From contig JPGV01000006.1 in assembly GCA_000724175.1 (NCBI GenBank), positions 2,100 through 66,099 on the forward strand: DNA of 64,000 bases, written 5' to 3'. The notes under the pieces are model-generated. The model searched no databases. It saw nothing but the letters and a program-made list of their open reading frames with translations, and was not told where the DNA came from. Both the position numbers and the translations under genes were made by a program. The DNA comes from [Candidatus Thermochlorobacteriaceae] bacterium GBChlB. Lineage in GTDB: Bacteria; Bacteroidota; Chlorobiia; Chlorobiales; Thermochlorobacteraceae. This document shows positions 1-64,000 of this stretch, piece by piece (within the stretch, counting starts at the first letter, position 1; every line of letters begins with the position of its first letter).

Positions 1-91
1 GCTATGATTGGTGAAGATCATGGGCGAACGAAGTGCGTTCACAACTTTCGCCCGCGTCGAGTGTAACGTATGCTTGTGCTTGAAGCGTGTT

Positions 92-544
92 TTATTGAGC
101 CGCTTCGGCTTCGACTTCGAGGTGCAGTGTTGCGACCACGTCGGAGTAGAGTTTCACGGCAACTTCGTGTTTGCCCACTTGTTTGATGGGCGGGTCAATC
201 GTGATTTGTTTTCGGTCGATGTCAAAGCCTTTTGCTCTCAAGCCGTCGACGACCATTTGCGTCGTTACCGTGCCATAGAGCCGACCTTCTTCTCCTGCTT
301 TCACTTTCACGTTGAGCAAGAGCCGTTCAAGCGACTCTGCCAATTCACGCGCCGCTTTACGTTCGCGCTCAATTTTGAAGGCTTTTTGCTTTTTTTCAAT
401 TTCAATGGCTTTGAGCATACCTTCGGTAGCGCGGACTGCCAAGCCACGCGGAATCAGAAAATTGCGGGCGTAGCCGTCTTTGACTTTTACGAGTTCGCCT
501 TCCGCGCCCAATTTTTCGACTTCTTTTCTCAAAATAACTTGCAT
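92..544 (-). CDS. rplI: 50S ribosomal protein L9
   Basis: This encodes the two-domain L9 protein of the large ribosomal subunit, which binds 23S rRNA near the base of the L1 stalk. The 150-residue length is normal. The N-terminal domain begins MQVILRKEVEKLG and contains the family segment GYARNFLIPRGLA (about residues 24-36). A long charged connecting helix (about 41-75) leads to the C-terminal domain, with GRLYGTVT at about 87-94. It is the last gene of the rpsF-ssb-rpsR-rplI operon, 15 bp after rpsR. The 91 bases downstream to the window edge show no gene I can recognise. Confidence 0.97.
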   Translation of the reverse strand: MQVILRKEVEKLGAEGELVKVKDGYARNFLIPRGLAVRATEGMLKAIEIEKKQKAFKIERERKAARELAESLERLLLNVKVKAGEEGRLYGTVTTQMVVDGLRAKGFDIDRKQITIDPPIKQVGKHEVAVKLYSDVVATLHLEVEAEAAQ

Positions 545-559
545 GGGTCTTTTCTCTGG

Positions 560-856
560 TTACTTGATTTGGTCCGAGACGAATGGAATAATCGCCAAGT
601 GCCTTGCCCATTTGATTGACTGCGTGAGCAAGCGTTGTTCTTTCGCGGTCAGTCCCGTGATGCGGCGGGGAATAATCTTTCCTTGCTCGTTAATGAAGCG
701 TTTAAGTTTGCGTTCATCGCGGTAATCGAAAAAGACGACTTGGTTTTTGTTAGTTGTCGACGGTCGGTTGCGCTGCTGCGTGTTGTTACGACGGTCGTTG
801 TTTCGACCGGAACCGTTGCGCGAATTTTGCCCGCCGATTTTTCTTGCCTCTGCCAT
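560..856 (-). CDS. rpsR: 30S ribosomal protein S18
   Basis: S18 of the small subunit, which pairs with S6 on the ribosome platform. The conserved core starts at about residue 42 ([28 protein letters not shown]) and ends with the family segment [19 protein letters not shown]. About 40 residues of Asn/Arg-rich, probably disordered sequence precede the core, so at 98 residues it is longer than the usual 75-80. It lies between ssb (39 bp upstream) and rplI (15 bp downstream), the usual order for this operon. Confidence 0.96.
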
Positions 857-895
857 CGTTCTGGTGCGGTTGAAGTTAGGTTAATCGATTTAAGT

Positions 896-1375
896 TTATC
901 GCGCGTGATTGTTGTCCGAAACCGCCTCGCCGTCTGTCGAGAGATACTTGTATTCGTAGAGGTCTTTGCTGTTGACATGTGCGTCGTCGTTGATTTCTTC
1001 GACCACACTGATTTCATCGTCGTTGCGGCGGCGCTTGTTAAGAAACTGAATGCGTCGCGCCTTGATTTCAACGACGGTTCTCGTCGAGCCGTCTTGCAGT
1101 TTCCATGTTCGGCTTTGCAACTCGCCATCAACCAAGACAGCACTACTGCGGTGGAGATTATCGCGGCATGATTCTGCCAGTTTATTCCATGCAACGATGC
1201 CGACGTAGCACACATCTTCTTGCCAATCATTGTTGCTGTCGCGGAAGCGGCGGTTGCAGGCAATCGTGAAATTCACCACCGGTGTCCCCGTTGTCGTTTG
1301 ACGAAAAATTGGGTCTTTGGTCAGATTTCCAGCGATGATGACACTATTGATTTCCGGCATTTTCAACTCTGCCAT
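896..1375 (-). CDS. ssb: single-stranded DNA-binding protein
   Basis: This has an OB-fold single-stranded DNA-binding protein, 159 residues long. The OB-fold runs from about residue 8 (INSVIIAGNLTKDP) to about 112 (VVEIKARRIQFL), with the segments TTTGTPVVNFTIACNRRF and VLVDGELQSRTWKLQDG typical of bacterial SSB. It lies between rpsF and rpsR, where SSB is found in most bacteria. The C-terminus is odd. Canonical SSB ends in an acidic tip close to DDDIPF that recruits repair and replication partners, whereas this protein ends in VSDNNHAR. Acidic residues occur earlier in the tail (about 117-130), so the tip may be altered or lost. Confidence 0.95.
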   Translation of the reverse strand: MAELKMPEINSVIIAGNLTKDPIFRQTTTGTPVVNFTIACNRRFRDSNNDWQEDVCYVGIVAWNKLAESCRDNLHRSSAVLVDGELQSRTWKLQDGSTRTVVEIKARRIQFLNKRRRNDDEISVVEEINDDAHVNSKDLYEYKYLSTDGEAVSDNNHAR

Positions 1376-1442
1376 GTCGTTCCTCCAAGAATTAGGTTTT
1401 TCGAGACTGTCTCACAGTAAAAAAAACGTGTTGCCAGCGGGA

Positions 1443-1838
1443 CTATGCCGGTTGGGATTCAGGTCTTCCCGCTTCGGGCACTGCGGTCGCTTGTGCTGAG
1501 CCGTATTTCAATACGCGCTCGCGGATATCAAGAAGCGGTTTATCAAGAATAATCGTGAGGAAGCGAATGATTTGCTCGTTGAGTCGATACTGGCGTTCAA
1601 GTTCGGCAATGGCGGTGGGCGGCGCGGTGAACTCTATGTGGACATAATACCCGATGCTGAGTTTGCCAATTTTGTAGGCGAGTTTCTTGCGACCGTTGTC
1701 GGTGATGTTTTTAATCTCTCCGCCGAGCGACGAGATGAGCGTCTTAACTTTTTCAATTACGGCTTGCGTTGCTTCATCGTCCAAATTTCCATCAATAACA
1801 ACCGTCGTTTCGTAAAGTTCGTGAACTGTTTTGCCCAT
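1443..1838 (-). CDS. rpsF: 30S ribosomal protein S6
   Basis: S6 binds S18 and 16S rRNA in the platform of the small subunit. The ferredoxin-like core begins at [38 protein letters not shown] and [16 protein letters not shown] are classic S6 segments. I chose the ATG at 1838 (131 residues), because the extra 25 codons upstream in this frame do not resemble S6 and the leader appears to hold a promoter and a hairpin. A short Pro/Ala/Ser-rich tail follows the core. It is the first gene of the operon ending in rplI. Confidence 0.96.
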
Positions 1839-1868
1839 ATCTCGTTTGCGTGTTTGATAGTAAGAAGG

Positions 1869-1887
1869 AAAAAGCGACTCTCGTCGC
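1869..1887 (-). other. hairpin with T-run in the rpsF leader
   Basis: On the minus strand GCGAC-GAGA-GTCGC is followed directly by TTTTTCC, 30 bases before the rpsF start and downstream of the proposed promoter. This resembles a weak intrinsic terminator or attenuator. rpsF leaders in other bacteria are often autoregulated by the S6:S18 complex, but I could not identify the known S6:S18 motif here. The stem is only five base pairs. Confidence 0.3.
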
Positions 1888-1923
1888 AGTGTTAAGAAAT
1901 TGTTTTCTTTCAAATAAGGACTG

Positions 1924-1954
1924 CAAAAATACGAGAGTTGCGCGTTTTTCCAAA
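1924..1954 (-). promoter_or_regulatory. Bacteroidota-type promoter for rpsF
   Basis: On the minus strand TTTG (1954-1951) is followed after 19 bases by TATTTTTG (1931-1924). This fits the published Bacteroidota sigma-A consensus TTTG-N19-21-TAnnTTTG. It lies 86-116 bases upstream of the rpsF start, in a position to drive rpsF-ssb-rpsR-rplI independently of the sdh genes, which end in a terminator just upstream. Confidence 0.55.
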
Positions 1955-1990
1955 CACTGATTCGATTTTTTTTGTCCGTCTGCTCTTACA

Positions 1991-2020
1991 AAAAAAGGCT
2001 CGGTGTGATCGAGCCTTTTT
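1991..2020 (-). terminator. intrinsic terminator after sdhA
   Basis: GGCTCG (1997-2002) and CGAGCC (2010-2015) form a perfect 6-bp stem around a 7-base loop, extended by A/T runs on both sides. On the minus strand the stem is followed by a run of Ts, 14 bases after the sdhA stop codon. It separates the sdh genes from the ribosomal operon. Confidence 0.85.
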
Positions 2021-2033
2021 GATGACACATCGC

Positions 2034-3800
2034 TTAGTACTTCCGTTCCTTGGGTTTGAACTTATCTTTGTGTTCCCAATCTTGTTCGGCGAGTTTCATA
2101 TTGACAGGCTTGAACGAGAGTTCGCTGCTGCCATCTTCGTGAACCAAGCAAAGCGTATGTTTCATATACTCGCCATCGTTGCGCGTTGGGTAGTCTTCTC
2201 GGGCGTGTGCGCCGCGCGATTCCTTGCGATGATATGCGCCTTCAATGACGGTCGCCGAATAGTCAATCATAAATTCAAGCTCAACGGCGTCAAGCAAGTC
2301 GGTGTTGAACTCTTTGCCTTTATCTTGCACGACGGCATTTTTGGCGCGCTCACGCAGTTTCTTGATGTCGCGGCAGGCTTCCGAGAGCAACTCTTCCGTG
2401 CGAAACACGCCGACTTTATCCATCATCATCTGTTGCAGGTCTTCGCGGATTTTACCAACACTTTCGCCCTGCGTGCGCGAGAGAATACGGTCGAGCTTTG
2501 TTCTGACCTTTTTATCTGCATCCTTTTGAAGCGGCATTTTGCCTTTCGTCTCTTGAACAAACTTGACGATGTCTTTTCCAGCGCGGCGACCGAAGACAAT
2601 CAAATCGAGCAGGGAATTGGTGCCAAGCCGATTCGCGCCGTGAACCGAGACACATGCCGCTTCACCTGCCGCCCAGAACCCGACCTTGACATCGTTCTTT
2701 TCATTGTAGACCACTTTTCCCTCGATGTTCGTCGGAATCCCGCCCATAGCGTAGTGGCATGTCGGCTGCACCGGAATCGGATTTTTTGACGGGTCGACGC
2801 CAAGATAAATTTTAGCGAAGGTCGAGATTTCGGGCAACTTCGTTTCGATTTGTTTGAGCGTGAGGTGCGTCAGGTCCAGATTGATGTAATCTTTTTGTTT
2901 ACCGACGCCTCTGCCTTCGCGCACTTCGAGATACATTGAACGCGAAATCATGTCGCGCGGCGCAAGGTCTTTGACCGTCGGCGCATAGCGTTCCATAAAC
3001 CGCTCGCCGCTTTGGTTGCGCAAGACACCGCCTTCGCCGCGTGCGCCTTCGGTCACGAGAATGCCCAAGCGATACAAGCCTGTCGGGTGAAATTGCACAA
3101 ACTCCATATCCTCGAGCGGAACACCATGCTGCATGGCAATTGCAAGTCCGTCGCCCGTATTAGCGTGTGCGTTGGAAGTGGTCTTGTAGGCTCGTCCGAA
3201 TCCGCCGGTGGCGAACATCACGGCTTTGGAATTGAAGACATTAATGTCGCCCGTGCGAATGTTGTAAGTAACCACACCGCAAACCACGCCGTCCGTCTCG
3301 CAAAGGTCTAACACTTGGTATTCGTTGTAGAATCGGACTTTGCGCTTGATGCATTGTTCGTAGAGCGTGTGAAGGCAGACATGCCCGGTTCTATCGGCGG
3401 CGTAGCACGCGCGGCGGACAGCCGCTTCGCCGAAGTTTCGCGTATGTCCGCCGAAGGGACGTTGGGCGATTTTGCCTTCCTTAGTGCGCGAGAACGGCAC
3501 GCCGAAGTGTTCCATCTCGATAATAGCGCGTGGCGCGTCGTTGCACATGATTTCTATCGCGTCTTGGTCGCCTAAGTAGTCAGCACCTTTGACCGTATCG
3601 AAAGCATGCCACAACGGATAATCTTCTTCTTCATTACCAAGCGCCGCGCAGATGCCGCCCTGTGCCGCACCCGAATGCGAGCGGAGCGGATGCAATTTTG
3701 AAATCACCGCCACATCGCAATACTCGGCGGCTTCAACGGCAGCGCGCAGTCCCGCAAGCCCCGCGCCGACAATCACCACATCATGATTAAACACCGACAT
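2034..3800 (-). CDS. sdhA: succinate dehydrogenase flavoprotein subunit
   Basis: This is the FAD-carrying subunit of succinate:quinone oxidoreductase (complex II), which oxidises succinate to fumarate. It has 588 residues, as expected. The dinucleotide-binding motif [14 protein letters not shown] is at about residues 8-21. [11 protein letters not shown] (about 40-50) contains the His that carries the covalent FAD. HPTG and TEGARGEGG (about 238-255) provide active-site residues, and HYAMGGI follows at about 351. It belongs with sdhC and sdhD upstream, but a Uma2-family gene is inserted between sdhD and sdhA. The iron-sulfur gene sdhB does not follow; a terminator and the rpsF operon come next instead. 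Confidence 0.96.
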
Positions 3801-3858
3801 AACACTCTACTTCGTTTTAAGTTTACTGAGTTAAATTTTTCGACTTGAACTGTTTTCG

Positions 3859-4350
3859 TCATCGGAAAATTTCTTCGACGGACACTGTAACACCGATGAC
3901 ATCATCTTTCACATCGCCCTCTGTTACCACCTTCGGCTTCTGACCTTTGTGATAGACGACGATTTCTGACAACGACGGCAAGACAATCCAACACGACTTC
4001 ACGCCCGCCGCTAAATAATCCTCAACTTTATCTTCCAAATCGGACAACGCTTGCTTCGGCGAGAGAATCTCTATGGTCAGGAGCGGCATTTTGGTCAGCC
4101 GAACCTCGTCGCCTTCCCACGAAATTTCCGACTTCGGATACACACAGATGTCGGGCGTTGGCTTACAGTTTCCCAAATCCAGTGTTGCTTCTGTCAAGAC
4201 GCGAAACTTCTCTTCGTAGTTGCGATAGAACGCAATGACGAATTGGGTTTGAGCAATGGCATGTTTTTTACTTGGCACTGGTTTTCCCCGTTCAATCTCG
4301 TAGTCTGAGCGTTCTTCAATCGTCTCGACAAGTTCTTCTGTTTCCATCAT
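3859..4350 (-). CDS. Uma2-family (DUF820) putative PD-(D/E)XK nuclease
   Basis: This is a Uma2/DUF820 protein, a family with a restriction-endonuclease-like fold whose biological role is not established. Family features seen are RGKPVPSKKHA near the N-terminus, PTPDICVYPK (the catalytic Asp region), PLLTIEILSPKQ (the Glu position) and VEDYLAAGVKSCWIV, with a probable catalytic Lys just before it. I chose the ATG at 4350 (163 residues), which starts 20 bases after the sdhD stop; the longer frame would overlap sdhD. It lies inside the sdh operon, between sdhD and sdhA, with no evident link to respiration. Two related loci occur in this window (45742-46203 and a stub at 52499-52567). Confidence 0.85.
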   Translation of the reverse strand: MMETEELVETIEERSDYEIERGKPVPSKKHAIAQTQFVIAFYRNYEEKFRVLTEATLDLGNCKPTPDICVYPKSEISWEGDEVRLTKMPLLTIEILSPKQALSDLEDKVEDYLAAGVKSCWIVLPSLSEIVVYHKGQKPKVVTEGDVKDDVIGVTVSVEEIFR

Positions 4351-4369
4351 CGCCACAGTTTTCGCACGG

Positions 4370-4888
4370 TTAATTAGACGCCATTTTTTGCAGAATTTGC
4401 TCCAAGCCCATTGGCGGCTGGTAGACACCAGCGGTTAAGACGGTTTGCGCGCCAATCACAAACAACGAAATCGCCAGCACCCAAACGGTTGAAACCAGCG
4501 TCAGCCGCACGCCACGATTTTTCGCGTAGTCATCAATGATGTTGAGCATTCCGTTGAAGCCGTGATACAAGCCAAAGATGAGAAAGAGCAGGTCAAAGAC
4601 TTTCCAGAGTGGGTTGGAGAGGCGTGCTGTTACCTTCTCGTAGGTAATGATATGCTCATTTTTTTTCGGGTCGGTGATTTTGCCGTCCAGCACCGCTTTC
4701 TTGTATTCGGGATATTTTTCGGCGTAGGCTTCTCGGATTTTTTTATACTCGTCGGCGTCGGAGAGATTGTTCGTGGGCATGTGTTGCACCCAGAAGTGTC
4801 CGATAAGCGTAGCGAGCAAGAGGACGCCCGAGATGCGTTGGAAGAACCAACCAAACGCGCCGCTTTTTTTTGCTGTTCTCTGTTCCAT
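4370..4888 (-). CDS. sdhD: succinate dehydrogenase membrane anchor subunit
   Basis: Second membrane subunit of complex II, 172 residues. Three hydrophobic segments are visible: about residues 15-34 (GVLLLATLIGHFWVQH), about 95-117 (VFDLLFLIFGLYHGFNGML) and about 127-152. His residues in the first and second segments (GHFW, YHGFNG) are candidate haem b ligands. A charged loop of about 50 residues lies between the first and second helices. It follows sdhC by 28 bases. The sdhC/sdhD assignment rests on order and topology, since these anchors diverge strongly. Confidence 0.8.
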   Translation of the reverse strand: MEQRTAKKSGAFGWFFQRISGVLLLATLIGHFWVQHMPTNNLSDADEYKKIREAYAEKYPEYKKAVLDGKITDPKKNEHIITYEKVTARLSNPLWKVFDLLFLIFGLYHGFNGMLNIIDDYAKNRGVRLTLVSTVWVLAISLFVIGAQTVLTAGVYQPPMGLEQILQKMASN

Positions 4889-4916
4889 TTCGATACTCCT
4901 TGAATGGGTTTGAGCC

Positions 4917-5354
4917 TTAATTAAAATTGAGAAAATACGGCGCGAGAATTGGATAGCCGCCGAGCAAGATAATCAGCGCGGAGAGCCCGAGCGTCGCATA
5001 AAACAGCCGCTTTTGATTGGGCGACCAGCCGAGAAAATCGACCAGCACAATGCGGAAGCCATTGACACTGTGGTATGTAACGGCGGCAAGGATGAGCAAC
5101 TCGCCGATTTTGAAAAGCGGGCTTCGATACGAGCTCATCAGCGCGTCGAACTGCACAGGGTCGTAGAGCGCGCGCAAGCCAAAAATGTGAATGACGATGT
5201 AAGCGACCATTGCAATGCCAGAGACGCGATGGAAAATCCACGCGAGCATCCCGGGTCGCCATTTGTAAGTGAGGATTCTCGGAAGTGCGTTTTGAAAATT
5301 TGCCGCGTAAGGAAGTTTGGGCGCGGTCTTCGGAGTCTCGGTTTCTACTGCCAT
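4917..5354 (-). CDS. sdhC: succinate dehydrogenase cytochrome b subunit
   Basis: This is the cytochrome b-type membrane anchor of complex II, 145 residues. The segment ILTYKWRPGMLAWIFHRVSGIAM (about 28-50) is the SdhC signature: the arginine and HR-SG residues lie at the quinone site and lead into helix 1. VIHIFGLRAL and TYHSVNGFRIVLVDFLGW (about 93-110) carry candidate haem-ligand His residues. A third helix lies near the C-terminus. It is the first gene of sdhC-sdhD-(Uma2)-sdhA. Confidence 0.88.
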   Translation of the reverse strand: MAVETETPKTAPKLPYAANFQNALPRILTYKWRPGMLAWIFHRVSGIAMVAYIVIHIFGLRALYDPVQFDALMSSYRSPLFKIGELLILAAVTYHSVNGFRIVLVDFLGWSPNQKRLFYATLGLSALIILLGGYPILAPYFLNFN

Positions 5355-5639
5355 ACTGCTACTACTACCTTTCTTGTGTTACGTTAGAGACAATGTAAGC
5401 TCAACTTTGCCGTCAATGATAGTTAAAGATAACAAAATTGCACGCATTACGTTTGAGAATTTAAACTACGTTTGGCTTGAAACCAAAATAAAAGACTATG
5501 TAGAAAAGGGGTGCTGCGACTGGCGGTTATGCAAGACTTGGAGCAACCACTGTCAGAACTTGGAGACAGAGACAGCATGTCTTTCAACGACGCAGTTCAC
5601 ATCATAAATGTCATAATGACTACGGGCGAGACTCTTATA
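5355..5639. other. intergenic region, no recognised gene
   Basis: This stretch lies between the sdhC start and the gene stub behind ftsZ. It is more A/T-rich than its surroundings. Short open frames exist on the plus strand (5417-5607 and 5511-5726), and joining them would need a frameshift; I recognise no family in either. The sdhC promoter presumably lies at the low-coordinate end, but I found no convincing motif. Confidence 0.5.
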
Positions 5640-5696
5640 TCAAGTAATCGCCTCGACAATTGGCGGATTTTTCAAATTGGGATACTCTTCTTCCAT
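5640..5696 (-). pseudogene. 5' stub of a TIGR04255-like gene
   Basis: Ten bases after the ftsZ stop, a GGGGG ribosome-binding-like stretch precedes an ATG opening an 18-codon frame reading MEEEYPNLKNPPIVEAIT, then TGA. The NPPIVEA segment is the typical start of TIGR04255-family proteins, which are sporadically distributed, about 250 residues long and of unknown function. I see no continuation of that family in any frame between 5355 and 5639. I infer a deletion remnant of a gene that once followed ftsZ. The match is short, so this remains tentative. Confidence 0.45.
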
Positions 5697-5706
5697 CGTA
5701 ACCCCC

Positions 5707-6969
5707 TTAGTCCATTATCTTCCTGAGGAATGCCGGTGTGTCGGAGTTTGATTTTCGAATACGGTCTTGTTCGGTCGCGACCTTTGGCTGCGGTTTTTCG
5801 TTGGGGTCAGTCTCGGTCTTTTTGTTAATCGGTTCTGGGGCGTTCAAGCCCATGCGCATAAACGCGGGCGTTTCTTGTTTCTCGAAGACTTCCGAGTTCA
5901 TTCGGGAGAGTTTGTCCTCGACCAGAGGGTTTGTTGGAGCCGTTGATTTCAGCACATCATCGCGGCGCACAACGCGCAAGGCTTGCGCGGCGCTGGTTTG
6001 TCCCGCGCCCCGTTTTTTGTTGAAGCCCGTAGCGATGACCGTAACGTTGATTTCGCCTTGTGCCGCACCGTCTTCGACAGCGCCGTGAATAATCGTCGCG
6101 TCCATGCCCGCTTGTTCGCGGATGTAGTTCATTGCTTCTTGCATATCGCGAATTTTCACGTCGCCAGCGAGATTGACCAATACGCCCGTCGAGCCTTTAA
6201 TCGCCACGCCGTCTAACAGCGGACTTGAAATGGCTTCCATTGCGGCTTTCAAGGCGCGGTTTTCGCCTGAGGCATTTGCAGACCCCATTACAGCGTCGCC
6301 CGCGTCGAGCATAATGTTGCGCACGTCGGCGAAGTCGACATTGACGTAGCCTGTTTTGGTGATGATTTCCGAAATGCCTTTGGCGGCGCGGTAAAGCACG
6401 TCGTTCGCGAAGTTGTAGGCTTCTTTGACGCCCAAGTCGCCATGTGCCAGCGAGAGGATTTTCTCGTTCTGAACAACGATGAGCGTATCGACGTGTTTGC
6501 GCAGTTCTTCAATGCCGCGCTCGGCGGTGTCAATCGTTTTTTTGCCTTCGTAGTCAAACGGCTTAGTTACAATTGCAATGGTGAGAATGCCGAGATTTTT
6601 AGCGATGCCTGCGATGACCGGCGCCGCACCCGTTCCTGTGCCTTTGCCCATGCCCGCTGTGATGAAGAGCATATCGGAGCCGCGAATGAGTTCAGCGATG
6701 CGCTCACGGTCTTCTTCGGCGGCTTGTTTGCCAACCGACGGATTGAACCCTGCGCCCAAGCCTTTGGTTATTTTTTCGCCCAATTGGACGCGATACGGCG
6801 CCAGCGAATTTTCTAACGCCTGTTTATCGGTGTTGCACGTGATAAACTCGACGCCGACAATGCCGCGCTCCATCATGTTGTTGACCGCATTGCCGCCGCA
6901 GCCGCCGACACCGACGACCTTTATCGCCGCGCCGCTTTGCATCTGGGATTTGTCATATTCAAATGCCAT
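5707..6969 (-). CDS. ftsZ: cell division protein FtsZ
   Basis: This is the tubulin-like GTPase that forms the division ring. It has 420 residues. GGCGGNAVNNM (about 22-32) starts the GTP-binding fold, the tubulin signature GMGKGTGTGAAP is at about 108-119, and NVDFADVRNIM marks the catalytic T7 loop region. The globular domain ends near residue 320 and a variable linker follows. The last residues, DTPAFLRKIMD, are the conserved C-terminal peptide that binds FtsA. It is the last gene of the dcw cluster, 49 bases after ftsA. Confidence 0.98.
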   Translation of the reverse strand: MAFEYDKSQMQSGAAIKVVGVGGCGGNAVNNMMERGIVGVEFITCNTDKQALENSLAPYRVQLGEKITKGLGAGFNPSVGKQAAEEDRERIAELIRGSDMLFITAGMGKGTGTGAAPVIAGIAKNLGILTIAIVTKPFDYEGKKTIDTAERGIEELRKHVDTLIVVQNEKILSLAHGDLGVKEAYNFANDVLYRAAKGISEIITKTGYVNVDFADVRNIMLDAGDAVMGSANASGENRALKAAMEAISSPLLDGVAIKGSTGVLVNLAGDVKIRDMQEAMNYIREQAGMDATIIHGAVEDGAAQGEINVTVIATGFNKKRGAGQTSAAQALRVVRRDDVLKSTAPTNPLVEDKLSRMNSEVFEKQETPAFMRMGLNAPEPINKKTETDPNEKPQPKVATEQDRIRKSNSDTPAFLRKIMD

Positions 6970-7018
6970 ACTTGTTTCCTCCGTGAAGCGACCAAACGCT
7001 TCGTTTTATGCTCACCTG

Positions 7019-8326
7019 TTAAATTTGGTCGAACCAATTTTTGAATTTGACGAGAAACGACTCTTTGTCCGATTTGCCATCGGCGACGCCTTCCAGTTCG
7101 GGTTCGGGCGCGGGCTTTTCATCGCCCATCGTTTTTTCGGGGGTCGATGCTGGTGCAAATTGTTCCTGTTGCTCCAAGTCTCGAATCGCCCGCAAGACCA
7201 AGCCGACGGCTGTGGCGTAAATCGGGCTGTGCAGTTCGCCGACCATGCCGCCCGACATGCCTTCGGGCTGACCGATGCGCACATCCAGCCCAAGAATTTC
7301 CTGTGCAAGCGCCTGAGTGCCATTGATGAGGCTGCCGCCCCCTGTGATAATCGCGCCTGCGTTGAGGTAGTCGTAGTAACCTGAACGTTTGAGCGAGCTG
7401 CGTGTCATCTCGAAGATTTCCGTCATCCGCGCCTCGATGATGTTCGTGAGTGCGCTGCGCATAAACGATTTCGGCGCTCGTCCTTCAATGCCTTGCACCT
7501 TGATTTCTTCGTCCTGCATCAAGTCTTTGGAGTAAGCGCAGCCATGCCGAATCTTTAAATCTTCCGCAACATCTTCCAGCGTGCGCAGCCCAATGGCAAC
7601 ATCGCGCGTTACATCTTGTGCGGCAATTTTGACGACTTCGGAATGCCGAATCACTCCGCGCGTGTAAATGGCAATGTCCGACGTGCCGCCGCCGATGTCA
7701 ATGACGACAACGCCCGATTTGCGCTCCGATTCTTTAATAACCGCCATGCCCGAGGCAATTGGCTCGAATGTCATGCCGTTAATTACCAAGCCTGCTCGCT
7801 CAATGCACTGCTGGATGTTTCGAATCTTGGTCTTCATTCCCAAGACCACATAGACCGACCCTTTCATCGTCATGCCCGCCATGCCGACTGGGTCAATGAC
7901 GCCTTCTTGGTCGTCGACGATAAACTCCTGCGGGATGGCGTGAATAATCTCGCGCTCGATGTCGAGGTGTTTCAAATTTGTTTTTGCTTTATCCACGAAG
8001 CGCATCACGTCGCTGTAATTGACAATGCCGGATTGATTGATGCTGACTTCGGCGTTAGACTTGATGCACTGCACATGTTCGCCAGAGACACCGACATTGA
8101 CGCCTTTGATTTTAATCGACGACGTGCGCTCGGCTTCGACGACAGCTTGTTTGATGGCATCAACGGTTTTGTTGATGTTCACCACCGCTGCCCGCGATAG
8201 CCCTTCGGAGCTGGCTTTCCCGACACCCAGCACATTGACTTTTCCAAACTCATCTTTTGCGGCGACAACGGCGCACACCTTCGTCGTGCCAATGTCCAGC
8301 CCCACAACAATTTTTCCTTTCAGCAT
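7019..8326 (-). CDS. ftsA: cell division protein FtsA
   Basis: Actin-like ATPase that tethers FtsZ to the inner membrane; 435 residues. The phosphate-binding motifs are GLDIGTTKVCAVV (about 9-21), VVIDIGGGTSDIAIY (about 206-220) and AIITGGGSLING near residue 340. The SHS2 (1C) domain lies between the first two. A charged linker of about 45 residues leads to the C-terminal amphipathic segment FLVKFKNWFDQI, which fits the family's membrane-targeting helix. It sits between ftsQ and ftsZ in the standard order. Confidence 0.97.
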   Translation of the reverse strand: MLKGKIVVGLDIGTTKVCAVVAAKDEFGKVNVLGVGKASSEGLSRAAVVNINKTVDAIKQAVVEAERTSSIKIKGVNVGVSGEHVQCIKSNAEVSINQSGIVNYSDVMRFVDKAKTNLKHLDIEREIIHAIPQEFIVDDQEGVIDPVGMAGMTMKGSVYVVLGMKTKIRNIQQCIERAGLVINGMTFEPIASGMAVIKESERKSGVVVIDIGGGTSDIAIYTRGVIRHSEVVKIAAQDVTRDVAIGLRTLEDVAEDLKIRHGCAYSKDLMQDEEIKVQGIEGRAPKSFMRSALTNIIEARMTEIFEMTRSSLKRSGYYDYLNAGAIITGGGSLINGTQALAQEILGLDVRIGQPEGMSGGMVGELHSPIYATAVGLVLRAIRDLEQQEQFAPASTPEKTMGDEKPAPEPELEGVADGKSDKESFLVKFKNWFDQI

Positions 8327-8370
8327 CTTTCACCTCGCTTTGCTTGGTTGTTCACTTTGGTTGCGATTTT

Positions 8371-9300
8371 TCACTTCGCGAAAATTTTTCCATCGAACCT
8401 CAAATCGATGTATTCAAAACTTTTGAGCCCTTTTTTGACAACGACCTGTTTCCAGAACGCATCGAGATAGCGCAACTTGCGTTGATACTCGCCGCCGTCG
8501 CCGAAGATGAACTTTGCCTCAGCGTCGGGCGCAAGCGCGTAAAGTCGCTTCGGGTTCTCGATGTGAATTTCGCTGAGCAACATTTTAGCCGTTTCGCGTC
8601 GGCCAATTTCTTTCAACAGTTGCAGCGCGTTCCATGCTTCGGCACTATCTAATTTCAACAGACCGTTCTCGGCACGGCGAATTTTCTCGAAGCCAACAAG
8701 CAACGGCAGGCGTTTATCATTAAGCGTCGAGAGGTCGGCAGTAAGCGCATAGCCATCGTCATCAATCAGCCGCAGTTTTCCGCCGACGACTGCCACCGCA
8801 ACAGGAACGCGCTCGATGAATCTCAATCGAATCGCGCTCGGAAATTCCTTTGTTGCAACCACGTCTCGAACAAACGGCAATGTTCGCAGCGTGTCCTCAA
8901 TGTCGGCTAAACTCACAGCGTTCATTTTTTCGCCAAGGCGCGATTGGACACAGGATAAAATTTTTTCCGTTGGGGTCATCTCGTTGCCAGTTACTAAAAA
9001 TTCAGCGAGCGTTACGCCGTCGCGCCAAATTTTTGAAAGCACAAGGAGCGCGGCGAAGAGCGCCAAGACACCCGTCAACACAAGGGTTTTCGGGCGTTTG
9101 GCTGCCCACGATGTTGCTTCTACCTCAACACCAGATGGCGACGCGCTTTCAGGGTCGTCGTCGCGCTCAATGGCGGCTTGTTCGTCTGTGGCGGTGTCGG
9201 TGATGAGCGGCTCGATGTAAGTTCCATCAGCGATTTTTATCGGCTGTGGTGGCTCTTCATCGTATTCCACGAACTTCGGGTTCATCGGTTTGTCGTTCAT
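8371..9300 (-). CDS. ftsQ: cell division protein FtsQ/DivIB
   Basis: Bitopic divisome protein with a long acidic cytoplasmic N-terminus (about 1-68), one membrane helix (about 71-90, TLVLTGVLALFAALLVL), a POTRA domain starting at FLVTGNEMTPTEKIL, and a beta domain. The segment LPFVRDVVATKEFPSAIRLRFIERVPVAVA is typical of FtsQ. At 309 residues it is within the family range. It starts 2 bases after murB ends and precedes ftsA by 44 bases, so it is probably cotranscribed with both. It links FtsL/FtsB and the FtsWI synthase to the division ring. Confidence 0.9.
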   Translation of the reverse strand: MNDKPMNPKFVEYDEEPPQPIKIADGTYIEPLITDTATDEQAAIERDDDPESASPSGVEVEATSWAAKRPKTLVLTGVLALFAALLVLSKIWRDGVTLAEFLVTGNEMTPTEKILSCVQSRLGEKMNAVSLADIEDTLRTLPFVRDVVATKEFPSAIRLRFIERVPVAVAVVGGKLRLIDDDGYALTADLSTLNDKRLPLLVGFEKIRRAENGLLKLDSAEAWNALQLLKEIGRRETAKMLLSEIHIENPKRLYALAPDAEAKFIFGDGGEYQRKLRYLDAFWKQVVVKKGLKSFEYIDLRFDGKIFAK

Positions 9301-9302
9301 CG

Positions 9303-10265
9303 TTAAGCCGTTTTTACACTGTCATGTTTTACAGACTCGAACCCAATCAATTTGACTTCAAGTTCAAGCTCGATGTTAAACTTCTTCTTCACCGCCGATT
9401 TCGATAGGTCGATGAGCGCCATCACGTCGGCGGCTTTGGCGTTATCGACATTGACGATAAAGTTTGCGTGCTTGTCAGAAATCATGGCGCCGCCGTGCCG
9501 CACGCCTTTGAGTCCGCACGCTTCAATGAGCGCGCCAGCGAATTGCGGGTTGCCCTCGGCGTCGGGCGGCGGATTTTTGAAAATGCTGCCCGCATTCGGC
9601 AAGTTGAGCGGCTGCGTGGCACGACGTTTTTCCATCCACCGTTTTCGATTTTCCTGCGCCTGAGCAAGGTCGTTTGGCGAGAGTTTTTTCAATTTCATTT
9701 CGCACGATAAAATCACGTCGTTTGTTAAGTCGGTGGCTCGATAGCGTGCGCTTATCTCGCTTTTTTTGAGCGTGATGATTTTCCCGCCGCGAATCACCTC
9801 GACCCATTCGATGACCTCGAAAATTTCCTTGCCATAAGCGCCGGCGTTCATCAAAATGGCGCCGCCCAAACTGCCCGGCACGCCAGAGAGATTTTCCAAG
9901 CCGCCGTAGCCCTGTTTGAGCATCTGCGAGGCAAGCGCGGGCAAATCGACGCCCGCTTCGGCATAGACGCATACCGCACCGCTGCGCTCTGTAACCTCGA
10001 TGCGCTCTAAATTTTCGCGTAAGGAAATGACCGCGCCGCGCACGCCATCGTCGGCGATAAGGACATTGCTACCGCGTCCCAGCACGAGATGCGGCGTTCG
10101 ATGGTTGTCAAAGAACTCAATTGCTCGAAGCGCGTCGGCTTTGTCGGCAGGCTTGATGAAGAAATCTGCTGCGCCGCCGATTTTAAAGCTCGAATACTTC
10201 GCAAGCGTCTCCGAGAGGAGAACCTCGCCGCGAACCGCTTGTTTTAAGTCCTCGAGCGCAATCAT
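9303..10265 (-). CDS. murB: UDP-N-acetylenolpyruvoylglucosamine reductase
   Basis: FAD enzyme that reduces UDP-GlcNAc-enolpyruvate to UDP-MurNAc with NADPH, the second committed step of peptidoglycan precursor synthesis. It has 320 residues. The FAD domain starts near SSFKIGGAADFF, followed by VLGRGSNVLIADDGV and GVPGSLGGAILMNAGAYG. NAGSIFKNPP carries the catalytic Ser, and DKHANFIVN lies near the C-terminus. Its ATG overlaps the stop codon of the upstream aspartic protease by four bases (ATGA), and ftsQ follows after 2 bases. Confidence 0.97.
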   Translation of the reverse strand: MIALEDLKQAVRGEVLLSETLAKYSSFKIGGAADFFIKPADKADALRAIEFFDNHRTPHLVLGRGSNVLIADDGVRGAVISLRENLERIEVTERSGAVCVYAEAGVDLPALASQMLKQGYGGLENLSGVPGSLGGAILMNAGAYGKEIFEVIEWVEVIRGGKIITLKKSEISARYRATDLTNDVILSCEMKLKKLSPNDLAQAQENRKRWMEKRRATQPLNLPNAGSIFKNPPPDAEGNPQFAGALIEACGLKGVRHGGAMISDKHANFIVNVDNAKAADVMALIDLSKSAVKKKFNIELELEVKLIGFESVKHDSVKTA

Positions 10266-10693
10266 TTCAAACTGAGCGTTTTAGTTTTGTAATCGATTTT
10301 TAAGACGCGCCGATAAAAAAACGGGTATCCTAAAATCATCTCCACTTTTTTCTTCGGCGAAATTCCCTGTATGTGAAATTGATTGTGAATGACCGCCATG
10401 TCCATCACTGCGACACGCATGTTTTTTGTTTCGGCTTGGTCGAGCGCAATTTTTTTTGCTTTCACAAATTCAATTGTTACGACGCCGCCGATGCCGTGCG
10501 CGTTTTTTTCTTCTTCCGGCACATCAATCGTGTCGAGTTCCAACGCCGTCGCCAAGTCTTGCGTCATCACGCAGCCCGTTGCGCCTGTGTCGATAATCGC
10601 GGTAACGAGCCTCGACTTGGTTTTGCTCTCCAAATTCACGCGCACCAAAATGAGCGGCAGGTCGCGCGATGCTAATTGAAACTTGACGCTCAT
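10262..10693 (-). CDS. retropepsin-like aspartic protease embedded in the dcw operon
   Basis: A 143-residue protein with the hallmark AIIDTGATGCVMTQDLA (about residues 32-48), in which DTGA holds the catalytic Asp of clan AA aspartic proteases. ILGYPFFYRRVLKIDYKTKTLSL at the C-terminus matches the single-domain bacterial retropepsin-like proteins (hydrophobic-hydrophobic-Gly motif). No signal peptide or membrane helix is visible, so it should be cytoplasmic and act as a homodimer. It is locked into the operon: its ATG overlaps the murC stop, and its TGA overlaps the murB start, both as ATGA. Substrate and role are unknown; the coupling suggests production in step with MurC and MurB. Confidence 0.85.
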   Translation of the reverse strand: MSVKFQLASRDLPLILVRVNLESKTKSRLVTAIIDTGATGCVMTQDLATALELDTIDVPEEEKNAHGIGGVVTIEFVKAKKIALDQAETKNMRVAVMDMAVIHNQFHIQGISPKKKVEMILGYPFFYRRVLKIDYKTKTLSLK

Positions 10694-12147
10694 TTCGGCA
10701 CGGTTTGACGGTTAAGTTCGGTTGCTATTTTATCTGCGTATTTTGTAACATCGCCAGCTCCCATTGTAACGACAAGGGTTTTCGGCTGCGCAGTTTTCAT
10801 TACTTCATCGACCAGCATATTTTTATCGGCAACAAGGCGGGCGGCTCGATGACCAAGTTTCTTCAAAGCTTCCATCAGCAATGCGCTCGACACCGCTGGG
10901 AAATCCGTTGGCTTTTCGCGCGAGGGATAAATTTCCATCACGAAAATTTCATCGGCTATTGAGAGCGCATCGGCGAACTCTGTTGTAAAATCTTTCGTGC
11001 GCGAGTATAAATGCGGCTGAAAGACCGCGACGAGTTTATGCTGCTTCCAGCCGTTTCGCGCGGCTTGCAAGGTGGTTCGCACTTCGGTCGGGTGATGCGC
11101 ATAATCGTCGACGAGAATCGTATCGCCGTCGTTGTGCTTGATTTGAAATCTGCGCCGCACGGGACGAAACACCGCAAGCCCGTCTTGAATGGACTTAAAG
11201 TCCAGCCCAAGTTCCAAGCCGACCGCCGTTGCCGCAAGTGCGTTTTTGACATTGTGCAATCCGGGCGCGTGAATCGTTAGCTCGCCAAGCCGCACGTTTT
11301 TGAACGTTACGCTGAATGTTGAACAGACGCCTGAACTTTGAACCTCAACTGCCTGCAACTCATTGTCGGGATTGACACCGTAGCGAATCGCTTTGCGCGA
11401 GAACTGCGGCAGCACAGCGTTGATGTTCGGCTCATCGCCGCAGCAAATCACCGCGCCATAGAACGGGACTTTGTTGGCGAACTCAATGAACGCCTCTTTG
11501 ACATCGTCAAGATTTTTGTAGATGTCCAGATGTTCTGCTTCGAGCGTCGTGATGACGGCAATCGTCGGCGTCAGTTTTAGAAATGTGCGGTCATATTCGT
11601 CGGCTTCAATCACCATGAAATCACTCTCGCCAACAACCGCGCTGCCCTGCGACGAGACCTGCGCCATCGACAAGTTCATAAAGTAATCCGACACGCCGCC
11701 GATGAGAACTGTCGGGTTCAATCCTGATTCTTGAAGCAGAGTGCCAACCATTGTTGTCGTCGTCGTTTTGCCGTGCGTTCCCGCAATGCAGATGCCGGTT
11801 TTATGGCGCATCAATTCACCTAAGAGCTCATCGCGCTTGACCAGTGGAATGTTTTTTCGCAAGGCTTCTTGCGCCTCAATGTTGTCGTTTGGTTTTACCG
11901 CCGACGAATGCGCGACGACATCAGCGTTTCCGATATGTTCGGCTGCATGCCCGATATAAATGGTTGCACCGAGCGATTTCAGGCGTTCCGTTACATCGCT
12001 TTCAGTTTGGTCAGAGCCGCTCACAGCGTAACCGCGTCGGAGCAAGACTTCGGCAATTGCGCTCATACCCGCGCCGCCGATGCCGACGAGGTGAATACGG
12101 CGCGTCCGTCCCAATCCGTTGTAGGTTATTTTTGGTCTTTTTTCCAC
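10690..12147 (-). CDS. murC: UDP-N-acetylmuramate--L-alanine ligase
   Basis: Cytoplasmic ATP-dependent ligase adding L-Ala to UDP-MurNAc, 485 residues. IHLVGIGGAGMSAIAEVLLRRG (about 18-39) is the N-terminal nucleotide-sugar domain, IAGTHGKTTTTTMV (about 115-128) the ATP-binding loop, and VDDYAHHPTEV (about 350) a Mur-ligase signature. It follows murG after a short A/G-rich gap and overlaps the aspartic protease gene downstream. Confidence 0.97.
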   Translation of the reverse strand: MEKRPKITYNGLGRTRRIHLVGIGGAGMSAIAEVLLRRGYAVSGSDQTESDVTERLKSLGATIYIGHAAEHIGNADVVAHSSAVKPNDNIEAQEALRKNIPLVKRDELLGELMRHKTGICIAGTHGKTTTTTMVGTLLQESGLNPTVLIGGVSDYFMNLSMAQVSSQGSAVVGESDFMVIEADEYDRTFLKLTPTIAVITTLEAEHLDIYKNLDDVKEAFIEFANKVPFYGAVICCGDEPNINAVLPQFSRKAIRYGVNPDNELQAVEVQSSGVCSTFSVTFKNVRLGELTIHAPGLHNVKNALAATAVGLELGLDFKSIQDGLAVFRPVRRRFQIKHNDGDTILVDDYAHHPTEVRTTLQAARNGWKQHKLVAVFQPHLYSRTKDFTTEFADALSIADEIFVMEIYPSREKPTDFPAVSSALLMEALKKLGHRAARLVADKNMLVDEVMKTAQPKTLVVTMGAGDVTKYADKIATELNRQTVPK

Positions 12148-12214
12148 CGTAAAAACGTGTTGTTTTTATTGCTCATTTTTCCGTTGTCGTTTTTCATTCT
12201 TTATTCATCGTTTC

Positions 12215-13336
12215 TCATTCCTCATTCTCATCGTCGTCCCACGAGTGCGTTTCCGCCAGCGCAATGACTCGCTTGGCAATATCGGTTGCGGCTGTTGGCT
12301 TGGCGAATTTGGCACATGCTGTTTTCATCGCGTTTAATTTTTGTTCATCTTCGAGCGTCTCAATCAGTTTTCGTTTGGATTGCTCCGACCGAATCTCGGC
12401 GTCTGCAATAAGCATTGCTGCGCCGTTCTCCGCCAATGTTTTCGCGTTGAAAAACTGATGATTGCCTGCCGCAAACGGATACGGCACTAACACCGCTGCC
12501 ATTCCGAGTGTTGCCAGTTCTGCCAGTGTTGACGCACCTGCGCGGCAGACGACTAAATCGGCGGCGGCGTAAGCTATATCCATTCGGTCAATGAACGCGC
12601 CATACCACAGATTTTCTTTTTTGCCAACGCGCGACTCAACGGCGGTGAAATCTAACTTTCCTGTTTGCCAAATCACGTTAAACTTTTGTAAAAGTTCGGG
12701 CAGCCATACTTCAAGCGCCGCATTGACAGACCGGGCGCCCAAACTGCCGCCGAACACAAAAAGCGTTTTTCGTTTTGCATCGATGCCGAAAAATTTTCGC
12801 GCCGTTTGTTGGTCGTGCTTCTCGAAGCGTCTGGTCGGATTGCCCGAGACGAAGACATGGTCTCGCTTGAAAAATTTTCGCGATGACTCAAACGAGAGAT
12901 GCACTTCATCGGCTCGCCATGCGAGAATCCGCGTTGCAATGCCCGGCACTGAGTTCTGCTCTTGAATCAGCGTTGGAATCGCCCACTCATACGCCGCCCA
13001 CACCATCGGCGCGCTGACGAATCCGCCTGTGCCGACAACGACGTCCGGCTCTTCCTGATAAATCAATCGGTCGCACTCGTCCAAGCACGCTTTCCAGCGA
13101 AACGGGAGTTTCAAGTTTTCAAAGAGCTTTTTCGGCGACCACCCGCGCTCGAGTTTTACCGCCGAGATAAAGTGTATCGGGAATCCCTGCTTTTGCACTT
13201 CGGTTGCTTCAATGCCTTTTTCCGTGCCGACAAACGAGACCACCGCATCGGGTTTTAATCGCAAGGTTTCCTGCGCAATTGCAATTGCCGGAAATAAATG
13301 CCCGCCTGTGCCGCCACCCGCGAAGATGATTCTCAT
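12215..13336 (-). CDS. murG: UDP-GlcNAc:lipid I GlcNAc transferase MurG
   Basis: Peripheral membrane glycosyltransferase (GT28) that converts lipid I to lipid II. I chose the ATG at 13336 (373 residues) because MRIIFAGGGTGGHLFPA is the standard MurG N-terminus; the frame extends upstream, but only into sequence overlapping the ftsW end. Further motifs are GTGGFVSAPMVWAA and VVCRAGASTLAELATLGMAAVLVPYPFAAGNHQ, the donor-binding region. The C-terminus ends in a short acidic tail. It sits between ftsW and murC in the usual order. Confidence 0.96.
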   Translation of the reverse strand: MRIIFAGGGTGGHLFPAIAIAQETLRLKPDAVVSFVGTEKGIEATEVQKQGFPIHFISAVKLERGWSPKKLFENLKLPFRWKACLDECDRLIYQEEPDVVVGTGGFVSAPMVWAAYEWAIPTLIQEQNSVPGIATRILAWRADEVHLSFESSRKFFKRDHVFVSGNPTRRFEKHDQQTARKFFGIDAKRKTLFVFGGSLGARSVNAALEVWLPELLQKFNVIWQTGKLDFTAVESRVGKKENLWYGAFIDRMDIAYAAADLVVCRAGASTLAELATLGMAAVLVPYPFAAGNHQFFNAKTLAENGAAMLIADAEIRSEQSKRKLIETLEDEQKLNAMKTACAKFAKPTAATDIAKRVIALAETHSWDDDENEE

Positions 13337-13346
13337 AGTTTTCAAT

Positions 13347-14663
13347 CTAACTTCTGACTTCTGTCTTCTCACTTCTGAACGCGACTTTCTTCTTCTCCAA
13401 CCGTTTCCTTTCTCTTGAAATACTGATGAGCAAGCCGACGCCTAACGAATTAAACAAGGCTGAACTTCCGCCAAAACTGATGAACGGCATTGGCAATCCC
13501 GTTGTCGGAAGCAGATGACACGCCACGCCTGCGTTAATCAGCGCATATACGCTAATTGCAATCGTGATGCCGTAAGCCAAGTATTTTCCGAATTCGTCGA
13601 CGGCGTTTCGCGCAATCACCATGCCGCAGATTCCGACGCCGATAAACAGCAAGAGCAAGAGCGTCGCGCCGATGAACCCGTATTCTTCGCCGAAAACAGC
13701 AAAGATGAAATCGTTGTATGACGCTGGCAAAAAGAGTTCGCGTTGTTTGCTTGCGCCTGCTCCAAGTCCCGTTAAACCGCCGTTGCCAAGCCCTATCAAG
13801 GCTTGCTCGATTTGGTAGCTGGCTTTCTCGCTGCCTTCGCCGATGAACGTCTTTAATCGCGCTAAGCGGTAGGGCGCGGCGATTGCAAAGCCTGCTGCCA
13901 CTGGCACGCCTGCCAGCAGCGTTACGCCAAGATGTTGCAAGCTCGCCCTGCCGATGAAGAGCATCGAGAGCGCAATCATTCCCAAGACTGCCGCCGTGCT
14001 GAAATTCGGTTCGAGCGCAACAAGCGCGACCACGACGCCAATCACCGTCATTATCGGATAGTAAGCTCGGTATAAATCTTTGATGTGATTTTGCTTCTCC
14101 GAAATGAGATACGCCAAGTGAATAATGAGTGCATACTTCGCCAAATCGGACGCTTGAAATTTGAACCGGCCGTAGCCAATCCACCGCGCTGCGCCTGAAA
14201 TAAGTCCGACCGCTTTCATCATCAAGAGCAAGACCAGTATCGCCACGCTTGCTATCAAAATCGCCTTGCTTGCTTTTCGCAACAATTTGTAGTCCAAACC
14301 GCCGACGATGAAAATGATTATCAACCCCAGCATCGCGTACGTTACTTGTCGCCACAAAAAGTATTCTTCATCATGAAACTTCGTCGCGCCCCAACCAGCG
14401 CCGCTGCTATACACCACCAAGACACCAACGCACATCAAGACGACGACCAGCAAGAGCAACATTTTTCCCGCAAGGCTCTCAAATGTTTTTTCTGGAATGA
14501 TGTCGCCCGACGCTAACTTTCCTAACGCGCTTATGTTGTCTTGCCTTTGACCTTCCGCGCCGTCCGTGCTTGATGGAGCACCCGTTGCGTCCAGACCATC
14601 TGAGCCGAAAACGCCTGTATTGACGGGCTTTGGCGGTATGTTATTGATGATGAACTCAGACAT
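13347..14663 (-). CDS. ftsW: SEDS peptidoglycan glycosyltransferase FtsW
   Basis: Polytopic SEDS-family protein that polymerises lipid II at the septum together with FtsI. It has 438 residues. A hydrophilic N-terminal extension of about 60 residues precedes the first membrane helix. Ten hydrophobic segments follow. Signature stretches are GAARWIGYGRFKFQASDLAKYALI, LIGLGNGGLTGLGAG, FIFAVFGEEYGFIGA and LPTTGLPMPFISFGGSSALFN. The last residues (RSEKTEVRS) come from a low-complexity pyrimidine-rich tract on the plus strand. Confidence 0.96.
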   Translation of the reverse strand: MSEFIINNIPPKPVNTGVFGSDGLDATGAPSSTDGAEGQRQDNISALGKLASGDIIPEKTFESLAGKMLLLLVVVLMCVGVLVVYSSGAGWGATKFHDEEYFLWRQVTYAMLGLIIIFIVGGLDYKLLRKASKAILIASVAILVLLLMMKAVGLISGAARWIGYGRFKFQASDLAKYALIIHLAYLISEKQNHIKDLYRAYYPIMTVIGVVVALVALEPNFSTAAVLGMIALSMLFIGRASLQHLGVTLLAGVPVAAGFAIAAPYRLARLKTFIGEGSEKASYQIEQALIGLGNGGLTGLGAGASKQRELFLPASYNDFIFAVFGEEYGFIGATLLLLLFIGVGICGMVIARNAVDEFGKYLAYGITIAISVYALINAGVACHLLPTTGLPMPFISFGGSSALFNSLGVGLLISISRERKRLEKKKVAFRSEKTEVRS

Positions 14664-14666
14664 CGG

Positions 14667-14828
14667 TCATTCTTTCACATTAAGAATCTTCATTTTTCGT
14701 TGCGTTGAGATGCTCCGATACGCGAAGCAGTCCGGTTTGACCGCCTCGCGCCGAAGCATTGCATCACAATTTCCGCCGAAAGCGTTGTCGCTCTCGGCGA
14801 GAAGGCTATCAAAGAACAAACTGCACAT
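14667..14828 (-). CDS. possible small ORF between murD and ftsW
   Basis: A 53-codon frame begins with ATG 10 bases after the murD stop and ends 3 bases before the ftsW start. The tight packing is the only argument for it being translated. The predicted peptide begins MCSLFFDSLLAESDN and ends KMKILNVKE. It matches no family I know, and its composition (RREAVKPDCFAYRS) resembles peptides read from dispersed intergenic repeats. It may simply be spacer DNA. Confidence 0.25.
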   Translation of the reverse strand: MCSLFFDSLLAESDNAFGGNCDAMLRREAVKPDCFAYRSISTQRKMKILNVKE

Positions 14829-14838
14829 TCAGTAAGCG

Positions 14839-16239
14839 TCAAAGATTGCTGACAAGTCGTTTGTAGACTTCGCCGCGCTCCTCGAAGCCGCTAAACATAT
14901 CGAAGCTGGCGCACGCTGGCGAGAGCAATACAGTATCGCCTTTGGTCGCCTCGCGCTGCGCGAGTTTCACGGCGTCGTCCATTGTCGTCGCCTTGACCAC
15001 TTTCGTTAAGCCGCCAAACGCAGTCTCGACTTTATCTCTCGATTCGCCGAGCGCCACAACGCATTTGACTTTCATCTTTACAAGCGGCAGCACTTTTGTG
15101 TAGTCGTTGCCCTTGTCGCGCCCGCCTGCAATCAAGACAATCGGCGCTGGAATTGTGTCGAGCGCGTACCACAGCGCGTTCACACTGGTCGATTTTGAAT
15201 CGTTGATGAAATGCACACCGCTTACATCGCGCACAAACTCGATTCGATGCTCGACGCCTTCAAACGCTGCGATGCTTTCGCGAATGACTTCTTTTTTGAC
15301 GTCCATTGCGCGGGCGGCGACGGCGGCGGCGAGCGAGTTATAGACGTTGTGCTTGCCGCGAAAATTCACGTTGTTCAAAATTTCTTCCTCTTTCATAAAG
15401 GGTTCTTTTTCTCCGTTGATTTTTATCGTCAGCCACCCGTCTTTGAGATAGCCGCACGTGTCGTATGTTCTGCTTAAATCTCTTTCAAGGCTTATCGGCG
15501 CAAACCGCATCCTCAGTTTTTCACGCACGTCTTTTTTTGAAAATTGCTTTTTCAGCGTCTCGTCGTCCAGATTCACCACGAGCGTATCCGACTTGGTTTG
15601 CTTTCGGAAAATTCGATACTTCGCTGCCGCGTAATCTTCAAATGTCTTGTATCTGTCTAAGTGGTTCGGCGTAATGTTTGTAATCACTGCCACATTTGGC
15701 TTAAACGAAATGCAATGGTCGAGCTGAAAACTGCTCGTTTCAACGACGGCGATGTCGTTCTCGGTCATCTCGTCGACATAGTCGGCAAAGGGCTGACCGA
15801 TGTTGCCTACCGCAAACGCTCTGTATTTATGGGCTTTTCCGGCGCGCTCGAAAATTCGATGCGTAACGATGGTCGTTGTCGTCTTGCCGTTTGTTCCGGT
15901 GATAGCAACAATTCGCGCTTTGCAAAACCAACTCGCCATCTCGATTTCGCTAAAGATCTTTATCCGCGCTTTTTCCAACTGTTGCACGACGGGCGCATTG
16001 CTCGGCACGCCCGGACTTATGACGACGAAATCCGCGTCGAAGACTTTATCGGTATGTCCGCCAAATTCGGATTTCACGCGCAGCTTATCGAGTTCTGCTT
16101 TCACCGACGGCTGTTTTAACTCTTCGCGTTCCGACAGAAAGACTTTGGCGCCGTGCTTACGCAAGAGCCGCGCTGCCGCCAGTCCGCTTCGTTTGCCGCC
16201 AAGAACGACGACGTGTTTATTTTTCACATCGTTGGTCAT
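14839..16239 (-). CDS. murD: UDP-N-acetylmuramoylalanine--D-glutamate ligase
   Basis: Cytoplasmic ligase adding D-Glu to UDP-MurNAc-L-Ala. I chose the ATG at 16239 (466 residues), which overlaps the mraY stop as ATGA; the longer frame would run into mra[22 protein letters not shown] (about 10-30) is the N-terminal Rossmann motif, [13 protein letters not shown] (about 113-125) the ATP loop, and [17 protein letters not shown] a C-terminal Mur signature. [13 protein letters not shown] is also typical. Confidence 0.96.
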
Positions 16240-17342
16240 CTGAGTTTGAGCGTAATTAAACTCGTTAGGGCTAAGAGAATCGTGATAATCCAAAATCGAA
16301 TCACGACTTTTTCTTCCGCCCAGCCTTCCAGTTGAAAGTGGTGATGAATCGGCGCCATTTTGAACACGCGCCGTCCTTCGCCGTATCGTTTCTTTGTGTA
16401 TTTGAACCAGCCGCGCTGCACAATCACCGAAAGCGTTTCAATGAAAAAAATGCCCGCGAGAATCGGCAAGAGCAGTTCTTTTTTGATGAGCAACGCAATG
16501 ACCGCAATCGCGCTGCCCAATGCCAGAGAGCCAGTGTCGCCCATAAACACTTGCGCGGGATGCGAGTTAAACCACAAAAAACCAATGCACGCCGCCGCGA
16601 TGCCGAGTGCGACAATGGCAACCTCGCCCGCGCCCTCGATGTAGGTGATGTTTAAGTAGTTGGCAAACTTGACGTTGCCTGTCAGATACGCGAAGCCCGC
16701 CAACGTCAGGACCACGATTGCCGAACAGCCGGCCGCAAGCCCGTCGAGTCCATCAGTTAAGTTCACCGCATTCGAGACCGCCGTGATGATGAACACGCAA
16801 ATCGGAATGTAGAACCCGTCGTAATCAATCACCCAATTTTTGAAGAACGGCACTTCGGTTTGCGAGAGCAGCACGCTGAACTTCGGATTGAAATACGTAT
16901 AAACTGCAACGATGACTCCGAGTCCAACCTGCCCGATGATTTTATATCTGCCTTCTAATCCACCTTTGATTTTCAAAATCACTTTTCGATAATCGTCGAT
17001 GAACCCGACCACGCCCATCCATGCGACCGATAAAAGAATCAGCCATACAAATGGGTCGTTGAGCTTTGCCCACAGCAGCCCAGAGATAAGCACGGCGAGA
17101 ATAATCATCGTGCCGCCCATCGTCGGAATGCCGACTTTTTTCTGATGCTCTTTTGGCGCTTCTTCTTTGACCGGTTCAATGACTTTTGATTTCAGATACG
17201 CAATGATTTTTGGACCAAAGACGAGACAAATCAGGAGCGCTGTTACCGCCGCCGCGCCTGCGCGAAATGTGATATAATTCACCACGCCCAAGCCCGGCGG
17301 ATGAAACATATCATTGACATATTTGAGAAAATAATACAGCAT
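16236..17342 (-). CDS. mraY: phospho-N-acetylmuramoyl-pentapeptide transferase
   Basis: Integral membrane enzyme that transfers phospho-MurNAc-pentapeptide to undecaprenyl phosphate, giving lipid I. I chose the ATG at 17342 (368 residues, MLYYFLKY), which is preceded by AAGTGAG; a GTG four codons upstream is also possible. Signatures are [20 protein letters not shown] (Mg-binding Asp pair), [26 protein letters not shown] and [13 protein letters not shown] (the HHH motif). About ten membrane helices are visible. It overlaps murD and lies 48 bases after murF. Confidence 0.97.
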
Positions 17343-17390
17343 AGCTGCGCTCACTTGATTTTACAGGCGTTCACGGACGACGACTACTTT

Positions 17391-18815
17391 TCAATTCTCA
17401 TTTCTCACTCTTAGATGTTCCTTCATTGCTTCAAATGCTTCTTCCATTTTCATGCCCCGTGAGCCTTTGAAGAGTATCGCGTCTCCGCGAGAAGCAATTC
17501 CCTTCAAGGCATCAACGAGGTCGGCTTTTGTCGCAAAATGTGCTTTGGTTTCTTTCACTGTCGCTGCATTACTCGTGCGTTTGATTTCTGTTCCAAATGT
17601 CAAGAGCGCATCGAGCTTGAGCGTCGTGATAAATTCCCCTAACGCTTGATGTTCGCTCGCCGACGCTTTGCCAAGCTCAAGCATATCGCCTAAGACGGCG
17701 ATTTTTTTACCCGTGTTCTTCATATCCGCTAATGTTTGCAAGCCTGCCCGCATCGATTCTGGATTAGCGTTGTAGGTGTCGTTTATCAACATCACGCCGC
17801 CTGTTTCGCTGACCGACATCCGCTTGAGCGCAGGGTTGATTTCAAAATTTTCCAGCGCGTCTTTGATGCGTTCTGGCAAGACACCGAAGTTGTATCCGAC
17901 CGCCGCCGCCGCCAGCGCGTTATAGATATTGTGTCGCCCGCTCATTCGCAGTTGCACCTCGACCGCGCCAGTTCGCATAGTCAATCGAAATTTCACGCAG
18001 CCTTTGTCGTCCATCGAGAGTTCTTCTGCCTCGACATCGTGTCCCGCCGAAACACCCTGTATTGACGGGCGTTTAACGCCATAAAACTTTTTTTCTCCTG
18101 CTCGACTCGCTTGCTTCATCACTTGGTCGTCGTCGACATTGACCAGCACGCTGCCGCCAGTTTTGCCGAGCCACGCAAAGAGTTCGCCTTCCGCCTCGGC
18201 GACAGCGTCCTCGCTGTTGAAAAATTCTATATGCGCCTTGCCGATGTTGGTTATGAGTCCATGCGTCGGTTCAGCAATTGAGCAGAGTGTCGTCATTTCG
18301 CCCGCATGATTCATTCCCATTTCAATCACGGCGATTTCCGTTGTGCCTCGCAGACCAAACAGTGTCAGCGGCACGCCAATGTGATTGTTCAAATTGCCCT
18401 CGGTTGCAAGCACACTATATGTTGAGCGCAAGACCGCCGCCGTCATTTCCTTTGTGGTCGTCTTACCACTATTGCCGCCAATAGCGACAATTGGCACGGC
18501 GAATTTCCGTCGATACATGCGCGCAAGTTGTTGCAACGCTGAGAGCGTGTCTTCTGAAACGAGCATTCTTTTGTCAAAGAACGCCGCGCCGTGTTTCTCG
18601 AACCAGAGGTGATTTACAACTGCCAACTGTGCGCCGTTCTCGAAGGCTGATTTCACAAACTCATGCCCATCGTTTTTTTCGCCGCGCAGCGCGACAAATA
18701 CATCGCCGTGTTTGATTGAGCGCGAATCAATCGAGACCGTCGGATTCTCGATGCCTGAAAAGCCTTGTCCGACAAGCCTTCCCAGCGACTCAACATCGGC
18801 GCGTTCCAATTTCAT
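17391..18815 (-). CDS. murF: UDP-MurNAc-tripeptide--D-Ala-D-Ala ligase
   Basis: Cytoplasmic ligase adding D-Ala-D-Ala to complete the pentapeptide. It has 474 residues. AIGGNSGKTTTKEMTAAVL (about 111-129) is the ATP loop, GNLNNHIGVPLTLFGL follows, and MLINDTYNANPESMRAGL (about 335) is the MurF signature. Its ATG overlaps the murE stop as ATGA. The last few codons fall in an AATGAGAA-like low-complexity tract. Confidence 0.96.
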   Translation of the reverse strand: MKLERADVESLGRLVGQGFSGIENPTVSIDSRSIKHGDVFVALRGEKNDGHEFVKSAFENGAQLAVVNHLWFEKHGAAFFDKRMLVSEDTLSALQQLARMYRRKFAVPIVAIGGNSGKTTTKEMTAAVLRSTYSVLATEGNLNNHIGVPLTLFGLRGTTEIAVIEMGMNHAGEMTTLCSIAEPTHGLITNIGKAHIEFFNSEDAVAEAEGELFAWLGKTGGSVLVNVDDDQVMKQASRAGEKKFYGVKRPSIQGVSAGHDVEAEELSMDDKGCVKFRLTMRTGAVEVQLRMSGRHNIYNALAAAAVGYNFGVLPERIKDALENFEINPALKRMSVSETGGVMLINDTYNANPESMRAGLQTLADMKNTGKKIAVLGDMLELGKASASEHQALGEFITTLKLDALLTFGTEIKRTSNAATVKETKAHFATKADLVDALKGIASRGDAILFKGSRGMKMEEAFEAMKEHLRVRNEN

Positions 18816-20323
18816 AGCGTTTTTGCTTGCTCTCGAAAAATTTTCTCAATGACTTCACGGTCGTCGAAGTGATGTTTCACTCCGTCAATTTCCTGATAGG
18901 TTTCGTGTCCTTTGCCTGCAACAAGCAGCACATCGCCTTGTTCAATCAACTCAATGCCTTTCCTAATGGCTGCGGCTCTGTTCTCGATTCGATACATTGG
19001 TTTGTTTTTTTTCATGCCCGCCTCGATGTCGTTCAAAATCATTTCAGGATGTTCGCTGCGCGGATTGTCCGACGTGAGAATCACCACATCGGCGTTCTCT
19101 TCTGCAACTTGTCCCATCATTGGACGCTTGCCTTTATCGCGGTCGCCGCCACACCCAAACGCCACGACCAGTTTTCCTTCCTTTGGCATAATCTCGCGCA
19201 CCGCGCGCATCACGTTGAGCAAGGCGTCAGGCGAATGCGCGTAATCGACAATTGCACATCGGTGATCGCTGGACCAAATTTGTTCCATTCTGCCGCGCAC
19301 GAGGTCGCATTTTGCCAGCCCGCGCACCACATCGGTGTCCGACAAATTCAATGCTCTGCCGACGCTATATGCCGCCAGCACGTTGTAGAGATTGAACTTG
19401 CCGATGTGCCGAAACGCATGCGTATGAAGCTCGTCTTTGTATTGTATTGACGCTGTTGTTCCGCTTAATTGATAGCTCATCGCCGTTGCCTGCACGTCCG
19501 CCAACGCTTGTCTTTTCAAGCCTTTTGAGCCATCGATATTTTCTGAGACGCTGTATGTCATCGTTTTTGCCTTCGTGTCTGAAACGATACGACTGCCGTA
19601 ATCGTCATCAATGTTGGTAATGGCAACCGCATCGGCGCTCAATCTGTCGAAGAGCAGTTTCTTGGCTTGAAAGTAGTTTTCCATCGTGCCGTGAAAGTCC
19701 AAGTGGTCGCGCGACAGGTTTGTGAAGACGGCGACGTCAAATCGAAGCCCGTCCGTGCGATGCAGCGCAAGCGAGTGCGACGAGACTTCCATCACTGCCG
19801 CCGCGCAATTTGATTTTGTCATTTTGTCAAAGAACTGATGCAGCTCTAAGGCTTCGGGCGTTGTGCGTTCTGCCTCGATAATTTCGTCTCCAAGGTGATG
19901 GGCAATCGTGCCGATAAGTCCCGTCTTGATGCCGTTGGCTTCGAGCATCGACTTGATGAGCAGCGTCGTCGTCGTCTTGCCGTTAGTTCCCGTTACGCCG
20001 ATGAGTTTGAGCTTGTCGCTTGCATTGCCGTAAAATGCCTTTGAGAGTTGTGATAGCGCGATGCGCGTATTCGGCACTTTGATGAACGCCGCAGTCGAAG
20101 TCAACCCGTTAGGAATTTCCTCGCACACAATCGCCGCCGCTTTCTGCGACAATGCGTTTTCAATGAACGAATGTCCGTCGACCTTAAATCCGCGCAGTGC
20201 CACGAAGAGCGAGCCATCCTTGACCACACGTGAGTCGTATGCAATCGAGGAAATCTCAACGTCCTGAGTTGTGTCTTGTCGCTCGATTGGCGCAATTGAT
20301 TTAATCAACTCACTTAGCTGCAT
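18812..20323 (-). CDS. murE: UDP-MurNAc-dipeptide--meso-DAP ligase MurE
   Basis: Cytoplasmic ligase adding the third residue of the stem peptide. It has 503 residues. [15 protein letters not shown] (about 109-123) is the ATP loop; EVSSHSLALHR and FTNLSRDHLDFHGTMENYFQAKKLLF include the carbamylated Lys region. The motif SDNPRSEHP (about 420) is the DNPR signature associated with meso-diaminopimelate as substrate, so the peptidoglycan is predicted to be of DAP type. It starts 13 bases after ftsI ends and overlaps murF. Confidence 0.97.
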   Translation of the reverse strand: MQLSELIKSIAPIERQDTTQDVEISSIAYDSRVVKDGSLFVALRGFKVDGHSFIENALSQKAAAIVCEEIPNGLTSTAAFIKVPNTRIALSQLSKAFYGNASDKLKLIGVTGTNGKTTTTLLIKSMLEANGIKTGLIGTIAHHLGDEIIEAERTTPEALELHQFFDKMTKSNCAAAVMEVSSHSLALHRTDGLRFDVAVFTNLSRDHLDFHGTMENYFQAKKLLFDRLSADAVAITNIDDDYGSRIVSDTKAKTMTYSVSENIDGSKGLKRQALADVQATAMSYQLSGTTASIQYKDELHTHAFRHIGKFNLYNVLAAYSVGRALNLSDTDVVRGLAKCDLVRGRMEQIWSSDHRCAIVDYAHSPDALLNVMRAVREIMPKEGKLVVAFGCGGDRDKGKRPMMGQVAEENADVVILTSDNPRSEHPEMILNDIEAGMKKNKPMYRIENRAAAIRKGIELIEQGDVLLVAGKGHETYQEIDGVKHHFDDREVIEKIFREQAKTL

Positions 20324-20336
20324 CGCCTTGATGGAT

Positions 20337-22511
20337 TTAATTACTCAGCGTCAAGCTGCACGATTCGCCTTGTTTAATCGGTTCGCCTGCTTTCGGCGAT
20401 TGCGCAATCACTTTGCCGCTTTTGCCCAGCAATTGAACGTTCAATCCCAAATTCGCCGCTGCAAAAATGGCGCGGTCGCCGCGTAGCCCCGTCAACAGTG
20501 GCATTTTCGGCGGTTTTGTAGTCTCGATGGACGCACTTTCTGTTGCGCCTGCCTCTGAAAATCTCAACAACGGTTTCGACCAAACTGCAACGCGCTTGCC
20601 AGCCTCGATGCTTTGCCAAACCACGACCTGCTCTTTTGCATCAACCAAGTTGTTCTCGCGCCCGAAGTCGAGCTTATGCAAGCGCAACAAAGCTTTTGCT
20701 TCATCTGCGGTTAAGCCCGTAACGCTTGGCATCACGACGGTTTGCACCGTATCCAAAAATTGCTGTTCGGGAGATGGCTTGCTTGCGCGGGTAAATCGAG
20801 CGCGGTATGTCTCGCCAAGTGTTGCAAGCATTCGGCTGCCGATACCAGAAAAAACAGGCGCCGCCGCCATGCTACCGTAGTAGCCATTGGTCGGATTAAT
20901 CATCATCACGAGCATTGCAATCTCCGGCTGTTCGCTTGGAAAAAACCCGACAAACGATGCTACATATCGACCGCTTTTGTAACTGCCTCCTGTGAAGAGT
21001 TGCGCCGTCCCAGTTTTGCCGCCGACCGAAACGCCCTCGATTCGCGCTGATGTGCCAGTGCCGCTATCCACAACTGCCTTGAAGTAAGCCCGCACCTGCT
21101 TGGCTGTTTCGCGCCTCATTGCTTGACGCGCTACTTTTGGCGCATTCTCGCGCAATACCTCTCCTGTTGGCGAGGTTATTTTTCGAATAACAAACGGTCG
21201 CATATATGCGCCATCGTTGGCGAGCGCAGCGTAAGCGCATAACAGTTGAAGCGGCGTTACAAGCACTTCATAGCCGTGCGCCATCCACGGCAGCGAAATC
21301 GCCGACCATGACGCTGTCGGTTTCACATTGCCGGAAATTTCTCCTAACACATCAACGCCCGTCTTCTCGCCGAATCCAAACGCTTTCATTTGCTCGTAAA
21401 ACTTTTCCCTTCCAATTTTCACACCGACTTTTGCGGCGACCACATTGCTCGAGTGAGCGACGGCTTGCGTAAATGTTACCATTCCCAATTTTTTGTGGTC
21501 GGTAATCACGCGGTCTCTGATTCGATACCGTCCGTTCTCAGCATATATTTTATCGTTTGGTTTTATGAGACCAAGATCCGTCGCTGCTGTCGCCATGACG
21601 AGCTTAAAGGTCGACCCCGGCTCGAAAGCGTCTGTAACTGCACGGTTTCTGACGGCGTCGGCACTGAACGACGCTTTATCGTTCATATCGAAATCGGGCG
21701 CATTTGCCATTGCCAAAATCTCTCCTGTGCGCGCGCTCATTGCGATTGCGATTCCTGCGCTCGACCCTGAGCGTTCAATGCCTTTTTGTAATTCGTCCTC
21801 GACTAAGGCTTGCACATCGGCATCCAGCGTGAGTTCGACATTGTTGCCATGTGTCGCCTCTTCGCTTGCCGCCCCGACAGCAGGAAATGATTTCCCGGTT
21901 GCGGTGCGCTGCATCATCATGAATCCGTCGCGCCCGCGCAGGTCTTTGTCGAGCATTTTCTCTAACCCGCTAATCCCGTTGCCGTCTGCGTCTGTAAATC
22001 CAATGACTTGTGCTGCCAGATTTTCATACTGCCGATGCACATCTTTCGTCGCAATCAATCCCGCGAAGTCCGCCTCAATGATTGGCTTTGCAATCGACTG
22101 CGGCACGTTGCGTTCTAACCACACAAACCGCGTTTTTTCTTTGAGCTTGTTTTGATAGTGCGCTTTCGGTTTTCCAAAGGCTTTGGCAAATGTTGTCGCC
22201 AAGACATCTGCATCTTCCACCATTTTTGGGTCGGCGGCAAACGAGACAACAGTAATGCTCGTCGCTAATCGTTTTCCGTTTCGGTCGAGAATATCGCCGC
22301 GATGCGCCTTGACGGGCAATTTGTATTCATACTGCCGCTCGGCACGCTTGCGGTATTCCGCAGCGTCAAGGATTTGAACGAATGCAAGTTTTACAACGAT
22401 ACCTGCCGCCAGCAACAGCAAGCCTGCTGCAACGATTGCCGCACGGAGTTTTTCCTCGCTCAGTCGCGCCTGCAACTTTTCCTGTTTTTTTGCTTCGCGA
22501 AATTCTTCCAT
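20337..22511 (-). CDS. ftsI: septal penicillin-binding protein FtsI with PASTA repeats
   Basis: Class B penicillin-binding protein that crosslinks septal peptidoglycan with FtsW. It has 724 residues. A membrane anchor lies at about 27-48, a dimerisation domain follows, then the transpeptidase with EPGSTFKLVMA (SxxK catalytic Ser, about 295), AHSSNVVAAKVG (SxN) and VGGKTGTAQLF (KTG). Two PASTA domains end the protein: MPSVTGLTADEAKALL (about 590) and MPLLTGLRGDRAIFAAANLG (about 660). It sits between ftsL and murE. Confidence 0.96.
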   Translation of the reverse strand: MEEFREAKKQEKLQARLSEEKLRAAIVAAGLLLLAAGIVVKLAFVQILDAAEYRKRAERQYEYKLPVKAHRGDILDRNGKRLATSITVVSFAADPKMVEDADVLATTFAKAFGKPKAHYQNKLKEKTRFVWLERNVPQSIAKPIIEADFAGLIATKDVHRQYENLAAQVIGFTDADGNGISGLEKMLDKDLRGRDGFMMMQRTATGKSFPAVGAASEEATHGNNVELTLDADVQALVEDELQKGIERSGSSAGIAIAMSARTGEILAMANAPDFDMNDKASFSADAVRNRAVTDAFEPGSTFKLVMATAATDLGLIKPNDKIYAENGRYRIRDRVITDHKKLGMVTFTQAVAHSSNVVAAKVGVKIGREKFYEQMKAFGFGEKTGVDVLGEISGNVKPTASWSAISLPWMAHGYEVLVTPLQLLCAYAALANDGAYMRPFVIRKITSPTGEVLRENAPKVARQAMRRETAKQVRAYFKAVVDSGTGTSARIEGVSVGGKTGTAQLFTGGSYKSGRYVASFVGFFPSEQPEIAMLVMMINPTNGYYGSMAAAPVFSGIGSRMLATLGETYRARFTRASKPSPEQQFLDTVQTVVMPSVTGLTADEAKALLRLHKLDFGRENNLVDAKEQVVVWQSIEAGKRVAVWSKPLLRFSEAGATESASIETTKPPKMPLLTGLRGDRAIFAAANLGLNVQLLGKSGKVIAQSPKAGEPIKQGESCSLTLSN

Positions 22512-22531
22512 TGTTTACCAAACGCTCAGAT

Positions 22532-23020
22532 TCACTTCTCTAACTTCAACTCAACGGGAGGCTCGGTTTTGTAACGCAGCCCAAGTTTTTCGTAAGCCGC
22601 GCCCGTAACCTGCTCGACGCGCTGTAATGATTTCAATTTGCTTTCCAACTCGACATTCAGGCTTCGCGCGTCCTCGATTTGCTTTTTCAGCACTTCCGAT
22701 TCGCCCGCCAAGCGATTGATGGTAATGACGTTATAGATATAGAACGCTAAAAGCACCGTCGCGCCTGCCACGGCCAAAAACGTTCGCGCGTTTAAAATCG
22801 ACTCCATTTTCTCCTGCGCTTTCTCGCGGAATTTTTTTTCTTTCGGGGCACTGTAAGCAGTTGCCGTATCAGGTGGCGGCTGCACGCCAGCGCGTTTTTC
22901 TTCCACGAACTCAACATCTGGTTCAAGCGGCTTTGGATTGGGCGTATTGAAGACCGGCGTTTCGGCAAACGCTGTGCGCGGCGTGTAACTTCCAAAAATG
23001 TTTTCTTGATAAGCGTTCAT
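22532..23020 (-). CDS. ftsL: FtsL-like bitopic division protein
   Basis: 162 residues: a hydrophilic Pro-rich N-terminus (about 1-75), a single membrane helix (about 80-100, FLAVAGATVLLAFYIYNVI) and a periplasmic coiled coil (ESEVLKKQIEDARSLNVELESKLKSLQRV). This is the FtsL layout; sequence identity in the family is too low to recognise otherwise. It lies between rsmH and ftsI, where ftsL is expected. The N-terminal cytoplasmic part is longer than in E. coli FtsL. Confidence 0.75.
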   Translation of the reverse strand: MNAYQENIFGSYTPRTAFAETPVFNTPNPKPLEPDVEFVEEKRAGVQPPPDTATAYSAPKEKKFREKAQEKMESILNARTFLAVAGATVLLAFYIYNVITINRLAGESEVLKKQIEDARSLNVELESKLKSLQRVEQVTGAAYEKLGLRYKTEPPVELKLEK

Positions 23021-23050
23021 CGTTTTCTCCTTTGACTTATTTTATGTGCT

Positions 23051-24076
23051 TCAAATTTTTTCCGCTGCCCTTAGTTTTGCGCTTCGTGCGCGCGAGTTTC
23101 GCTCGATTTCTTCATCGCTCGGTTCAACTGGCTTTTTTGTCAGCATTTTCATCGTCGCCTTGCGAAGCGGCACTTGAATCGGCACGCCTTTCGCTCCCCA
23201 GTCGTCGGCAGACATCTGGCGTAAAAAATCTTTCACGATTCTGTCTTCCAGCGAGTGATAACTAATCACCACCAATCGCCCGCCGCTCTCCAACAAATCG
23301 TGCGCCTCGGTTAAGCATCGCTTCAATGCATCAAGTTCTTGATTAACCTCAATGCGTATTGCCTGAAAAATTCGCGCAAGCGTCTTTGTCTGCTCCACTC
23401 TCGGCGTCGCACGCTTTACCACATCTGCTAACTTGTCCGTCGTCTCAATCGGCTTGATTTGACGCGCTTCGACGAGCCGTTTGGCGATTGTGCGTGAGCG
23501 CTTTTCTTCGCCATACTCAAAAAAAATTTTCGCCAACTTCGCTTCGTCATACTCATTGACGACGTCTTTCGCAGTGAGCGCGCTGCGCTGCGACATTCGC
23601 ATATCGAGCGTCGCCGCTTTTTGAAAACTGAACCCGCGACTTGCTTCATCGAGTTGATGCGATGAGACGCCCAAATCGAGCAATACACCTTTGAGCTTCG
23701 GCGCGGTGTCGGTTTGCAACGCTGCCTTTACGCACTGCGTCAGGTTTCCAAAGTTGCCCTCAATGGCACGGAACGGCGTAGCATTTAATGCTGAGAGACG
23801 TTTTGTCGCCGCTGCAAGTGCCACTTGGTCTTGGTCAATTCCAATCACAAGAGATTGTGGCTCTCTCAAAGAACGCTTGTTTTCTCGCTGCGCCTGTTCA
23901 AGCAACGCTTGTTCTTTTTCGGCAAGCGCTCGTTCTTTTTCCGCAAGCGTCAAGGAAATTTTCTCGCTGTGTCCGCCGCCGCCCAGCGTGCCGTCCACAT
24001 AGATTCCCGCGCCTGTTACCAGATATTCTATAACCTCATTGAGCAACACTGGCGCATGGAAAAACTCGCTCGCCAT
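23051..24076 (-). CDS. rsmH: 16S rRNA (cytosine-1402-N4)-methyltransferase
   Basis: SAM-dependent enzyme that N4-methylates C1402 of 16S rRNA in the ribosomal P site; formerly mraW. It has 341 residues. HAPVLLNEVIEYL is the standard start, YVDGTLGGGGHSEKI (about 27-41) the SAM motif, and LLDLGVSSHQLDEASRGFSF a family signature. VISYHSLEDRIVKDFLR follows near residue 270. One oddity is a charged insert of about 30 residues (about 44-72, including AEKERALAEKEQALLEQ), after the SAM motif and before GIDQDQVAL, where most RsmH proteins have a short loop. Confidence 0.96.
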   Translation of the reverse strand: MASEFFHAPVLLNEVIEYLVTGAGIYVDGTLGGGGHSEKISLTLAEKERALAEKEQALLEQAQRENKRSLREPQSLVIGIDQDQVALAAATKRLSALNATPFRAIEGNFGNLTQCVKAALQTDTAPKLKGVLLDLGVSSHQLDEASRGFSFQKAATLDMRMSQRSALTAKDVVNEYDEAKLAKIFFEYGEEKRSRTIAKRLVEARQIKPIETTDKLADVVKRATPRVEQTKTLARIFQAIRIEVNQELDALKRCLTEAHDLLESGGRLVVISYHSLEDRIVKDFLRQMSADDWGAKGVPIQVPLRKATMKMLTKKPVEPSDEEIERNSRARSAKLRAAEKI

Positions 24077-24090
24077 TTAGCCTTTTCTCA

Positions 24091-24108
24091 TTTTTCGCGC
24101 GACTTCTT
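24091..24108. repeat. 18-bp direct repeat, copy 1
   Basis: The sequence TTTTTCGCGCGACTTCTT occurs here, in the mraZ-rsmH gap, and identically at 24710-24727. The two copies bracket mraZ and its promoter. Origin and function are unknown. Confidence 0.7.
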
Positions 24109-24552
24109 TTATCCCAAAATTTTCTGCGTCAGCGTTTCATATTCCGTCGGCGCGATGTTCAATGCTTGCTTCAACTTTTCCGGATTCCAGAGCGAGAGCT
24201 TGTTGCCTTCGCCGATGATGATGACTTGCTTTGTTATCTCGCACGCCTCCAAGAATTCCTTTGGCAACGCCACTCGGCCTTGCTTGTCCAACTCTGCTTC
24301 GTCCAAATTGGCGTTGATGAATGTCTTTAATTTTTTCTCCTCAGGATTGAAGTCCGAGAGCTGCGCCAGTTTGCGTTGCAGTTCTTTCCACGCCGATTCT
24401 TCATACATCTCAATCGAATCTGACATCGTTTTCATTAGGATAAAAACTGCGCCCGCGTCTTGATTTTCCAATTTCTTGCGAAACTTCACTGGAATCATCA
24501 GCCGACCTTTGTCGTCCAACGAATGCAATTCTTTGCCGATGAATCCTGCCAT
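24109..24552 (-). CDS. mraZ: transcriptional regulator MraZ
   Basis: Two-repeat AbrB-like DNA-binding protein that controls the dcw operon in bacteria studied so far. It has 147 residues. The paired DxxGR motifs are LDDKGRLMIPVKFR (about 12-25) and LDKQGRVALPKEFLE (about 88-102), one per repeat. It is the first gene of the cluster, 32 bases before rsmH. Three 10-bp-spaced repeats in its leader (24591-24614) look like its own operator. Confidence 0.96.
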   Translation of the reverse strand: MAGFIGKELHSLDDKGRLMIPVKFRKKLENQDAGAVFILMKTMSDSIEMYEESAWKELQRKLAQLSDFNPEEKKLKTFINANLDEAELDKQGRVALPKEFLEACEITKQVIIIGEGNKLSLWNPEKLKQALNIAPTEYETLTQKILG

Positions 24553-24590
24553 TGTTGAAACACTTGCGCGTTTTTACAGAGGATTAATTT

Positions 24591-24614
24591 CCCGTTTTTA
24601 CCATTTTTTACCAC
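24591..24614 (-). promoter_or_regulatory. MraZ-type operator repeats
   Basis: On the minus strand GTGGT, ATGGT and CGGGA occur in the same orientation, each separated by AAAAA, so the period is exactly 10 bp. E. coli MraZ binds direct TGGGN repeats separated by 5 bases, so both spacing and core fit. The repeats start just downstream of the proposed -10 box, where bound MraZ would block transcription of the dcw operon. Confidence 0.65.
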
Positions 24615-24621
24615 AATGGCA

Positions 24622-24650
24622 ATTTAGTTAAAAAAAAATGGATTTGTCAA
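24622..24650 (-). promoter_or_regulatory. dcw operon promoter
   Basis: On the minus strand TTGACA (24650-24645) is followed after 17 bases by CTAAAT (24627-24622). The start of transcription would fall near 24615, within the MraZ repeats and about 60 bases before the mraZ ATG. This is a classical sigma-70-like spacing rather than the TTTG/TAnnTTTG type seen elsewhere in the window. Confidence 0.55.
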
Positions 24651-24709
24651 GGAAATTGTTAGACTTTTCAAGGGTTTACAGATTTTTTTACCATCTCAAA
24701 ATGAGAGCT

Positions 24710-24727
24710 TTTTTCGCGCGACTTCTT
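24710..24727. repeat. 18-bp direct repeat, copy 2
   Basis: Identical to 24091-24108 (TTTTTCGCGCGACTTCTT). It lies just upstream of the lexA operators. Confidence 0.7.
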
Positions 24728-24739
24728 GTCGTTTTATCA

Positions 24740-24797
24740 AATATGAACAAAATGTTCAGTATCTAAAACTTGAATATGAACAAAGTGTTCAGTATCT
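24740..24797 (+). promoter_or_regulatory. tandem LexA-type operators
   Basis: Two 25-bp direct repeats (24740-24764 and 24773-24797) differ at one base and begin 33 bp apart, about three helical turns. Each contains an inverted repeat: GAACAAAATGTTC (24745-24757) and GAACAAAGTGTTC (24778-24790). GAAC-N5-GTTC is close to the Gram-positive SOS box GAAC-N4-GTTC. They lie directly upstream of the lexA-like gene, so autoregulation is the obvious reading. Confidence 0.75.
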
Positions 24798-24798
24798 T
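24770..24798 (+). promoter_or_regulatory. candidate lexA promoter
   Basis: TTGAAT (24770-24775), 17 bases, then TATCTT (24793-24798). The second operator fills the spacer between the boxes, the classical arrangement for repression. Transcription would start near 24805, giving a leader of about 60 bases to the ATG at 24868. Confidence 0.4.
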
Positions 24799-24867
24799 GA
24801 AAGTGTGCTAAACAATTCATGTGAAAACAGCTGCGAGACAGCGTCGAGACAAATTTTGGATGTCGTT

Positions 24868-25521
24868 ATGGGGGCAGTTCTGACGGAGGCACAAAATAAG
24901 TGCTTCAATTTTTTGGCGCGCTACGAGGCGGAGTTTCGTCGCTCGCCCAGCGTGCGTGAAATCGCCGCGGCACTGGGCTATCGCTCCACCAATGCGGTCG
25001 CACAAGTTTTGGACGCCCTCGAAGCAAAAGCGTATATCAAGCGACGCAAAGGCATGCGCGGCATAGACATCGTTCACCGTGATGAGTTCGCGCCACTCGT
25101 TGGTTCAGGGCAAGAGCGGCTTGTCGCTGTTCCCGTTATGCAGCTCGATATTTTTCAAAAGGGCGATAAGCCGCTTGTGCAACGCGGCATTTTATATTTC
25201 ACGCACTTCGAGACCGAAGGCAAAGACTGTTTTGCAATGCTGGCAGGCGATGACGGTATGGACAAATCAGGACTCTTGAAGGGCGACTTGGTTCTCGTCG
25301 AAAAACGTCCTATCGCTGAAACCGAAAAAGGCGTTCTCGTCGGCGTCTCCGATGGCGAGTCCCTCATTGTGCGAGAACATCGATTCGTTAATGGGCGCGT
25401 GAATCTTCTGGCGTCAAACCGCTCTTATGTGGAAAAGGTCATCAAGCCCGATGAAAAGACGAGCGTGAAAGTTCTCGGCGCAGTTATCCTCTCGATGCGC
25501 CGATACCGGAAAATTTCTTAA
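24868..25521 (+). CDS. lexA: LexA-like repressor lacking the autocleavage residues
   Basis: The N-terminus (about residues 5-68) is a clear LexA winged helix: RRSPSVREIAAALGYRSTNAVAQVLDALEAKAYIKRRKGMRGI. The C-terminal half follows the LexA/S24 peptidase pattern (LLKGDLVLVEKRP, NLLASNRSY, VLGAVILSMR). The key residues differ. The catalytic Ser expected in the GxSM motif is Gly130 (GDDGM), the catalytic Lys (VTVK in E. coli) is Arg169 (LIVRE), and the Ala-Gly cleavage site is replaced near IFQKGDKP (95-102). It should therefore bind DNA but not self-cleave. I chose the ATG at 24868; a GTG at 24805 is in frame but coincides with the predicted transcription start. Its stop lies 14 bases before a ydjM-like gene. 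Confidence 0.85.
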   Translation: MGAVLTEAQNKCFNFLARYEAEFRRSPSVREIAAALGYRSTNAVAQVLDALEAKAYIKRRKGMRGIDIVHRDEFAPLVGSGQERLVAVPVMQLDIFQKGDKPLVQRGILYFTHFETEGKDCFAMLAGDDGMDKSGLLKGDLVLVEKRPIAETEKGVLVGVSDGESLIVREHRFVNGRVNLLASNRSYVEKVIKPDEKTSVKVLGAVILSMRRYRKIS

Positions 25522-25535
25522 TCAATCAAAGAGCG

Positions 25536-26009
25536 ATGAGTTCATACAAGGGGCATTTGTTCGGCGGCGTGTTATTCTTTATTCCGTTTGCATTTCTCTA
25601 TGCCGTCTTGTTCGGCGATGGAAAATTGCCGCTTCTGCAATTCATCTTTCACACCGCAATTCTTTTCGGCATTACGTTGCTCTTTGCACTCTTTCCCGAC
25701 ATTGACACCAAAAGCAAAGGTCAAAAAATTTTCTATCTCATTTTCATCGCTGTCGACCTTGCGCTCATTTTTACAAACCATTTGCGCGAAGCAGCATTTC
25801 TTGGACTCTTTGCAATGTTGCCACTCATCAGCACCCATCGCGGCTGGACGCATTCGTTTTGGGCGGCGTTTGTCATTCCGCTTCCGTTTCTGCTGATACC
25901 AATGTGGCTCGCCGAATCCAAAACGCTCGTCGGCTTGCCATATTACCTTGCAGCTGTAACGGGCTACCTCAGCCACCGATTCATGGACGGCATTTTTTTT
26001 AGGAAATAA
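25536..26009 (+). CDS. YdjM-like inner-membrane putative metal-dependent hydrolase
   Basis: 157 residues with four to five hydrophobic segments. The motifs ALFPDIDTKSK (about 50-60), STHRGWTHSFWA (about 103-114, with RGxTHS) and GYLSHRFMDGIF at the end match the YdjM/DUF457 family of membrane-bound putative metal-dependent hydrolases. Pfam calls this family LexA-binding, and E. coli ydjM is a LexA-regulated SOS gene. Here the gene follows the lexA-like gene by 14 bases with an AAAGAG ribosome-binding stretch, so it is probably in the same operon. The reaction is unknown. Confidence 0.8.
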   Translation: MSSYKGHLFGGVLFFIPFAFLYAVLFGDGKLPLLQFIFHTAILFGITLLFALFPDIDTKSKGQKIFYLIFIAVDLALIFTNHLREAAFLGLFAMLPLISTHRGWTHSFWAAFVIPLPFLLIPMWLAESKTLVGLPYYLAAVTGYLSHRFMDGIFFRK

Positions 26010-26011
26010 CT

Positions 26012-27694
26012 TCACTCTCTCTGTCGATACAACACGTAGTTTCCATGCTCGCAAACTTTCTCTAACCCCATTGCAGTGCTTGTCGCCGCAAATTCGTTGA
26101 CAAGCTCGATGCCCGCTTCAGAGAGGGTAGCCGTTTTCTCGACGACAATGACCGTGCGTGACTTCTCTGTCAGTGCGCCCGTTAGTTCGCTCAGTGCAGT
26201 TGTAACAGCCCCATATTTGTAACTCACTGCCGATTGCCACTTTGCTGAATCCACATCAATGCCGTTGAAGTAGTAGCTGAACTGCGGATTGAAACTCTTT
26301 TCGGCGAACCGCTTTTCCGAGACCAGGTGAACTATCGTTTTCGGCGCGAGCGATTTTACAACGCCGTTCAGGTCTTTCGCCCCTGAATAGGTTTGCACAA
26401 ACGGCAGTCCGTTCAGCACGGTGTTTAGCGAGAGTGCTGCGCCGCCAAGTGCCACTGCCGTCAAAAAAATCACATCGAAATATGATCGTTTGGACATCCA
26501 ATACAATATGGCAGCCGTTGATGCCGACGCGGCAATTATCACGGCAACTTTCCAGCCCTCTGGCGACACCAAAAGCCCTCGATGCCACGCCTGCGTCGCC
26601 GACCAAACCAATGCCAACCCGACCGCCAACCAAGCCAATTGAGTTGCCTGTTTTGATATATTTTTCAATGCAACTTCAAGAGATTCTACAATTATTAAGA
26701 ACGTCGCTGGCAGACACAACAGCCCATACCACAAGAGTTTTGTTTGAGCAATTGAGAGAATACTGAACGGCAGAGCAAATGACAGAAGCCAGAGAACACG
26801 AGTAGAATTTCGGAAATTTGATGTCGTAAAGAACATAAATATCCATGTTAGGCTTAATGCCGACAAGGGAATGCGGGCGATGAGGACATTCAGGTAGTAG
26901 AAAACGCCCGTGCGATAGGTCGCCCCCGTTTGGTTTTCCTGAACCCGGTTGGCAATGTAGAAATCCACATACCGTTCCAAAAAGCCATCGTGCGCGGCGC
27001 AAATGCCCGCAAACCACGAGAGTCCGATTCCCAAACCAAATCCAGCAAATAAAGCATTTGAAGCAAGAAATTGCCTGAAAGTAATGTCTTTTGCCGCCCA
27101 TCTGTAAAGGCTGTGGAGTGCAATCGCTGCCGCTGCAAATCCGCCGACTAAGACTTTTGTTAGTAACGCCAAGCCAAGCATTATGCCGCCTATTGCCATA
27201 TCGCGCAATCGGCTCGATTCTAAGAATCGCATGTAGAAAAGGAGTTGCCATGCTGAAAAGAGCGTTACGAGCATATCGAACTGCCCAAGCCGTGCGAACC
27301 ACACGAGCATCGGTGAAAATCCGACAACGATGACGGCGAAGAGTGCGGCACGGTCGCTAATGCGGTAGGCGAGAGAGCATACCGTCATCAGCAACCCGAC
27401 GAAAGCGCACCACGAGGGCAGGCGTAATGAAAATTCAGAAAGTCCAAAGAGTTTTGCCGAGATTGCCATCAGCCAAAGTTGAAGCGGCGGGTGAGAAGCG
27501 GAGTAAAATCCACCAATGGCGTAGTCGGTTTGGTCGAGCCAGCAGTCAAATTGCAAAATGGCTTTCACGCGCAGGGCGTAGTAGCCTTCATCGTAGGGTT
27601 GAATTTCCATATCGCCTAAGTTCCAGAGTGAGAGCGCCGCAGCAAGGGCAACAAGTCCGAGCGCGGTTCGGAGTTTAACCTTGTGAGCCAGCAC
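26012..27694 (-). CDS. GT39/ArnT-like membrane glycosyltransferase
   Basis: 560 residues with about eleven hydrophobic segments, in the dolichyl-phosphate-mannose/ArnT-like glycosyltransferase superfamily. The first extracytoplasmic loop carries the paired acidic residues (EIQPYDEGYYALRVKAIL, about 31-48) typical of the catalytic site, followed by GGFYSASHPPLQLWLMA. Such enzymes move a sugar from a lipid-phosphate donor to an envelope acceptor; donor and acceptor cannot be told from sequence. The frame begins with GTG at 27694. It ends 2 bases from the convergent ydjM-like gene. Confidence 0.8.
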   Translation of the reverse strand: MLAHKVKLRTALGLVALAAALSLWNLGDMEIQPYDEGYYALRVKAILQFDCWLDQTDYAIGGFYSASHPPLQLWLMAISAKLFGLSEFSLRLPSWCAFVGLLMTVCSLAYRISDRAALFAVIVVGFSPMLVWFARLGQFDMLVTLFSAWQLLFYMRFLESSRLRDMAIGGIMLGLALLTKVLVGGFAAAAIALHSLYRWAAKDITFRQFLASNALFAGFGLGIGLSWFAGICAAHDGFLERYVDFYIANRVQENQTGATYRTGVFYYLNVLIARIPLSALSLTWIFMFFTTSNFRNSTRVLWLLSFALPFSILSIAQTKLLWYGLLCLPATFLIIVESLEVALKNISKQATQLAWLAVGLALVWSATQAWHRGLLVSPEGWKVAVIIAASASTAAILYWMSKRSYFDVIFLTAVALGGAALSLNTVLNGLPFVQTYSGAKDLNGVVKSLAPKTIVHLVSEKRFAEKSFNPQFSYYFNGIDVDSAKWQSAVSYKYGAVTTALSELTGALTEKSRTVIVVEKTATLSEAGIELVNEFAATSTAMGLEKVCEHGNYVLYRQRE

Positions 27695-27712
27695 ACATCA
27701 AGCAATTTAGAG

Positions 27713-27744
27713 TTTGACTTTCAAACGAAATCGGCTTACATTCC
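27713..27744 (+). promoter_or_regulatory. candidate Bacteroidota-type promoter
   Basis: TTTG (27713-27716), 20 bases, TACATTCC (27737-27744); four of the six fixed positions of TAnnTTTG match. It is correctly placed to drive the coiled-coil protein gene at 27804. Confidence 0.3.
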
Positions 27745-27803
27745 GACAGTCGTGGAAACCGTCTTTTTGGTCATGTGTTTCTTAATATCATCGCGGATTG
27801 GAC

Positions 27804-28481
27804 ATGAGCATCGGCAAAAAAATTATGGACTTCATAGTTCCGACAAAAATTACAGAGGAAGAAATTGAATTACCTGCTGACTCTGCGGAGGTCGAGGTGC
27901 GCCCGATGCACAGCAGCAATCGCGCCACATACGATTCTTCCGTTCACAAACCCACATCGGACAACGATGTTTATTTCAATCGCGGGATGAACAACAACGG
28001 ACTCGACGCAGACCAGAGCGGTTACAGCACAACGAACATCAAAACACTGATTGAAACGGCAAAGTTGGAATCGCGCGAGTGGCACAATTTACTCAAACGC
28101 TCGGTGAAGATAATTCTTGCGCACCGCGAGTTAAAAAGTCTTGACGAAACCACGCTGCCGAAAATCGCCGACGACTTAGCGCTCATTCTGCAAGCCTCCG
28201 ATATTGACGCGGCAACCATGCTTGCCGACATCAACACGCTCAAGAAAACCGTGCGCGACGGTGTCAATCAAAATCTGAAAGCCATTGGAGAGTATTGCAA
28301 TAAAAAAGGCTATGAAATCAATACGCTCATCGCTCGCTTAAAACAACTTGAACAGGAAGTCAATGGATTAGATAAGATAATGGCTGATGATACCCAAAAT
28401 ATGAACGATACATTAGACGAGTTGGAAAGTTACAGCAAAATGCTCGAGCTTGTCTCGAAGATGAAAACCCAAAGTGTATAG
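27804..28481 (+). CDS. coiled-coil protein of unknown function
   Basis: 225 residues; I recognise no family. The first 13 residues (MSIGKKIMDFIVP) could form an amphipathic membrane-binding helix. An acidic, then Ser/Asn-rich region (about 18-75) looks disordered. From about residue 80 to the end the sequence is helical, with heptad-like stretches (LIARLKQLEQEVNGLDKIM). No signal peptide or full membrane helix is present. I chose the ATG at 27804 over a TTG two codons upstream. The OmpA-like gene starts 3 bases after its stop, so the two are probably translated together and may act together at the envelope. Confidence 0.7.
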   Translation: MSIGKKIMDFIVPTKITEEEIELPADSAEVEVRPMHSSNRATYDSSVHKPTSDNDVYFNRGMNNNGLDADQSGYSTTNIKTLIETAKLESREWHNLLKRSVKIILAHRELKSLDETTLPKIADDLALILQASDIDAATMLADINTLKKTVRDGVNQNLKAIGEYCNKKGYEINTLIARLKQLEQEVNGLDKIMADDTQNMNDTLDELESYSKMLELVSKMKTQSV

Positions 28482-28484
28482 GAT

Positions 28485-29111
28485 ATGACTCGCAGAGTAA
28501 AAAAAATCGTTACGGTTCAGCGCGACTTTCGCCGCGTTGCCCTGTTTGGCTGCCTGCTCTTATCGTTGGGATTCGCGACGCTTTTTCGTCCCAATCGGCC
28601 TGAACCGATGAAACCCACACAGAAAGCATCGACGGAAACCGCCGCGCCTACCGCGAAAACTGCCGCACAAGAGCCGGCCACATCGCTTGCCTCATTGGAG
28701 CCCAAAGTTGCTTACGCTGCCATTACGCCGCCAGCTATCGCGCCGACATCTCATTTGACAACGGTGCGCAAAACCATCGTGGTTCACTTTGGCTACAACC
28801 GCAGTTCGCTTTCTCAAAAGGACAAGCAGCGTATGTTGCTTGAAGCCCTGCCTAATTCCAGCCAGTTGAGAGTTACGCATATCACTATCGTTGGACATAG
28901 CGACAGCGATGGGCGAGAGGAATACAATTATGCGCTGTCGCTCAAACGCGCCGAGTCGGTGATGCTGGCGTTGGGCAACATCGTGAAGACAAAAGAGTGC
29001 GTCTCGCTGAAAGCAGTTGGCAGCAGTAAGCCCGTTTTCGTCGGAGATTTGGAAGACCGCGCTGCCTCGCGCCGCGTTGAAATTAACCTTGAATATGCTT
29101 CGTCGCCTTGA
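28485..29111 (+). CDS. OmpA-like peptidoglycan-binding protein with N-terminal membrane anchor
   Basis: 208 residues. A basic N-terminus and one hydrophobic segment (about 18-33, VALFGCLLLSLGFATLF) anchor it in the inner membrane. A Pro/Ala/Thr-rich periplasmic linker follows (about 38-95), then an OmpA/MotB-like domain (about 98-205) with VHFGYNRSSLS, ITIVGHSDSDGREEYNYALSLKRAESV and DRAASRRVEINLEY. The Asp/Arg residues that bind diaminopimelate in this family are kept. No MotA/ExbB-like partner is present, so a flagellar or Tol role is not supported. It is probably cotranscribed with the coiled-coil protein upstream. Confidence 0.8.
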   Translation: MTRRVKKIVTVQRDFRRVALFGCLLLSLGFATLFRPNRPEPMKPTQKASTETAAPTAKTAAQEPATSLASLEPKVAYAAITPPAIAPTSHLTTVRKTIVVHFGYNRSSLSQKDKQRMLLEALPNSSQLRVTHITIVGHSDSDGREEYNYALSLKRAESVMLALGNIVKTKECVSLKAVGSSKPVFVGDLEDRAASRRVEINLEYASSP

Positions 29112-29204
29112 AATGAACACTTGCTTGGTCTATTGACGGCTTCCGACCGCGCGACTTTTGATAGAACTCGATTACTATGGCAACTTCATCGAAGCACGGA
29201 CAGC

Positions 29205-30344
29205 ATGGCAGGACTGTATATTCACATTCCCTTTTGTCGGCGACGCTGTAACTATTGCGACTTCTACTTCGTTACTAACTCCGCGCTCATCGACCAATTT
29301 CTCGCCGCGCTTTCGCATGAGTTGACAAGCCGTGCATATCTTTTAACTAATGAACTTATTGAGACAATTTACTTCGGCGGCGGCACGCCCTCAATGCTTT
29401 CTGCGGCGCAGTTTGACTTCATCTTAACTCTTGCGTCAAAGACTTTTCGCGTCTCACCGACCGCTGAACTCACACTCGAGGCCAATCCCGAAGATGTGAC
29501 GGCGACGTATCTGGCTGACCTTGCCCGCGTCGGTATTAATCGCATCAGTCTCGGTGTTCAGTCGTTCAATGATGCAAAGTTGAAACTGCTTACGCGCGAA
29601 CACAACGGCGCGCAAAGTCGAAAGACCGTTGAGCTGGCAAAACATCGGTTTAATAATGTCAGCGTCGATTTGATATTTGGAACTGACGGTGAAACGCTCG
29701 ATGACTGGACGACAGAACTTCAAACGGCAGTGGCGTTACAGCCTGAACACCTCTCGACCTACTCGCTCACGGTTGAGCCAAGAACACTGCTTGATAAACT
29801 CATTAGGCGCGGCAAACGCCAGCCTCCGATGGAATCCCTGCAAGCCGAGATGTTCCTTGTGGCAATGGAATTTCTACGCCACAACGCTTACGAGCATTAC
29901 GAAGTGTCGAGTTTCGGCAAGCCGAATTTTCACTCGCGCCACAATAGCGCGTATTGGAATCGCACGCCGTATTTGGGGGTTGGTCCGTCGGCGCATTCGT
30001 TTGTCAAAACCACTGACGGCGAGATACGCTTCGCCAACACGCCCAGCCTGAAAGACTATCTTGCGGCGCCAACCGACTCGATTCAATTCAAGGAGCGTCT
30101 TTCAGAAGAAGATATTTTCAACGAGAGCGTCCTGTTGGGCTTGCGCCAAGCGAAGGGAATTGACGTGGATGATTTGCGGAAAAAGTTTAACTTTGCGGTC
30201 TCTTTGTCTCAACTCACTGCGCTGGTTGAACAAGGGCTGTTGACCAAAGAAAGCAGTTGGGTGAGATTAACCGACAAGGGCTTTACACTTGCCGATGAAA
30301 TCGCCGCTGAATTACTCGCTGCTTCACATTTTACTTTTGCATGA
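29205..30344 (+). CDS. hemW: radical SAM protein HemW
   Basis: 379 residues from the ATG at 29205, where MAGLYIHIPFC starts as in the family; the frame extends upstream without conserved sequence. IHIPFCRRRCNYCDF (about 5-19) holds the CxxxCxxC cluster for the [4Fe-4S] centre. FGGGTPSML and LTLEANPEDVT are typical radical SAM segments. SRHNSAYWNRTPYLGVGPSAHS contains the HNxxYW motif that separates HemW (haem chaperone) from the coproporphyrinogen dehydrogenase HemN. Older annotations would call it HemN-like. Confidence 0.9.
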   Translation: MAGLYIHIPFCRRRCNYCDFYFVTNSALIDQFLAALSHELTSRAYLLTNELIETIYFGGGTPSMLSAAQFDFILTLASKTFRVSPTAELTLEANPEDVTATYLADLARVGINRISLGVQSFNDAKLKLLTREHNGAQSRKTVELAKHRFNNVSVDLIFGTDGETLDDWTTELQTAVALQPEHLSTYSLTVEPRTLLDKLIRRGKRQPPMESLQAEMFLVAMEFLRHNAYEHYEVSSFGKPNFHSRHNSAYWNRTPYLGVGPSAHSFVKTTDGEIRFANTPSLKDYLAAPTDSIQFKERLSEEDIFNESVLLGLRQAKGIDVDDLRKKFNFAVSLSQLTALVEQGLLTKESSWVRLTDKGFTLADEIAAELLAASHFTFA

Positions 30345-30361
30345 CACTTTAACCGTTTGAA

Positions 30362-33088
30362 ATGTTACCGCATAAGAAACTCAACACTTACATCGCTATT
30401 GGCGTTTATGCCGTCGCGCTTATTGTCTATTTGCTCACGGTTGCACCGACGTTTTCGTTTTGGGATTGTGGCGAGTTCATCGCCGTTGCCTACACGATGG
30501 GCGTTCCACATCCGCCCGGCACGCCCATTTTTACTATGCTTGGTCGGATTTTCTCGATGCTTCCATTTCCAGAGGACATCGGCGCACGGGTCAATCTCAT
30601 TAGTCCAGTTGCTGCGTCGTTTGCCGTGATGTTCACCTACCTCATCACCGTTCTGCTTATCGGAATGTATCGTGGTAAAGCGCCCGACGAGTGGTCGGTG
30701 CCCGAAAGAATTTCTGCTTATGCCAGTGGCGTAATTGCCGCGTTGGCACTTGCGTTCTCCGATAGTTTTTGGTTCAACGCGGTCGAGGCGGAAGTCTATG
30801 CGTCATCAATGTTTTTCAATACGATTGTCGTTTGGCTGATGCTCAAGTGGCATGAACACGCCGATGAGCCTGACGGCGACCGATGGATTTTGTATATCGC
30901 GTATGCGTTTGGCGTGGCCTTGGGCGTTCACTTGCAGGCGTTGCTGGCGTTCTTTGCATTGGCGCTCATTTACTACTTCCGCCGCTATGAGTTCAGCCTT
31001 GCGGGATTTGGCATTTTGGTGATTGTGTCCAGCGCGATTTTCTTAGTCATTTATCCGGGCGTGGTGCAGAAACTTCCCGCGTTGATGCGCGATACATCGC
31101 CCGTCGTCGGCATTATCATTGCGCTCTCGGTCGTCGGTGCGGCGTATTACACCTATCAACAGAAAATGCGTTTGGCGCACTTGGCGTCGATGTCGCTCCT
31201 GCTGATTTTGATTGGATACAGTTCAATGACGATGGTGCTGCTGCGCTCTCAGGCAAAGCCGCCTATCAACGAGAACGCACCTGCGACGATGGAAAAACTC
31301 TTCTCGTATCTCAACCGCGAGCAATACGGCGACTATCCGATTTTTCAGCGACGCTGGTCGTTAGACCCTGAACATCAACGCAACTACCAGAAGTACTCGA
31401 GCGATACGGATTTCTTCTTGAAGTATCAAGCGGGACATTTGTATGCGCGGTATCTCGGCTGGCAGTTCATCGGGCGCGCGGGCGACGTGCAAGACGACGG
31501 CATTGATTGGTCGAAGTTCTGGGGAATCCCGCTTGCCGTCGGCTTGTTCGGCTTGCTTTTCCATGCACGCAAGGATTGGAAAATGGCGTTCTCGGTTTTC
31601 GCCCTTCTCTTGCTCACAGGCATCTTCATCAACATTTATACAAACCCGCCTGAACCGCAGCCGCGTGAGCGCGACTATGTGTATGTCGGCAGTTTCTTTG
31701 CCTTCTGCATCTGGATAGGCATTGGCATTGACGCACTCTTCGAGACGTTCCGCGAAAGCGTTGAAGACGAGAAGCAATGGCTTTACGGCGCAGTCGGCGT
31801 TGCCGCGTTTGGACTTGTGTTCATCAACGCCCGAATGCTGACCGTGAATTTTCATTCTCATAGCCGCGCAGGCAATTATGTGCCTTACGATTACGCCTAC
31901 AACCTTTTGCAAAGCTGCGAAAAAGACGCGGTGCTATTTACCAACGGCGACAACGACACCTTCCCGCTTTGGTGCTTACAGGAAGTCTACGGCGTGCGGC
32001 AAGATGTGCGCGTGTGCAATTTGAGCTTAGCAAATACAGATTGGTATATCTTGCAACTGAAAAATGAATCGCCGCGCGGCGCAAAGCCAGTCAAATTCAA
32101 TATGACCGACCGCGAGATTAAGTCGCTTTCCTACGAGCCTTGGACAACGCGCATCCTCTCGATTCCCGTGCCGAAGGAAAAACTCCTGCAATCGGAATAC
32201 AAAGGCTACGATGAAGGCAAGACCGTTATGATTGATGGCGCGCCCGTCCTTCTATCGGGCAAACCAAAAATGGTCGATACGCTGCGCTGGTCATTTGAGC
32301 CGACGGTCAGTTCGGGAAAGCAAGGCTACATTCGCGCACAAGACCGTGTTGTGTATGAAATAATTATGAACAACCTGTTCCAACGTCCTATTTACTTCGC
32401 TATTACGGTTAGCGAATCGAACCGCATCGGCATTGATAAGTATTTGCGGATGGACGGTTTCGCCTACAAAGTCGTGCCATTTGAAGGCGACGGATACAGC
32501 ACGATTGACGCCGAGATTATGTATGACAAATTGATGAATACGTTTCAATATCGAAACCTGAATAATCCCGACGTGTATCTCGATGAAAATTCCCGCCGGT
32601 TGGTCAGCAATTACAAAAATGTATTCTTGCGATTGGCATCGGAGTATATTCAAAGCCCGTTCTCGCCGGTAGCAGTTCGCAATACGAATGGCGAGTTGGA
32701 AACGGTATTGGGCAAAGACCTTGCTGTGCGTGTTCTGGATAAAGCCGAAAGCGCCTTGCCGACCGAGCTGCATGAAACCGACTATCGCGTGTTGCAAGGC
32801 ATGATTCGCATTTACGCACAAGCTGGCGCGCGGGAAAAAGGACTTGCGCTGATCCCGAAGTTGGAAAAACAGGTCGACGATATGTCGCTGCAAAATCCAA
32901 AAGATGTCTACGGCAAATTTTATTTAGCACAAGCCTACAAAGCTGTCGATGAAAACCAAAAAGCATTGACGGTCTTACAGGGGCTTTCGGCGCTGATGCC
33001 AAATGACCCAACGCTGAAACAGGAAATTGCCGACCTGCAACGCGTCGTTGGGCAACCGAAAGACAGCGCTGGACCCTTGAAACAGTAG
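30362..33088 (+). CDS. DUF2723 membrane protein (TMEM260-like glycosyltransferase) with TPR tail
   Basis: 908 residues. The N-terminal 500 residues hold about ten membrane helices and the DUF2723 signature PTFSFWDCGEFIAVAYTMGVPHPPGTPIF (about 30-58), whose acidic pair resembles the catalytic site of GT-C glycosyltransferases. The middle is a large extracytoplasmic domain. The last 120 residues contain TPR-like helices (YKAVDENQKALTVLQGLSALMPNDP). Homologues are common in Bacteroidota/Chlorobiota; the human relative TMEM260 is a protein O-mannosyltransferase. The acceptor here is unknown. Confidence 0.85.
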   Translation: MLPHKKLNTYIAIGVYAVALIVYLLTVAPTFSFWDCGEFIAVAYTMGVPHPPGTPIFTMLGRIFSMLPFPEDIGARVNLISPVAASFAVMFTYLITVLLIGMYRGKAPDEWSVPERISAYASGVIAALALAFSDSFWFNAVEAEVYASSMFFNTIVVWLMLKWHEHADEPDGDRWILYIAYAFGVALGVHLQALLAFFALALIYYFRRYEFSLAGFGILVIVSSAIFLVIYPGVVQKLPALMRDTSPVVGIIIALSVVGAAYYTYQQKMRLAHLASMSLLLILIGYSSMTMVLLRSQAKPPINENAPATMEKLFSYLNREQYGDYPIFQRRWSLDPEHQRNYQKYSSDTDFFLKYQAGHLYARYLGWQFIGRAGDVQDDGIDWSKFWGIPLAVGLFGLLFHARKDWKMAFSVFALLLLTGIFINIYTNPPEPQPRERDYVYVGSFFAFCIWIGIGIDALFETFRESVEDEKQWLYGAVGVAAFGLVFINARMLTVNFHSHSRAGNYVPYDYAYNLLQSCEKDAVLFTNGDNDTFPLWCLQEVYGVRQDVRVCNLSLANTDWYILQLKNESPRGAKPVKFNMTDREIKSLSYEPWTTRILSIPVPKEKLLQSEYKGYDEGKTVMIDGAPVLLSGKPKMVDTLRWSFEPTVSSGKQGYIRAQDRVVYEIIMNNLFQRPIYFAITVSESNRIGIDKYLRMDGFAYKVVPFEGDGYSTIDAEIMYDKLMNTFQYRNLNNPDVYLDENSRRLVSNYKNVFLRLASEYIQSPFSPVAVRNTNGELETVLGKDLAVRVLDKAESALPTELHETDYRVLQGMIRIYAQAGAREKGLALIPKLEKQVDDMSLQNPKDVYGKFYLAQAYKAVDENQKALTVLQGLSALMPNDPTLKQEIADLQRVVGQPKDSAGPLKQ

Positions 33089-33105
33089 CCACAGAGAATG
33101 CGGTT

Positions 33106-33702
33106 ATGCGCGATGGAACGATGCCTGACGCACTTGTTCGGATATTTTTGACGCTGTGCCTGCTCGCGTTTGCGCTTATTGTCGGCGTTCCGCTCCACCG
33201 GCGGCGATGGAAACCGATAACGATAACGAAAGCCCGCTCTCTGAAAAACCGCGCGATGGAACTGGGTCTGCTCGTTGGACTCGTTGGCTGGCTGGCGTGG
33301 CTCTTACACGTGATTGTGCGCGGCACAAACGACTTGCTTGTTCAACAGCTCGGCGGCATGTTGGAACTTGGGTCGTTTTACCTCGTCGCTGCATTACTTG
33401 GCGCGACACTCTTGATTGCAGGGCTGTTGTTGGTTGCATTCGGCATTTCGGAAATGGACGACCAATGGCGTATCGGTATTGACGAACAAGACCCGCAAAC
33501 GCGCGTTGTTCAAACGGGCATTTTCAAGGTGCTTCGCCACCCGATTTATACAGGTATTTGTTGTATAGCAGGCGGCGCGGTGCTGGTTTTGCCACACTTT
33601 GTTACGGCAGCGCTTGCGGTCGGCAGCATTGCCGGCGCAGTTGCGCAAATGAAACTCGAAGAGACCGTTATGCGCGAGCGCTTCGGCGACGCCTACAAGT
33701 AG
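33106..33702 (+). CDS. isoprenylcysteine carboxyl methyltransferase/PEMT-like membrane methyltransferase
   Basis: 198 residues with four to five hydrophobic segments. The C-terminal motif VVQTGIFKVLRHPIYTG (about 140-157), then EETVMRERFGDAYK, is the SAM-binding signature of the ICMT/phospholipid methyltransferase superfamily. The substrate cannot be inferred; bacterial members methylate lipids, isoprenoids or small hydrophobic compounds. It follows the DUF2723 gene by 17 bases. A second ATG five codons downstream could also be the start. Confidence 0.75.
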   Translation: MRDGTMPDALVRIFLTLCLLAFALIVGVPLHRRRWKPITITKARSLKNRAMELGLLVGLVGWLAWLLHVIVRGTNDLLVQQLGGMLELGSFYLVAALLGATLLIAGLLLVAFGISEMDDQWRIGIDEQDPQTRVVQTGIFKVLRHPIYTGICCIAGGAVLVLPHFVTAALAVGSIAGAVAQMKLEETVMRERFGDAYK

Positions 33703-33725
33703 TTTTAATCTTAAACAGTCGAAGT

Positions 33726-34595
33726 ATGGTGGACACACAAGCAACTCCGTCTACAAAAGCGACCATTGAGATAATCCAGTCGCGCTGGTTTGACGACGCG
33801 ATGATTCAATCGCTCCAAAAGCAGTATCTGGCAGCGCAGCCGTATCCGCACGTCGTTCTCGATGGATTTCTGCACGACGAGGTCGCACTCGCGCTTTACA
33901 ATGGCTTTCCAAAGCTCGGCGAGATGGCGACACACTACAACGGTATGAACGAGAAGAAAGCCGAAGACTCCGGCTTCGAGCGCTATCCACAAGTCTTTCG
34001 CGACCTTCGCGCCGCGCTCTTTAGCAACACATTTACAGCGTTCTTGGAGCGCGTTACGGGCATTGAGGACATTCGAACCTGCGAGGGAGCGTTAGGGTCA
34101 GGCACGCATCAAGGCGGTAACGGGAGTTTTCTTGATATTCATGTCGATTTCAACATTCACCCGACGGAAAATCTGCATCGCCGAATCAATGTCTTGGTGT
34201 TTCTTAACAAAGACTGGCAGGAAAGTTACGGCGGCAAGTTGGAGATGTGGAATAAGGATATGACGGCATGCATTACAGCGCACTTGCCGCTTCTTAATCG
34301 CTGCGTGATTTTCGAGACGAACGATATTTCGTATCACGGCTATGGCAAAATCACCGTTCCTGATGGCGAGTCGCGCAAGTCGGTCTATGCGTATTACTAT
34401 ACGCCACTCGATAAATCAACACTGGTCTATCACGATACGACGTTTCGCACGCGACCCAACGAGCCGACTGCGAAGAAATTACAGACTGCTGTCAAAGAAA
34501 CAACGAAGAATTTTATCAAGCGTCAGCTTAAAAATTTTGGGTTGATTGAGTTTTACAACAATACCTTGTTCAAGTTCAAAACGCGAGGAAAATGA
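33726..34595 (+). CDS. 2-oxoglutarate/Fe(II)-dependent oxygenase (prolyl 4-hydroxylase-like)
   Basis: 289 residues from the ATG at 33726. The facial triad is visible: HVD (His139-x-Asp141), then His224 in ISYHGYG, with Arg237 (ESRKSVYAYYYT) as the likely 2-oxoglutarate ligand. This is the P4H-alpha-like subfamily with a 2OG-FeII_Oxy domain (about 130-245). The substrate is unknown. Its stop overlaps the lpxA start as ATGA, so the two are translationally coupled, which makes an envelope or lipid A substrate worth considering. Confidence 0.85.
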   Translation: MVDTQATPSTKATIEIIQSRWFDDAMIQSLQKQYLAAQPYPHVVLDGFLHDEVALALYNGFPKLGEMATHYNGMNEKKAEDSGFERYPQVFRDLRAALFSNTFTAFLERVTGIEDIRTCEGALGSGTHQGGNGSFLDIHVDFNIHPTENLHRRINVLVFLNKDWQESYGGKLEMWNKDMTACITAHLPLLNRCVIFETNDISYHGYGKITVPDGESRKSVYAYYYTPLDKSTLVYHDTTFRTRPNEPTAKKLQTAVKETTKNFIKRQLKNFGLIEFYNNTLFKFKTRGK

Positions 34596-35404
34596 ACGCA
34601 GCCGTCGGCGTTGACATTCACCCCACTGCAGTCGTTAGTCCCGACGCCAAGTTGGGCGAGGGCGTGAAGATTGGTGCGTATTCAGTCGTTGAAGATGATG
34701 TGGAAATTGGCGATGGCACGGAAGTTCTTTCGCACGTTACGATTGGCAGTTATGCCCGCATTGGCAAACAGTGCCGTATTTTTCCTAACGCCATTATCTC
34801 AATGCCGCCGCAAGATTTGAAGTTCGCTGGCGAAAAAACATTTGTCGTCGTTGGCGACCATACCACGATTCGAGAATGCGTTACGCTCAACCGAGGCACA
34901 GCAGCACTGGGCAAAACGGTTATCGGCTCTCACTGCTTGCTAATGGCATATACGCATGTGGCGCACGACTGCATCATTGGAGACCATGCAGTCATTGCCA
35001 ATGCCGTGCAACTCGGCGGACATGTAGAAATCGAGGAGTATGTTACCATTGGCGGATTATGCGGCATTCACCAATTCACGCGCATCGGCAAACATGCGAT
35101 GATTTCTGCGCTCTCAAAACTCACTCACGATGTCCCGCCTTATGTAACTGTTGCCCATGACCGTTACGAGGGCTTGAACCAGATAGGACTCAAACGGCGC
35201 GGCTTTGATTCCGAGGCGCTTAATCGGTTAAAAGATATTTATCGCGTGATTTTTCAGTCAGGGCTGCTTTTGTCTAACGCACTCGCGAAGGTTCGCACAG
35301 AGCTTCCAGAGTCAGCTGAACGCGCCGATGTGTTGCGCTTCTTCGAGTCAGGTAGCAAACGCCAATTTATCCGACCGTTTTTAAGTGGAGCCAACGTCAA
35401 GTAA
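34592..35404 (+). CDS. lpxA: UDP-N-acetylglucosamine O-acyltransferase
   Basis: Catalyses the first step of lipid A synthesis, transferring a hydroxyacyl chain from ACP to UDP-GlcNAc. It has 270 residues. Left-handed beta-helix hexapeptides run from HPTAVVSPDAKLGEG to about residue 190. HTTIRECVTLNRGT (about 91-104) and AYTHVAHDCIIGDHAVIAN (His124 or 127 region, catalytic His) identify LpxA rather than LpxD. The helical C-terminal domain includes GLNQIGLKRRGF. It stands apart from lpxC, lpxD and fabZ, which are not in this window. Confidence 0.93.
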   Translation: MNAAVGVDIHPTAVVSPDAKLGEGVKIGAYSVVEDDVEIGDGTEVLSHVTIGSYARIGKQCRIFPNAIISMPPQDLKFAGEKTFVVVGDHTTIRECVTLNRGTAALGKTVIGSHCLLMAYTHVAHDCIIGDHAVIANAVQLGGHVEIEEYVTIGGLCGIHQFTRIGKHAMISALSKLTHDVPPYVTVAHDRYEGLNQIGLKRRGFDSEALNRLKDIYRVIFQSGLLLSNALAKVRTELPESAERADVLRFFESGSKRQFIRPFLSGANVK

Positions 35405-35464
35405 TTTTGAATAAATGAATTATTCTACTGACTCGTTGAAATACAAGTTTAACTCTATTGCCAA

Positions 35465-37462
35465 ATGCTGCCAACGATGCGCACAATACTCTCTCTATGG
35501 CTTGTCCTTGCATGCTCCGCAACGCTTTTGGGACAATCTTCGTTGCGGCAGAGACAAATAGACAGCCTTCGCGCTGAACTCGACCGCCCACAACAGGACA
35601 CCACGCGCTACGCCCTACTGACCAAACTCGGATTTCTTTACTACGACGACTCGCTGCCCGATTCTGCAATTGCTTTTGCAGAACGCGCCAAAGTTGTTGC
35701 CCATTTGATAGGCGATGATGTGCGCATCTCCGACGCCTGTTTTCTCATCGGAACGACATATCGAGCGCAGTTGGCAACTTACGACAGAGGGTTGGAGTAT
35801 TTTTTTCTTGGATTAACCCATTTAGAAAACGCACGGTCGCATCCACGATACCTTGTCAAAAGAGCACGATTGCTCACGGAAATTGCGTTGAGTTACGAAT
35901 CGCTGGAAGATTTTGAGCAGGCAATCGCCTATTGTATCGAGATAAGACAAATTGCGCGTGAAAACGGATTTAAGTTTTATGAGGCTATTGCCGCTGCCAC
36001 TGAAAGCAGTATTCGTCGGCTTATGGGCGATTACAACGCGGCAATGGTTTTGACCGAAAGAACGCTCGTCTTGCGCCGCGAAATTGGGGACTCGGCTGTT
36101 GTTGCCCGTTCCATCGGCACGGTCGGCGAAATTTTATACCTCAAAGGCAAGCCGCTCGATGCCTTGCCAGAGTTATTCAAAAGCGTTGAGATGCTCAACG
36201 GCGAGATTCACAATACCGTTCGCGCCTACAACAATATCGCGCGGTGCTACCTTGCCATACATATGCTCGACAGCGCAGCGATTTACGCTCAAAAGGGATA
36301 TGACCTCTGCGTCAGCACGCGCCGCAAGTTCGGCATACAGCAGTGCTACAAAATCATGGCGAGTATAAAAGAGCGACAAGGTCAGCTCGAGGAAGCGTTG
36401 TTTTTTCAAAAACGATACAACGAGTTGCGCGATACGGTTTTATCGGGACAGCGCCGCCAACGCGCCGCCACATTGCACATACAAGCCTCTATCGCTGAAC
36501 GGGAAAGGGAAAGAGAGCAAAAGTTGAACCAACAAGTTATTGTGCAAAATGTTCTGTTAGTTATTCTTAGCGTGCTTACGGCAGCGATATTCGTTGTCGC
36601 TTTGGCGTATCACCAAAAGCAAAAGTCGGAACAGGTGTTGCAAGAAAAAAACGCCTTGATTGAAATACAAAATCGGCAGTTGGAAACCCAGCGCGACGAC
36701 CTTGCGGAAGCCAACAAATTGAAATCAGAACTGCTTGCCATTGCCGCACACGACCTCAAAAATCCGCTTCAGAGTGTCGTTGGCTTCGCGTCGCTGATTG
36801 AAGAGAAAGTCGAGCCACAATCGGAATTTGCGCAAATGTCGCGCTTCATCAAGCAGTCGGCAGATAAAATGTTACGGTTGATTAACGATTTGCTCGACAC
36901 GACCGTGATGCAAATGGGTCGAATGAAATTGCGAAAAGCCTCGATTGATGTGGGCAAGCTTATTGAGGACGTGGTTAATGACCACCTTGCATCTGCTCAA
37001 CGAAAAAACCAAACGATAGAAATTACTACTGATAAAAACGCCGTCGCATCTGTTGATGAGGAACGAATGCGGCAAGTCCTCTCGAACCTCATCAGCAACG
37101 CGATAAAATACAGTCCGTCGGGTAAGCAGATAGCGGTTAGCTGTAAGCGAACTGTTGGAAAGACGGTGCCTATGAACGGCCATAACTCTTTGCTGCCCAA
37201 TGCGACCGACAATCTGCTCATTGCTGTTCGTGATGAGGGAAAGGGTTTAACCGAGAGCGATAAAGCCAAACTCTTTCAGCAGTTCCAACGGCTTTCAGCA
37301 CAACCGACGGGCGGCGAGAGTTCAACAGGACTGGGCTTGTGGATTGCCAAAGAAATCGTCGAGTTACATGGCGGAAAAATTTGGGCGGAAAGCAAGGGAA
37401 ATGGCTCTACATTCTTTGTCGAGTTGCCCGCGCTACCTGTCGCCAAACCCATATCGGTCTAA
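35465..37462 (+). CDS. TPR-containing membrane sensor histidine kinase (first of a tandem pair)
   Basis: 665 residues: signal peptide (about 1-23), periplasmic TPR repeats (about 40-340), one membrane helix (about 357-380), a coiled coil, a HisKA domain with phospho-acceptor His429 (ELLAIAAHDLKNPL), and a HATPase domain with NLISNAIKYSP (N box), VRDEGKGL (G1) and STGLGLWIAKEIV (G2). No receiver domain is fused and no response regulator lies nearby. The next gene begins inside its stop (TAATG) and is a paralogue. Confidence 0.92.
   Translation: MLPTMRTILSLWLVLACSATLLGQSSLRQRQIDSLRAELDRPQQDTTRYALLTKLGFLYYDDSLPDSAIAFAERAKVVAHLIGDDVRISDACFLIGTTYRAQLATYDRGLEYFFLGLTHLENARSHPRYLVKRARLLTEIALSYESLEDFEQAIAYCIEIRQIARENGFKFYEAIAAATESSIRRLMGDYNAAMVLTERTLVLRREIGDSAVVARSIGTVGEILYLKGKPLDALPELFKSVEMLNGEIHNTVRAYNNIARCYLAIHMLDSAAIYAQKGYDLCVSTRRKFGIQQCYKIMASIKERQGQLEEALFFQKRYNELRDTVLSGQRRQRAATLHIQASIAEREREREQKLNQQVIVQNVLLVILSVLTAAIFVVALAYHQKQKSEQVLQEKNALIEIQNRQLETQRDDLAEANKLKSELLAIAAHDLKNPLQSVVGFASLIEEKVEPQSEFAQMSRFIKQSADKMLRLINDLLDTTVMQMGRMKLRKASIDVGKLIEDVVNDHLASAQRKNQTIEITTDKNAVASVDEERMRQVLSNLISNAIKYSPSGKQIAVSCKRTVGKTVPMNGHNSLLPNATDNLLIAVRDEGKGLTESDKAKLFQQFQRLSAQPTGGESSTGLGLWIAKEIVELHGGKIWAESKGNGSTFFVELPALPVAKPISV
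36614..36768 (+). repeat. segment nearly identical to 38689-38843
   Basis: 155 bases encoding the coiled-coil linker and start of HisKA in the first kinase. I count about 11 differences from 38689-38843, including few at synonymous sites, whereas the sensor regions of the two kinases have diverged widely. Confidence 0.85.
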
Positions 37463-39525
37463 TGAACATTATGCTCATCACTTTGGCCATTGTTGCGCTC
37501 CATGCCAGTCTGTGGGAACGACGGGCGTCGGCACAAACAGTTTCTGATACGACCGCCATCGATAGCCTCATTGCACGCGCGAAAGTCATGCGAAGCCAAA
37601 ATCCTGTCGAGTCAATTCGCGCTGCTGTTGAGGCACAACGGCTGGCGTCGCGCTTGAATGATTCCGCGCGGCTTGCCGATGCGCTCAACGAACACGGCAT
37701 CTCGGCACGTGTGCCGGGCGATTACGACAGCTCTCTTGCGCTGCATCGTAAGGCTGCTGGACTTTACGAAAAAATCAACAACCGTGTCGGGCTTGCGGCA
37801 GCATGGCTGGGGCAAGGACATGCGCACTTTTGGACGGGCAGAAACGACAGTTCGCTCTACTGTTATTTCAAATCGCTCTCACTTTGTGAGGAAGTCGAGA
37901 ACAAACGCGGCATGGCGAATGCGCTTATCAGCGTCGGAGAAATCTACCGTCGCCGACGGCTCTTCGCGGAGTCGTTGGGGTATCAAGCAAAGGCGCAGCA
38001 GGCTGCTCTTGCAGCTGGCGATTCAGCGCTCTATGCACGCTCGTTACGCGAAACGGGAATTGTTTACCACGATGCTCGGCGGCTTGATTCGGCGCTGAGC
38101 TGTTACTTTCGTGCGCTCAAGCTCTTGCATCACGCGAATGCGAACTTTGCCGTCAATCTTTACAACAGCATCGGAGAAACTTACGAACAGCTCGGCGAGA
38201 CGAGCCGCGCCGTCGCCTATCAAAACAAGGCATTGCAATTCTTCGAGGAGACCAACGACAAACGCGGCATCGCCCGCACGCTTAATGGGTTGGGAGAACT
38301 TCATTTCACACAAGGTCGTCTATCCGAAGGGATTAGCGTTGCGACCAGAGCTGGCGAACTTGCCGAGAGCATTGGCGCATTGCCCGACCGACAAAAAGCC
38401 TATCAACTTCTCTCGTATCTCTATGCCGCTCAAAATCAACCTGAAAAATCCACCGAGTTTCGTCGACGGGCAGCGGCGTTGCAAGATTCGCTCTTGGGCG
38501 AGCAAACCGCACTGAAAATCGCCGAAGTGCAAATGGCTTACGAAAATGAAAAGCGCCAACGCGACATTGACCTCTTGCTTAAAGAGCGTCAACTGCAAGA
38601 GTTGAAATCTGACCGCGAGCGCGCGTGGTTCATCGGTGGGTTGCTTGCGGCGGCGGCAATCTTAGGCGCGATGGTTATTGCCTACATGCAAAAGCGAAAA
38701 TCAGAACAGGCGTTGCAGGAAAAAAACGCCTTGATTGAAACACAAAATCGGCAGTTGGAAACCCAGCGCGACAGCCTTGCGGAAGCCAACAAGGTGAAAT
38801 CAGAACTGCTTGCCATTGCCGCCCACGACCTCAAAAATCCGCTGCAAAGCATTAGAGGATTTTCCATCTTGATACAAGAAGATGCAATGGGCGCACGCGA
38901 GATGGCGACAGTAATTCAACGCGCGTCCGACCGTATGCTGCGCCTTATTGCAGAATTGCTCGACTCCGCCGTGATTGACTTGGGGAAATTGGAACTAAAC
39001 AAACGCCTCATTCACATCGGTGATTTGCTCAGCCGCGTCGTAGAAGAAAATCAAGTTCAAGCCAGCCAAAAGCATCAACAATTCATTTGCCGTATCGAGC
39101 CGAATCTCTTTGCCAACATTGATGCAGAACGCATGCGCGACGTGTTCGATAATCTCATCAGCAACGCCATCAAATACTCTCCGACGGAAAAAACCATTTA
39201 TGTCGAGACGAAAAAGCACACCGAACAACGTAGTCAGAATCGAGATGGCAACCCGCTCCTTGCTCCTGATTCTTCTATTCTGATTTCAATTCGTGACGAG
39301 GGACAAGGTTTAACGGACGACGACAAGAAAAAGCTGTTTGGAAAATTTCAACGCTTATCGGCTCGACCAACAGGCGGCGAGAGCTCAACGGGACTTGGAT
39401 TGTCAATTGTCAAGCAATTGGTAGAACTGCACGGCGGGCGGGTGTGGGCAGAGAGCGCGGGCAAAGACCAAGGCACCACGTTTTTCGTCGAATTGCCTGC
39501 TGCAACGGCGCACGCTACGCGCTGA
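37462..39525 (+). CDS. TPR-containing membrane sensor histidine kinase (second of a tandem pair)
   Basis: 687 residues from an ATG that overlaps the previous stop by one base (TAATG). Layout as in its neighbour: signal peptide (about 1-25), TPR region (about 40-350), membrane helix (about 392-412), coiled coil, HisKA with His455 (AAHDLKNPL) and HATPase with NLISNAIKYSP, IRDEGQGL and STGLGLSIVKQLVELHGG. The TPR part is only distantly similar to the first kinase, so the two probably read different inputs. No response regulator is nearby. Its end overlaps the convergent ABC-F gene by 11 bases. Confidence 0.92.
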   Translation: MNIMLITLAIVALHASLWERRASAQTVSDTTAIDSLIARAKVMRSQNPVESIRAAVEAQRLASRLNDSARLADALNEHGISARVPGDYDSSLALHRKAAGLYEKINNRVGLAAAWLGQGHAHFWTGRNDSSLYCYFKSLSLCEEVENKRGMANALISVGEIYRRRRLFAESLGYQAKAQQAALAAGDSALYARSLRETGIVYHDARRLDSALSCYFRALKLLHHANANFAVNLYNSIGETYEQLGETSRAVAYQNKALQFFEETNDKRGIARTLNGLGELHFTQGRLSEGISVATRAGELAESIGALPDRQKAYQLLSYLYAAQNQPEKSTEFRRRAAALQDSLLGEQTALKIAEVQMAYENEKRQRDIDLLLKERQLQELKSDRERAWFIGGLLAAAAILGAMVIAYMQKRKSEQALQEKNALIETQNRQLETQRDSLAEANKVKSELLAIAAHDLKNPLQSIRGFSILIQEDAMGAREMATVIQRASDRMLRLIAELLDSAVIDLGKLELNKRLIHIGDLLSRVVEENQVQASQKHQQFICRIEPNLFANIDAERMRDVFDNLISNAIKYSPTEKTIYVETKKHTEQRSQNRDGNPLLAPDSSILISIRDEGQGLTDDDKKKLFGKFQRLSARPTGGESSTGLGLSIVKQLVELHGGRVWAESAGKDQGTTFFVELPAATAHATR
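38689..38843 (+). repeat. segment nearly identical to 36614-36768
   Basis: Second copy, 2075 bases from the first, in the same position of the paralogous kinase. Confidence 0.85.
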
Positions 39526-41464
39526 CTTTTTCCCACTCCGTGTAGAGCGTCTCTAATTCCTTCGCCAACAACTTATGTTTCTCAATGGTCTGTTTGGAAT
39601 CGGCGCGTTTGTAAAAATCGGCGCTCGACATCTCAGCTTCTAAGGTTATTTTTTCCGCTTCCAATTTCTCGATTTGTTTCTCGAGTTTATCAAGCTGCTT
39701 TTTGTTGACGGTCGGTTTGCTCGTCGGCACCGTTTTGGCAGTGGGCTTTGCGCTGTCTGTTTTTTTCGGCGTGTCGGCTTTAACGGACGATTTTTTAGAG
39801 TCCGCTTCTGCTTGTAGTTCAGCGTCGATTTTTTCCAAGAACTCTGCATAGCCCGAGAGAAAGACGCGCACGCCGCCGTCTTTCACATAAAAAACTTTAT
39901 CGACCAAACTGTCCAGAAAATATCGGTCGTGCGAGACAATCAATAGTGTCCCGTCGTAATGTTCAAGCGACTCAATGAGCATTTCCTTCGAGCGCATATC
40001 GAGGTGGTTCGTCGGCTCGTCGAGAATGAGAAAGTTCGAGGCGGTCAGCAGCATTTTCGCCAAGGCAACGCGCGACTTTTCGCCGCCCGACAACACGCCG
40101 ATTTTTTTCTCGACTGCGTCGCCCGAAAACAAAAAGCAGCCGAGCAAATCGCGCACTTTTTTTCGAGCCTCACTGTCGGGAGCAGCGTCGAGCATCTCGT
40201 CGAGAATTGACACTTTTTGATTGAGCTTCTCGGTTTGGTGCTGACCGAAAAAAGCAAGGCTGACATTATGCCCCAGTGTGCGTTTGCCCTCGAACTCGGT
40301 TTCGCCCGCCAATACTTTGCACAGCGTCGATTTGCCCGCACCGTTTGAGCCGACAATCGCCACGCGGTCGCCGCGCTCGATTTCCAAAGATACGTTTTTC
40401 AAGACGACTTTCCCGGCTTGGTCGGGCATGGTGTAGCTCTTACGGACATTCTCGAGTGTTATGACCATTCTGCCCGACGGCGCGGCTTTCGGGAATCGAA
40501 ACGAAATCTGCGACAAATCTTGCTCTGGGGTTTCTAATTCTTGTTGCAATTTTTCAATCATACGCACGCGGCTTTGCGCCTGAGTCGCCTTTGTCGCCTT
40601 GGCTTTGAATCGATTGACGAACTGCTGTAAGTGTTCAATCTTCTTTTTGTCGTTCTCGTATTTGGCGATGGATTGCTCGTAGCGCAGCGCCTTTTCTTGT
40701 TCGTAAAATGTGTAGTTGCCTTTGTATTCCGTGATGCGCTTAAATGAAATTTCCAGCGTTTTCGTCGTGAGTTTATCGAGGAAAAATCGGTCGTGCGAGA
40801 TGATGACATACGATTTGTCGTAATTGAGCAAATAGCTTTCAAGCCAGCGCAGCGAATCCATATCTAAGTGGTTCGTCGGTTCATCGAGCAATAAGAGCGC
40901 GGGCTGTTGCAACAAGAGTTTGGAGATGAGCAGCCGCATTTGCCAGCCGCCGGAGAACTCTTTAACGCGCTTTTGAAAATCCTCTTGCGAAAATCCCAAG
41001 CCCGAAAGAATTTTCTCGGCGTCGGATTGCATTCGGTAGCCGCCCAAACGTTCAAATTCATGCGTGGATTCAGAGAAGGTCTCGATGAGTTTATGATAGG
41101 CGTCGCTCTCGTGGTCTATCGGCAGCGTGAGTTCGATTTCCATTCGCGCAATCGCCCGCGAGAGGTCGTAGAGCGTTTGGTTAGCTTGCATTGCATATTC
41201 CAGCGCGGTTTTCTCGAGGTCGCCCTCAAAGGAAATTTCCTGTGGAAGGTAACCGATGGTGGTGTCGGCGGATTTGAGAATTTGTCCCTCGTGGTGCAGC
41301 GTTTGAGAAATCGTTTCGCCTGCAAGAAATTTCATCAGCGTCGATTTGCCCGCGCCGTTCAGCCCAATCAGCGCAACTTTGTCGGTGTCGCCGATGCGAA
41401 ACGATGTATCGATGAGTAAATCTTTCGTGCCGATGGTTAGATGTAAATTTCGCGCTTCGAGCAT
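39515..41464 (-). CDS. ABC-F family ATPase
   Basis: 649 residues with two ABC domains and no membrane segment, the ABC-F layout. Domain 1: Walker A GLNGAGKSTL (about 34-43), signature FSGGWQMRLLI, Walker B LLLLDEPTNHLDMDSL. An inter-domain linker follows (about 240-320). Domain 2: GSNGAGKSTL (about 373), LSGGEKSRVALAK, FLILDEPTNHLDMRS. A Lys/Ser-rich linker and a C-terminal coiled coil (about 590-649) resemble the Uup/YdiF-type tail. ABC-F proteins act on the ribosome, in translation or ribosome-targeting antibiotic resistance; which applies here is not decidable. Confidence 0.93.
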   Translation of the reverse strand: MLEARNLHLTIGTKDLLIDTSFRIGDTDKVALIGLNGAGKSTLMKFLAGETISQTLHHEGQILKSADTTIGYLPQEISFEGDLEKTALEYAMQANQTLYDLSRAIARMEIELTLPIDHESDAYHKLIETFSESTHEFERLGGYRMQSDAEKILSGLGFSQEDFQKRVKEFSGGWQMRLLISKLLLQQPALLLLDEPTNHLDMDSLRWLESYLLNYDKSYVIISHDRFFLDKLTTKTLEISFKRITEYKGNYTFYEQEKALRYEQSIAKYENDKKKIEHLQQFVNRFKAKATKATQAQSRVRMIEKLQQELETPEQDLSQISFRFPKAAPSGRMVITLENVRKSYTMPDQAGKVVLKNVSLEIERGDRVAIVGSNGAGKSTLCKVLAGETEFEGKRTLGHNVSLAFFGQHQTEKLNQKVSILDEMLDAAPDSEARKKVRDLLGCFLFSGDAVEKKIGVLSGGEKSRVALAKMLLTASNFLILDEPTNHLDMRSKEMLIESLEHYDGTLLIVSHDRYFLDSLVDKVFYVKDGGVRVFLSGYAEFLEKIDAELQAEADSKKSSVKADTPKKTDSAKPTAKTVPTSKPTVNKKQLDKLEKQIEKLEAEKITLEAEMSSADFYKRADSKQTIEKHKLLAKELETLYTEWEKVSA

Positions 41465-41540
41465 AGCCTGTGTGCCTCGATAAAGTTAAAACTCAATGAT
41501 GTTAAAAATCGACCGCAAAAATAGACGGCAAAGATAAACA

Positions 41541-41564
41541 AAAAACCCTGCTCCGAGCGCAGGG
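41541..41564 (-). terminator. intrinsic terminator after amt
   Basis: CCCTGC (41546-41551) and GCAGGG (41559-41564) form a 6-bp stem with a 7-base loop. On the minus strand it is followed by TTTTTTG, about 40 bases after the amt stop. Confidence 0.85.
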
Positions 41565-41606
41565 CTTTACAGGTACAGTGTTGAATCTGCTCACATCAGG
41601 GAACTC

Positions 41607-42977
41607 TCAGTTCATCGCCACAACGGATTTTGCGCTGTTGGCATGAACCGTACCGTTGGGCGTTATGTCATCAAGCGATTCGCCATGCTGGCTGATGTCG
41701 AGTCCGATTTCTTCTTGCTCTTCGCGCACGCGCATCGGGATAACTTTATCTGTGAGCATGTAAATCAGATACGACCCGATGAATGTAAAGGCGCCGACGA
41801 CCAGCAGCGCGAGAAGATGATACAGAAATGTTTTCATCTCTCCAAACATCAGCCCGACGCTCTGCGCGAAAACGCCTGTTGCGACCATGCCGACCATGCC
41901 GCCGACGCCGTGGCACGGAAAGACATCAAGCGTGTCGTCGAGCGTCGATTGATTTTTCCAATGCACGGCTAAGTTACTGACGATGCTTGCAATGGCGCCG
42001 ATGAACACACTTGCGCCGACGCTCACATAGCCCGCCGCAGGCGTGATTGCCACCAACCCGACGACCGCGCCGACGCACGCGCCCAACGCCGACGGCTTTC
42101 TCTGTCGAATCCCATCGAAGAAAATCCATGCCAGCATTGCCGACGCTGACGCGGTGTTCGTCGTCAGAAATGCCGTGGTCGCCGTTTCATTTGCCGCCAG
42201 CGCCGAACCCGCATTGAAGCCAAACCAGCCAAACCACAGCATGCCCGTTCCCAGAATCACAAACGGAATGTTCGCTGGCGCGTGCGCTTCGCCAGCATGA
42301 TGCGATTTTCGTCGCCCGAAAAAGAGTGCGCCTGCCAGTGCAGCAAAGCCCGCCGACATATGGACAACCGTGCCGCCTGCAAAATCCAACACGCCCAAGT
42401 TTCGCAGAAAGCCATTGGGATGCCACGTCCAATGCGCAAGCGGCGCGTAGATGAAAAGGCTGAACAAGCAGATAAAGAGCAGGTAGCTTGAAAATCTTAC
42501 GCGCTCAGCGAATGAGCCAGTGATGAGTGCGGGCGTGATGATGGCGAATTTTAATTGGAAGAGCGAAAACAGCACCAGCGGAATTGTCGGCGAGAGGCTC
42601 TCGTTGGTCGATGTGCCAACGCCGTTGAACATAAAAAATGTCGTTGGGTTTCCGATGAGTCCGACCTTGTCGCCGCCAATGCTCTCGCCGAAGGCAAGGC
42701 TGAATCCACAGACAATCCATAGAATGGAAATCACGCCAAGCGCGATAAAACTCTGTAACATTGTCGAAATCACATTGCGCCTGCCCACCATGCCGCCGTA
42801 AAAAAACGACAAGCCGGGTGTCATGAGCAGCACTAAGCCTGAGGCGGTCAGCATCCACGCCACGTCGGCGGCGACGATGGGCTTCGCGTTTGGGTCAGGC
42901 ACGGCAGCGGGCGTGAAAATTCCTGCAATGCCGACCGCAATGAGAATCGAGAACGGAACAATCCATTTTTTTTCCAT
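41607..42977 (-). CDS. amt: ammonium transporter (Amt family)
   Basis: 456 residues with about eleven membrane helices. LMTPGLSFFYGGMVGRRN (about 54-71), HWTWHPNGFL, DFAGGTVVHMSAG (first pore His) and FPCHGVGGMVGM (second pore His) are Amt signatures. The C-terminal cytoplasmic region (MRVREEQEEIGLDISQHGE) matches the GlnK-sensitive tail of AmtB. No glnK/PII gene is adjacent, which is unusual since amtB and glnK are commonly paired. It is divergent from glutaminase, so nitrogen genes cluster here. Confidence 0.96.
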   Translation of the reverse strand: MEKKWIVPFSILIAVGIAGIFTPAAVPDPNAKPIVAADVAWMLTASGLVLLMTPGLSFFYGGMVGRRNVISTMLQSFIALGVISILWIVCGFSLAFGESIGGDKVGLIGNPTTFFMFNGVGTSTNESLSPTIPLVLFSLFQLKFAIITPALITGSFAERVRFSSYLLFICLFSLFIYAPLAHWTWHPNGFLRNLGVLDFAGGTVVHMSAGFAALAGALFFGRRKSHHAGEAHAPANIPFVILGTGMLWFGWFGFNAGSALAANETATTAFLTTNTASASAMLAWIFFDGIRQRKPSALGACVGAVVGLVAITPAAGYVSVGASVFIGAIASIVSNLAVHWKNQSTLDDTLDVFPCHGVGGMVGMVATGVFAQSVGLMFGEMKTFLYHLLALLVVGAFTFIGSYLIYMLTDKVIPMRVREEQEEIGLDISQHGESLDDITPNGTVHANSAKSVVAMN

Positions 42978-43011
42978 ATTTTGCTCCCAATAAAATTAAG
43001 GTGATGCCGTG

Positions 43012-43043
43012 CAAAAGTAAAAATTTCTTAAATGTTCTTCAAG
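43012..43043 (-). promoter_or_regulatory. Bacteroidota-type promoter for amt
   Basis: On the minus strand CTTG (43043-43040), 20 bases, TACTTTTG (43019-43012). The second element matches TAnnTTTG fully and the first differs by one base from TTTG. It lies 35-66 bases upstream of the amt start. Confidence 0.5.
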
Positions 43044-43195
43044 CAACACTTAAATTTTTTAGACGCCGAGGCAAATAGAAAACATCGCTGCACCCGCTCT
43101 CGATGAGCGACCATGTGGCATATTATCTTTTCATTAACTGCCTGCAAATACGCCACCTTTGTCTTAGCTTCATATGTCCAATAACTTGACAAGAT

Positions 43196-44269
43196 ATGAC
43201 ATCGCATTACGCTGACTCTGAGAACGCTGCCAGTCAAGGCGCGATACGCGCGCGCGTCCTTGATATTCTCCGCGAACTGCACCAAAAGTATTTGCCGCAT
43301 GCCTACGGCAAAGTTGCTGACTATATTCCCGAACTCGCAAAGGCTAATCCGAATTGGTTTGGAATTTGCATCGTTACAACCGACGGGCAAATTTTCGAAA
43401 TCGGAGACTCGGATAAACTCTTCACGATTCAATCCATCTCAAAGCCGTTTGTCTATGGCATGGGCTTGGAAGAATTTGGACGCGAGTATGTCTTGAGCCG
43501 CGTTGGCGTTGAACCAACGGGCGATACGTTCAATTCGGTCATCAAGCTCGATATGCAATCGAAGCGTCCGCATAATCCAATGGTGAACGCTGGCGCGATT
43601 GCGATGACCAGCCTTATTCGCGGCAACGACCCGACGGAACGCTTAAATCGAATGTTGCAAATGTTTTATCGATACATTGGCAGGCAGGCGGACATTGACA
43701 TGCCTGTGTTTATCTCGGAGCGCACCACCGGTCATCGAAACCGTGCTATCACGCACCTGATGAAAAATTTTGGAATGATTGACGGCGCGCTCGATGAACA
43801 TCTTGATCTTTATTTTCAGCAGTGTTCCCTGAAAATCACCTGCCGTGATTTAGCCGTGATGGGTGCGACGCTGGCGAATTTGGGCGTGAATCCAATCACG
43901 CAAGAACGGGCGATTTCCGCCGAATACATCAGAGATATTTTGAGTGTGATGTTCACCTGTGGGCTATACGATGCGGCAGGCGAATGGACATATCGCGTTG
44001 GGCTGCCTGCCAAGAGCGGTGTCGGTGGCGGTCTGCTTGCGGTGGTGCCAAACCGCGTCGGAATAGCGGTCTTCTCGCCTCCGTTGGACGCGCACGGCAA
44101 CAGCACGCGCGGCGTCAAGGTCTGCGAAGAACTTTCTCAAAAAATGGGATTGCACGTCTTCGATGCGTGGTTCGGCGAGCGCGGCTTTCTGTCGAGACTC
44201 GGTAACCATACGCCCGAAAAACTTCCCGCCCCAAATTCTCAAAACATAGTCTCCAACGGCGCGCATTAA
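43196..44269 (+). CDS. glsA: glutaminase
   Basis: Beta-lactamase-fold glutaminase that hydrolyses glutamine to glutamate and ammonia. It has 357 residues, with about 35 more at the C-terminus than E. coli YbaS/Yne[15 protein letters not shown] (about 80-93) contains the SxxK catalytic pair. [15 protein letters not shown] (about 128-142), [23 protein letters not shown] and [24 protein letters not shown] are family signatures. A CACCTTTG box 32 bases upstream may be part of its promoter. Confidence 0.95.
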
Positions 44270-44423
44270 ACCGACGGTGCGGCCACAAACCCTCCTCTAA
44301 AAAACAGCGTAAAAAAAGCGACTTGTATGTGAGCCGGTGGTCTCGATTGAAGAGCACTCAGCGCAATTTGCCTAAACCGCGAGAAATGTCTTCGGAAAAA
44401 TGTTTTTGAATAAATCAGCGATT

Positions 44424-44453
44424 TTGCCGCGCATTGTGGTATCTTGTTAGAAT
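44424..44453 (+). promoter_or_regulatory. candidate promoter for the cfa-like gene
   Basis: TTGCCG (44424-44429), 18 bases, TAGAAT (44448-44453), ending 33 bases before the ATG at 44487. Not of the TTTG/TAnnTTTG type. The 217-base gap downstream of glsA holds nothing else I can recognise. Confidence 0.35.
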
Positions 44454-44486
44454 TTCTCGAATCAACAAACGCAAAGGAATCGACGA

Positions 44487-45668
44487 ATGCCAAGAATATC
44501 GGACTTTATTGAAGTCAAAAAGCCGCGTCTCTCCGTGCGCTACGGCGGCGCAAAAGTTCCCGTCGGATATTTTATTGAAGACTATATGCGCGGCGACATC
44601 GACGTCGTCGGGGACTTTAAAGACCTCATCAAACATAAAAATGAGGTCTTTGACTATGTGTTTATTGATGAGCATTACAAATTTTTCTTCACGCGTTTCA
44701 TTCCAGAAGTGGCGATTCACTCCAAAGAGCAAGACGAGCGCATTGTCCGCGCGCATTACGACAACCGCAACGATTTCTTCAATTGGTTTTTAGGTCCGAG
44801 AATGGTCTACACGTCGGCGTTTTTTCTCTCGCCCGATGAACCTCTGGAAATTGCGCAAGACCGCAAGATGGATTTGGTCGCGCAGAAGATTCAACTCAAA
44901 GCGGGGGAGAAGTTGCTCGACATCGGTTGCGGCTGGGGAACACTCGTGATGTATCTCGCCAAGCATTACGGCGTCGATGCAACGGGCGTTACGATTGCGC
45001 AAGCCGGTATGGACTGGGGCATGAACCAAATCCGCGAGAACGGGGTGGGCGACCGCGCCAGAATTATGCGACTGGACTACCGCGACATTCCCGAAAAGAA
45101 ATACGACAAAATCACCTGCCTCGAGATGGCAGAACACGTCGGCGTCAAGAACTTTAAAAAATTCATGGCGCAAATTTATGGCTTGCTCGAAGACGACGGG
45201 CTGTTCTACTTGCAAATTGCGGGACTGCGGGCGCGTCCGGGCGTCTTTGCGCCGATTATGAACGAAGATACGGTTTGGGGACTCTTTATGAACAAATACA
45301 TCTTTTCGGGTGCGGACGCCAGCATGCCGCTGAGCTTCGTCGTCAAAAACTTGGAGCGCGTCGGGTTTGAAATTCACAGTGTCGAGAACGTTGGTATCCA
45401 TTACTCGCGCACCATTGACTTATGGTATGAAAACTGGATGCGCAACGAGAGTAAAATTATGGAGAAATACGGTCTCTACTGGTTCAGAATGTATCAAATC
45501 TTTTTGGGCTGGTCGGTGGAAATCGCTAAGCAAGGCAGCTCGACGTGCTTTCAAATTGTTTGCAACAAGAACCGCGACAAGTTTAATCGATACCGTTGGA
45601 TTGGTGCGGTCAACATGGGCGAGCGCGACATGGTGGACATCAACGGCTTGGAGAGCGTCCGCGCCTAA
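44487..45668 (+). CDS. cyclopropane-fatty-acyl-phospholipid synthase family methyltransferase
   Basis: 393 residues. The N-terminal domain (about 1-95) is followed by HYDNRNDFFNWFLGPRMVYTSAFF, a CFA-synthase signature, and the SAM-binding motif LLDIGCGWGTLVMYLAKHYGV (about 146-166). AEHVGVKNFKKFM and DTVWGLFMNKYIFSGA follow. These enzymes transfer a methylene or methyl group from SAM to an unsaturated phospholipid acyl chain or related lipid. It differs from E. coli Cfa in the C-terminal part, so mycolic-acid-methyltransferase-like activities on other lipids are also possible. Confidence 0.85.
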   Translation: MPRISDFIEVKKPRLSVRYGGAKVPVGYFIEDYMRGDIDVVGDFKDLIKHKNEVFDYVFIDEHYKFFFTRFIPEVAIHSKEQDERIVRAHYDNRNDFFNWFLGPRMVYTSAFFLSPDEPLEIAQDRKMDLVAQKIQLKAGEKLLDIGCGWGTLVMYLAKHYGVDATGVTIAQAGMDWGMNQIRENGVGDRARIMRLDYRDIPEKKYDKITCLEMAEHVGVKNFKKFMAQIYGLLEDDGLFYLQIAGLRARPGVFAPIMNEDTVWGLFMNKYIFSGADASMPLSFVVKNLERVGFEIHSVENVGIHYSRTIDLWYENWMRNESKIMEKYGLYWFRMYQIFLGWSVEIAKQGSSTCFQIVCNKNRDKFNRYRWIGAVNMGERDMVDINGLESVRA

Positions 45669-45698
45669 GCGTCCCGCTTGTTCGTAACGCGACATAAA

Positions 45699-45729
45699 TT
45701 TGAAAAACGCAAGACATCAGCTACCTTTG
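45699..45729 (+). promoter_or_regulatory. consensus Bacteroidota promoter upstream of the Uma2 gene
   Basis: TTTG (45699-45702), exactly 19 bases, TACCTTTG (45722-45729). All fixed positions of the TTTG-N19-21-TAnnTTTG consensus match. Transcription would start near 45735, so translation must begin at the ATG at 45742 or 45754 rather than at earlier codons in the frame. Confidence 0.7.
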
Positions 45730-45741
45730 AAAATTCACATC

Positions 45742-46203
45742 ATGGATACGATAATGACTTCGCAATACGAATTGGAGAGGGTCAAGCCTGCGCCGCGATT
45801 TAAGCACAGCCGTGTTCAGACAAACGTTATTATGGCGTTATCAGCTTACCGAACACAATATGATGTCCTGCCCGAACTCGACATTGTCTTGAACGGAAAA
45901 CCATTTGTGCCAGATATTTGCGTGTGTCCGAAGGGAACGCCGAATTGGGCGGGCGAAGAGGAGCCGTTTTGTGAACCGCCGCTCATCGTCATTGAAATCA
46001 TCTCGCCGAGTCAGTCGATTGAGCATCTGCTCTCGCGAGCGAAAGACTATCTCGCAGCGGGCGCGGCGTGGATCACTGTGCCTGCGGTTCAAACGCTCTA
46101 TGTGATGCACGGGCCAAACGACAAACCAAAACCGTTTATTGACGGCATTGTCAGAGACGAGAAAACGGGCATTGAAGTGAATGTGCCGTCGCTGTTCCAA
46201 TAA
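45742..46203 (+). CDS. Uma2-family (DUF820) putative PD-(D/E)XK nuclease
   Basis: 153 residues from the ATG at 45742 (or 149 from 45754). RVKPAPRFKHSRVQTN, FVPDICVCPKG (catalytic Asp), PLIVIEIISPSQS (Glu) and RAKDYLAAGAAWITVP (Lys) follow the family pattern. It resembles the Uma2 gene at 3859-4350 but lacks two residues before the WI(T/V)-P strand. It has its own strong promoter and terminator, so it is a single-gene unit between the cfa-like gene and icd. Function is unknown. Confidence 0.82.
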   Translation: MDTIMTSQYELERVKPAPRFKHSRVQTNVIMALSAYRTQYDVLPELDIVLNGKPFVPDICVCPKGTPNWAGEEEPFCEPPLIVIEIISPSQSIEHLLSRAKDYLAAGAAWITVPAVQTLYVMHGPNDKPKPFIDGIVRDEKTGIEVNVPSLFQ

Positions 46204-46228
46204 ATCGCATCAAGCGGAAAAAGTAAAA

Positions 46229-46253
46229 GGCGTCTTTCCAGAGACGCCTTTTT
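46229..46253. terminator. bidirectional terminator between Uma2 gene and icd
   Basis: GGCGTCT (46229-46235) and AGACGCC (46242-46248) form a 7-bp perfect stem with a 6-base loop. T-rich sequence follows on the plus strand and, less strongly, on the minus strand. It lies between two convergent genes and can serve both. Confidence 0.88.
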
Positions 46254-46274
46254 CGTTGCATCATTCCATCGTTC

Positions 46275-47543
46275 TCAAAGATGCTTGACAACTTCTTTGG
46301 CAAACTCGGAGCATTTGACTTCCTTTGCGCCGTCCATGAGGCGAGCAAAGTCGTAGGTTACGGTCTTTTGTCCGATTGCGCCGTTCAAGCCTTTGATGAT
46401 GAGGTCGGCGGCTTCGGTCCAGCCAAGATAGCGGAACATCATTTCGCCTGAAAGAATCACCGAGCCGGGATTGACTTTATCCTGCCCTGCATACTTTGGC
46501 GCAGTGCCGTGCGTGGCTTCAAAGACCGCGTAACCGGTTTCGTAGTTGATGTTCGCACCGGGCGCAATGCCAATGCCGCCGACTTGTGCCGCCAAAGCAT
46601 CGGAAATGTAATCGCCGTTCAGGTTAAGCGTCGCAATCACATCGTATTCTGCTGGGCGCGTGAGAATTTGTTGCAAGAAGGCATCGGCAATCACGTCTTT
46701 AATGACAATGCCATTTGGCAATTTGCACCAAGGACCTCCGTCAATTTCTACCGCACCAAATTCCGCTTTGGCAAGTTCGTAGCCCCATTCACGGAAACCG
46801 CCTTCGGTATATTTCATAATGTTACCTTTATGCACCAGCGTAACCGACTTGCGGTTGTTGGCAATCGCATAACGAATCGCCGCACGAATGAGCCGCTTTG
46901 AGCCTTCTTCCGAAACAGGCTTGACGCCGATTGCGGACGTTTCAGGAAATCGGATTTTATTCACCTTCATTTCCTTTTGCAGAAAGTCAATCACCTTTTT
47001 GACTTCGGGCGTGCCGGCTTTGTATTCAATGCCTGCGTAAATGTCTTCGGTGTTTTCGCGGAAGATGACCATGTCGACAAGTTCAGGGTGCTTGACAGGC
47101 GAAGGCACGCCGTTGAAATACTGCACGGGACGCACGCACGCATACAAATCCATCATTTGCCGAAGCGCAACGTTGATGCTACGGAATCCGCCGCCGACGG
47201 GCGTGGTAAGCGGTCCCTTGATACCGACGCGATACTCCGTAATGGCTTTGAGCGTATCGTCAGGCAGCCAGATTTCTTTTTCATAGACCTTGTTCGCTTT
47301 CTCGCCGGCATAGACTTCAAACCAAACGATTTCGCGCTTGCCGCCGTAGGCTTTTTTGACTGCGGCATCGAAGACCATCTGCGAGGCAGGCCAAATATCC
47401 ACGCCTGTCCCATCACCTTCAATGAAGGGAATAATGGGATTATCAGGCACATTCAACTTGCCGTCTGACATCGTGATTTTTTCGCCGCGTGCAGGGGGCG
47501 CGAGGCGTTCATACTTGATTTGTTCGGTTACGAGTGCTGACAT
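46275..47543 (-). CDS. icd: NADP-dependent isocitrate dehydrogenase
   Basis: 422 residues from the ATG at 47543; it aligns along its length with the E. coli enzyme. [19 protein letters not shown] is the N-terminal signature. [20 protein letters not shown] holds the substrate-binding Ser equivalent to E. coli Ser113, the regulatory phosphorylation site. [26 protein letters not shown] is a further hallmark. [17 protein letters not shown] retains the Lys-Tyr pair and Val, and [12 protein letters not shown] the Tyr and Arg, which set NADP rather than NAD specificity in E. coli. With SDH it supports an oxidative TCA cycle. Confidence 0.97.
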
Positions 47544-47584
47544 ACTGCGTTCATTTTTAGTTGTTGGAAAATGTGCCACTGTGC

Positions 47585-48538
47585 TTACCAATTTCCGAGA
47601 TAATCCCACTCAAATTTTGTGAGCAGGCGTCCAAGTCGTTTAACCAATTTTTCAGTGGTATGTTTGCCGCGAAAATCCACCGCATAATGCTTTTTTCCCT
47701 CGGAAGAAATGACGGCTTCAATGTCGCGAAATTCGTTCGCTGAAAGCTTGCGATGATGATACGCTGATTGCGCGATTTCAAGTGCAAAGTCAAAATAGCA
47801 ATACTGCATTACAAGGACGATGGCGCGCACCAGTTTTGCCTTATCGTAGAAATGGCTTTCAGGCGATAGGGCTGGAATATCGCGAAAATAAATCGCATCG
47901 CCCGCAACTAATTGTCCTTTCGGACCGCCCAACGTCGCGCCGACTTTGCGTTTGAAATAGTTGCTTTTAGCTAAGTCAAAGAGCACGAACCCTTTTTCAG
48001 TAAGAAGCGAATCAATGTCGCGAAAAAACGGCGCGTTGGTAAAAACGGGATTGAACCACACTTCGACTTCAATCGCAAACGTGTGGTTGAGCGTTTCTGC
48101 GGCGCCGTTGAGAATATCGCGCTCAAACCCTTCGGTATCAATTTTCAAATAATCGACATCTTCAATGCCTGATTGCTTGAGAACGGCGTCGAGCGTGTTG
48201 GTTTGAATTGGGATTTCGCGCTTGATGGCGTAGTTGGGTTCTGATACAAATCGGCTTAGAAATGGGCAGTTCGGTCGGAAAAGCGAACTGCTTCCTTCGG
48301 CAACCAAAAGATGAAATGTTCTCTGTTCAACTTTTTCTCCGACGGCGAAAGGCAGATACTTGACAAATGTATCGCCTTTTGCGTTCAGAGCGGCACATTC
48401 CTGTTCATCGGGTTCAAATCCGGTAATTTGTACTGGAAAGTGATGGATTAGTTTTAACCATCGCGGATGAATGCCTGCGCGAGCGCCAATATCAATCAAG
48501 GTCAGAGGCGCGTCAGAGTAATTTTTAAGCGCGTGCAT
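47585..48538 (-). CDS. FkbM-family SAM-dependent methyltransferase
   Basis: 317 residues. [16 protein letters not shown] (about 13-28) is the SAM motif [15 protein letters not shown] motif II, and [24 protein letters not shown] (about 127-150) the FkbM signature. FkbM-like enzymes O-methylate sugars and other small acceptors, often in surface polysaccharide pathways. The C-terminal 100 residues are outside the methyltransferase fold and unrecognised. It lies between fabI and icd on the same strand. Confidence 0.88.
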
Positions 48539-48585
48539 TTATTTGAGGTGTTTTACTTTTTCCATTTTCCGTAGCGCATTGAGCG

Positions 48586-49485
48586 TCATCGAACCTGCTC
48601 CGATTTGAGTTGCGGCGGTGCGAACTCCTCAAAGCCCGCTTGTTTGACCAACTCGTCGTGTTGAAGGGCATGGTGCATCAGGCGGAGGAAGGGCAGCGTG
48701 GTGCCCATCATACTGTATCCTCCATCGTGATACAAGTTTTGCATCGTTACCTTGCGCGAGAGGTCGGAGAGCAGCATAACGGCGAAATCAGCGCATTCTT
48801 CGGCAGAGGCGTTGCCGAGCGGCGAATGTAGGTTCGAATACTCGAACATTTTATCAAAGTCGTCAATGCCGCTTCCGGCGCGCGTCATCGTCGGGCTTTG
48901 CGAAATGGTGTTGATGCGAATACCACGTTTGGCAAGGCGCGGTCCGTAGCTGCGGACAATAGATTCAAGGAGTGCTTTCGCGTCGCCCATGTCCGAATAC
49001 GTCCAATAGTTTTTTTGCGCGGCAATGTAGGAAAGGGCGATAATCGAGCCGAAGTCGTTGATGGCATTGTGCTGCATTGCCACCGTGATAATCTTGTGCA
49101 GTGAGATTGCCGACACATCGAGCGTTTTCATAAACCATTCGTAGTTCAAGTCTTCGTAGGCTTTTTCCTTGCGAATGTTCTGCGACATGCCGACCGAATG
49201 GACGATGAAATCCACCGTGCCGAATTTTTCTTTGAGTTCTGCGAAGCCTGCGTTGAGTTCATCTATGTTGGTTACATCGCAGAGAATCAAGGGCGTGCCA
49301 AGCAGTTCGGAAAGTTGCTTGACCTTACCGACACGTGCTGCGACGGCAATGTTCGAGACCGCCACTTCTGCGCCTTCACGATGCGCCGCCAGCGCAATGC
49401 TCCAGCCGATTGAACTTTCATCGAAAGGTCCAAACACAATACCTTTCTTGCCTTTGAGCAATCCGTAGGATTTTTGTTCCGACAT
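48586..49485 (-). CDS. fabI: enoyl-[acyl-carrier-protein] reductase (NADH)
   Basis: Reduces the enoyl-ACP double bond in the last step of each fatty-acid elongation cycle. It has 299 residues, about 35 longer than E. coli FabI, with the extra length at the C-terminus. GPFDESSIGWSIALAAHREGAEV is the NAD-binding motif, followed by HSVGMSQN. YIAAQKNYWTYSDMGDAKALL contains the YX6K catalytic pair specific to FabI. Target of triclosan-type inhibitors in the family. Confidence 0.93.
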   Translation of the reverse strand: MSEQKSYGLLKGKKGIVFGPFDESSIGWSIALAAHREGAEVAVSNIAVAARVGKVKQLSELLGTPLILCDVTNIDELNAGFAELKEKFGTVDFIVHSVGMSQNIRKEKAYEDLNYEWFMKTLDVSAISLHKIITVAMQHNAINDFGSIIALSYIAAQKNYWTYSDMGDAKALLESIVRSYGPRLAKRGIRINTISQSPTMTRAGSGIDDFDKMFEYSNLHSPLGNASAEECADFAVMLLSDLSRKVTMQNLYHDGGYSMMGTTLPFLRLMHHALQHDELVKQAGFEEFAPPQLKSEQVR

Positions 49486-49616
49486 AACCGAGTAAGAATT
49501 TTCTGAAAAAAGTTGTTTTTGAACAGAGCGACAGGAACTGCATCACAAAAGGATTTGAAGATACGGCTTTGGCGATGAAAAGAAAAGAGACAACTGAACG
49601 ATTAGAAAACTTTTGT

Positions 49617-49652
49617 AGTTCGAACTGGCTCTTTTCAACAGCAGTTCGAAAC
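49617..49652 (+). repeat. AGTTCGAA pair upstream of the beta-barrel gene
   Basis: The palindrome AGTTCGAACT (49617-49626) is followed 26 bases later by AGTTCGAAAC (49643-49652), just before the ATG at 49666. The arrangement could be an operator, but it is short and there is no candidate regulator. Confidence 0.25.
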
Positions 49653-49665
49653 AACTCCATGTTCT

Positions 49666-52482
49666 ATGGCAAGACTCGCCGTTTTCGTTACATTTTTGTG
49701 CATCTCAGCTTCGGCGGTTGCACAGTCCTTCACGGTTCAAGGGAAAATTGTAGCGGAAAGTGACAAGTCTCCGCTTGTAGGTGCGCGTATTGTTCTCTCG
49801 CGCGTTCCCGATTCCACCAATAAAGTCGGCGCGATTAGCAATGCCAACGGGCTTTTTTCCATCTCGAACCTTTCGGCGGGGAAATACGCCGTCCGCGTCA
49901 GTTTCATCGGTTACAAAAGCACGCTCAATTTTATCGACCTTTCGGCGAACATGAACCTCGGCACAATTGCCCTCAAAGAGGGCGAAGCCACCGCCGATGA
50001 AATTGTCGTCGAAGAACGCTTGCTGACGGCAGTGCAGTTGGGCGATACTGTGCAATTCAACGCCAAGGCGTTCAAAGTCAATCCTGATGCAACCGCAGAA
50101 GATTTAATTACCAAGATGCCAACCATCACGATACAAAACGGCAGAGTGCAAGCACAGGGCGAGCAAGTGCGGCAAGTGTTGGTCGATGGCAAACCGTTCT
50201 TCGGTGAAGACCCAAGCGCAGTCTTGAAAAACCTGCCTGCTGAAATGATCGATAAAATTCAAGTCTTCGACCAGCAAAGCGAGCAAGCGCGGTTTTCTGG
50301 CGTCGAGGACGGCAACACGACGAAAACTATCAACATCATCACCAAGCCTGCGTATCGCAATGGGTCTTTCGGCAGAGCATTTGCAGGCTACGGCGAAAAC
50401 CAGAGCTACAAGTCGGGCGGCAATTTGAACATCTTCAACGACGAGAGGCGCATCTCCATCATCGGTCAATCCAACAATGTCAATGAACAAAATTTTGCGT
50501 CCGAAGACCTCTTGGGCGTAGCCAGTTCGGGCGGACAGGGCGGCGGACGACGGGGCGGCGGGTTCGGCGGCGCGGGAGGATTCGGCGGCGGCTTCATTGG
50601 CAGACCACCCGGCGGCGCGTTCAATTCAAATCCGACCGATAACTTTCTTGTCAGCCAGCAAAATGGGCTTATCACTACACACGCGCTCGGCGGCAACTAT
50701 GTTGACAACTGGGGTAAAGCGACGGACGTCTCGGGCAGTTACTTCTTTAACCAGAGCGACAATCGCGCCAGAACCTCGCTTCTGCGCCAGTTTATTTTGC
50801 CGTCGCAAACGGGTCAAACCTATTCGGAGACAAATTTATCGGACGCTCGGAACATCAACCACCGCGTGAACTTTCGACTCGACCACAATTTTGATGAGAC
50901 CAATTCGCTGCTCATTGTTCCGCGCCTAACCGTGCAGCGCAACCGCGGCGACAACGATTTGCTCGGCACGACGGCATTGCCGGCTTCAACCCTTGGCAGC
51001 ACACAAAACGCGTTCTTCTCCGACCTCTCCGCCATTCGATTCTCGAATCAACTCTTGTATCGCCATCGCTTTTCAATCGGACGCACGCTCTCGCTCTCGC
51101 TCAATACCAACTACAATCAAAGCGACGGCGAAAGCAACTTGGACGCGGTCAATCAGTTCTTTCAAGCCAACGCCATTTCACGCACCGATTCGCTCAATCA
51201 ATTTTCAAATACGCGGCAACGCGGCTGGGCTTGGACAGGCAACGCCACATACACTGAACCGCTTGCGCTCGCGCAAGTCTTGCAGTTCAGCTACACTGCG
51301 AACTACCGACCCAACTCCGCCAACAACGAAACATTCAGTCGCCGACCGCTCACCAATGTCTTCGCACTCGACACGGCGCTAACCAATCGAATCGAGAGCG
51401 CTTACTTAACACAAGCAGCAACGGCAGGCTATCGATATTTCAGCCGTGATGTCATTCTCTCGCTTAACGTTGGCTATCAGTGGGCGACCTTGAACAGCTC
51501 GCAGGAGTTTCCATTTGCGTTCACATTGGGACGCGCATTTCAAAATGTCTTGCCGTCGCTCTTCTTTCGATTGCGCTTCTCGGAAAATCAAAACATGTTC
51601 GTCGCTTATCGCACCAACACCGCAGAGCCAACGGTTACGCAACTGCAAGAAGTCTTGAACAACGCAAATCCGCTCTTGCTCTCCATCGGCAATCAATCGC
51701 TCAATCAAGAATTTCAACACAACCTGACATTCCGATACTCGTCGGTCGATGTGCAACAAGCAAGTTCGTTTTTCTTCTTGCTCAATGCGAACTTTCGGCG
51801 GGACTACATTGGAAACAGCACGATTGTGGCAGCGCGCGATACAACAGTTGGCAATGGCATTCGACTGCGCACAGGGTCGCAGCTCTCGCAGCCCATCAAT
51901 CTCAACGGGTTCTATTCTTTGCGCGGGTTGGTCTCTTACGGCGTGCCGCTTTCGTTTATTCAGACAAATCTAAATTTGAGTTTATCGGCAAATTTCTCAC
52001 GCACACCAGCACTGCTCAACGGCGCGGAGAACATCGCCACTGCGCCCTCGATAACGGCGGGCATTACGCTCAGCAGCAACATCAGCGACAAATTAGACTT
52101 CACGATTTCATCGAATACCAACGTCGGTACATCGCAAAATTCATTACAGCCGCAACTCAACAACCAGTTTCTCAATCAACAAAGCCGCGCGCGTGTCAAT
52201 TGGATTTTCGGCGATGGGTTTGTGATTCAAACCGAACTGGCGCATCAATACTTTACGGGACTGACCGAGGGGTTTAACCAAAATTTCCTTTTGTGGAACG
52301 CCAGCGTCGGCAAAAAACTCTTCGACAATCGCGCTGAAATCCGACTCGTTGTGTTCGATATTCTCAAACAAAATAACAGCATTCAGCGCAGTTTTACCGA
52401 GGCGTTCATCGAGGATACGCGGACGGACATCCTTCAGCGCTACCTGATGCTGACATTTACTTACAACCTACGGGCGAATTAA
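49666..52482 (+). CDS. outer-membrane beta-barrel protein with carboxypeptidase-regulatory-like and plug domains
   Basis: 938 residues. Signal peptide (about 1-19), a carboxypeptidase-regulatory-like beta-sandwich (about 22-108, KSPLVGARIVLSRV and YAVRVSFIGYKS), a TonB-plug-like domain (about 120-230, AEDLITKMPTITIQNGRVQAQGEQVRQVLVDGKPFFGEDP), then a large beta-barrel ending in an aromatic-rich C-terminus (RYLMLTFTYNLRAN). This matches the PF14905-type outer-membrane family of Bacteroidota. No TonB box is evident. An unusual Gly/Arg-rich stretch (about residues 287-322) lies at the start of the barrel. The substrate is unknown. Confidence 0.9.
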   Translation: MARLAVFVTFLCISASAVAQSFTVQGKIVAESDKSPLVGARIVLSRVPDSTNKVGAISNANGLFSISNLSAGKYAVRVSFIGYKSTLNFIDLSANMNLGTIALKEGEATADEIVVEERLLTAVQLGDTVQFNAKAFKVNPDATAEDLITKMPTITIQNGRVQAQGEQVRQVLVDGKPFFGEDPSAVLKNLPAEMIDKIQVFDQQSEQARFSGVEDGNTTKTINIITKPAYRNGSFGRAFAGYGENQSYKSGGNLNIFNDERRISIIGQSNNVNEQNFASEDLLGVASSGGQGGGRRGGGFGGAGGFGGGFIGRPPGGAFNSNPTDNFLVSQQNGLITTHALGGNYVDNWGKATDVSGSYFFNQSDNRARTSLLRQFILPSQTGQTYSETNLSDARNINHRVNFRLDHNFDETNSLLIVPRLTVQRNRGDNDLLGTTALPASTLGSTQNAFFSDLSAIRFSNQLLYRHRFSIGRTLSLSLNTNYNQSDGESNLDAVNQFFQANAISRTDSLNQFSNTRQRGWAWTGNATYTEPLALAQVLQFSYTANYRPNSANNETFSRRPLTNVFALDTALTNRIESAYLTQAATAGYRYFSRDVILSLNVGYQWATLNSSQEFPFAFTLGRAFQNVLPSLFFRLRFSENQNMFVAYRTNTAEPTVTQLQEVLNNANPLLLSIGNQSLNQEFQHNLTFRYSSVDVQQASSFFFLLNANFRRDYIGNSTIVAARDTTVGNGIRLRTGSQLSQPINLNGFYSLRGLVSYGVPLSFIQTNLNLSLSANFSRTPALLNGAENIATAPSITAGITLSSNISDKLDFTISSNTNVGTSQNSLQPQLNNQFLNQQSRARVNWIFGDGFVIQTELAHQYFTGLTEGFNQNFLLWNASVGKKLFDNRAEIRLVVFDILKQNNSIQRSFTEAFIEDTRTDILQRYLMLTFTYNLRAN

Positions 52483-52498
52483 GCACTCGGCTCATCGC

Positions 52499-52567
52499 CT
52501 AAAATGTCTTTAACAGATTGTCATACTCTTCAACTGTGAGCAGGCGTTTGGCAACGGGCGTCGTCAT
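52499..52567 (-). pseudogene. 5' stub of a Uma2-family gene
   Basis: An ATG at 52567 opens a 22-codon frame reading MTTPVAKRLLTVEEYDNLLKTF, then TAG. (A/K)RLLTVEEY is the standard Uma2 N-terminus, missing from the two intact copies. Shifting frame after LLK gives only DILGDEPSA before a stop, so the rest of the gene is gone. It lies 16 bases past the end of the beta-barrel gene. Confidence 0.55.
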
Positions 52568-52606
52568 GGTGTCGTTTAAGTTTTCTCAAAATACGCTGAA
52601 CTGATT

Positions 52607-53545
52607 TTAATACATCACTTGAACGCCTGCACGCAGAAACCACGTATTGGCGGGATTGTACTGTTGAAGCAGCCGTGCGTCGCCCGACATGCGGTTATCG
52701 ACGAGCTCTGTGCGGCGAATCACGGTGTAGCCACCCTCGAGCGAGAGATAGGTTTTCTCAATGAATTGATACCGAACAATCGGCCCTGCTGTCAGGTTCG
52801 CAAAGCCAAATTGGTTCATATTGATGCTGTTAAGCGACGCATCGCCGAGTCGATACTCGCTGCCGTTGAGCAAGAAACTCACGCCGAGCTCCCACTCCTT
52901 CGAGGGATACAACATAAAATCGACATTGCGCGGAATGATGGCGTCAATCATAAACGACTCGCCCCCGAAGTAAATGACATGTGCGATTGGCACGATTAAG
53001 ACCCGACCGAAATTGCTGGTGCGAGCCGCGCCCAAGCCCAGCGTGAGTTCATCGCTGACGCGCCAGTCCACAAACGCTGCACCTTCAAAACGGCTGTGGT
53101 CGAAGACCACATTTTGAAAATCAGAGAAGACGCCCGGACGCGCCGCCACAAACAGCGTGAAGATGTCCGACAACCGTTGTTGCCAAATGAGGTCGAGAAA
53201 AATGAAGTGCGCGGCGCGCGGCGCATCAATCGCAGGCGCAAAAGAGGTTTCTCGGTTAGGACGCACGTTAATGCTCTGTGCAATGGAAACATATCGATAC
53301 TGCGCGCCAACCGTCAGGCTCGATGCGCCGCGCTTGTCCAAAAAGATTTTAAACGATGCATTTGCCGTAAGGCTCGACGCGCTGAACGAACTGCCTGATA
53401 AACTCGGCGACGCATTGTCCAAATTCACTGCGCCAAATTGCTCGTAGCGAATGCCGAACTGTTCGCGCTGTGCTTGTGCTGAATGAGATGCGGCGACGAG
53501 AAGAAATGTGGAGAGCCAAAGCGTGTTGAAAAACCGTCTTATCAT
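52607..53545 (-). CDS. predicted outer-membrane beta-barrel protein, unknown function
   Basis: 312 residues from the ATG at 53545, where a signal peptide begins (MIRRFFNTLWLSTFLLVAASHSAQA); the frame continues upstream without a signal. The rest alternates hydrophobic and polar residues in short strands with aromatic ends (FKIFLDKRG, GAQYRYVSIAQ, TWFLRAGVQVMY), as in a 10- to 12-stranded barrel. The C-terminal Tyr fits an outer-membrane insertion signal. I cannot assign a family with confidence; DUF6268-like proteins have a similar layout. Confidence 0.7.
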   Translation of the reverse strand: MIRRFFNTLWLSTFLLVAASHSAQAQREQFGIRYEQFGAVNLDNASPSLSGSSFSASSLTANASFKIFLDKRGASSLTVGAQYRYVSIAQSINVRPNRETSFAPAIDAPRAAHFIFLDLIWQQRLSDIFTLFVAARPGVFSDFQNVVFDHSRFEGAAFVDWRVSDELTLGLGAARTSNFGRVLIVPIAHVIYFGGESFMIDAIIPRNVDFMLYPSKEWELGVSFLLNGSEYRLGDASLNSINMNQFGFANLTAGPIVRYQFIEKTYLSLEGGYTVIRRTELVDNRMSGDARLLQQYNPANTWFLRAGVQVMY

Positions 53546-53739
53546 TTGTGAATTGGTGTTTGTTGATAATGTCGTAATGTCGTATTGACCGCCGCCGAAA
53601 ATACACTCGCGGGCGTGAATCCAAAAACGACGAATTGGTTGAGACCAGAGCGGATTGTATTTTCGCGCACAACGTGTTGCTGCACTTTGCCTGCGGCGAT
53701 AACTCAACATTTCTAATCCATTCAAGTCCAATCGATGCT

Positions 53740-54495
53740 ATGAAAACCATTGCCCTGATTTTGTCCGTCGCGCTCTGCGTTGTTTCGTCAGTGCAGGCGC
53801 AAGACTCCAAAGCCGTTTGCGACGAGATTGACGCGCTGATGGAGCAAATCAAACTTGCTGATGCCAAATCGAAAGTCGACGACGCGCTCACAAAATTCCC
53901 AAACGATTTTGAAGTCAAGTGGCGTGCCTCGCGCGTTTATGTCGCCTTTGGCGATACGCAGCCAAAGAGCGAGCAGGAAAAAATTTATGTCAAAGCCAAA
54001 GAGCTTGCCGACGAGGCAATCAAGCTCAACCCGCAAGCGTCGGTTGGCTATGTGCGTCGCGCTGCTGCGAATGGAAAAGTCGCGCTGTTCAGAGGCGTTT
54101 TGAGCGTGAAAGATTTGGTCAAGCAAACCAAAGCCGATGCCGAAAAAGCCATTCAACTCAATAGTTCAGGCGAACAAGTGCTTGCGACGGCGTATTACAT
54201 TTTGGGCAGAACGCACTTGAAGCTCAGCGAGACGCCCGAAGTCATGCGTATGCCGATTGGCTTGGCGTGGGGAAATTTGGACGACGCGCTGAAACATCTC
54301 GCCAAAGCCGCTGAGTTACGCGGCGACTTCATCATGTTCCGTTTAGACTACGCACGAGCGTTGGAAAAAGATGATAAGTTCGCCGAAGCGCGCGCGCAGT
54401 TGGAAAAAATTCCGTCGCTCAAAGCGCAGGAATACGGCGACAACGACCGCAAAAAAGAAGCCGCCGAACTTTTGGAAAAATTGAAAGGCAAGTGA
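53740..54495 (+). CDS. exported TPR-like protein
   Basis: 251 residues from the ATG at 53740, where a signal peptide starts (MKTIALILSVALCVVSSVQA). The mature part is helical with TPR-like units: ELADEAIKLNPQASVGYVRRAA, DAEKAIQLNSSGEQVLATAYYILGRTHLKLSE and ALKHLAKAAELRGDFIMFRLDYARALEKDDK. The pattern resembles the RMD/FAM82-like TPR family (regulator of microtubule dynamics homologues in bacteria). It is predicted to be periplasmic; the role is unknown. Confidence 0.8.
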   Translation: MKTIALILSVALCVVSSVQAQDSKAVCDEIDALMEQIKLADAKSKVDDALTKFPNDFEVKWRASRVYVAFGDTQPKSEQEKIYVKAKELADEAIKLNPQASVGYVRRAAANGKVALFRGVLSVKDLVKQTKADAEKAIQLNSSGEQVLATAYYILGRTHLKLSETPEVMRMPIGLAWGNLDDALKHLAKAAELRGDFIMFRLDYARALEKDDKFAEARAQLEKIPSLKAQEYGDNDRKKEAAELLEKLKGK

Positions 54496-54528
54496 ACGAT
54501 TGAGCGTCGCCGACATGCGCCTCATCGT

Positions 54529-55152
54529 TTACCGCCGTTGCCACTCGACGCGAAAGAGCGGTATATCGATATTGCCGACATTCTGCGAGCCGATGCCGAC
54601 GACCGGCAGTTTGTCTTTTACCATTGAGGCGACGGTTTGCGTGACTAAAATCTCGCCGCGCCCAGCAATGTCTTCGCCTAATTTGTAAGCGATATTGACT
54701 GCGTCGCCGAAAATATCGTCCTCCAATTTCAAAAACTTGCCATACTCAATGCCGATGCAGACGTGAAAATGCTCGTCGTCGTGTTCGAGCGATGTGTTGC
54801 GTTTGAAATGCGCCTCTTGAATGGCCATTGCGCACTCGACCGCCGTGTCGACGGTGTCGAATCGCGCGATGAGGTTATCGGCTTCGTTTTTTATCAGCAC
54901 GCCGCCGTGATTTTTTACGAGCGGAATCGAGAGGTGATAGCTCTGTATCAACAATGCAAGGAAGTGCAGAATGCCTTTCTGGCGCGTCGTGCGTGTAAAG
55001 CCCGATGAATCGCAAACCATGACGGCGGCAGTGGTTTCAAGCGACGATGTGATTTCTTTATCGAGCGCGTCGGCATTTTCGCGGGTGCGCGTGAGCAGTG
55101 TTTTGAAAAGGTCGTCTCGCGTCATTGATAGATGGTTTTTGTGAATGGACAT
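54529..55152 (-). CDS. class III nucleotidyl cyclase-like protein
   Basis: 207 residues from the ATG at 55152 (another at 55125 is possible). The domain spans about 40-200. Both metal-binding Asp residues are present (VMVCDSSGFT and NEADNLIARF), as are the Lys of the base pocket (IKNEAD) and the DIFGDAVNIA motif. The transition-state Arg expected four residues after the Asn (VNxAxR) is Lys (VNIAYKL). It might be a weak cyclase or a signalling-dead homologue. No sensor domain or membrane helix is attached. Confidence 0.75.
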   Translation of the reverse strand: MSIHKNHLSMTRDDLFKTLLTRTRENADALDKEITSSLETTAAVMVCDSSGFTRTTRQKGILHFLALLIQSYHLSIPLVKNHGGVLIKNEADNLIARFDTVDTAVECAMAIQEAHFKRNTSLEHDDEHFHVCIGIEYGKFLKLEDDIFGDAVNIAYKLGEDIAGRGEILVTQTVASMVKDKLPVVGIGSQNVGNIDIPLFRVEWQRR

Positions 55153-55485
55153 CGCAGTGTTGCGTCGTGAAGGTGCTTGCTCGGAAGTTACGGATAATTT
55201 CTGCTTGACCAAACGCGCCGCGCTGTTTCAGATGTTGCCAGAGAGAGCGTATTTTCCCGTCCAACACTTGACCAGCGATGAAACTCACCTATGCCCTGTT
55301 GTCTTTTTGAAACTTGCCATAATCCGAACCAAAACAGCTCAGTATGTCAATTGCCAATGCACAATTTTATTGGTCAAAATCCTGAAGCCGAAAGACATTA
55401 TGCACCCGAACTTTGCTGAAACCGTTGCAACTCATTTTATTGCGTCGTGCCCGCTCAACGAATTTTTACGCTCCGCCATACTCGG
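55153..55485. other. intergenic region with no intact gene
   Basis: This lies between the cyclase-like gene and the truncated glycosylase gene. I translated the minus strand in all frames from the glycosylase stop onward and found no continuation of that family. Short plus-strand frames exist but resemble nothing known. It is probably decayed DNA left by the deletion that truncated the glycosylase gene. Confidence 0.5.
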
Positions 55486-55680
55486 CTAATTCGCTTTGTC
55501 GAGCATTTTTTGGAATATCTTCTTCGCGCTTCGATAATGAATTTGCTGTTCCAAAATGCAACTCATCAAATCAAAAAAAACATCGTACGTGCTTTGGGTA
55601 ACGGGCTTAGGAATTGCGCCGATGATTTTCTTCAACATCGGGTCTCTCTCGGACAAAAGTTGTTTGGCGTCAATCGGCAT
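55486..55680 (-). pseudogene. 5' fragment of a DNA-3-methyladenine glycosylase (HhH-GPD) gene
   Basis: A 64-codon frame from the ATG at 55680, 11 bases after the yyaL-like stop. It reads DPMLKKIIGAIPKPVTQSTYDVFFDLMSCILEQQIHYRSAKKIF, close to the N-terminus of AlkA-like glycosylases, where the (V/L)xQQ(I/L)S-xxA(A/K) stretch precedes the HhH motif. Intact members have about 200 residues; here the frame stops before the HhH motif and the catalytic Asp. It is therefore most likely non-functional. Confidence 0.65.
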
Positions 55681-55691
55681 AACTGCGTCGT

Positions 55692-57848
55692 TTAATTGAC
55701 GAGCAAACTTTCCAAAACTTTCACGTCGGTCGTCGGCAGTTGGCATGCGTAATCGATGCAGACGAATGCCGTCGGCGTCTCGGTCGCGTCTTTCAAGATT
55801 GCGTTCAAAAACTCCAATTGTTTTGCCGTTTCAGGCGCCGCGTGGATGAGCACTTTGTTCGGCAAATACGTTGAGTAAATCGCGCGACGCATTGCCGTCA
55901 TATCAGGCGAGTCAAGGCGGCCCGCTAAAATAATCTGTTTGGGCTTTTGCAAATAAAAGTCAAGTGCAACAAGCATCTGCGGCAAATAGCTTGGCGCTTT
56001 ATCAATGAGTTGGCTGAAGAACTGCAGGGTTTTTTCTGCCGAGTCGCGGAAGTCGGCTCGGTCGGTCATTTGTGCCAATCGAAGCAAATTCAACACCGCT
56101 ATTGAGTTCGGCGAGGGTTCTGCGCCATCATGGTCTTCCTTCATTCGGATAATCACGCTTTGGTCGTCGGAGCTTGCACTGAAAAATCCGCCGTTCTCGT
56201 GGTCGTAAAACAGGTCGATCATTTTTTCCGTCAATCGAATCGCCGTCGTGAAGTACTTCGGATCGAGTGACGCCTCATACAAATCAAGCAACCCTTGTGT
56301 GAAGAAGGCGTAGTCGTCTAATTTGCCGTCGATGCCTGCGTCGCCGTCGCGGTAGCGCCGCAGAAGCGTGTGCGTGCTCGGGTTGTAAAGCGTTGATAAA
56401 ATAAAATCGGCGGCGCGATGTGCCGATTGCAAATACGACTCATCGTTCAGAACCGTGAAGCCTTTGGCAAAAGCCGAAATCATCAAGCTGTTCCAAGAGA
56501 CGAGAATTTTGTCGTCCAAGTGCGGGCGCGGGCGCTTAGCACGAACCTCAAAGAGTTTTGCTTTTGCATCGAGAACAATCGCTTCAATTTCTTGCACCGA
56601 TTTGCCGAACCGACGCGCTGTTTCTTCGAACGAGAAGCGTTGTATCAAAATGTTTTTTTGAATGAACTCGCCGTGCGGGTCGTTAAGCGCATTGCCGCTT
56701 GGCTTTGCGCCGTAGATGTAGGAGAAAATTTCGCTCGCGTCATCGCCTAAAATCTCGTCGAGTTCGTGTTGTTCCCACACGTAGAACGCGCCCTCGGCCT
56801 TATGGTCAGCGTTGGGGTAGGGCAAGCTATCGGCGTCTTCAGCGGAGTAGAAACCACCGCCGCGTGCCTGTGAACGAGGGGCATTATCGGTCATATCGCA
56901 CATGACGTAATTGAAAATGTCGCGGGCAATCTGTGCGTAAAAGTTATCGTTTGTCAATTGATACGCGTCGAGGTATGAGATTGCCAATTGCGCATTGTCG
57001 TAGAGCATTTTCTCGAAGTGCGGCACATGCCAATACTTGTCGGTCGAGTATCGCGCAAAGCCGCCGCCGCCTTTTCCCATGACACCGATGTGGTCGTGCA
57101 TGCCGCCGTCCGCCATTTTGCGCAGCGTAAAGAGCGCCATCTCAAGCGCAGATTTATCTTTGCTTCGATGGTAATAATTGAACAAAAAATTTAGGCAAAC
57201 TGGGCGTGGAAATTTTGGCGCGCCGCCGAAGCCGCCCCATTCTACATCAAAACTTGATGCAAGTTGCGCTGCACCGCGCTTGAAAACCTCTACCGAAAGG
57301 TCGGCTTTTCCAGCCTTAGCAAACTGCGAACTTTGCAAGGCAAGTTGTTCTGTTGCCCGCGAGGCAACTGCGATGATGTTCTCTTTATCGCTTTGCCAAC
57401 TCTCGGCGATTTTGATGAGCAAGGTCTTGAAGCCCGGTCGCCCCCACCGGTCTGTCGGCGGAAAATACGTGCCGCCAAAAAACGGCTTCAACTCCGGCGT
57501 CAGCCACACGCTCATCGGCCAGCCCCCGCTTCCCGTCGTCGCCTGCACATAACTCATATACACCCTGTCCAAATCCGGACGCTCCTCACGGTCGACTTTA
57601 ATCGAAACGAAATGCTTGTTTAAGACATCCGCCACATCGTCGCTCTCAAACGATTCGCGCTCCATCACATGACACCAGTGGCAGGTTGAGTATCCAATGG
57701 AAAGAAAAATCGGTTTATCTTCCCGACGTGCTTTTTCAAACGCGGCGTCGCCCCATGCGAACCAATCAACGGGATTATGTTGATGTTGCAGGAGATACGG
57801 ACTTTTTTCGTGGGCAAGCGCGTTGGTGTGTTTCGGCGATGCGGTCAT
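55692..57848 (-). CDS. YyaL-type thioredoxin-domain protein (DUF255)
   Basis: 718 residues. [33 protein letters not shown] is the signature start; a thioredoxin fold with the STCHWCHVM motif (CxxC, about 59-62) covers about 1-170. An (alpha/alpha)6 barrel like N-acylglucosamine 2-epimerases follows ([28 protein letters not shown], about 261-288). The mammalian relative is SSP411/spermatogenesis-associated protein 20. The reaction is unknown. The truncated glycosylase gene follows after 11 bases. Confidence 0.9.
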
Positions 57849-57935
57849 AGCAAGAGAGGTTTGAACGTTAGCGTTGTTTTTATTCCAAACGACCGCCGCA
57901 CGCCTAAAAGTTTAATCACTAAACTGGGTTGAACC

Positions 57936-58961
57936 ATGACGAACTCCATCGTGAATGAACTGAAGATTGAAAACTTTAAATCGATAAAATCCCTGACGCT
58001 CACACCCAAGCGGATAAATCTCTTTATCGGAAAACCCAACACCGGCAAATCGAACATTCTCGAGGCGTTGAGTTTGTTCTCTGTGCCAACATTGACAGAG
58101 ATGGGTGATTTTGTCCGCCACGAAAAACCCAGTCATTTATTTTATGACCAAAACTTAAAACAGCGTGTGAGCGTCTCCGCCGGAAACTTCTCGATGGAAA
58201 TTTCCACGCGAAAGCCCGTTAATAATCCGACAGCAACGCTTGATGAATTCGGCAATCCGATTCGGATAAGAAGCCATGTCGCGCTGTGGGTCAATGAAAA
58301 AAACGAGATTGAAGGCGGCGAAGAGGATATTAAATCGCTAAAAAAGTACAACACCAAGTTCAAGAAATACGAGTTTCGAAAAGGTGTGAACGACAACGCG
58401 CAAAAGCCTCTCTCTCACCTTCAAGTTCCGTTTGGCGAAAACATTTTTTACATGTTGGAAACGCACCCTGAACTGTTCGAGGAAGTCGCACGATTCTTCA
58501 CGCAATATGGACTGGACTTGGTGTTGAATCAAGAAAACGACACGATTCTGATGCAAAAAAAAATCGGCAATCGCGTGTTCCAACTGCCGTATTCGCTGGT
58601 GGCGGACACGTTGCAACGCATGATTTTTTATTTGGCGGCAATCAAGACGAACAAAGAAAGCGTGTTGATTTTCGAAGAGCCTGAAACGCATTCGTTTCCG
58701 CTATACATACAACGGTTAGCGTTAGAAATTACCAATTCAATCGAGAATCAATTTTTCATCGCCACGCATAGCCCGTATCTCTTCAACACCATTTTGGAAA
58801 AAGCACCGAAAGAACACGTCGCCGTGTTCATTACCTATTTCGAAAACCATGAGACGAAAGTTATGTTGCTCTCCGAAGAGGATAAGAGCGAGGTAATGAA
58901 TTATGGAATGGACGTGTTCTTTCACTTAGATGAATTTATCACTGAAAAACAACTCCAATAA
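57936..58961 (+). CDS. AAA ATPase of the OLD/AAA_21 type, partner of a TOPRIM-like protein
   Basis: 341 residues. The N-terminus is RecF/SMC-like: LKIENFKSIKSLTLTP then Walker A GKPNTGKS (32-39). The C-terminal half has DTLQRMIFYLAAI, Walker B VLIFEEPE (243-250) and the switch His in FFIATHSPYLF (277-279). The signature Ser before DTLQR is not obvious. There is no fused nuclease domain. The next gene begins one base after this stop and encodes a TOPRIM-like protein, so together they resemble an OLD nuclease split over two chains, or the AriA/AriB arrangement of PARIS defence systems. Base composition is more A/T-rich than in flanking genes. Confidence 0.85.
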   Translation: MTNSIVNELKIENFKSIKSLTLTPKRINLFIGKPNTGKSNILEALSLFSVPTLTEMGDFVRHEKPSHLFYDQNLKQRVSVSAGNFSMEISTRKPVNNPTATLDEFGNPIRIRSHVALWVNEKNEIEGGEEDIKSLKKYNTKFKKYEFRKGVNDNAQKPLSHLQVPFGENIFYMLETHPELFEEVARFFTQYGLDLVLNQENDTILMQKKIGNRVFQLPYSLVADTLQRMIFYLAAIKTNKESVLIFEEPETHSFPLYIQRLALEITNSIENQFFIATHSPYLFNTILEKAPKEHVAVFITYFENHETKVMLLSEEDKSEVMNYGMDVFFHLDEFITEKQLQ

Positions 58962-58962
58962 T

Positions 58963-59469
58963 ATGCGAAACATCATTCCGGAATGTTGGTTCGATAAAGA
59001 GTTGTTATTGCAATTGCGTATAACGCAAAAACAAATCAACAAAGTGACAGACATTACTGACGTTGTAAAGAAGCTCAACGAACAAATTTATTCAAACAAA
59101 GTCGCTCTCGGTTTAATTGATGAAGACCTAAACAGTTCCCGTCCGAGCAGTTTTTCAGAATTTCAGGTAATCAAAGAGGCGCATCAATTGATGTGGAAGC
59201 AAAAGCCAAATACACGCCATATTTTAATTGTTATCCGCCCGCGTTTAGAAGATTGGCTTTACGCGGTAGCGAAAACAGGAAATGTGAATCCGTCTACGAA
59301 ACCTTATCTGCTTCCGAAAACTCCGAAAGAACTGCACGATGATTACACGGCTAAAAGACAAGTTTCGGAGAGCAAAAACGTGATGAGTTTCTTGAAAGAT
59401 GTAATCGCGGCAAACCCACCGCAGATTCAAACCCTGAAAACTTGGCTTCAAGAAATTCAATCATTATGA
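58963..59469 (+). CDS. small TOPRIM-like protein, putative effector of the adjacent ATPase
   Basis: 168 residues from the ATG at 58963. I know no exact family. Three features in order suggest a TOPRIM fold: NIIPECWFDKELL (Glu7 and Asp11, like the E-G-x-x-D start), VALGLIDEDL (the D-x-D pair Asp53/Asp55 after a hydrophobic strand), and HILIVIRPRLEDWLY (hydrophobic strand then P-x-LE-WL, 85-100, as in DUF4276/DUF4435/RloB-type proteins). Its TGA overlaps the mnmE ATG as ATGA. Predicted to be a metal-dependent nuclease controlled by the ATPase. The assignment is by motif, not alignment. Confidence 0.6.
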   Translation: MRNIIPECWFDKELLLQLRITQKQINKVTDITDVVKKLNEQIYSNKVALGLIDEDLNSSRPSSFSEFQVIKEAHQLMWKQKPNTRHILIVIRPRLEDWLYAVAKTGNVNPSTKPYLLPKTPKELHDDYTAKRQVSESKNVMSFLKDVIAANPPQIQTLKTWLQEIQSL

Positions 59470-60860
59470 CCGTCGTTCAGCACGAACCCATCGCCGCAAT
59501 TGCCACCGCTGTCGGCGAAAGCGCGATTGCAATTGTGCGCATCTCCGGCGCAGGCGCGTTGCAAATCGCCGATAAAACTTTTCGCAAAGCAGGCGATAAA
59601 AACTTTTCCTTCTCAACCGCCGACTCGCACACCGCACACTACGGATTCGTCGTCGATAAACGCGGCGACGTGATTGACGAAGTCATGGCAATTGTCTACA
59701 AATCGCCGCGCAGTTTCACGATGGAAGATTCAGTCGAGTTCAATTGTCACGGTGGCGTGATTGTAACGCAAACTGTGCTTGAAACCTTGCTCGATGCGGG
59801 CTGCCGCTTGGCGGAAGCAGGCGAATTTACGCGCCGCGCCTTTCTGAACGGTCGAATCGATTTAGCGCAAGCCGAAGCCATCGGCGAGATGATTCACGCC
59901 AAAACACGTGCGGCATACCGTGCGGCGCTCTCGCACATGAAAGGCGATTTGTCCAAAAACCTCTCGGCGCTCCGAGAAGACCTGCTCAATGCGTGCTCTA
60001 TGCTCGAGCTCGAACTCGATTTCGGAGAGGAGGATGTCGAGTTTCAAAGCCGCGATGAGTTGGTCAGGAAAATGTCGGAATTGAAAGTGCAACTCACGCG
60101 GCTGGCAAGTTCGTTCATGTTCGGGAAGTTCGTGCAAGAAGGCGTGCGCACCGCAATTGTCGGCAAACCGAATGCGGGCAAATCGACGCTGCTTAACGCG
60201 CTCTTGGGAAAAGACCGCGCCATCGTCAGCGATGTTGCTGGCACGACGCGCGATTACATTGAAGAAAGTTTTGTCAGCGACGGCGTCTTGTTCAAACTCA
60301 TTGATACAGCTGGACTGCGCACAACAGCGGACAATATCGAGGGCGAAGGCATTCGGCGCAGTTACGAAAAAATCGAGGAAGCGGATTTGATTTTGTATCT
60401 CATCGATGCGTCGATACCCGTAGACCCAAGTGAAATCAAGGCAGTTGAAGCAATGAGAGAAAAAAACGGTGATGCAAAATTTCTGCTTGTTCTAAACAAA
60501 AGTGATAGACAATTGACAAATGCAGCGCAGCACATTGAGACTGTGGAACAAGTAAAAATTTCCGCGCTCACTCGTGAGGGCATTTCTGAACTGAAACAAA
60601 AAATGACATCACTTGCGCTTGGCGCAGAGACACTCGCCGACGGCAGCGTGATGCTCACCAATTTGCGGCACTACGAGGCAATTCGCAATGCGCTGCAAAG
60701 CTTGGAAAACGCGGAGGTGCAGGTCGCGCATCATGCCCCAACGGAACTCATCGCCTCCGACTTGCGCGACGCACTCTACCATATCGGCACGATTACGGGA
60801 AATGTCTCGACCGACGATATTTTGAACAACATCTTCGCCAAGTTTTGTATCGGAAAGTAG
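59466..60860 (+). CDS. mnmE: tRNA uridine-5-carboxymethylaminomethyl modification GTPase MnmE
   Basis: 464 residues from the ATG at 59466. The N-terminal tetrahydrofolate-binding domain starts EPIAAIATAVGESAIAIVRISG. The GTPase domain (about 215-375) has GKPNAGKSTLLNALLG, DVAGTTRDYIEE, DTAGLR and NKSD. The C-terminus FCIGK carries the conserved Cys. With MnmG it modifies the wobble uridine (U34) of several tRNAs. Its start overlaps the stop of the TOPRIM-like gene, so translation of the two is coupled. The mnmG gene begins 3 kb downstream. Confidence 0.97.
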   Translation: MTVVQHEPIAAIATAVGESAIAIVRISGAGALQIADKTFRKAGDKNFSFSTADSHTAHYGFVVDKRGDVIDEVMAIVYKSPRSFTMEDSVEFNCHGGVIVTQTVLETLLDAGCRLAEAGEFTRRAFLNGRIDLAQAEAIGEMIHAKTRAAYRAALSHMKGDLSKNLSALREDLLNACSMLELELDFGEEDVEFQSRDELVRKMSELKVQLTRLASSFMFGKFVQEGVRTAIVGKPNAGKSTLLNALLGKDRAIVSDVAGTTRDYIEESFVSDGVLFKLIDTAGLRTTADNIEGEGIRRSYEKIEEADLILYLIDASIPVDPSEIKAVEAMREKNGDAKFLLVLNKSDRQLTNAAQHIETVEQVKISALTREGISELKQKMTSLALGAETLADGSVMLTNLRHYEAIRNALQSLENAEVQVAHHAPTELIASDLRDALYHIGTITGNVSTDDILNNIFAKFCIGK

Positions 60861-60872
60861 AACGTGTCATTT

Positions 60873-62093
60873 TTACCATAACTCCACGCGCACTAACTCG
60901 ATGACACGCTGCAAGGCTTGCTCGACGACCGCTGTGTCGCTGTGTCGCACAATCACAAATCCTTCGCCTTCGTAGGTGCCGCTTGCGGGCTGCCCAATGT
61001 CGGGAAGTTTTACATCGGTAAAGAGATGCCCGACTTCCGCCGTCGCTGCCTCGAATCCATGAACTGCTTTGACCCTTCCTGCACCTTGTCCGCGCAAAAA
61101 CGCGACGCCCGCAGCGGATTTTTGTTCAGGCGGAATGAACTCGCCATAGACCATCAGCCGCGCCCACGCTGAGATAAAATCAATGTCAAACGCACGCGAA
61201 TTGAGCGTCATAATTTGCGCCCCGGGCGGACGTGCGCCGACTTCTGAAATCGCAATCTTGCCTGTTCTTTTTCGAAACCACTCCAAATGCGACACGCCTG
61301 TTGTCATGCCCAACGCTTGAAGAGCCTTCGCGCCAGTTTGTCGAATGTCGGCGTAAACATCGCTCGATGCTTCACGCGGCAAAATGATGCGCCATTGAAT
61401 CCATTGGTTTCTCATTACATCGAGCGCGGCAGGCAAATAATAGGTGCAGGATTGCCACACTGCGTTGCCGTTCACCGAGACAGTCTCGAGTGAATGCTCT
61501 TGTCCTAAAACAAATTCCTCGATGACAGCCGGATTGGCGTCGCTGGGCTGAATACGCAACAGTGCATCGTGTAAATCCTTCTCGTGTTGAATTTGAAACG
61601 TCGATTGCGACCCTGCGCCAGCAAGCGGCTTCAAGACCAGTGGAAATCCGACAGCAGTTGCAAACTCTACCGCGTGGCTTGGCTTCGTCACGGCAGCATG
61701 TTTCGCGCAGGGAATATCGGCGGCGGCGAAGCGCGACTTCATTCGCGCCTTATCCCGAAAATTTTTTGCCGACTCGACGGACAGTCCTTCGACACCCAAC
61801 GCCTCACGCGCTTCGGCAACAGGGACTTGAATCTGCTCGTTTACCGCAAGAAATTTATCCAGTCCGCCTAAATAGTTTCGTAAGGTTTTTGCAGCAAACG
61901 CCAAGTGGGCAGCGTCAAACACATTATCGACTTTGTAATGCGCGTCGATTGTTTGGCGCAACGCGGTGGGCAAGCGTTCTTGCGCTTCCTGCGCAATCAC
62001 GCCGAGACGCACATTAGGCAGCGAACAAAGCGCGTTGATGAATCCCACGGCATTTGCATTGAAAAATGGCGTTGCAAAAATTACGATGGGCAT
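60873..62093 (-). CDS. ATP-grasp domain enzyme
   Basis: 406 residues from the ATG at 62093. The N-terminal Rossmann-like domain (about 1-110) contains VNEQIQVPVAEAREALGVEGLS. The ATP-grasp fold follows: ARMKSRFAAADIPCAKHA, FPLVLKPLAGAGSQSTFQI (about 150-168), VIEEFVLGQEHSLETVSVNG and EVGARPPGAQIMTL (about 285-298). This is the layout of carboxylate-amine ligases related to biotin carboxylase and BacD-type ligases. The substrate is unknown. It is convergent with mnmE with a 12-base gap. Confidence 0.85.
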   Translation of the reverse strand: MPIVIFATPFFNANAVGFINALCSLPNVRLGVIAQEAQERLPTALRQTIDAHYKVDNVFDAAHLAFAAKTLRNYLGGLDKFLAVNEQIQVPVAEAREALGVEGLSVESAKNFRDKARMKSRFAAADIPCAKHAAVTKPSHAVEFATAVGFPLVLKPLAGAGSQSTFQIQHEKDLHDALLRIQPSDANPAVIEEFVLGQEHSLETVSVNGNAVWQSCTYYLPAALDVMRNQWIQWRIILPREASSDVYADIRQTGAKALQALGMTTGVSHLEWFRKRTGKIAISEVGARPPGAQIMTLNSRAFDIDFISAWARLMVYGEFIPPEQKSAAGVAFLRGQGAGRVKAVHGFEAATAEVGHLFTDVKLPDIGQPASGTYEGEGFVIVRHSDTAVVEQALQRVIELVRVELW

Positions 62094-62150
62094 ACACAAA
62101 GCTGATTATATTTCGAAGACCATTACTTGCAGAAAGTAACTTAAAAAACC

Positions 62151-63107
62151 ATGAAAAAAATTTTCATCACCTATCCAATCGCGCCCGCAGGCATCGAGCG
62201 CCTGAAACAACACGGCTACAAAATCGAGATGAATGAGCAGCATCGATTGCTCTCGCACAACGATTTTATCGCGCAATTCCAAAACGCCGACGCAGTCATC
62301 ACGGTCATTTCCGACAAGGTCGACCGAACGATTCTCGACCTTGCCGCCACCGCACACACGCCAACGAAAATTTTTGCCAACTTCGGCGTTGGGTTCAACA
62401 ACATTGATGTGGCTTACGCTAAGCAACTTGGCATCTTTGTCACTAACACCCCCGAAGTGCTGACCGACGCTACCGCCGACACCGCGTTTCTCTTGCTGCT
62501 CGCCGTTGCACGTCGGTTCAATGAATGCCAAAAGGTGATGCAACCGCAGACCTTTACGGGCTGGAACACTGTGCAGAATTTGGGCGTGAATTTAAGCGGC
62601 AAAACGCTTGGCATTGTCGGCTTCGGCAGAATCGGCGAGGCGATGGCGAAACGCGCCAAGGCATTCGATATGAACGTCATTTTTTCAACGCGCACTGAAA
62701 AGACATCGGAGTTCGCCACACAAGTTGATTTTGAAACATTGCTCCGCGAGAGCGACGCGGTTTCAATTCATACCGCGCTCACCGACGAGACGAAGCACCT
62801 TTTTACCAAACGCGAGTTCGATAAAATGAAACCGCAGTCGATACTCATCAATACAGCGCGCGGCGCAGTCATCAACGAAGCCGATTTGGTGTCAGCTATC
62901 AAGGCAGGCAAGTTTTTCGGCGTCGGCTTAGATGTTTACGAATTTGAGCCGCTGGTTTCAGACGACCTGTATAAATTAGACAATGTCATCTTACTACCAC
63001 ACATCGGCGCCGCGACAATCGAGACGCGCAACAAAATGTCAATGCTCTGCGCCGAAAACATCATCGCCGCACTCGACGGCAAAACGCCGCCGAATTTGGT
63101 GTGGTGA
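62151..63107 (+). CDS. D-isomer 2-hydroxyacid dehydrogenase (glyoxylate/hydroxypyruvate reductase-like)
   Basis: 318 residues. KIFANFGVGFNNIDVAYAKQLGIFVTNTPEVLTDATADTA is typical of the GyaR/GhrB branch. GIVGFGRIGEAMAKRAKAF (about 152-170) is the NAD(P)-binding motif. The catalytic residues follow the family order: Arg in NTARGAVINEADL, Glu in VYEFEP and His in LLPHIGAATIETR. The likely reaction is glyoxylate or hydroxypyruvate reduction to glycolate or glycerate. Confidence 0.92.
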   Translation: MKKIFITYPIAPAGIERLKQHGYKIEMNEQHRLLSHNDFIAQFQNADAVITVISDKVDRTILDLAATAHTPTKIFANFGVGFNNIDVAYAKQLGIFVTNTPEVLTDATADTAFLLLLAVARRFNECQKVMQPQTFTGWNTVQNLGVNLSGKTLGIVGFGRIGEAMAKRAKAFDMNVIFSTRTEKTSEFATQVDFETLLRESDAVSIHTALTDETKHLFTKREFDKMKPQSILINTARGAVINEADLVSAIKAGKFFGVGLDVYEFEPLVSDDLYKLDNVILLPHIGAATIETRNKMSMLCAENIIAALDGKTPPNLVW

Positions 63108-63140
63108 TCCGCAATTTTGTAGCAAGAACTGAGTCTGCAA

Positions 63141-63653
63141 TTACACAGCGTTCTGAAATCCTAGAACGCTTTTTAATTGTTCCACCACATTGAACACAAT
63201 CGGACAAACATCGTATTTTTCCATCACGGCATCGAACCGATATTTGAAATGCTCGCCGACAAGGTTCGGAAATGTGCGGCAACATATCGGACGCGCATCG
63301 TAGACATTGCACAAATTATTCGCTTGCAACATCGGGCAGGGGCGAGAGACGAAATAAAACGCCTCTTTGTGCGGGCGCAAAAAAGTTCGCTTGAAATCAT
63401 CAACGGAAATTTGTTTCTGTGCGGCAAGCGCGGGAAGTTCCGATTCAAGCGCGGCGGCGTGAAGGCATTTGCAACAGTTCGCGCAAGCCGTGCAATCAAT
63501 GCGCGGCTCGATGTCCGCATTGAGTTGCTCAACAAGCGCATTGAGTTCGGCGGACGGCATTCGGCGCAGAAATTTTTTGAACGACAAGTTCTCCCCGTGT
63601 TTCGCACGAGCCGCTTGACTGATGATTTCCAAATTCGTTTCAATGCACATCAT
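63141..63653 (-). CDS. YkgJ-type cysteine-cluster protein
   Basis: 170 residues. The Cys pattern CTACANCCKCLHA (about 55-67), RPCPMLQANNLCNVYDARPICCRTFP (about 103-128) and DVCPIVFN defines the zinc/iron-chelating YkgJ family. The pattern indicates metal or Fe-S binding; the function is unknown. It is divergent from mnmG and its start lies 11 bases from the first parS-like site. Its last codons contain the terminator for the convergent dehydrogenase gene. Confidence 0.88.
   Translation of the reverse strand: MMCIETNLEIISQAARAKHGENLSFKKFLRRMPSAELNALVEQLNADIEPRIDCTACANCCKCLHAAALESELPALAAQKQISVDDFKRTFLRPHKEAFYFVSRPCPMLQANNLCNVYDARPICCRTFPNLVGEHFKYRFDAVMEKYDVCPIVFNVVEQLKSVLGFQNAV
63147..63174 (+). 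terminator. terminator of the dehydrogenase gene, inside the 3' end of the YkgJ-like gene
   Basis: AGCGTTCT (63147-63154) and AGAACGCT (63163-63170) form an 8-bp perfect stem with an 8-base loop, followed by TTTT on the plus strand. It is 39 bases past the dehydrogenase stop and falls in the last codons of the convergent gene. Confidence 0.75.
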
Positions 63654-63664
63654 TGACGAAGCAG

Positions 63665-63680
63665 GTTTTCACGTGAAACA
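63665..63680. promoter_or_regulatory. parS-like site
   Basis: GTTTTCACGTGAAACA matches the parS consensus TGTTTCACGTGAAACA at 14 of 16 positions; only the first two bases differ. It lies 109 bp from a perfect site. Confidence 0.75.
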
Positions 63681-63773
63681 TTCTTTTGGCGACAAAAATT
63701 TTCCGTTGCTAATCAGTGTTGAACAGATGGCGTTGCGCCGCTCAATCCAACGAAAGCCTGAAATTGGCGAAAA

Positions 63774-63789
63774 TGTTTCACGTGAAACA
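63774..63789. promoter_or_regulatory. perfect parS site
   Basis: TGTTTCACGTGAAACA is identical to the parS consensus bound by chromosomal ParB/Spo0J. The palindrome extends to 22 bp (63771-63792). It lies 58 bases before mnmG; in many bacteria mnmG, rsmG, parA and parB are clustered near oriC. Confidence 0.92.
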
Positions 63790-63847
63790 TTTGGGCAAAC
63801 GAGATAAGTTTTTCTTCATTTTTCACTTTTCATTCTTCCTTGAATTT

Positions 63848-64000
63848 ATGACCGATTATGATGTGATTATCGTCGGCGCGGGACACGCAGGCTGTGAAGC
63901 CGTGCTTGCCGCCGCCCGAATGGGGCAGAGAAGTTTGCTCATCACGATGGACTTGCTCGCCATCGCGCGAATGTCGTGTAACCCAGCCATCGGCGGCGTT
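63848..64000 (+). CDS. mnmG: tRNA uridine-5-carboxymethylaminomethyl modification enzyme MnmG (partial)
   Basis: The first 51 codons of a gene cut by the window end. [23 protein letters not shown] (residues 3-25) is the FAD-binding signature of MnmG/GidA, followed by [18 protein letters not shown]. It is the FAD-dependent partner of MnmE in wobble-uridine modification. A pyrimidine-rich tract and two parS sites precede it. Confidence 0.96.

Follow-up and report, generated by a model that had tools for sequence, protein, structure and literature searches.

The lexA-like gene of [Candidatus Thermochlorobacteriaceae] bacterium GBChlB lies back to back with mraZ, the first gene of the division and cell-wall (dcw) cluster, and encodes a LexA homologue that the first-pass annotation had described as having lost its self-cleavage residues. 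MraZ, encoded at the start of this cluster, is itself a regulator of local action and in that respect is comparable, but its fold is unrelated to that of LexA, and here it is the divergent neighbour. To our knowledge, little is understood of how the dcw cluster is controlled upstream, except in a few model bacteria. We analyzed a window of 64,000 nucleotides from contig JPGV01000006.1 (assembly GCA_000724175.1), and its features are listed in Table 1.

Table 1. Features of the mraZ/lexA-like region, with positions counted from the first nucleotide of the window
Feature	Position	Strand	Remarks
rsmH, ftsL-like, ftsI (PBP with PASTA), murE	18812–24076	-	Remaining dcw genes in the window; murE from its translation
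mraZ	24109–24552	-	Divergent neighbour, first dcw cluster gene; Pfam MraZ 3.2e-24, synteny
Direct repeats GTGGTAAAAAATGGTAAAAACGGG by the mraZ promoter	24591–24614	-	MraZ-box-like; from sequence
Likely mraZ promoter	24621–24650	-	TTGACA, 18 bp, TAAATT; consensus scan, 10/12
Operator 1 (predicted)	24740–24764		Core TGAACAAAATGTTCA at 24744–24758; conserved upstream of 9 orthologues
Likely promoter of the lexA-like gene	24770–24798	+	TTGAAT (24770–24775), 17 bp, TATCTT (24793–24798); inferred, by eye
Operator 2 (predicted)	24773–24797		Core TGAACAAAGTGTTCA at 24777–24791; 33 bp from operator 1; conserved, 9 orthologues
lexA-like gene	24868–25521	+	217 aa; LexA winged helix and inactive S24 (LexA C-terminal) domain
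Codons Asp128-Asp129-Gly130	25249–25257	+	Gly130 at E. coli LexA Ser119; Asp128 at an otherwise invariant Gly
Codon Arg169	25372–25374	+	At the catalytic Lys156 position; invariant across the clade
YdjM-like membrane protein	25536–26009	+	Pfam YdjM 4.6e-10; 14 nt downstream of the lexA-like gene

The protein matched the Pfam families LexA_DNA_bind (1.9e-12) and Peptidase_S24 (2.6e-7), both past the cut-off, and a structure prediction, which had been proposed as a check, gave an AlphaFold2 model with a LexA fold (pLDDT 89.9) whose top PDB matches were all LexA. Domains, profile and predicted structure indicated that a winged helix and an S24 domain extend over the full length, placing the protein in the LexA family and confirming that its DNA-binding half is of the LexA type. 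The NCBIfam lexA profile TIGR00498 also matched over the full length, but at 66.8 bits against a cut-off of 110.95, so that the equivalog threshold was not reached. In an alignment that included LexA of E. coli and B. subtilis, Gly130 occupied the position of the catalytic Ser and Arg169 that of the catalytic Lys, and the hinge contained neither an Ala-Gly nor a Cys-Gly bond, so the protein had neither the catalytic dyad nor the scissile bond of a canonical self-cleaving LexA. The three losses claimed in the first-pass annotation were thus upheld, and with Ser, Lys and Ala-Gly all gone, the sequence predicts, as had been proposed, that self-cleavage should be impossible.

The state of the active site was then surveyed by a phylum-wide profile search and reading of the aligned residues. 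Its relatives at the family and order level included Candidatus Thermochlorobacter aerophilum, Thermochlorobacteriaceae, Chloroherpetonaceae SKYG21 and other Chlorobiales. Orthologues were found in eight further genomes (G001, G002, G004–G008 and G010), and the dead-site state was common to all nine close Chlorobiales orthologues, at 46–54% identity. A full-length profile match was absent from G003, the f2 genomes and the Chlorobiaceae-like f4 genomes, in which only weaker matches to the C-terminal domain were obtained; a scan for the LexA DNA-binding domain gave one match in the source genome (G000) and none in G003, G009 and G012. Asp128 and Arg169 were present in all 32 clade rows and Gly and Lys in all 12 canonical relatives, and the same split was repeated in 20 further proteins, six of them of the dead type. 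One group therefore carried Asp128 and Arg169 without Ala-Gly, and the other LexA-type group carried Gly, Ser, Lys and Ala-Gly. Because the Ser column of the dead clade varied (Gly or Ala, rarely Ser or Thr), the pair Asp128 and Arg169 is a better diagnostic than the replacement of Ser by Gly. In a maximum-likelihood tree, the dead type, including the protein of the window, formed a single clade (34 rows, support 100/99), which was counted in 40 genomes of 15 GTDB families, one broken copy being left out of the count. The dead LexA type is an ancient clade, not an oddity. Since the Gly-to-Asp and Lys-to-Arg changes are coupled, the alignment suggests that Asp128 and Arg169 form a structural salt bridge in place of the Ser-Lys dyad. 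The protein would most naturally be read as a regulator that RecA does not switch off.

The lexA-like gene was divergent from mraZ in 34 of the 40 genomes, with the mraZ start 224–536 bp away and rsmH, ftsL-like, ftsI and murE beyond it. The gene downstream varied: YdjM-like in the source genome, tyrosine-recombinase-like in g2, Ig-like lipoprotein-like in g3, and a gene on the opposite strand elsewhere. The lexA-like and YdjM-like genes are possibly co-transcribed, in the source genome only. In E. coli, ydjM is under LexA control; a lexA-ydjM operon of SOS type was not counted as evidence here because the downstream gene differs between genera. In g2 genomes a similar gene was found on the opposite strand at a distance of a few kb. 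The GTGGTAAAAAATGGTAAAAACGGG repeats, which resemble MraZ boxes, had similar counterparts in relatives.

Between the two divergent genes, two near-identical palindromes were found as predicted operators. A corresponding pair was present upstream in nine of nine Chlorobiales genomes, with the consensus TACTGAACAnnTGTTCAGTA, a 4- or 5-base centre and, where both members were measurable, a spacing of 33–34 bp. The Rhodothermia pair consisted of GGTGAAAANNTTTTCACC at about 31–33 bp in clear cases; this label presumes that G171 is Salinibacter ruber DSM 13855 and that G067 is Rhodothermus marinus DSM 4252. A spacing of 41–42 bp was seen in f24 and, at mraZ, in f48 and f55, so that spacings were near three or four helical turns; the pairs were weak or unclear in G379, G265 and G094. 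A gene divergent from mraZ with paired operators between the two was accordingly the arrangement of both the window and the clade. Operator 2 fills the 17-bp spacer between the -35 and -10 elements of the lexA-like gene's own likely promoter, which was absent from the list of the consensus scan, and the protein therefore very likely represses its own gene, as judged from the sequence. From these features and those described below, we consider the protein probably to be a dimeric repressor of the LexA family whose self-cleavage is permanently lost and whose present function lies at the mraZ/dcw locus. What was once an SOS switch seems to have become a permanent regulator of the division-cluster locus that cannot be cut.

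An autorepressor with no other function, next to mraZ merely through inherited gene order and without effect on dcw, is an unlikely explanation, although it accounts for the overlap of operator 2 with the gene's own likely promoter, the lack of overlap of either operator with the mraZ promoter found by the consensus scan, and the position of the operators, which in most genomes are closer to the lexA-like gene than to mraZ. A repressor whose sole target is itself should not persist in 15 families, however, and in G379, G225, G342 and G010 the next gene is on the other strand and hence not co-transcribed with it. Genomes in which the gene has moved provided a natural experiment. The lexA-like gene was not beside mraZ in G205, G367, G187, G079, G343 and G287, and mraZ was located in five of these six. 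Using an operator matrix trained only on other genomes, with P estimated against 500 shuffles per test (which limits P), paired sites were detected upstream of mraZ in G367, G343 and G205 (P ~0.002 each) and in G187 (P 0.008). Paired operators were thus kept at mraZ in four of the five moved-gene genomes tested, G079 having no pair there. Upstream of the relocated gene, no significant site was found, save for a weak pair in G079 (P 0.02). The gene-less relatives G003, G011 and G014 had no pair at mraZ (P 0.42–0.85), and a fourth, G012, gave a borderline P of 0.034 and no clear pair.

G367 and G205 each encode only one LexA-type protein, and there the gene upstream runs toward mraZ and ends before the operators; mraZ is therefore the only annotated gene that the operators can serve. 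In G343 and G187, mraZ has a different divergent neighbour, which could be an alternative target. Because a hairpin sits between the operators and mraZ in moved-gene genomes, the operators there might also control a short RNA. An identical 13-mer, AATAATTACAATA, was observed in G367, G343 and G205 (L282, L283 and L286), which belong to three families; it lies about 230–260 nt upstream of mraZ, between the operators and mraZ, and is followed by a stable hairpin, with which it might mark a short terminated RNA. The operators that stay at mraZ once the lexA-like gene has moved are the strongest evidence for the mraZ/dcw region as the target.

A second alternative, quite improbable in our assessment, is a broad regulator in the manner of LexA of Synechocystis sp. 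PCC 6803, acting on many metabolic or stress genes through weaker single sites. According to the portions of the published descriptions considered here (PMC7567884, PMC4759255), the serine and the cleavage bond are likewise missing from that protein, whose role lies outside the SOS response, so that a dead LexA as such is already known; it acts on many genes, whereas paired operators linked to mraZ are not described for it in those portions. The comparison relied on the published description, the tree being built without a cyanobacterial sequence. Weak sites do occur elsewhere, for example near nrdB in the source genome, but genome-wide pattern searches allowing up to two mismatches argued against a broad regulon. 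All matches with zero or one mismatch fell at the mraZ locus in 13 Chlorobiales and 12 Rhodothermia-type genomes, as did 19 of the 21 matches with up to two mismatches in the latter 12; weaker matches off the locus were mostly within ORFs, and other TGAACN5GTTCA palindromes in the source genome were almost all inside ORFs. The TGAACCTGTTGTTCA palindrome upstream of nrdB was rejected as a target site because it is not conserved in relatives. It precedes the likely start of nrdB by about 63 bp (L068, L073; G000:C26:546, C15:199675), and an nrdA-like gene ends just upstream of it. The cyanobacterial-style metabolic regulon suggested in the first-pass annotation was therefore not borne out, as strong operators were found only between the lexA-like gene and mraZ/dcw and none at recA. 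That annotation had mentioned neither the paired operators, nor the link with the division genes, nor the wide distribution of the clade.

It is very improbable that SOS control has been kept by an unusual route, whether through another nucleophile, Clp proteolysis or RecA binding without cleavage. The retained LexA fold would fit such a route, as would the operator core, which in some genomes equals GAAC-N4-GTTC, the known LexA box of Gram-positive bacteria. However, no operator was found upstream of recA in 12 genomes, so that LexA control of recA was rejected, and the pattern of an SOS regulator, with operators at recA and other SOS genes, was not observed, SOS genes other than recA being covered by pattern scans only. 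Ser134, whose placement in the active site had been named as the result that would overturn the loss of cleavage, was rejected as a substitute nucleophile: its column holds A, D, E, S, V or T in relatives and is Ala in four of nine Chlorobiales orthologues.

Sister genomes, moreover, keep a separate cleavable LexA. A protein with Ala-Gly, Ser and Lys was also present in the Rhodothermia-type genomes G171, G195, G084, G225, G389, G331 and G071; canonical LexA was located downstream of a recO-like gene in several genomes of this type and beside a DinB-like polymerase in G379, G265 and G091. It shares family and genomes with the dead type but is cleavable, forms a separate clade and is linked to DNA-repair genes. 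The presence of both types in the same genomes indicated that the dead type has not replaced canonical LexA but is a paralogue with a task of its own. The dead type alone was kept in Chlorobiales and in the five Rhodothermus-like genomes of g12, four of which were scanned for the LexA domain. G379 and G091 (L228, L229) also had a third, diverged S24 LexA-like protein with Ser and Lys present, adjoining what look like translesion-polymerase-type genes, and copies resembling the recO-side LexA in G237 and G342 (L222, L225) look altered in the peptidase region. The search for a second, intact LexA in the 3.05-Mb source genome, another check suggested at the outset, found none: there was one LexA-type match, the lexA-like protein itself, and two S24 matches. 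The other S24 match was a UmuD-like fragment of 55 aa (L040, G000:C27:53257-53388), apparently a broken gene. Finally, although catalytic residues have been lost, a decaying or accidental lexA copy has a practically negligible probability, and sequencing error is likewise excluded, because the dead state occurs in all nine close Chlorobiales orthologues, which are intact, with Asp128 and Arg169 invariant, operators conserved and a single ancient clade.

For a dedicated repressor of the mraZ/dcw locus, the following mechanism may be proposed. The protein would dimerize through its S24 domain, and the winged helix would still bind LexA-like palindromes, TGAAC-N4/5-GTTCA here and the corresponding sequence in Rhodothermia. 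Two dimers on paired sites about three or four helical turns apart would bind together between the lexA-like gene and mraZ. Occupation of operator 2 would repress the gene's own promoter, and the same bound complex, about 94 bp upstream of the mraZ -35 element, would most likely adjust mraZ/dcw transcription. Because of this distance from operator 1, a simple steric block of the mraZ promoter is unlikely, and the effect on mraZ may be action at a distance, activation or the use of a second upstream promoter. As RecA cannot cut the protein, release would have to come from a change in the amount of protein, from a ligand or a partner, or from a protease. A more elaborate version, which we put forward tentatively and rate slightly below an even chance, is that an ancient LexA duplicate became a dedicated RecA-blind dcw controller, its dead pocket locked by Asp128 and Arg169 and serving as a sensor or dimer lock, such that two LexAs would operate with opposite logic.

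Compared with canonical LexA (E. coli, B. subtilis and T. maritima; TIGR00498), the dead type shares the order of winged helix and S24 domain, the fold, and palindromic operators upstream of its own gene with a TGAAC...GTTCA core like the Gram-positive SOS box. It differs in having Asp128 and Arg169 instead of Ser, Lys and Ala-Gly, in scoring below the equivalog cut-off, in leaving recA without an operator and in having operators practically confined to the mraZ locus. The non-canonical LexA of Bacteroidetes (Sanchez-Osuna et al. 2021, PMC8565304) is likewise an S24 repressor from the same broad phylum, but it has a phage-CI-like DNA-binding domain with intact Ser, Lys and Ala-Gly and controls SOS genes; the dead type, with its LexA-type winged helix and dead site, does not belong to that group, and the text of that paper makes no mention of Chlorobi, Ignavibacteria, Rhodothermia or Salinibacter. 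The open-access literature, to which the search was confined, yielded no description of a dead LexA clade with a link to mraZ.

For the control of the dcw cluster, a named protein, precise predicted operators and a natural experiment thereby become available, and the lineages concerned include genomes of the Rhodothermus and Salinibacter types. The clade also represents a LexA paralogue whose peptidase activity was lost once and which was then retained as a regulator. An annotation as "LexA" in these genomes does not equal an SOS response, the source genome having a lexA-like gene and no cleavable one that we could find. If the proposal is true, some bacteria, such as Salinibacter-like ones, would hold two LexAs, one destroyed by DNA damage and one never.
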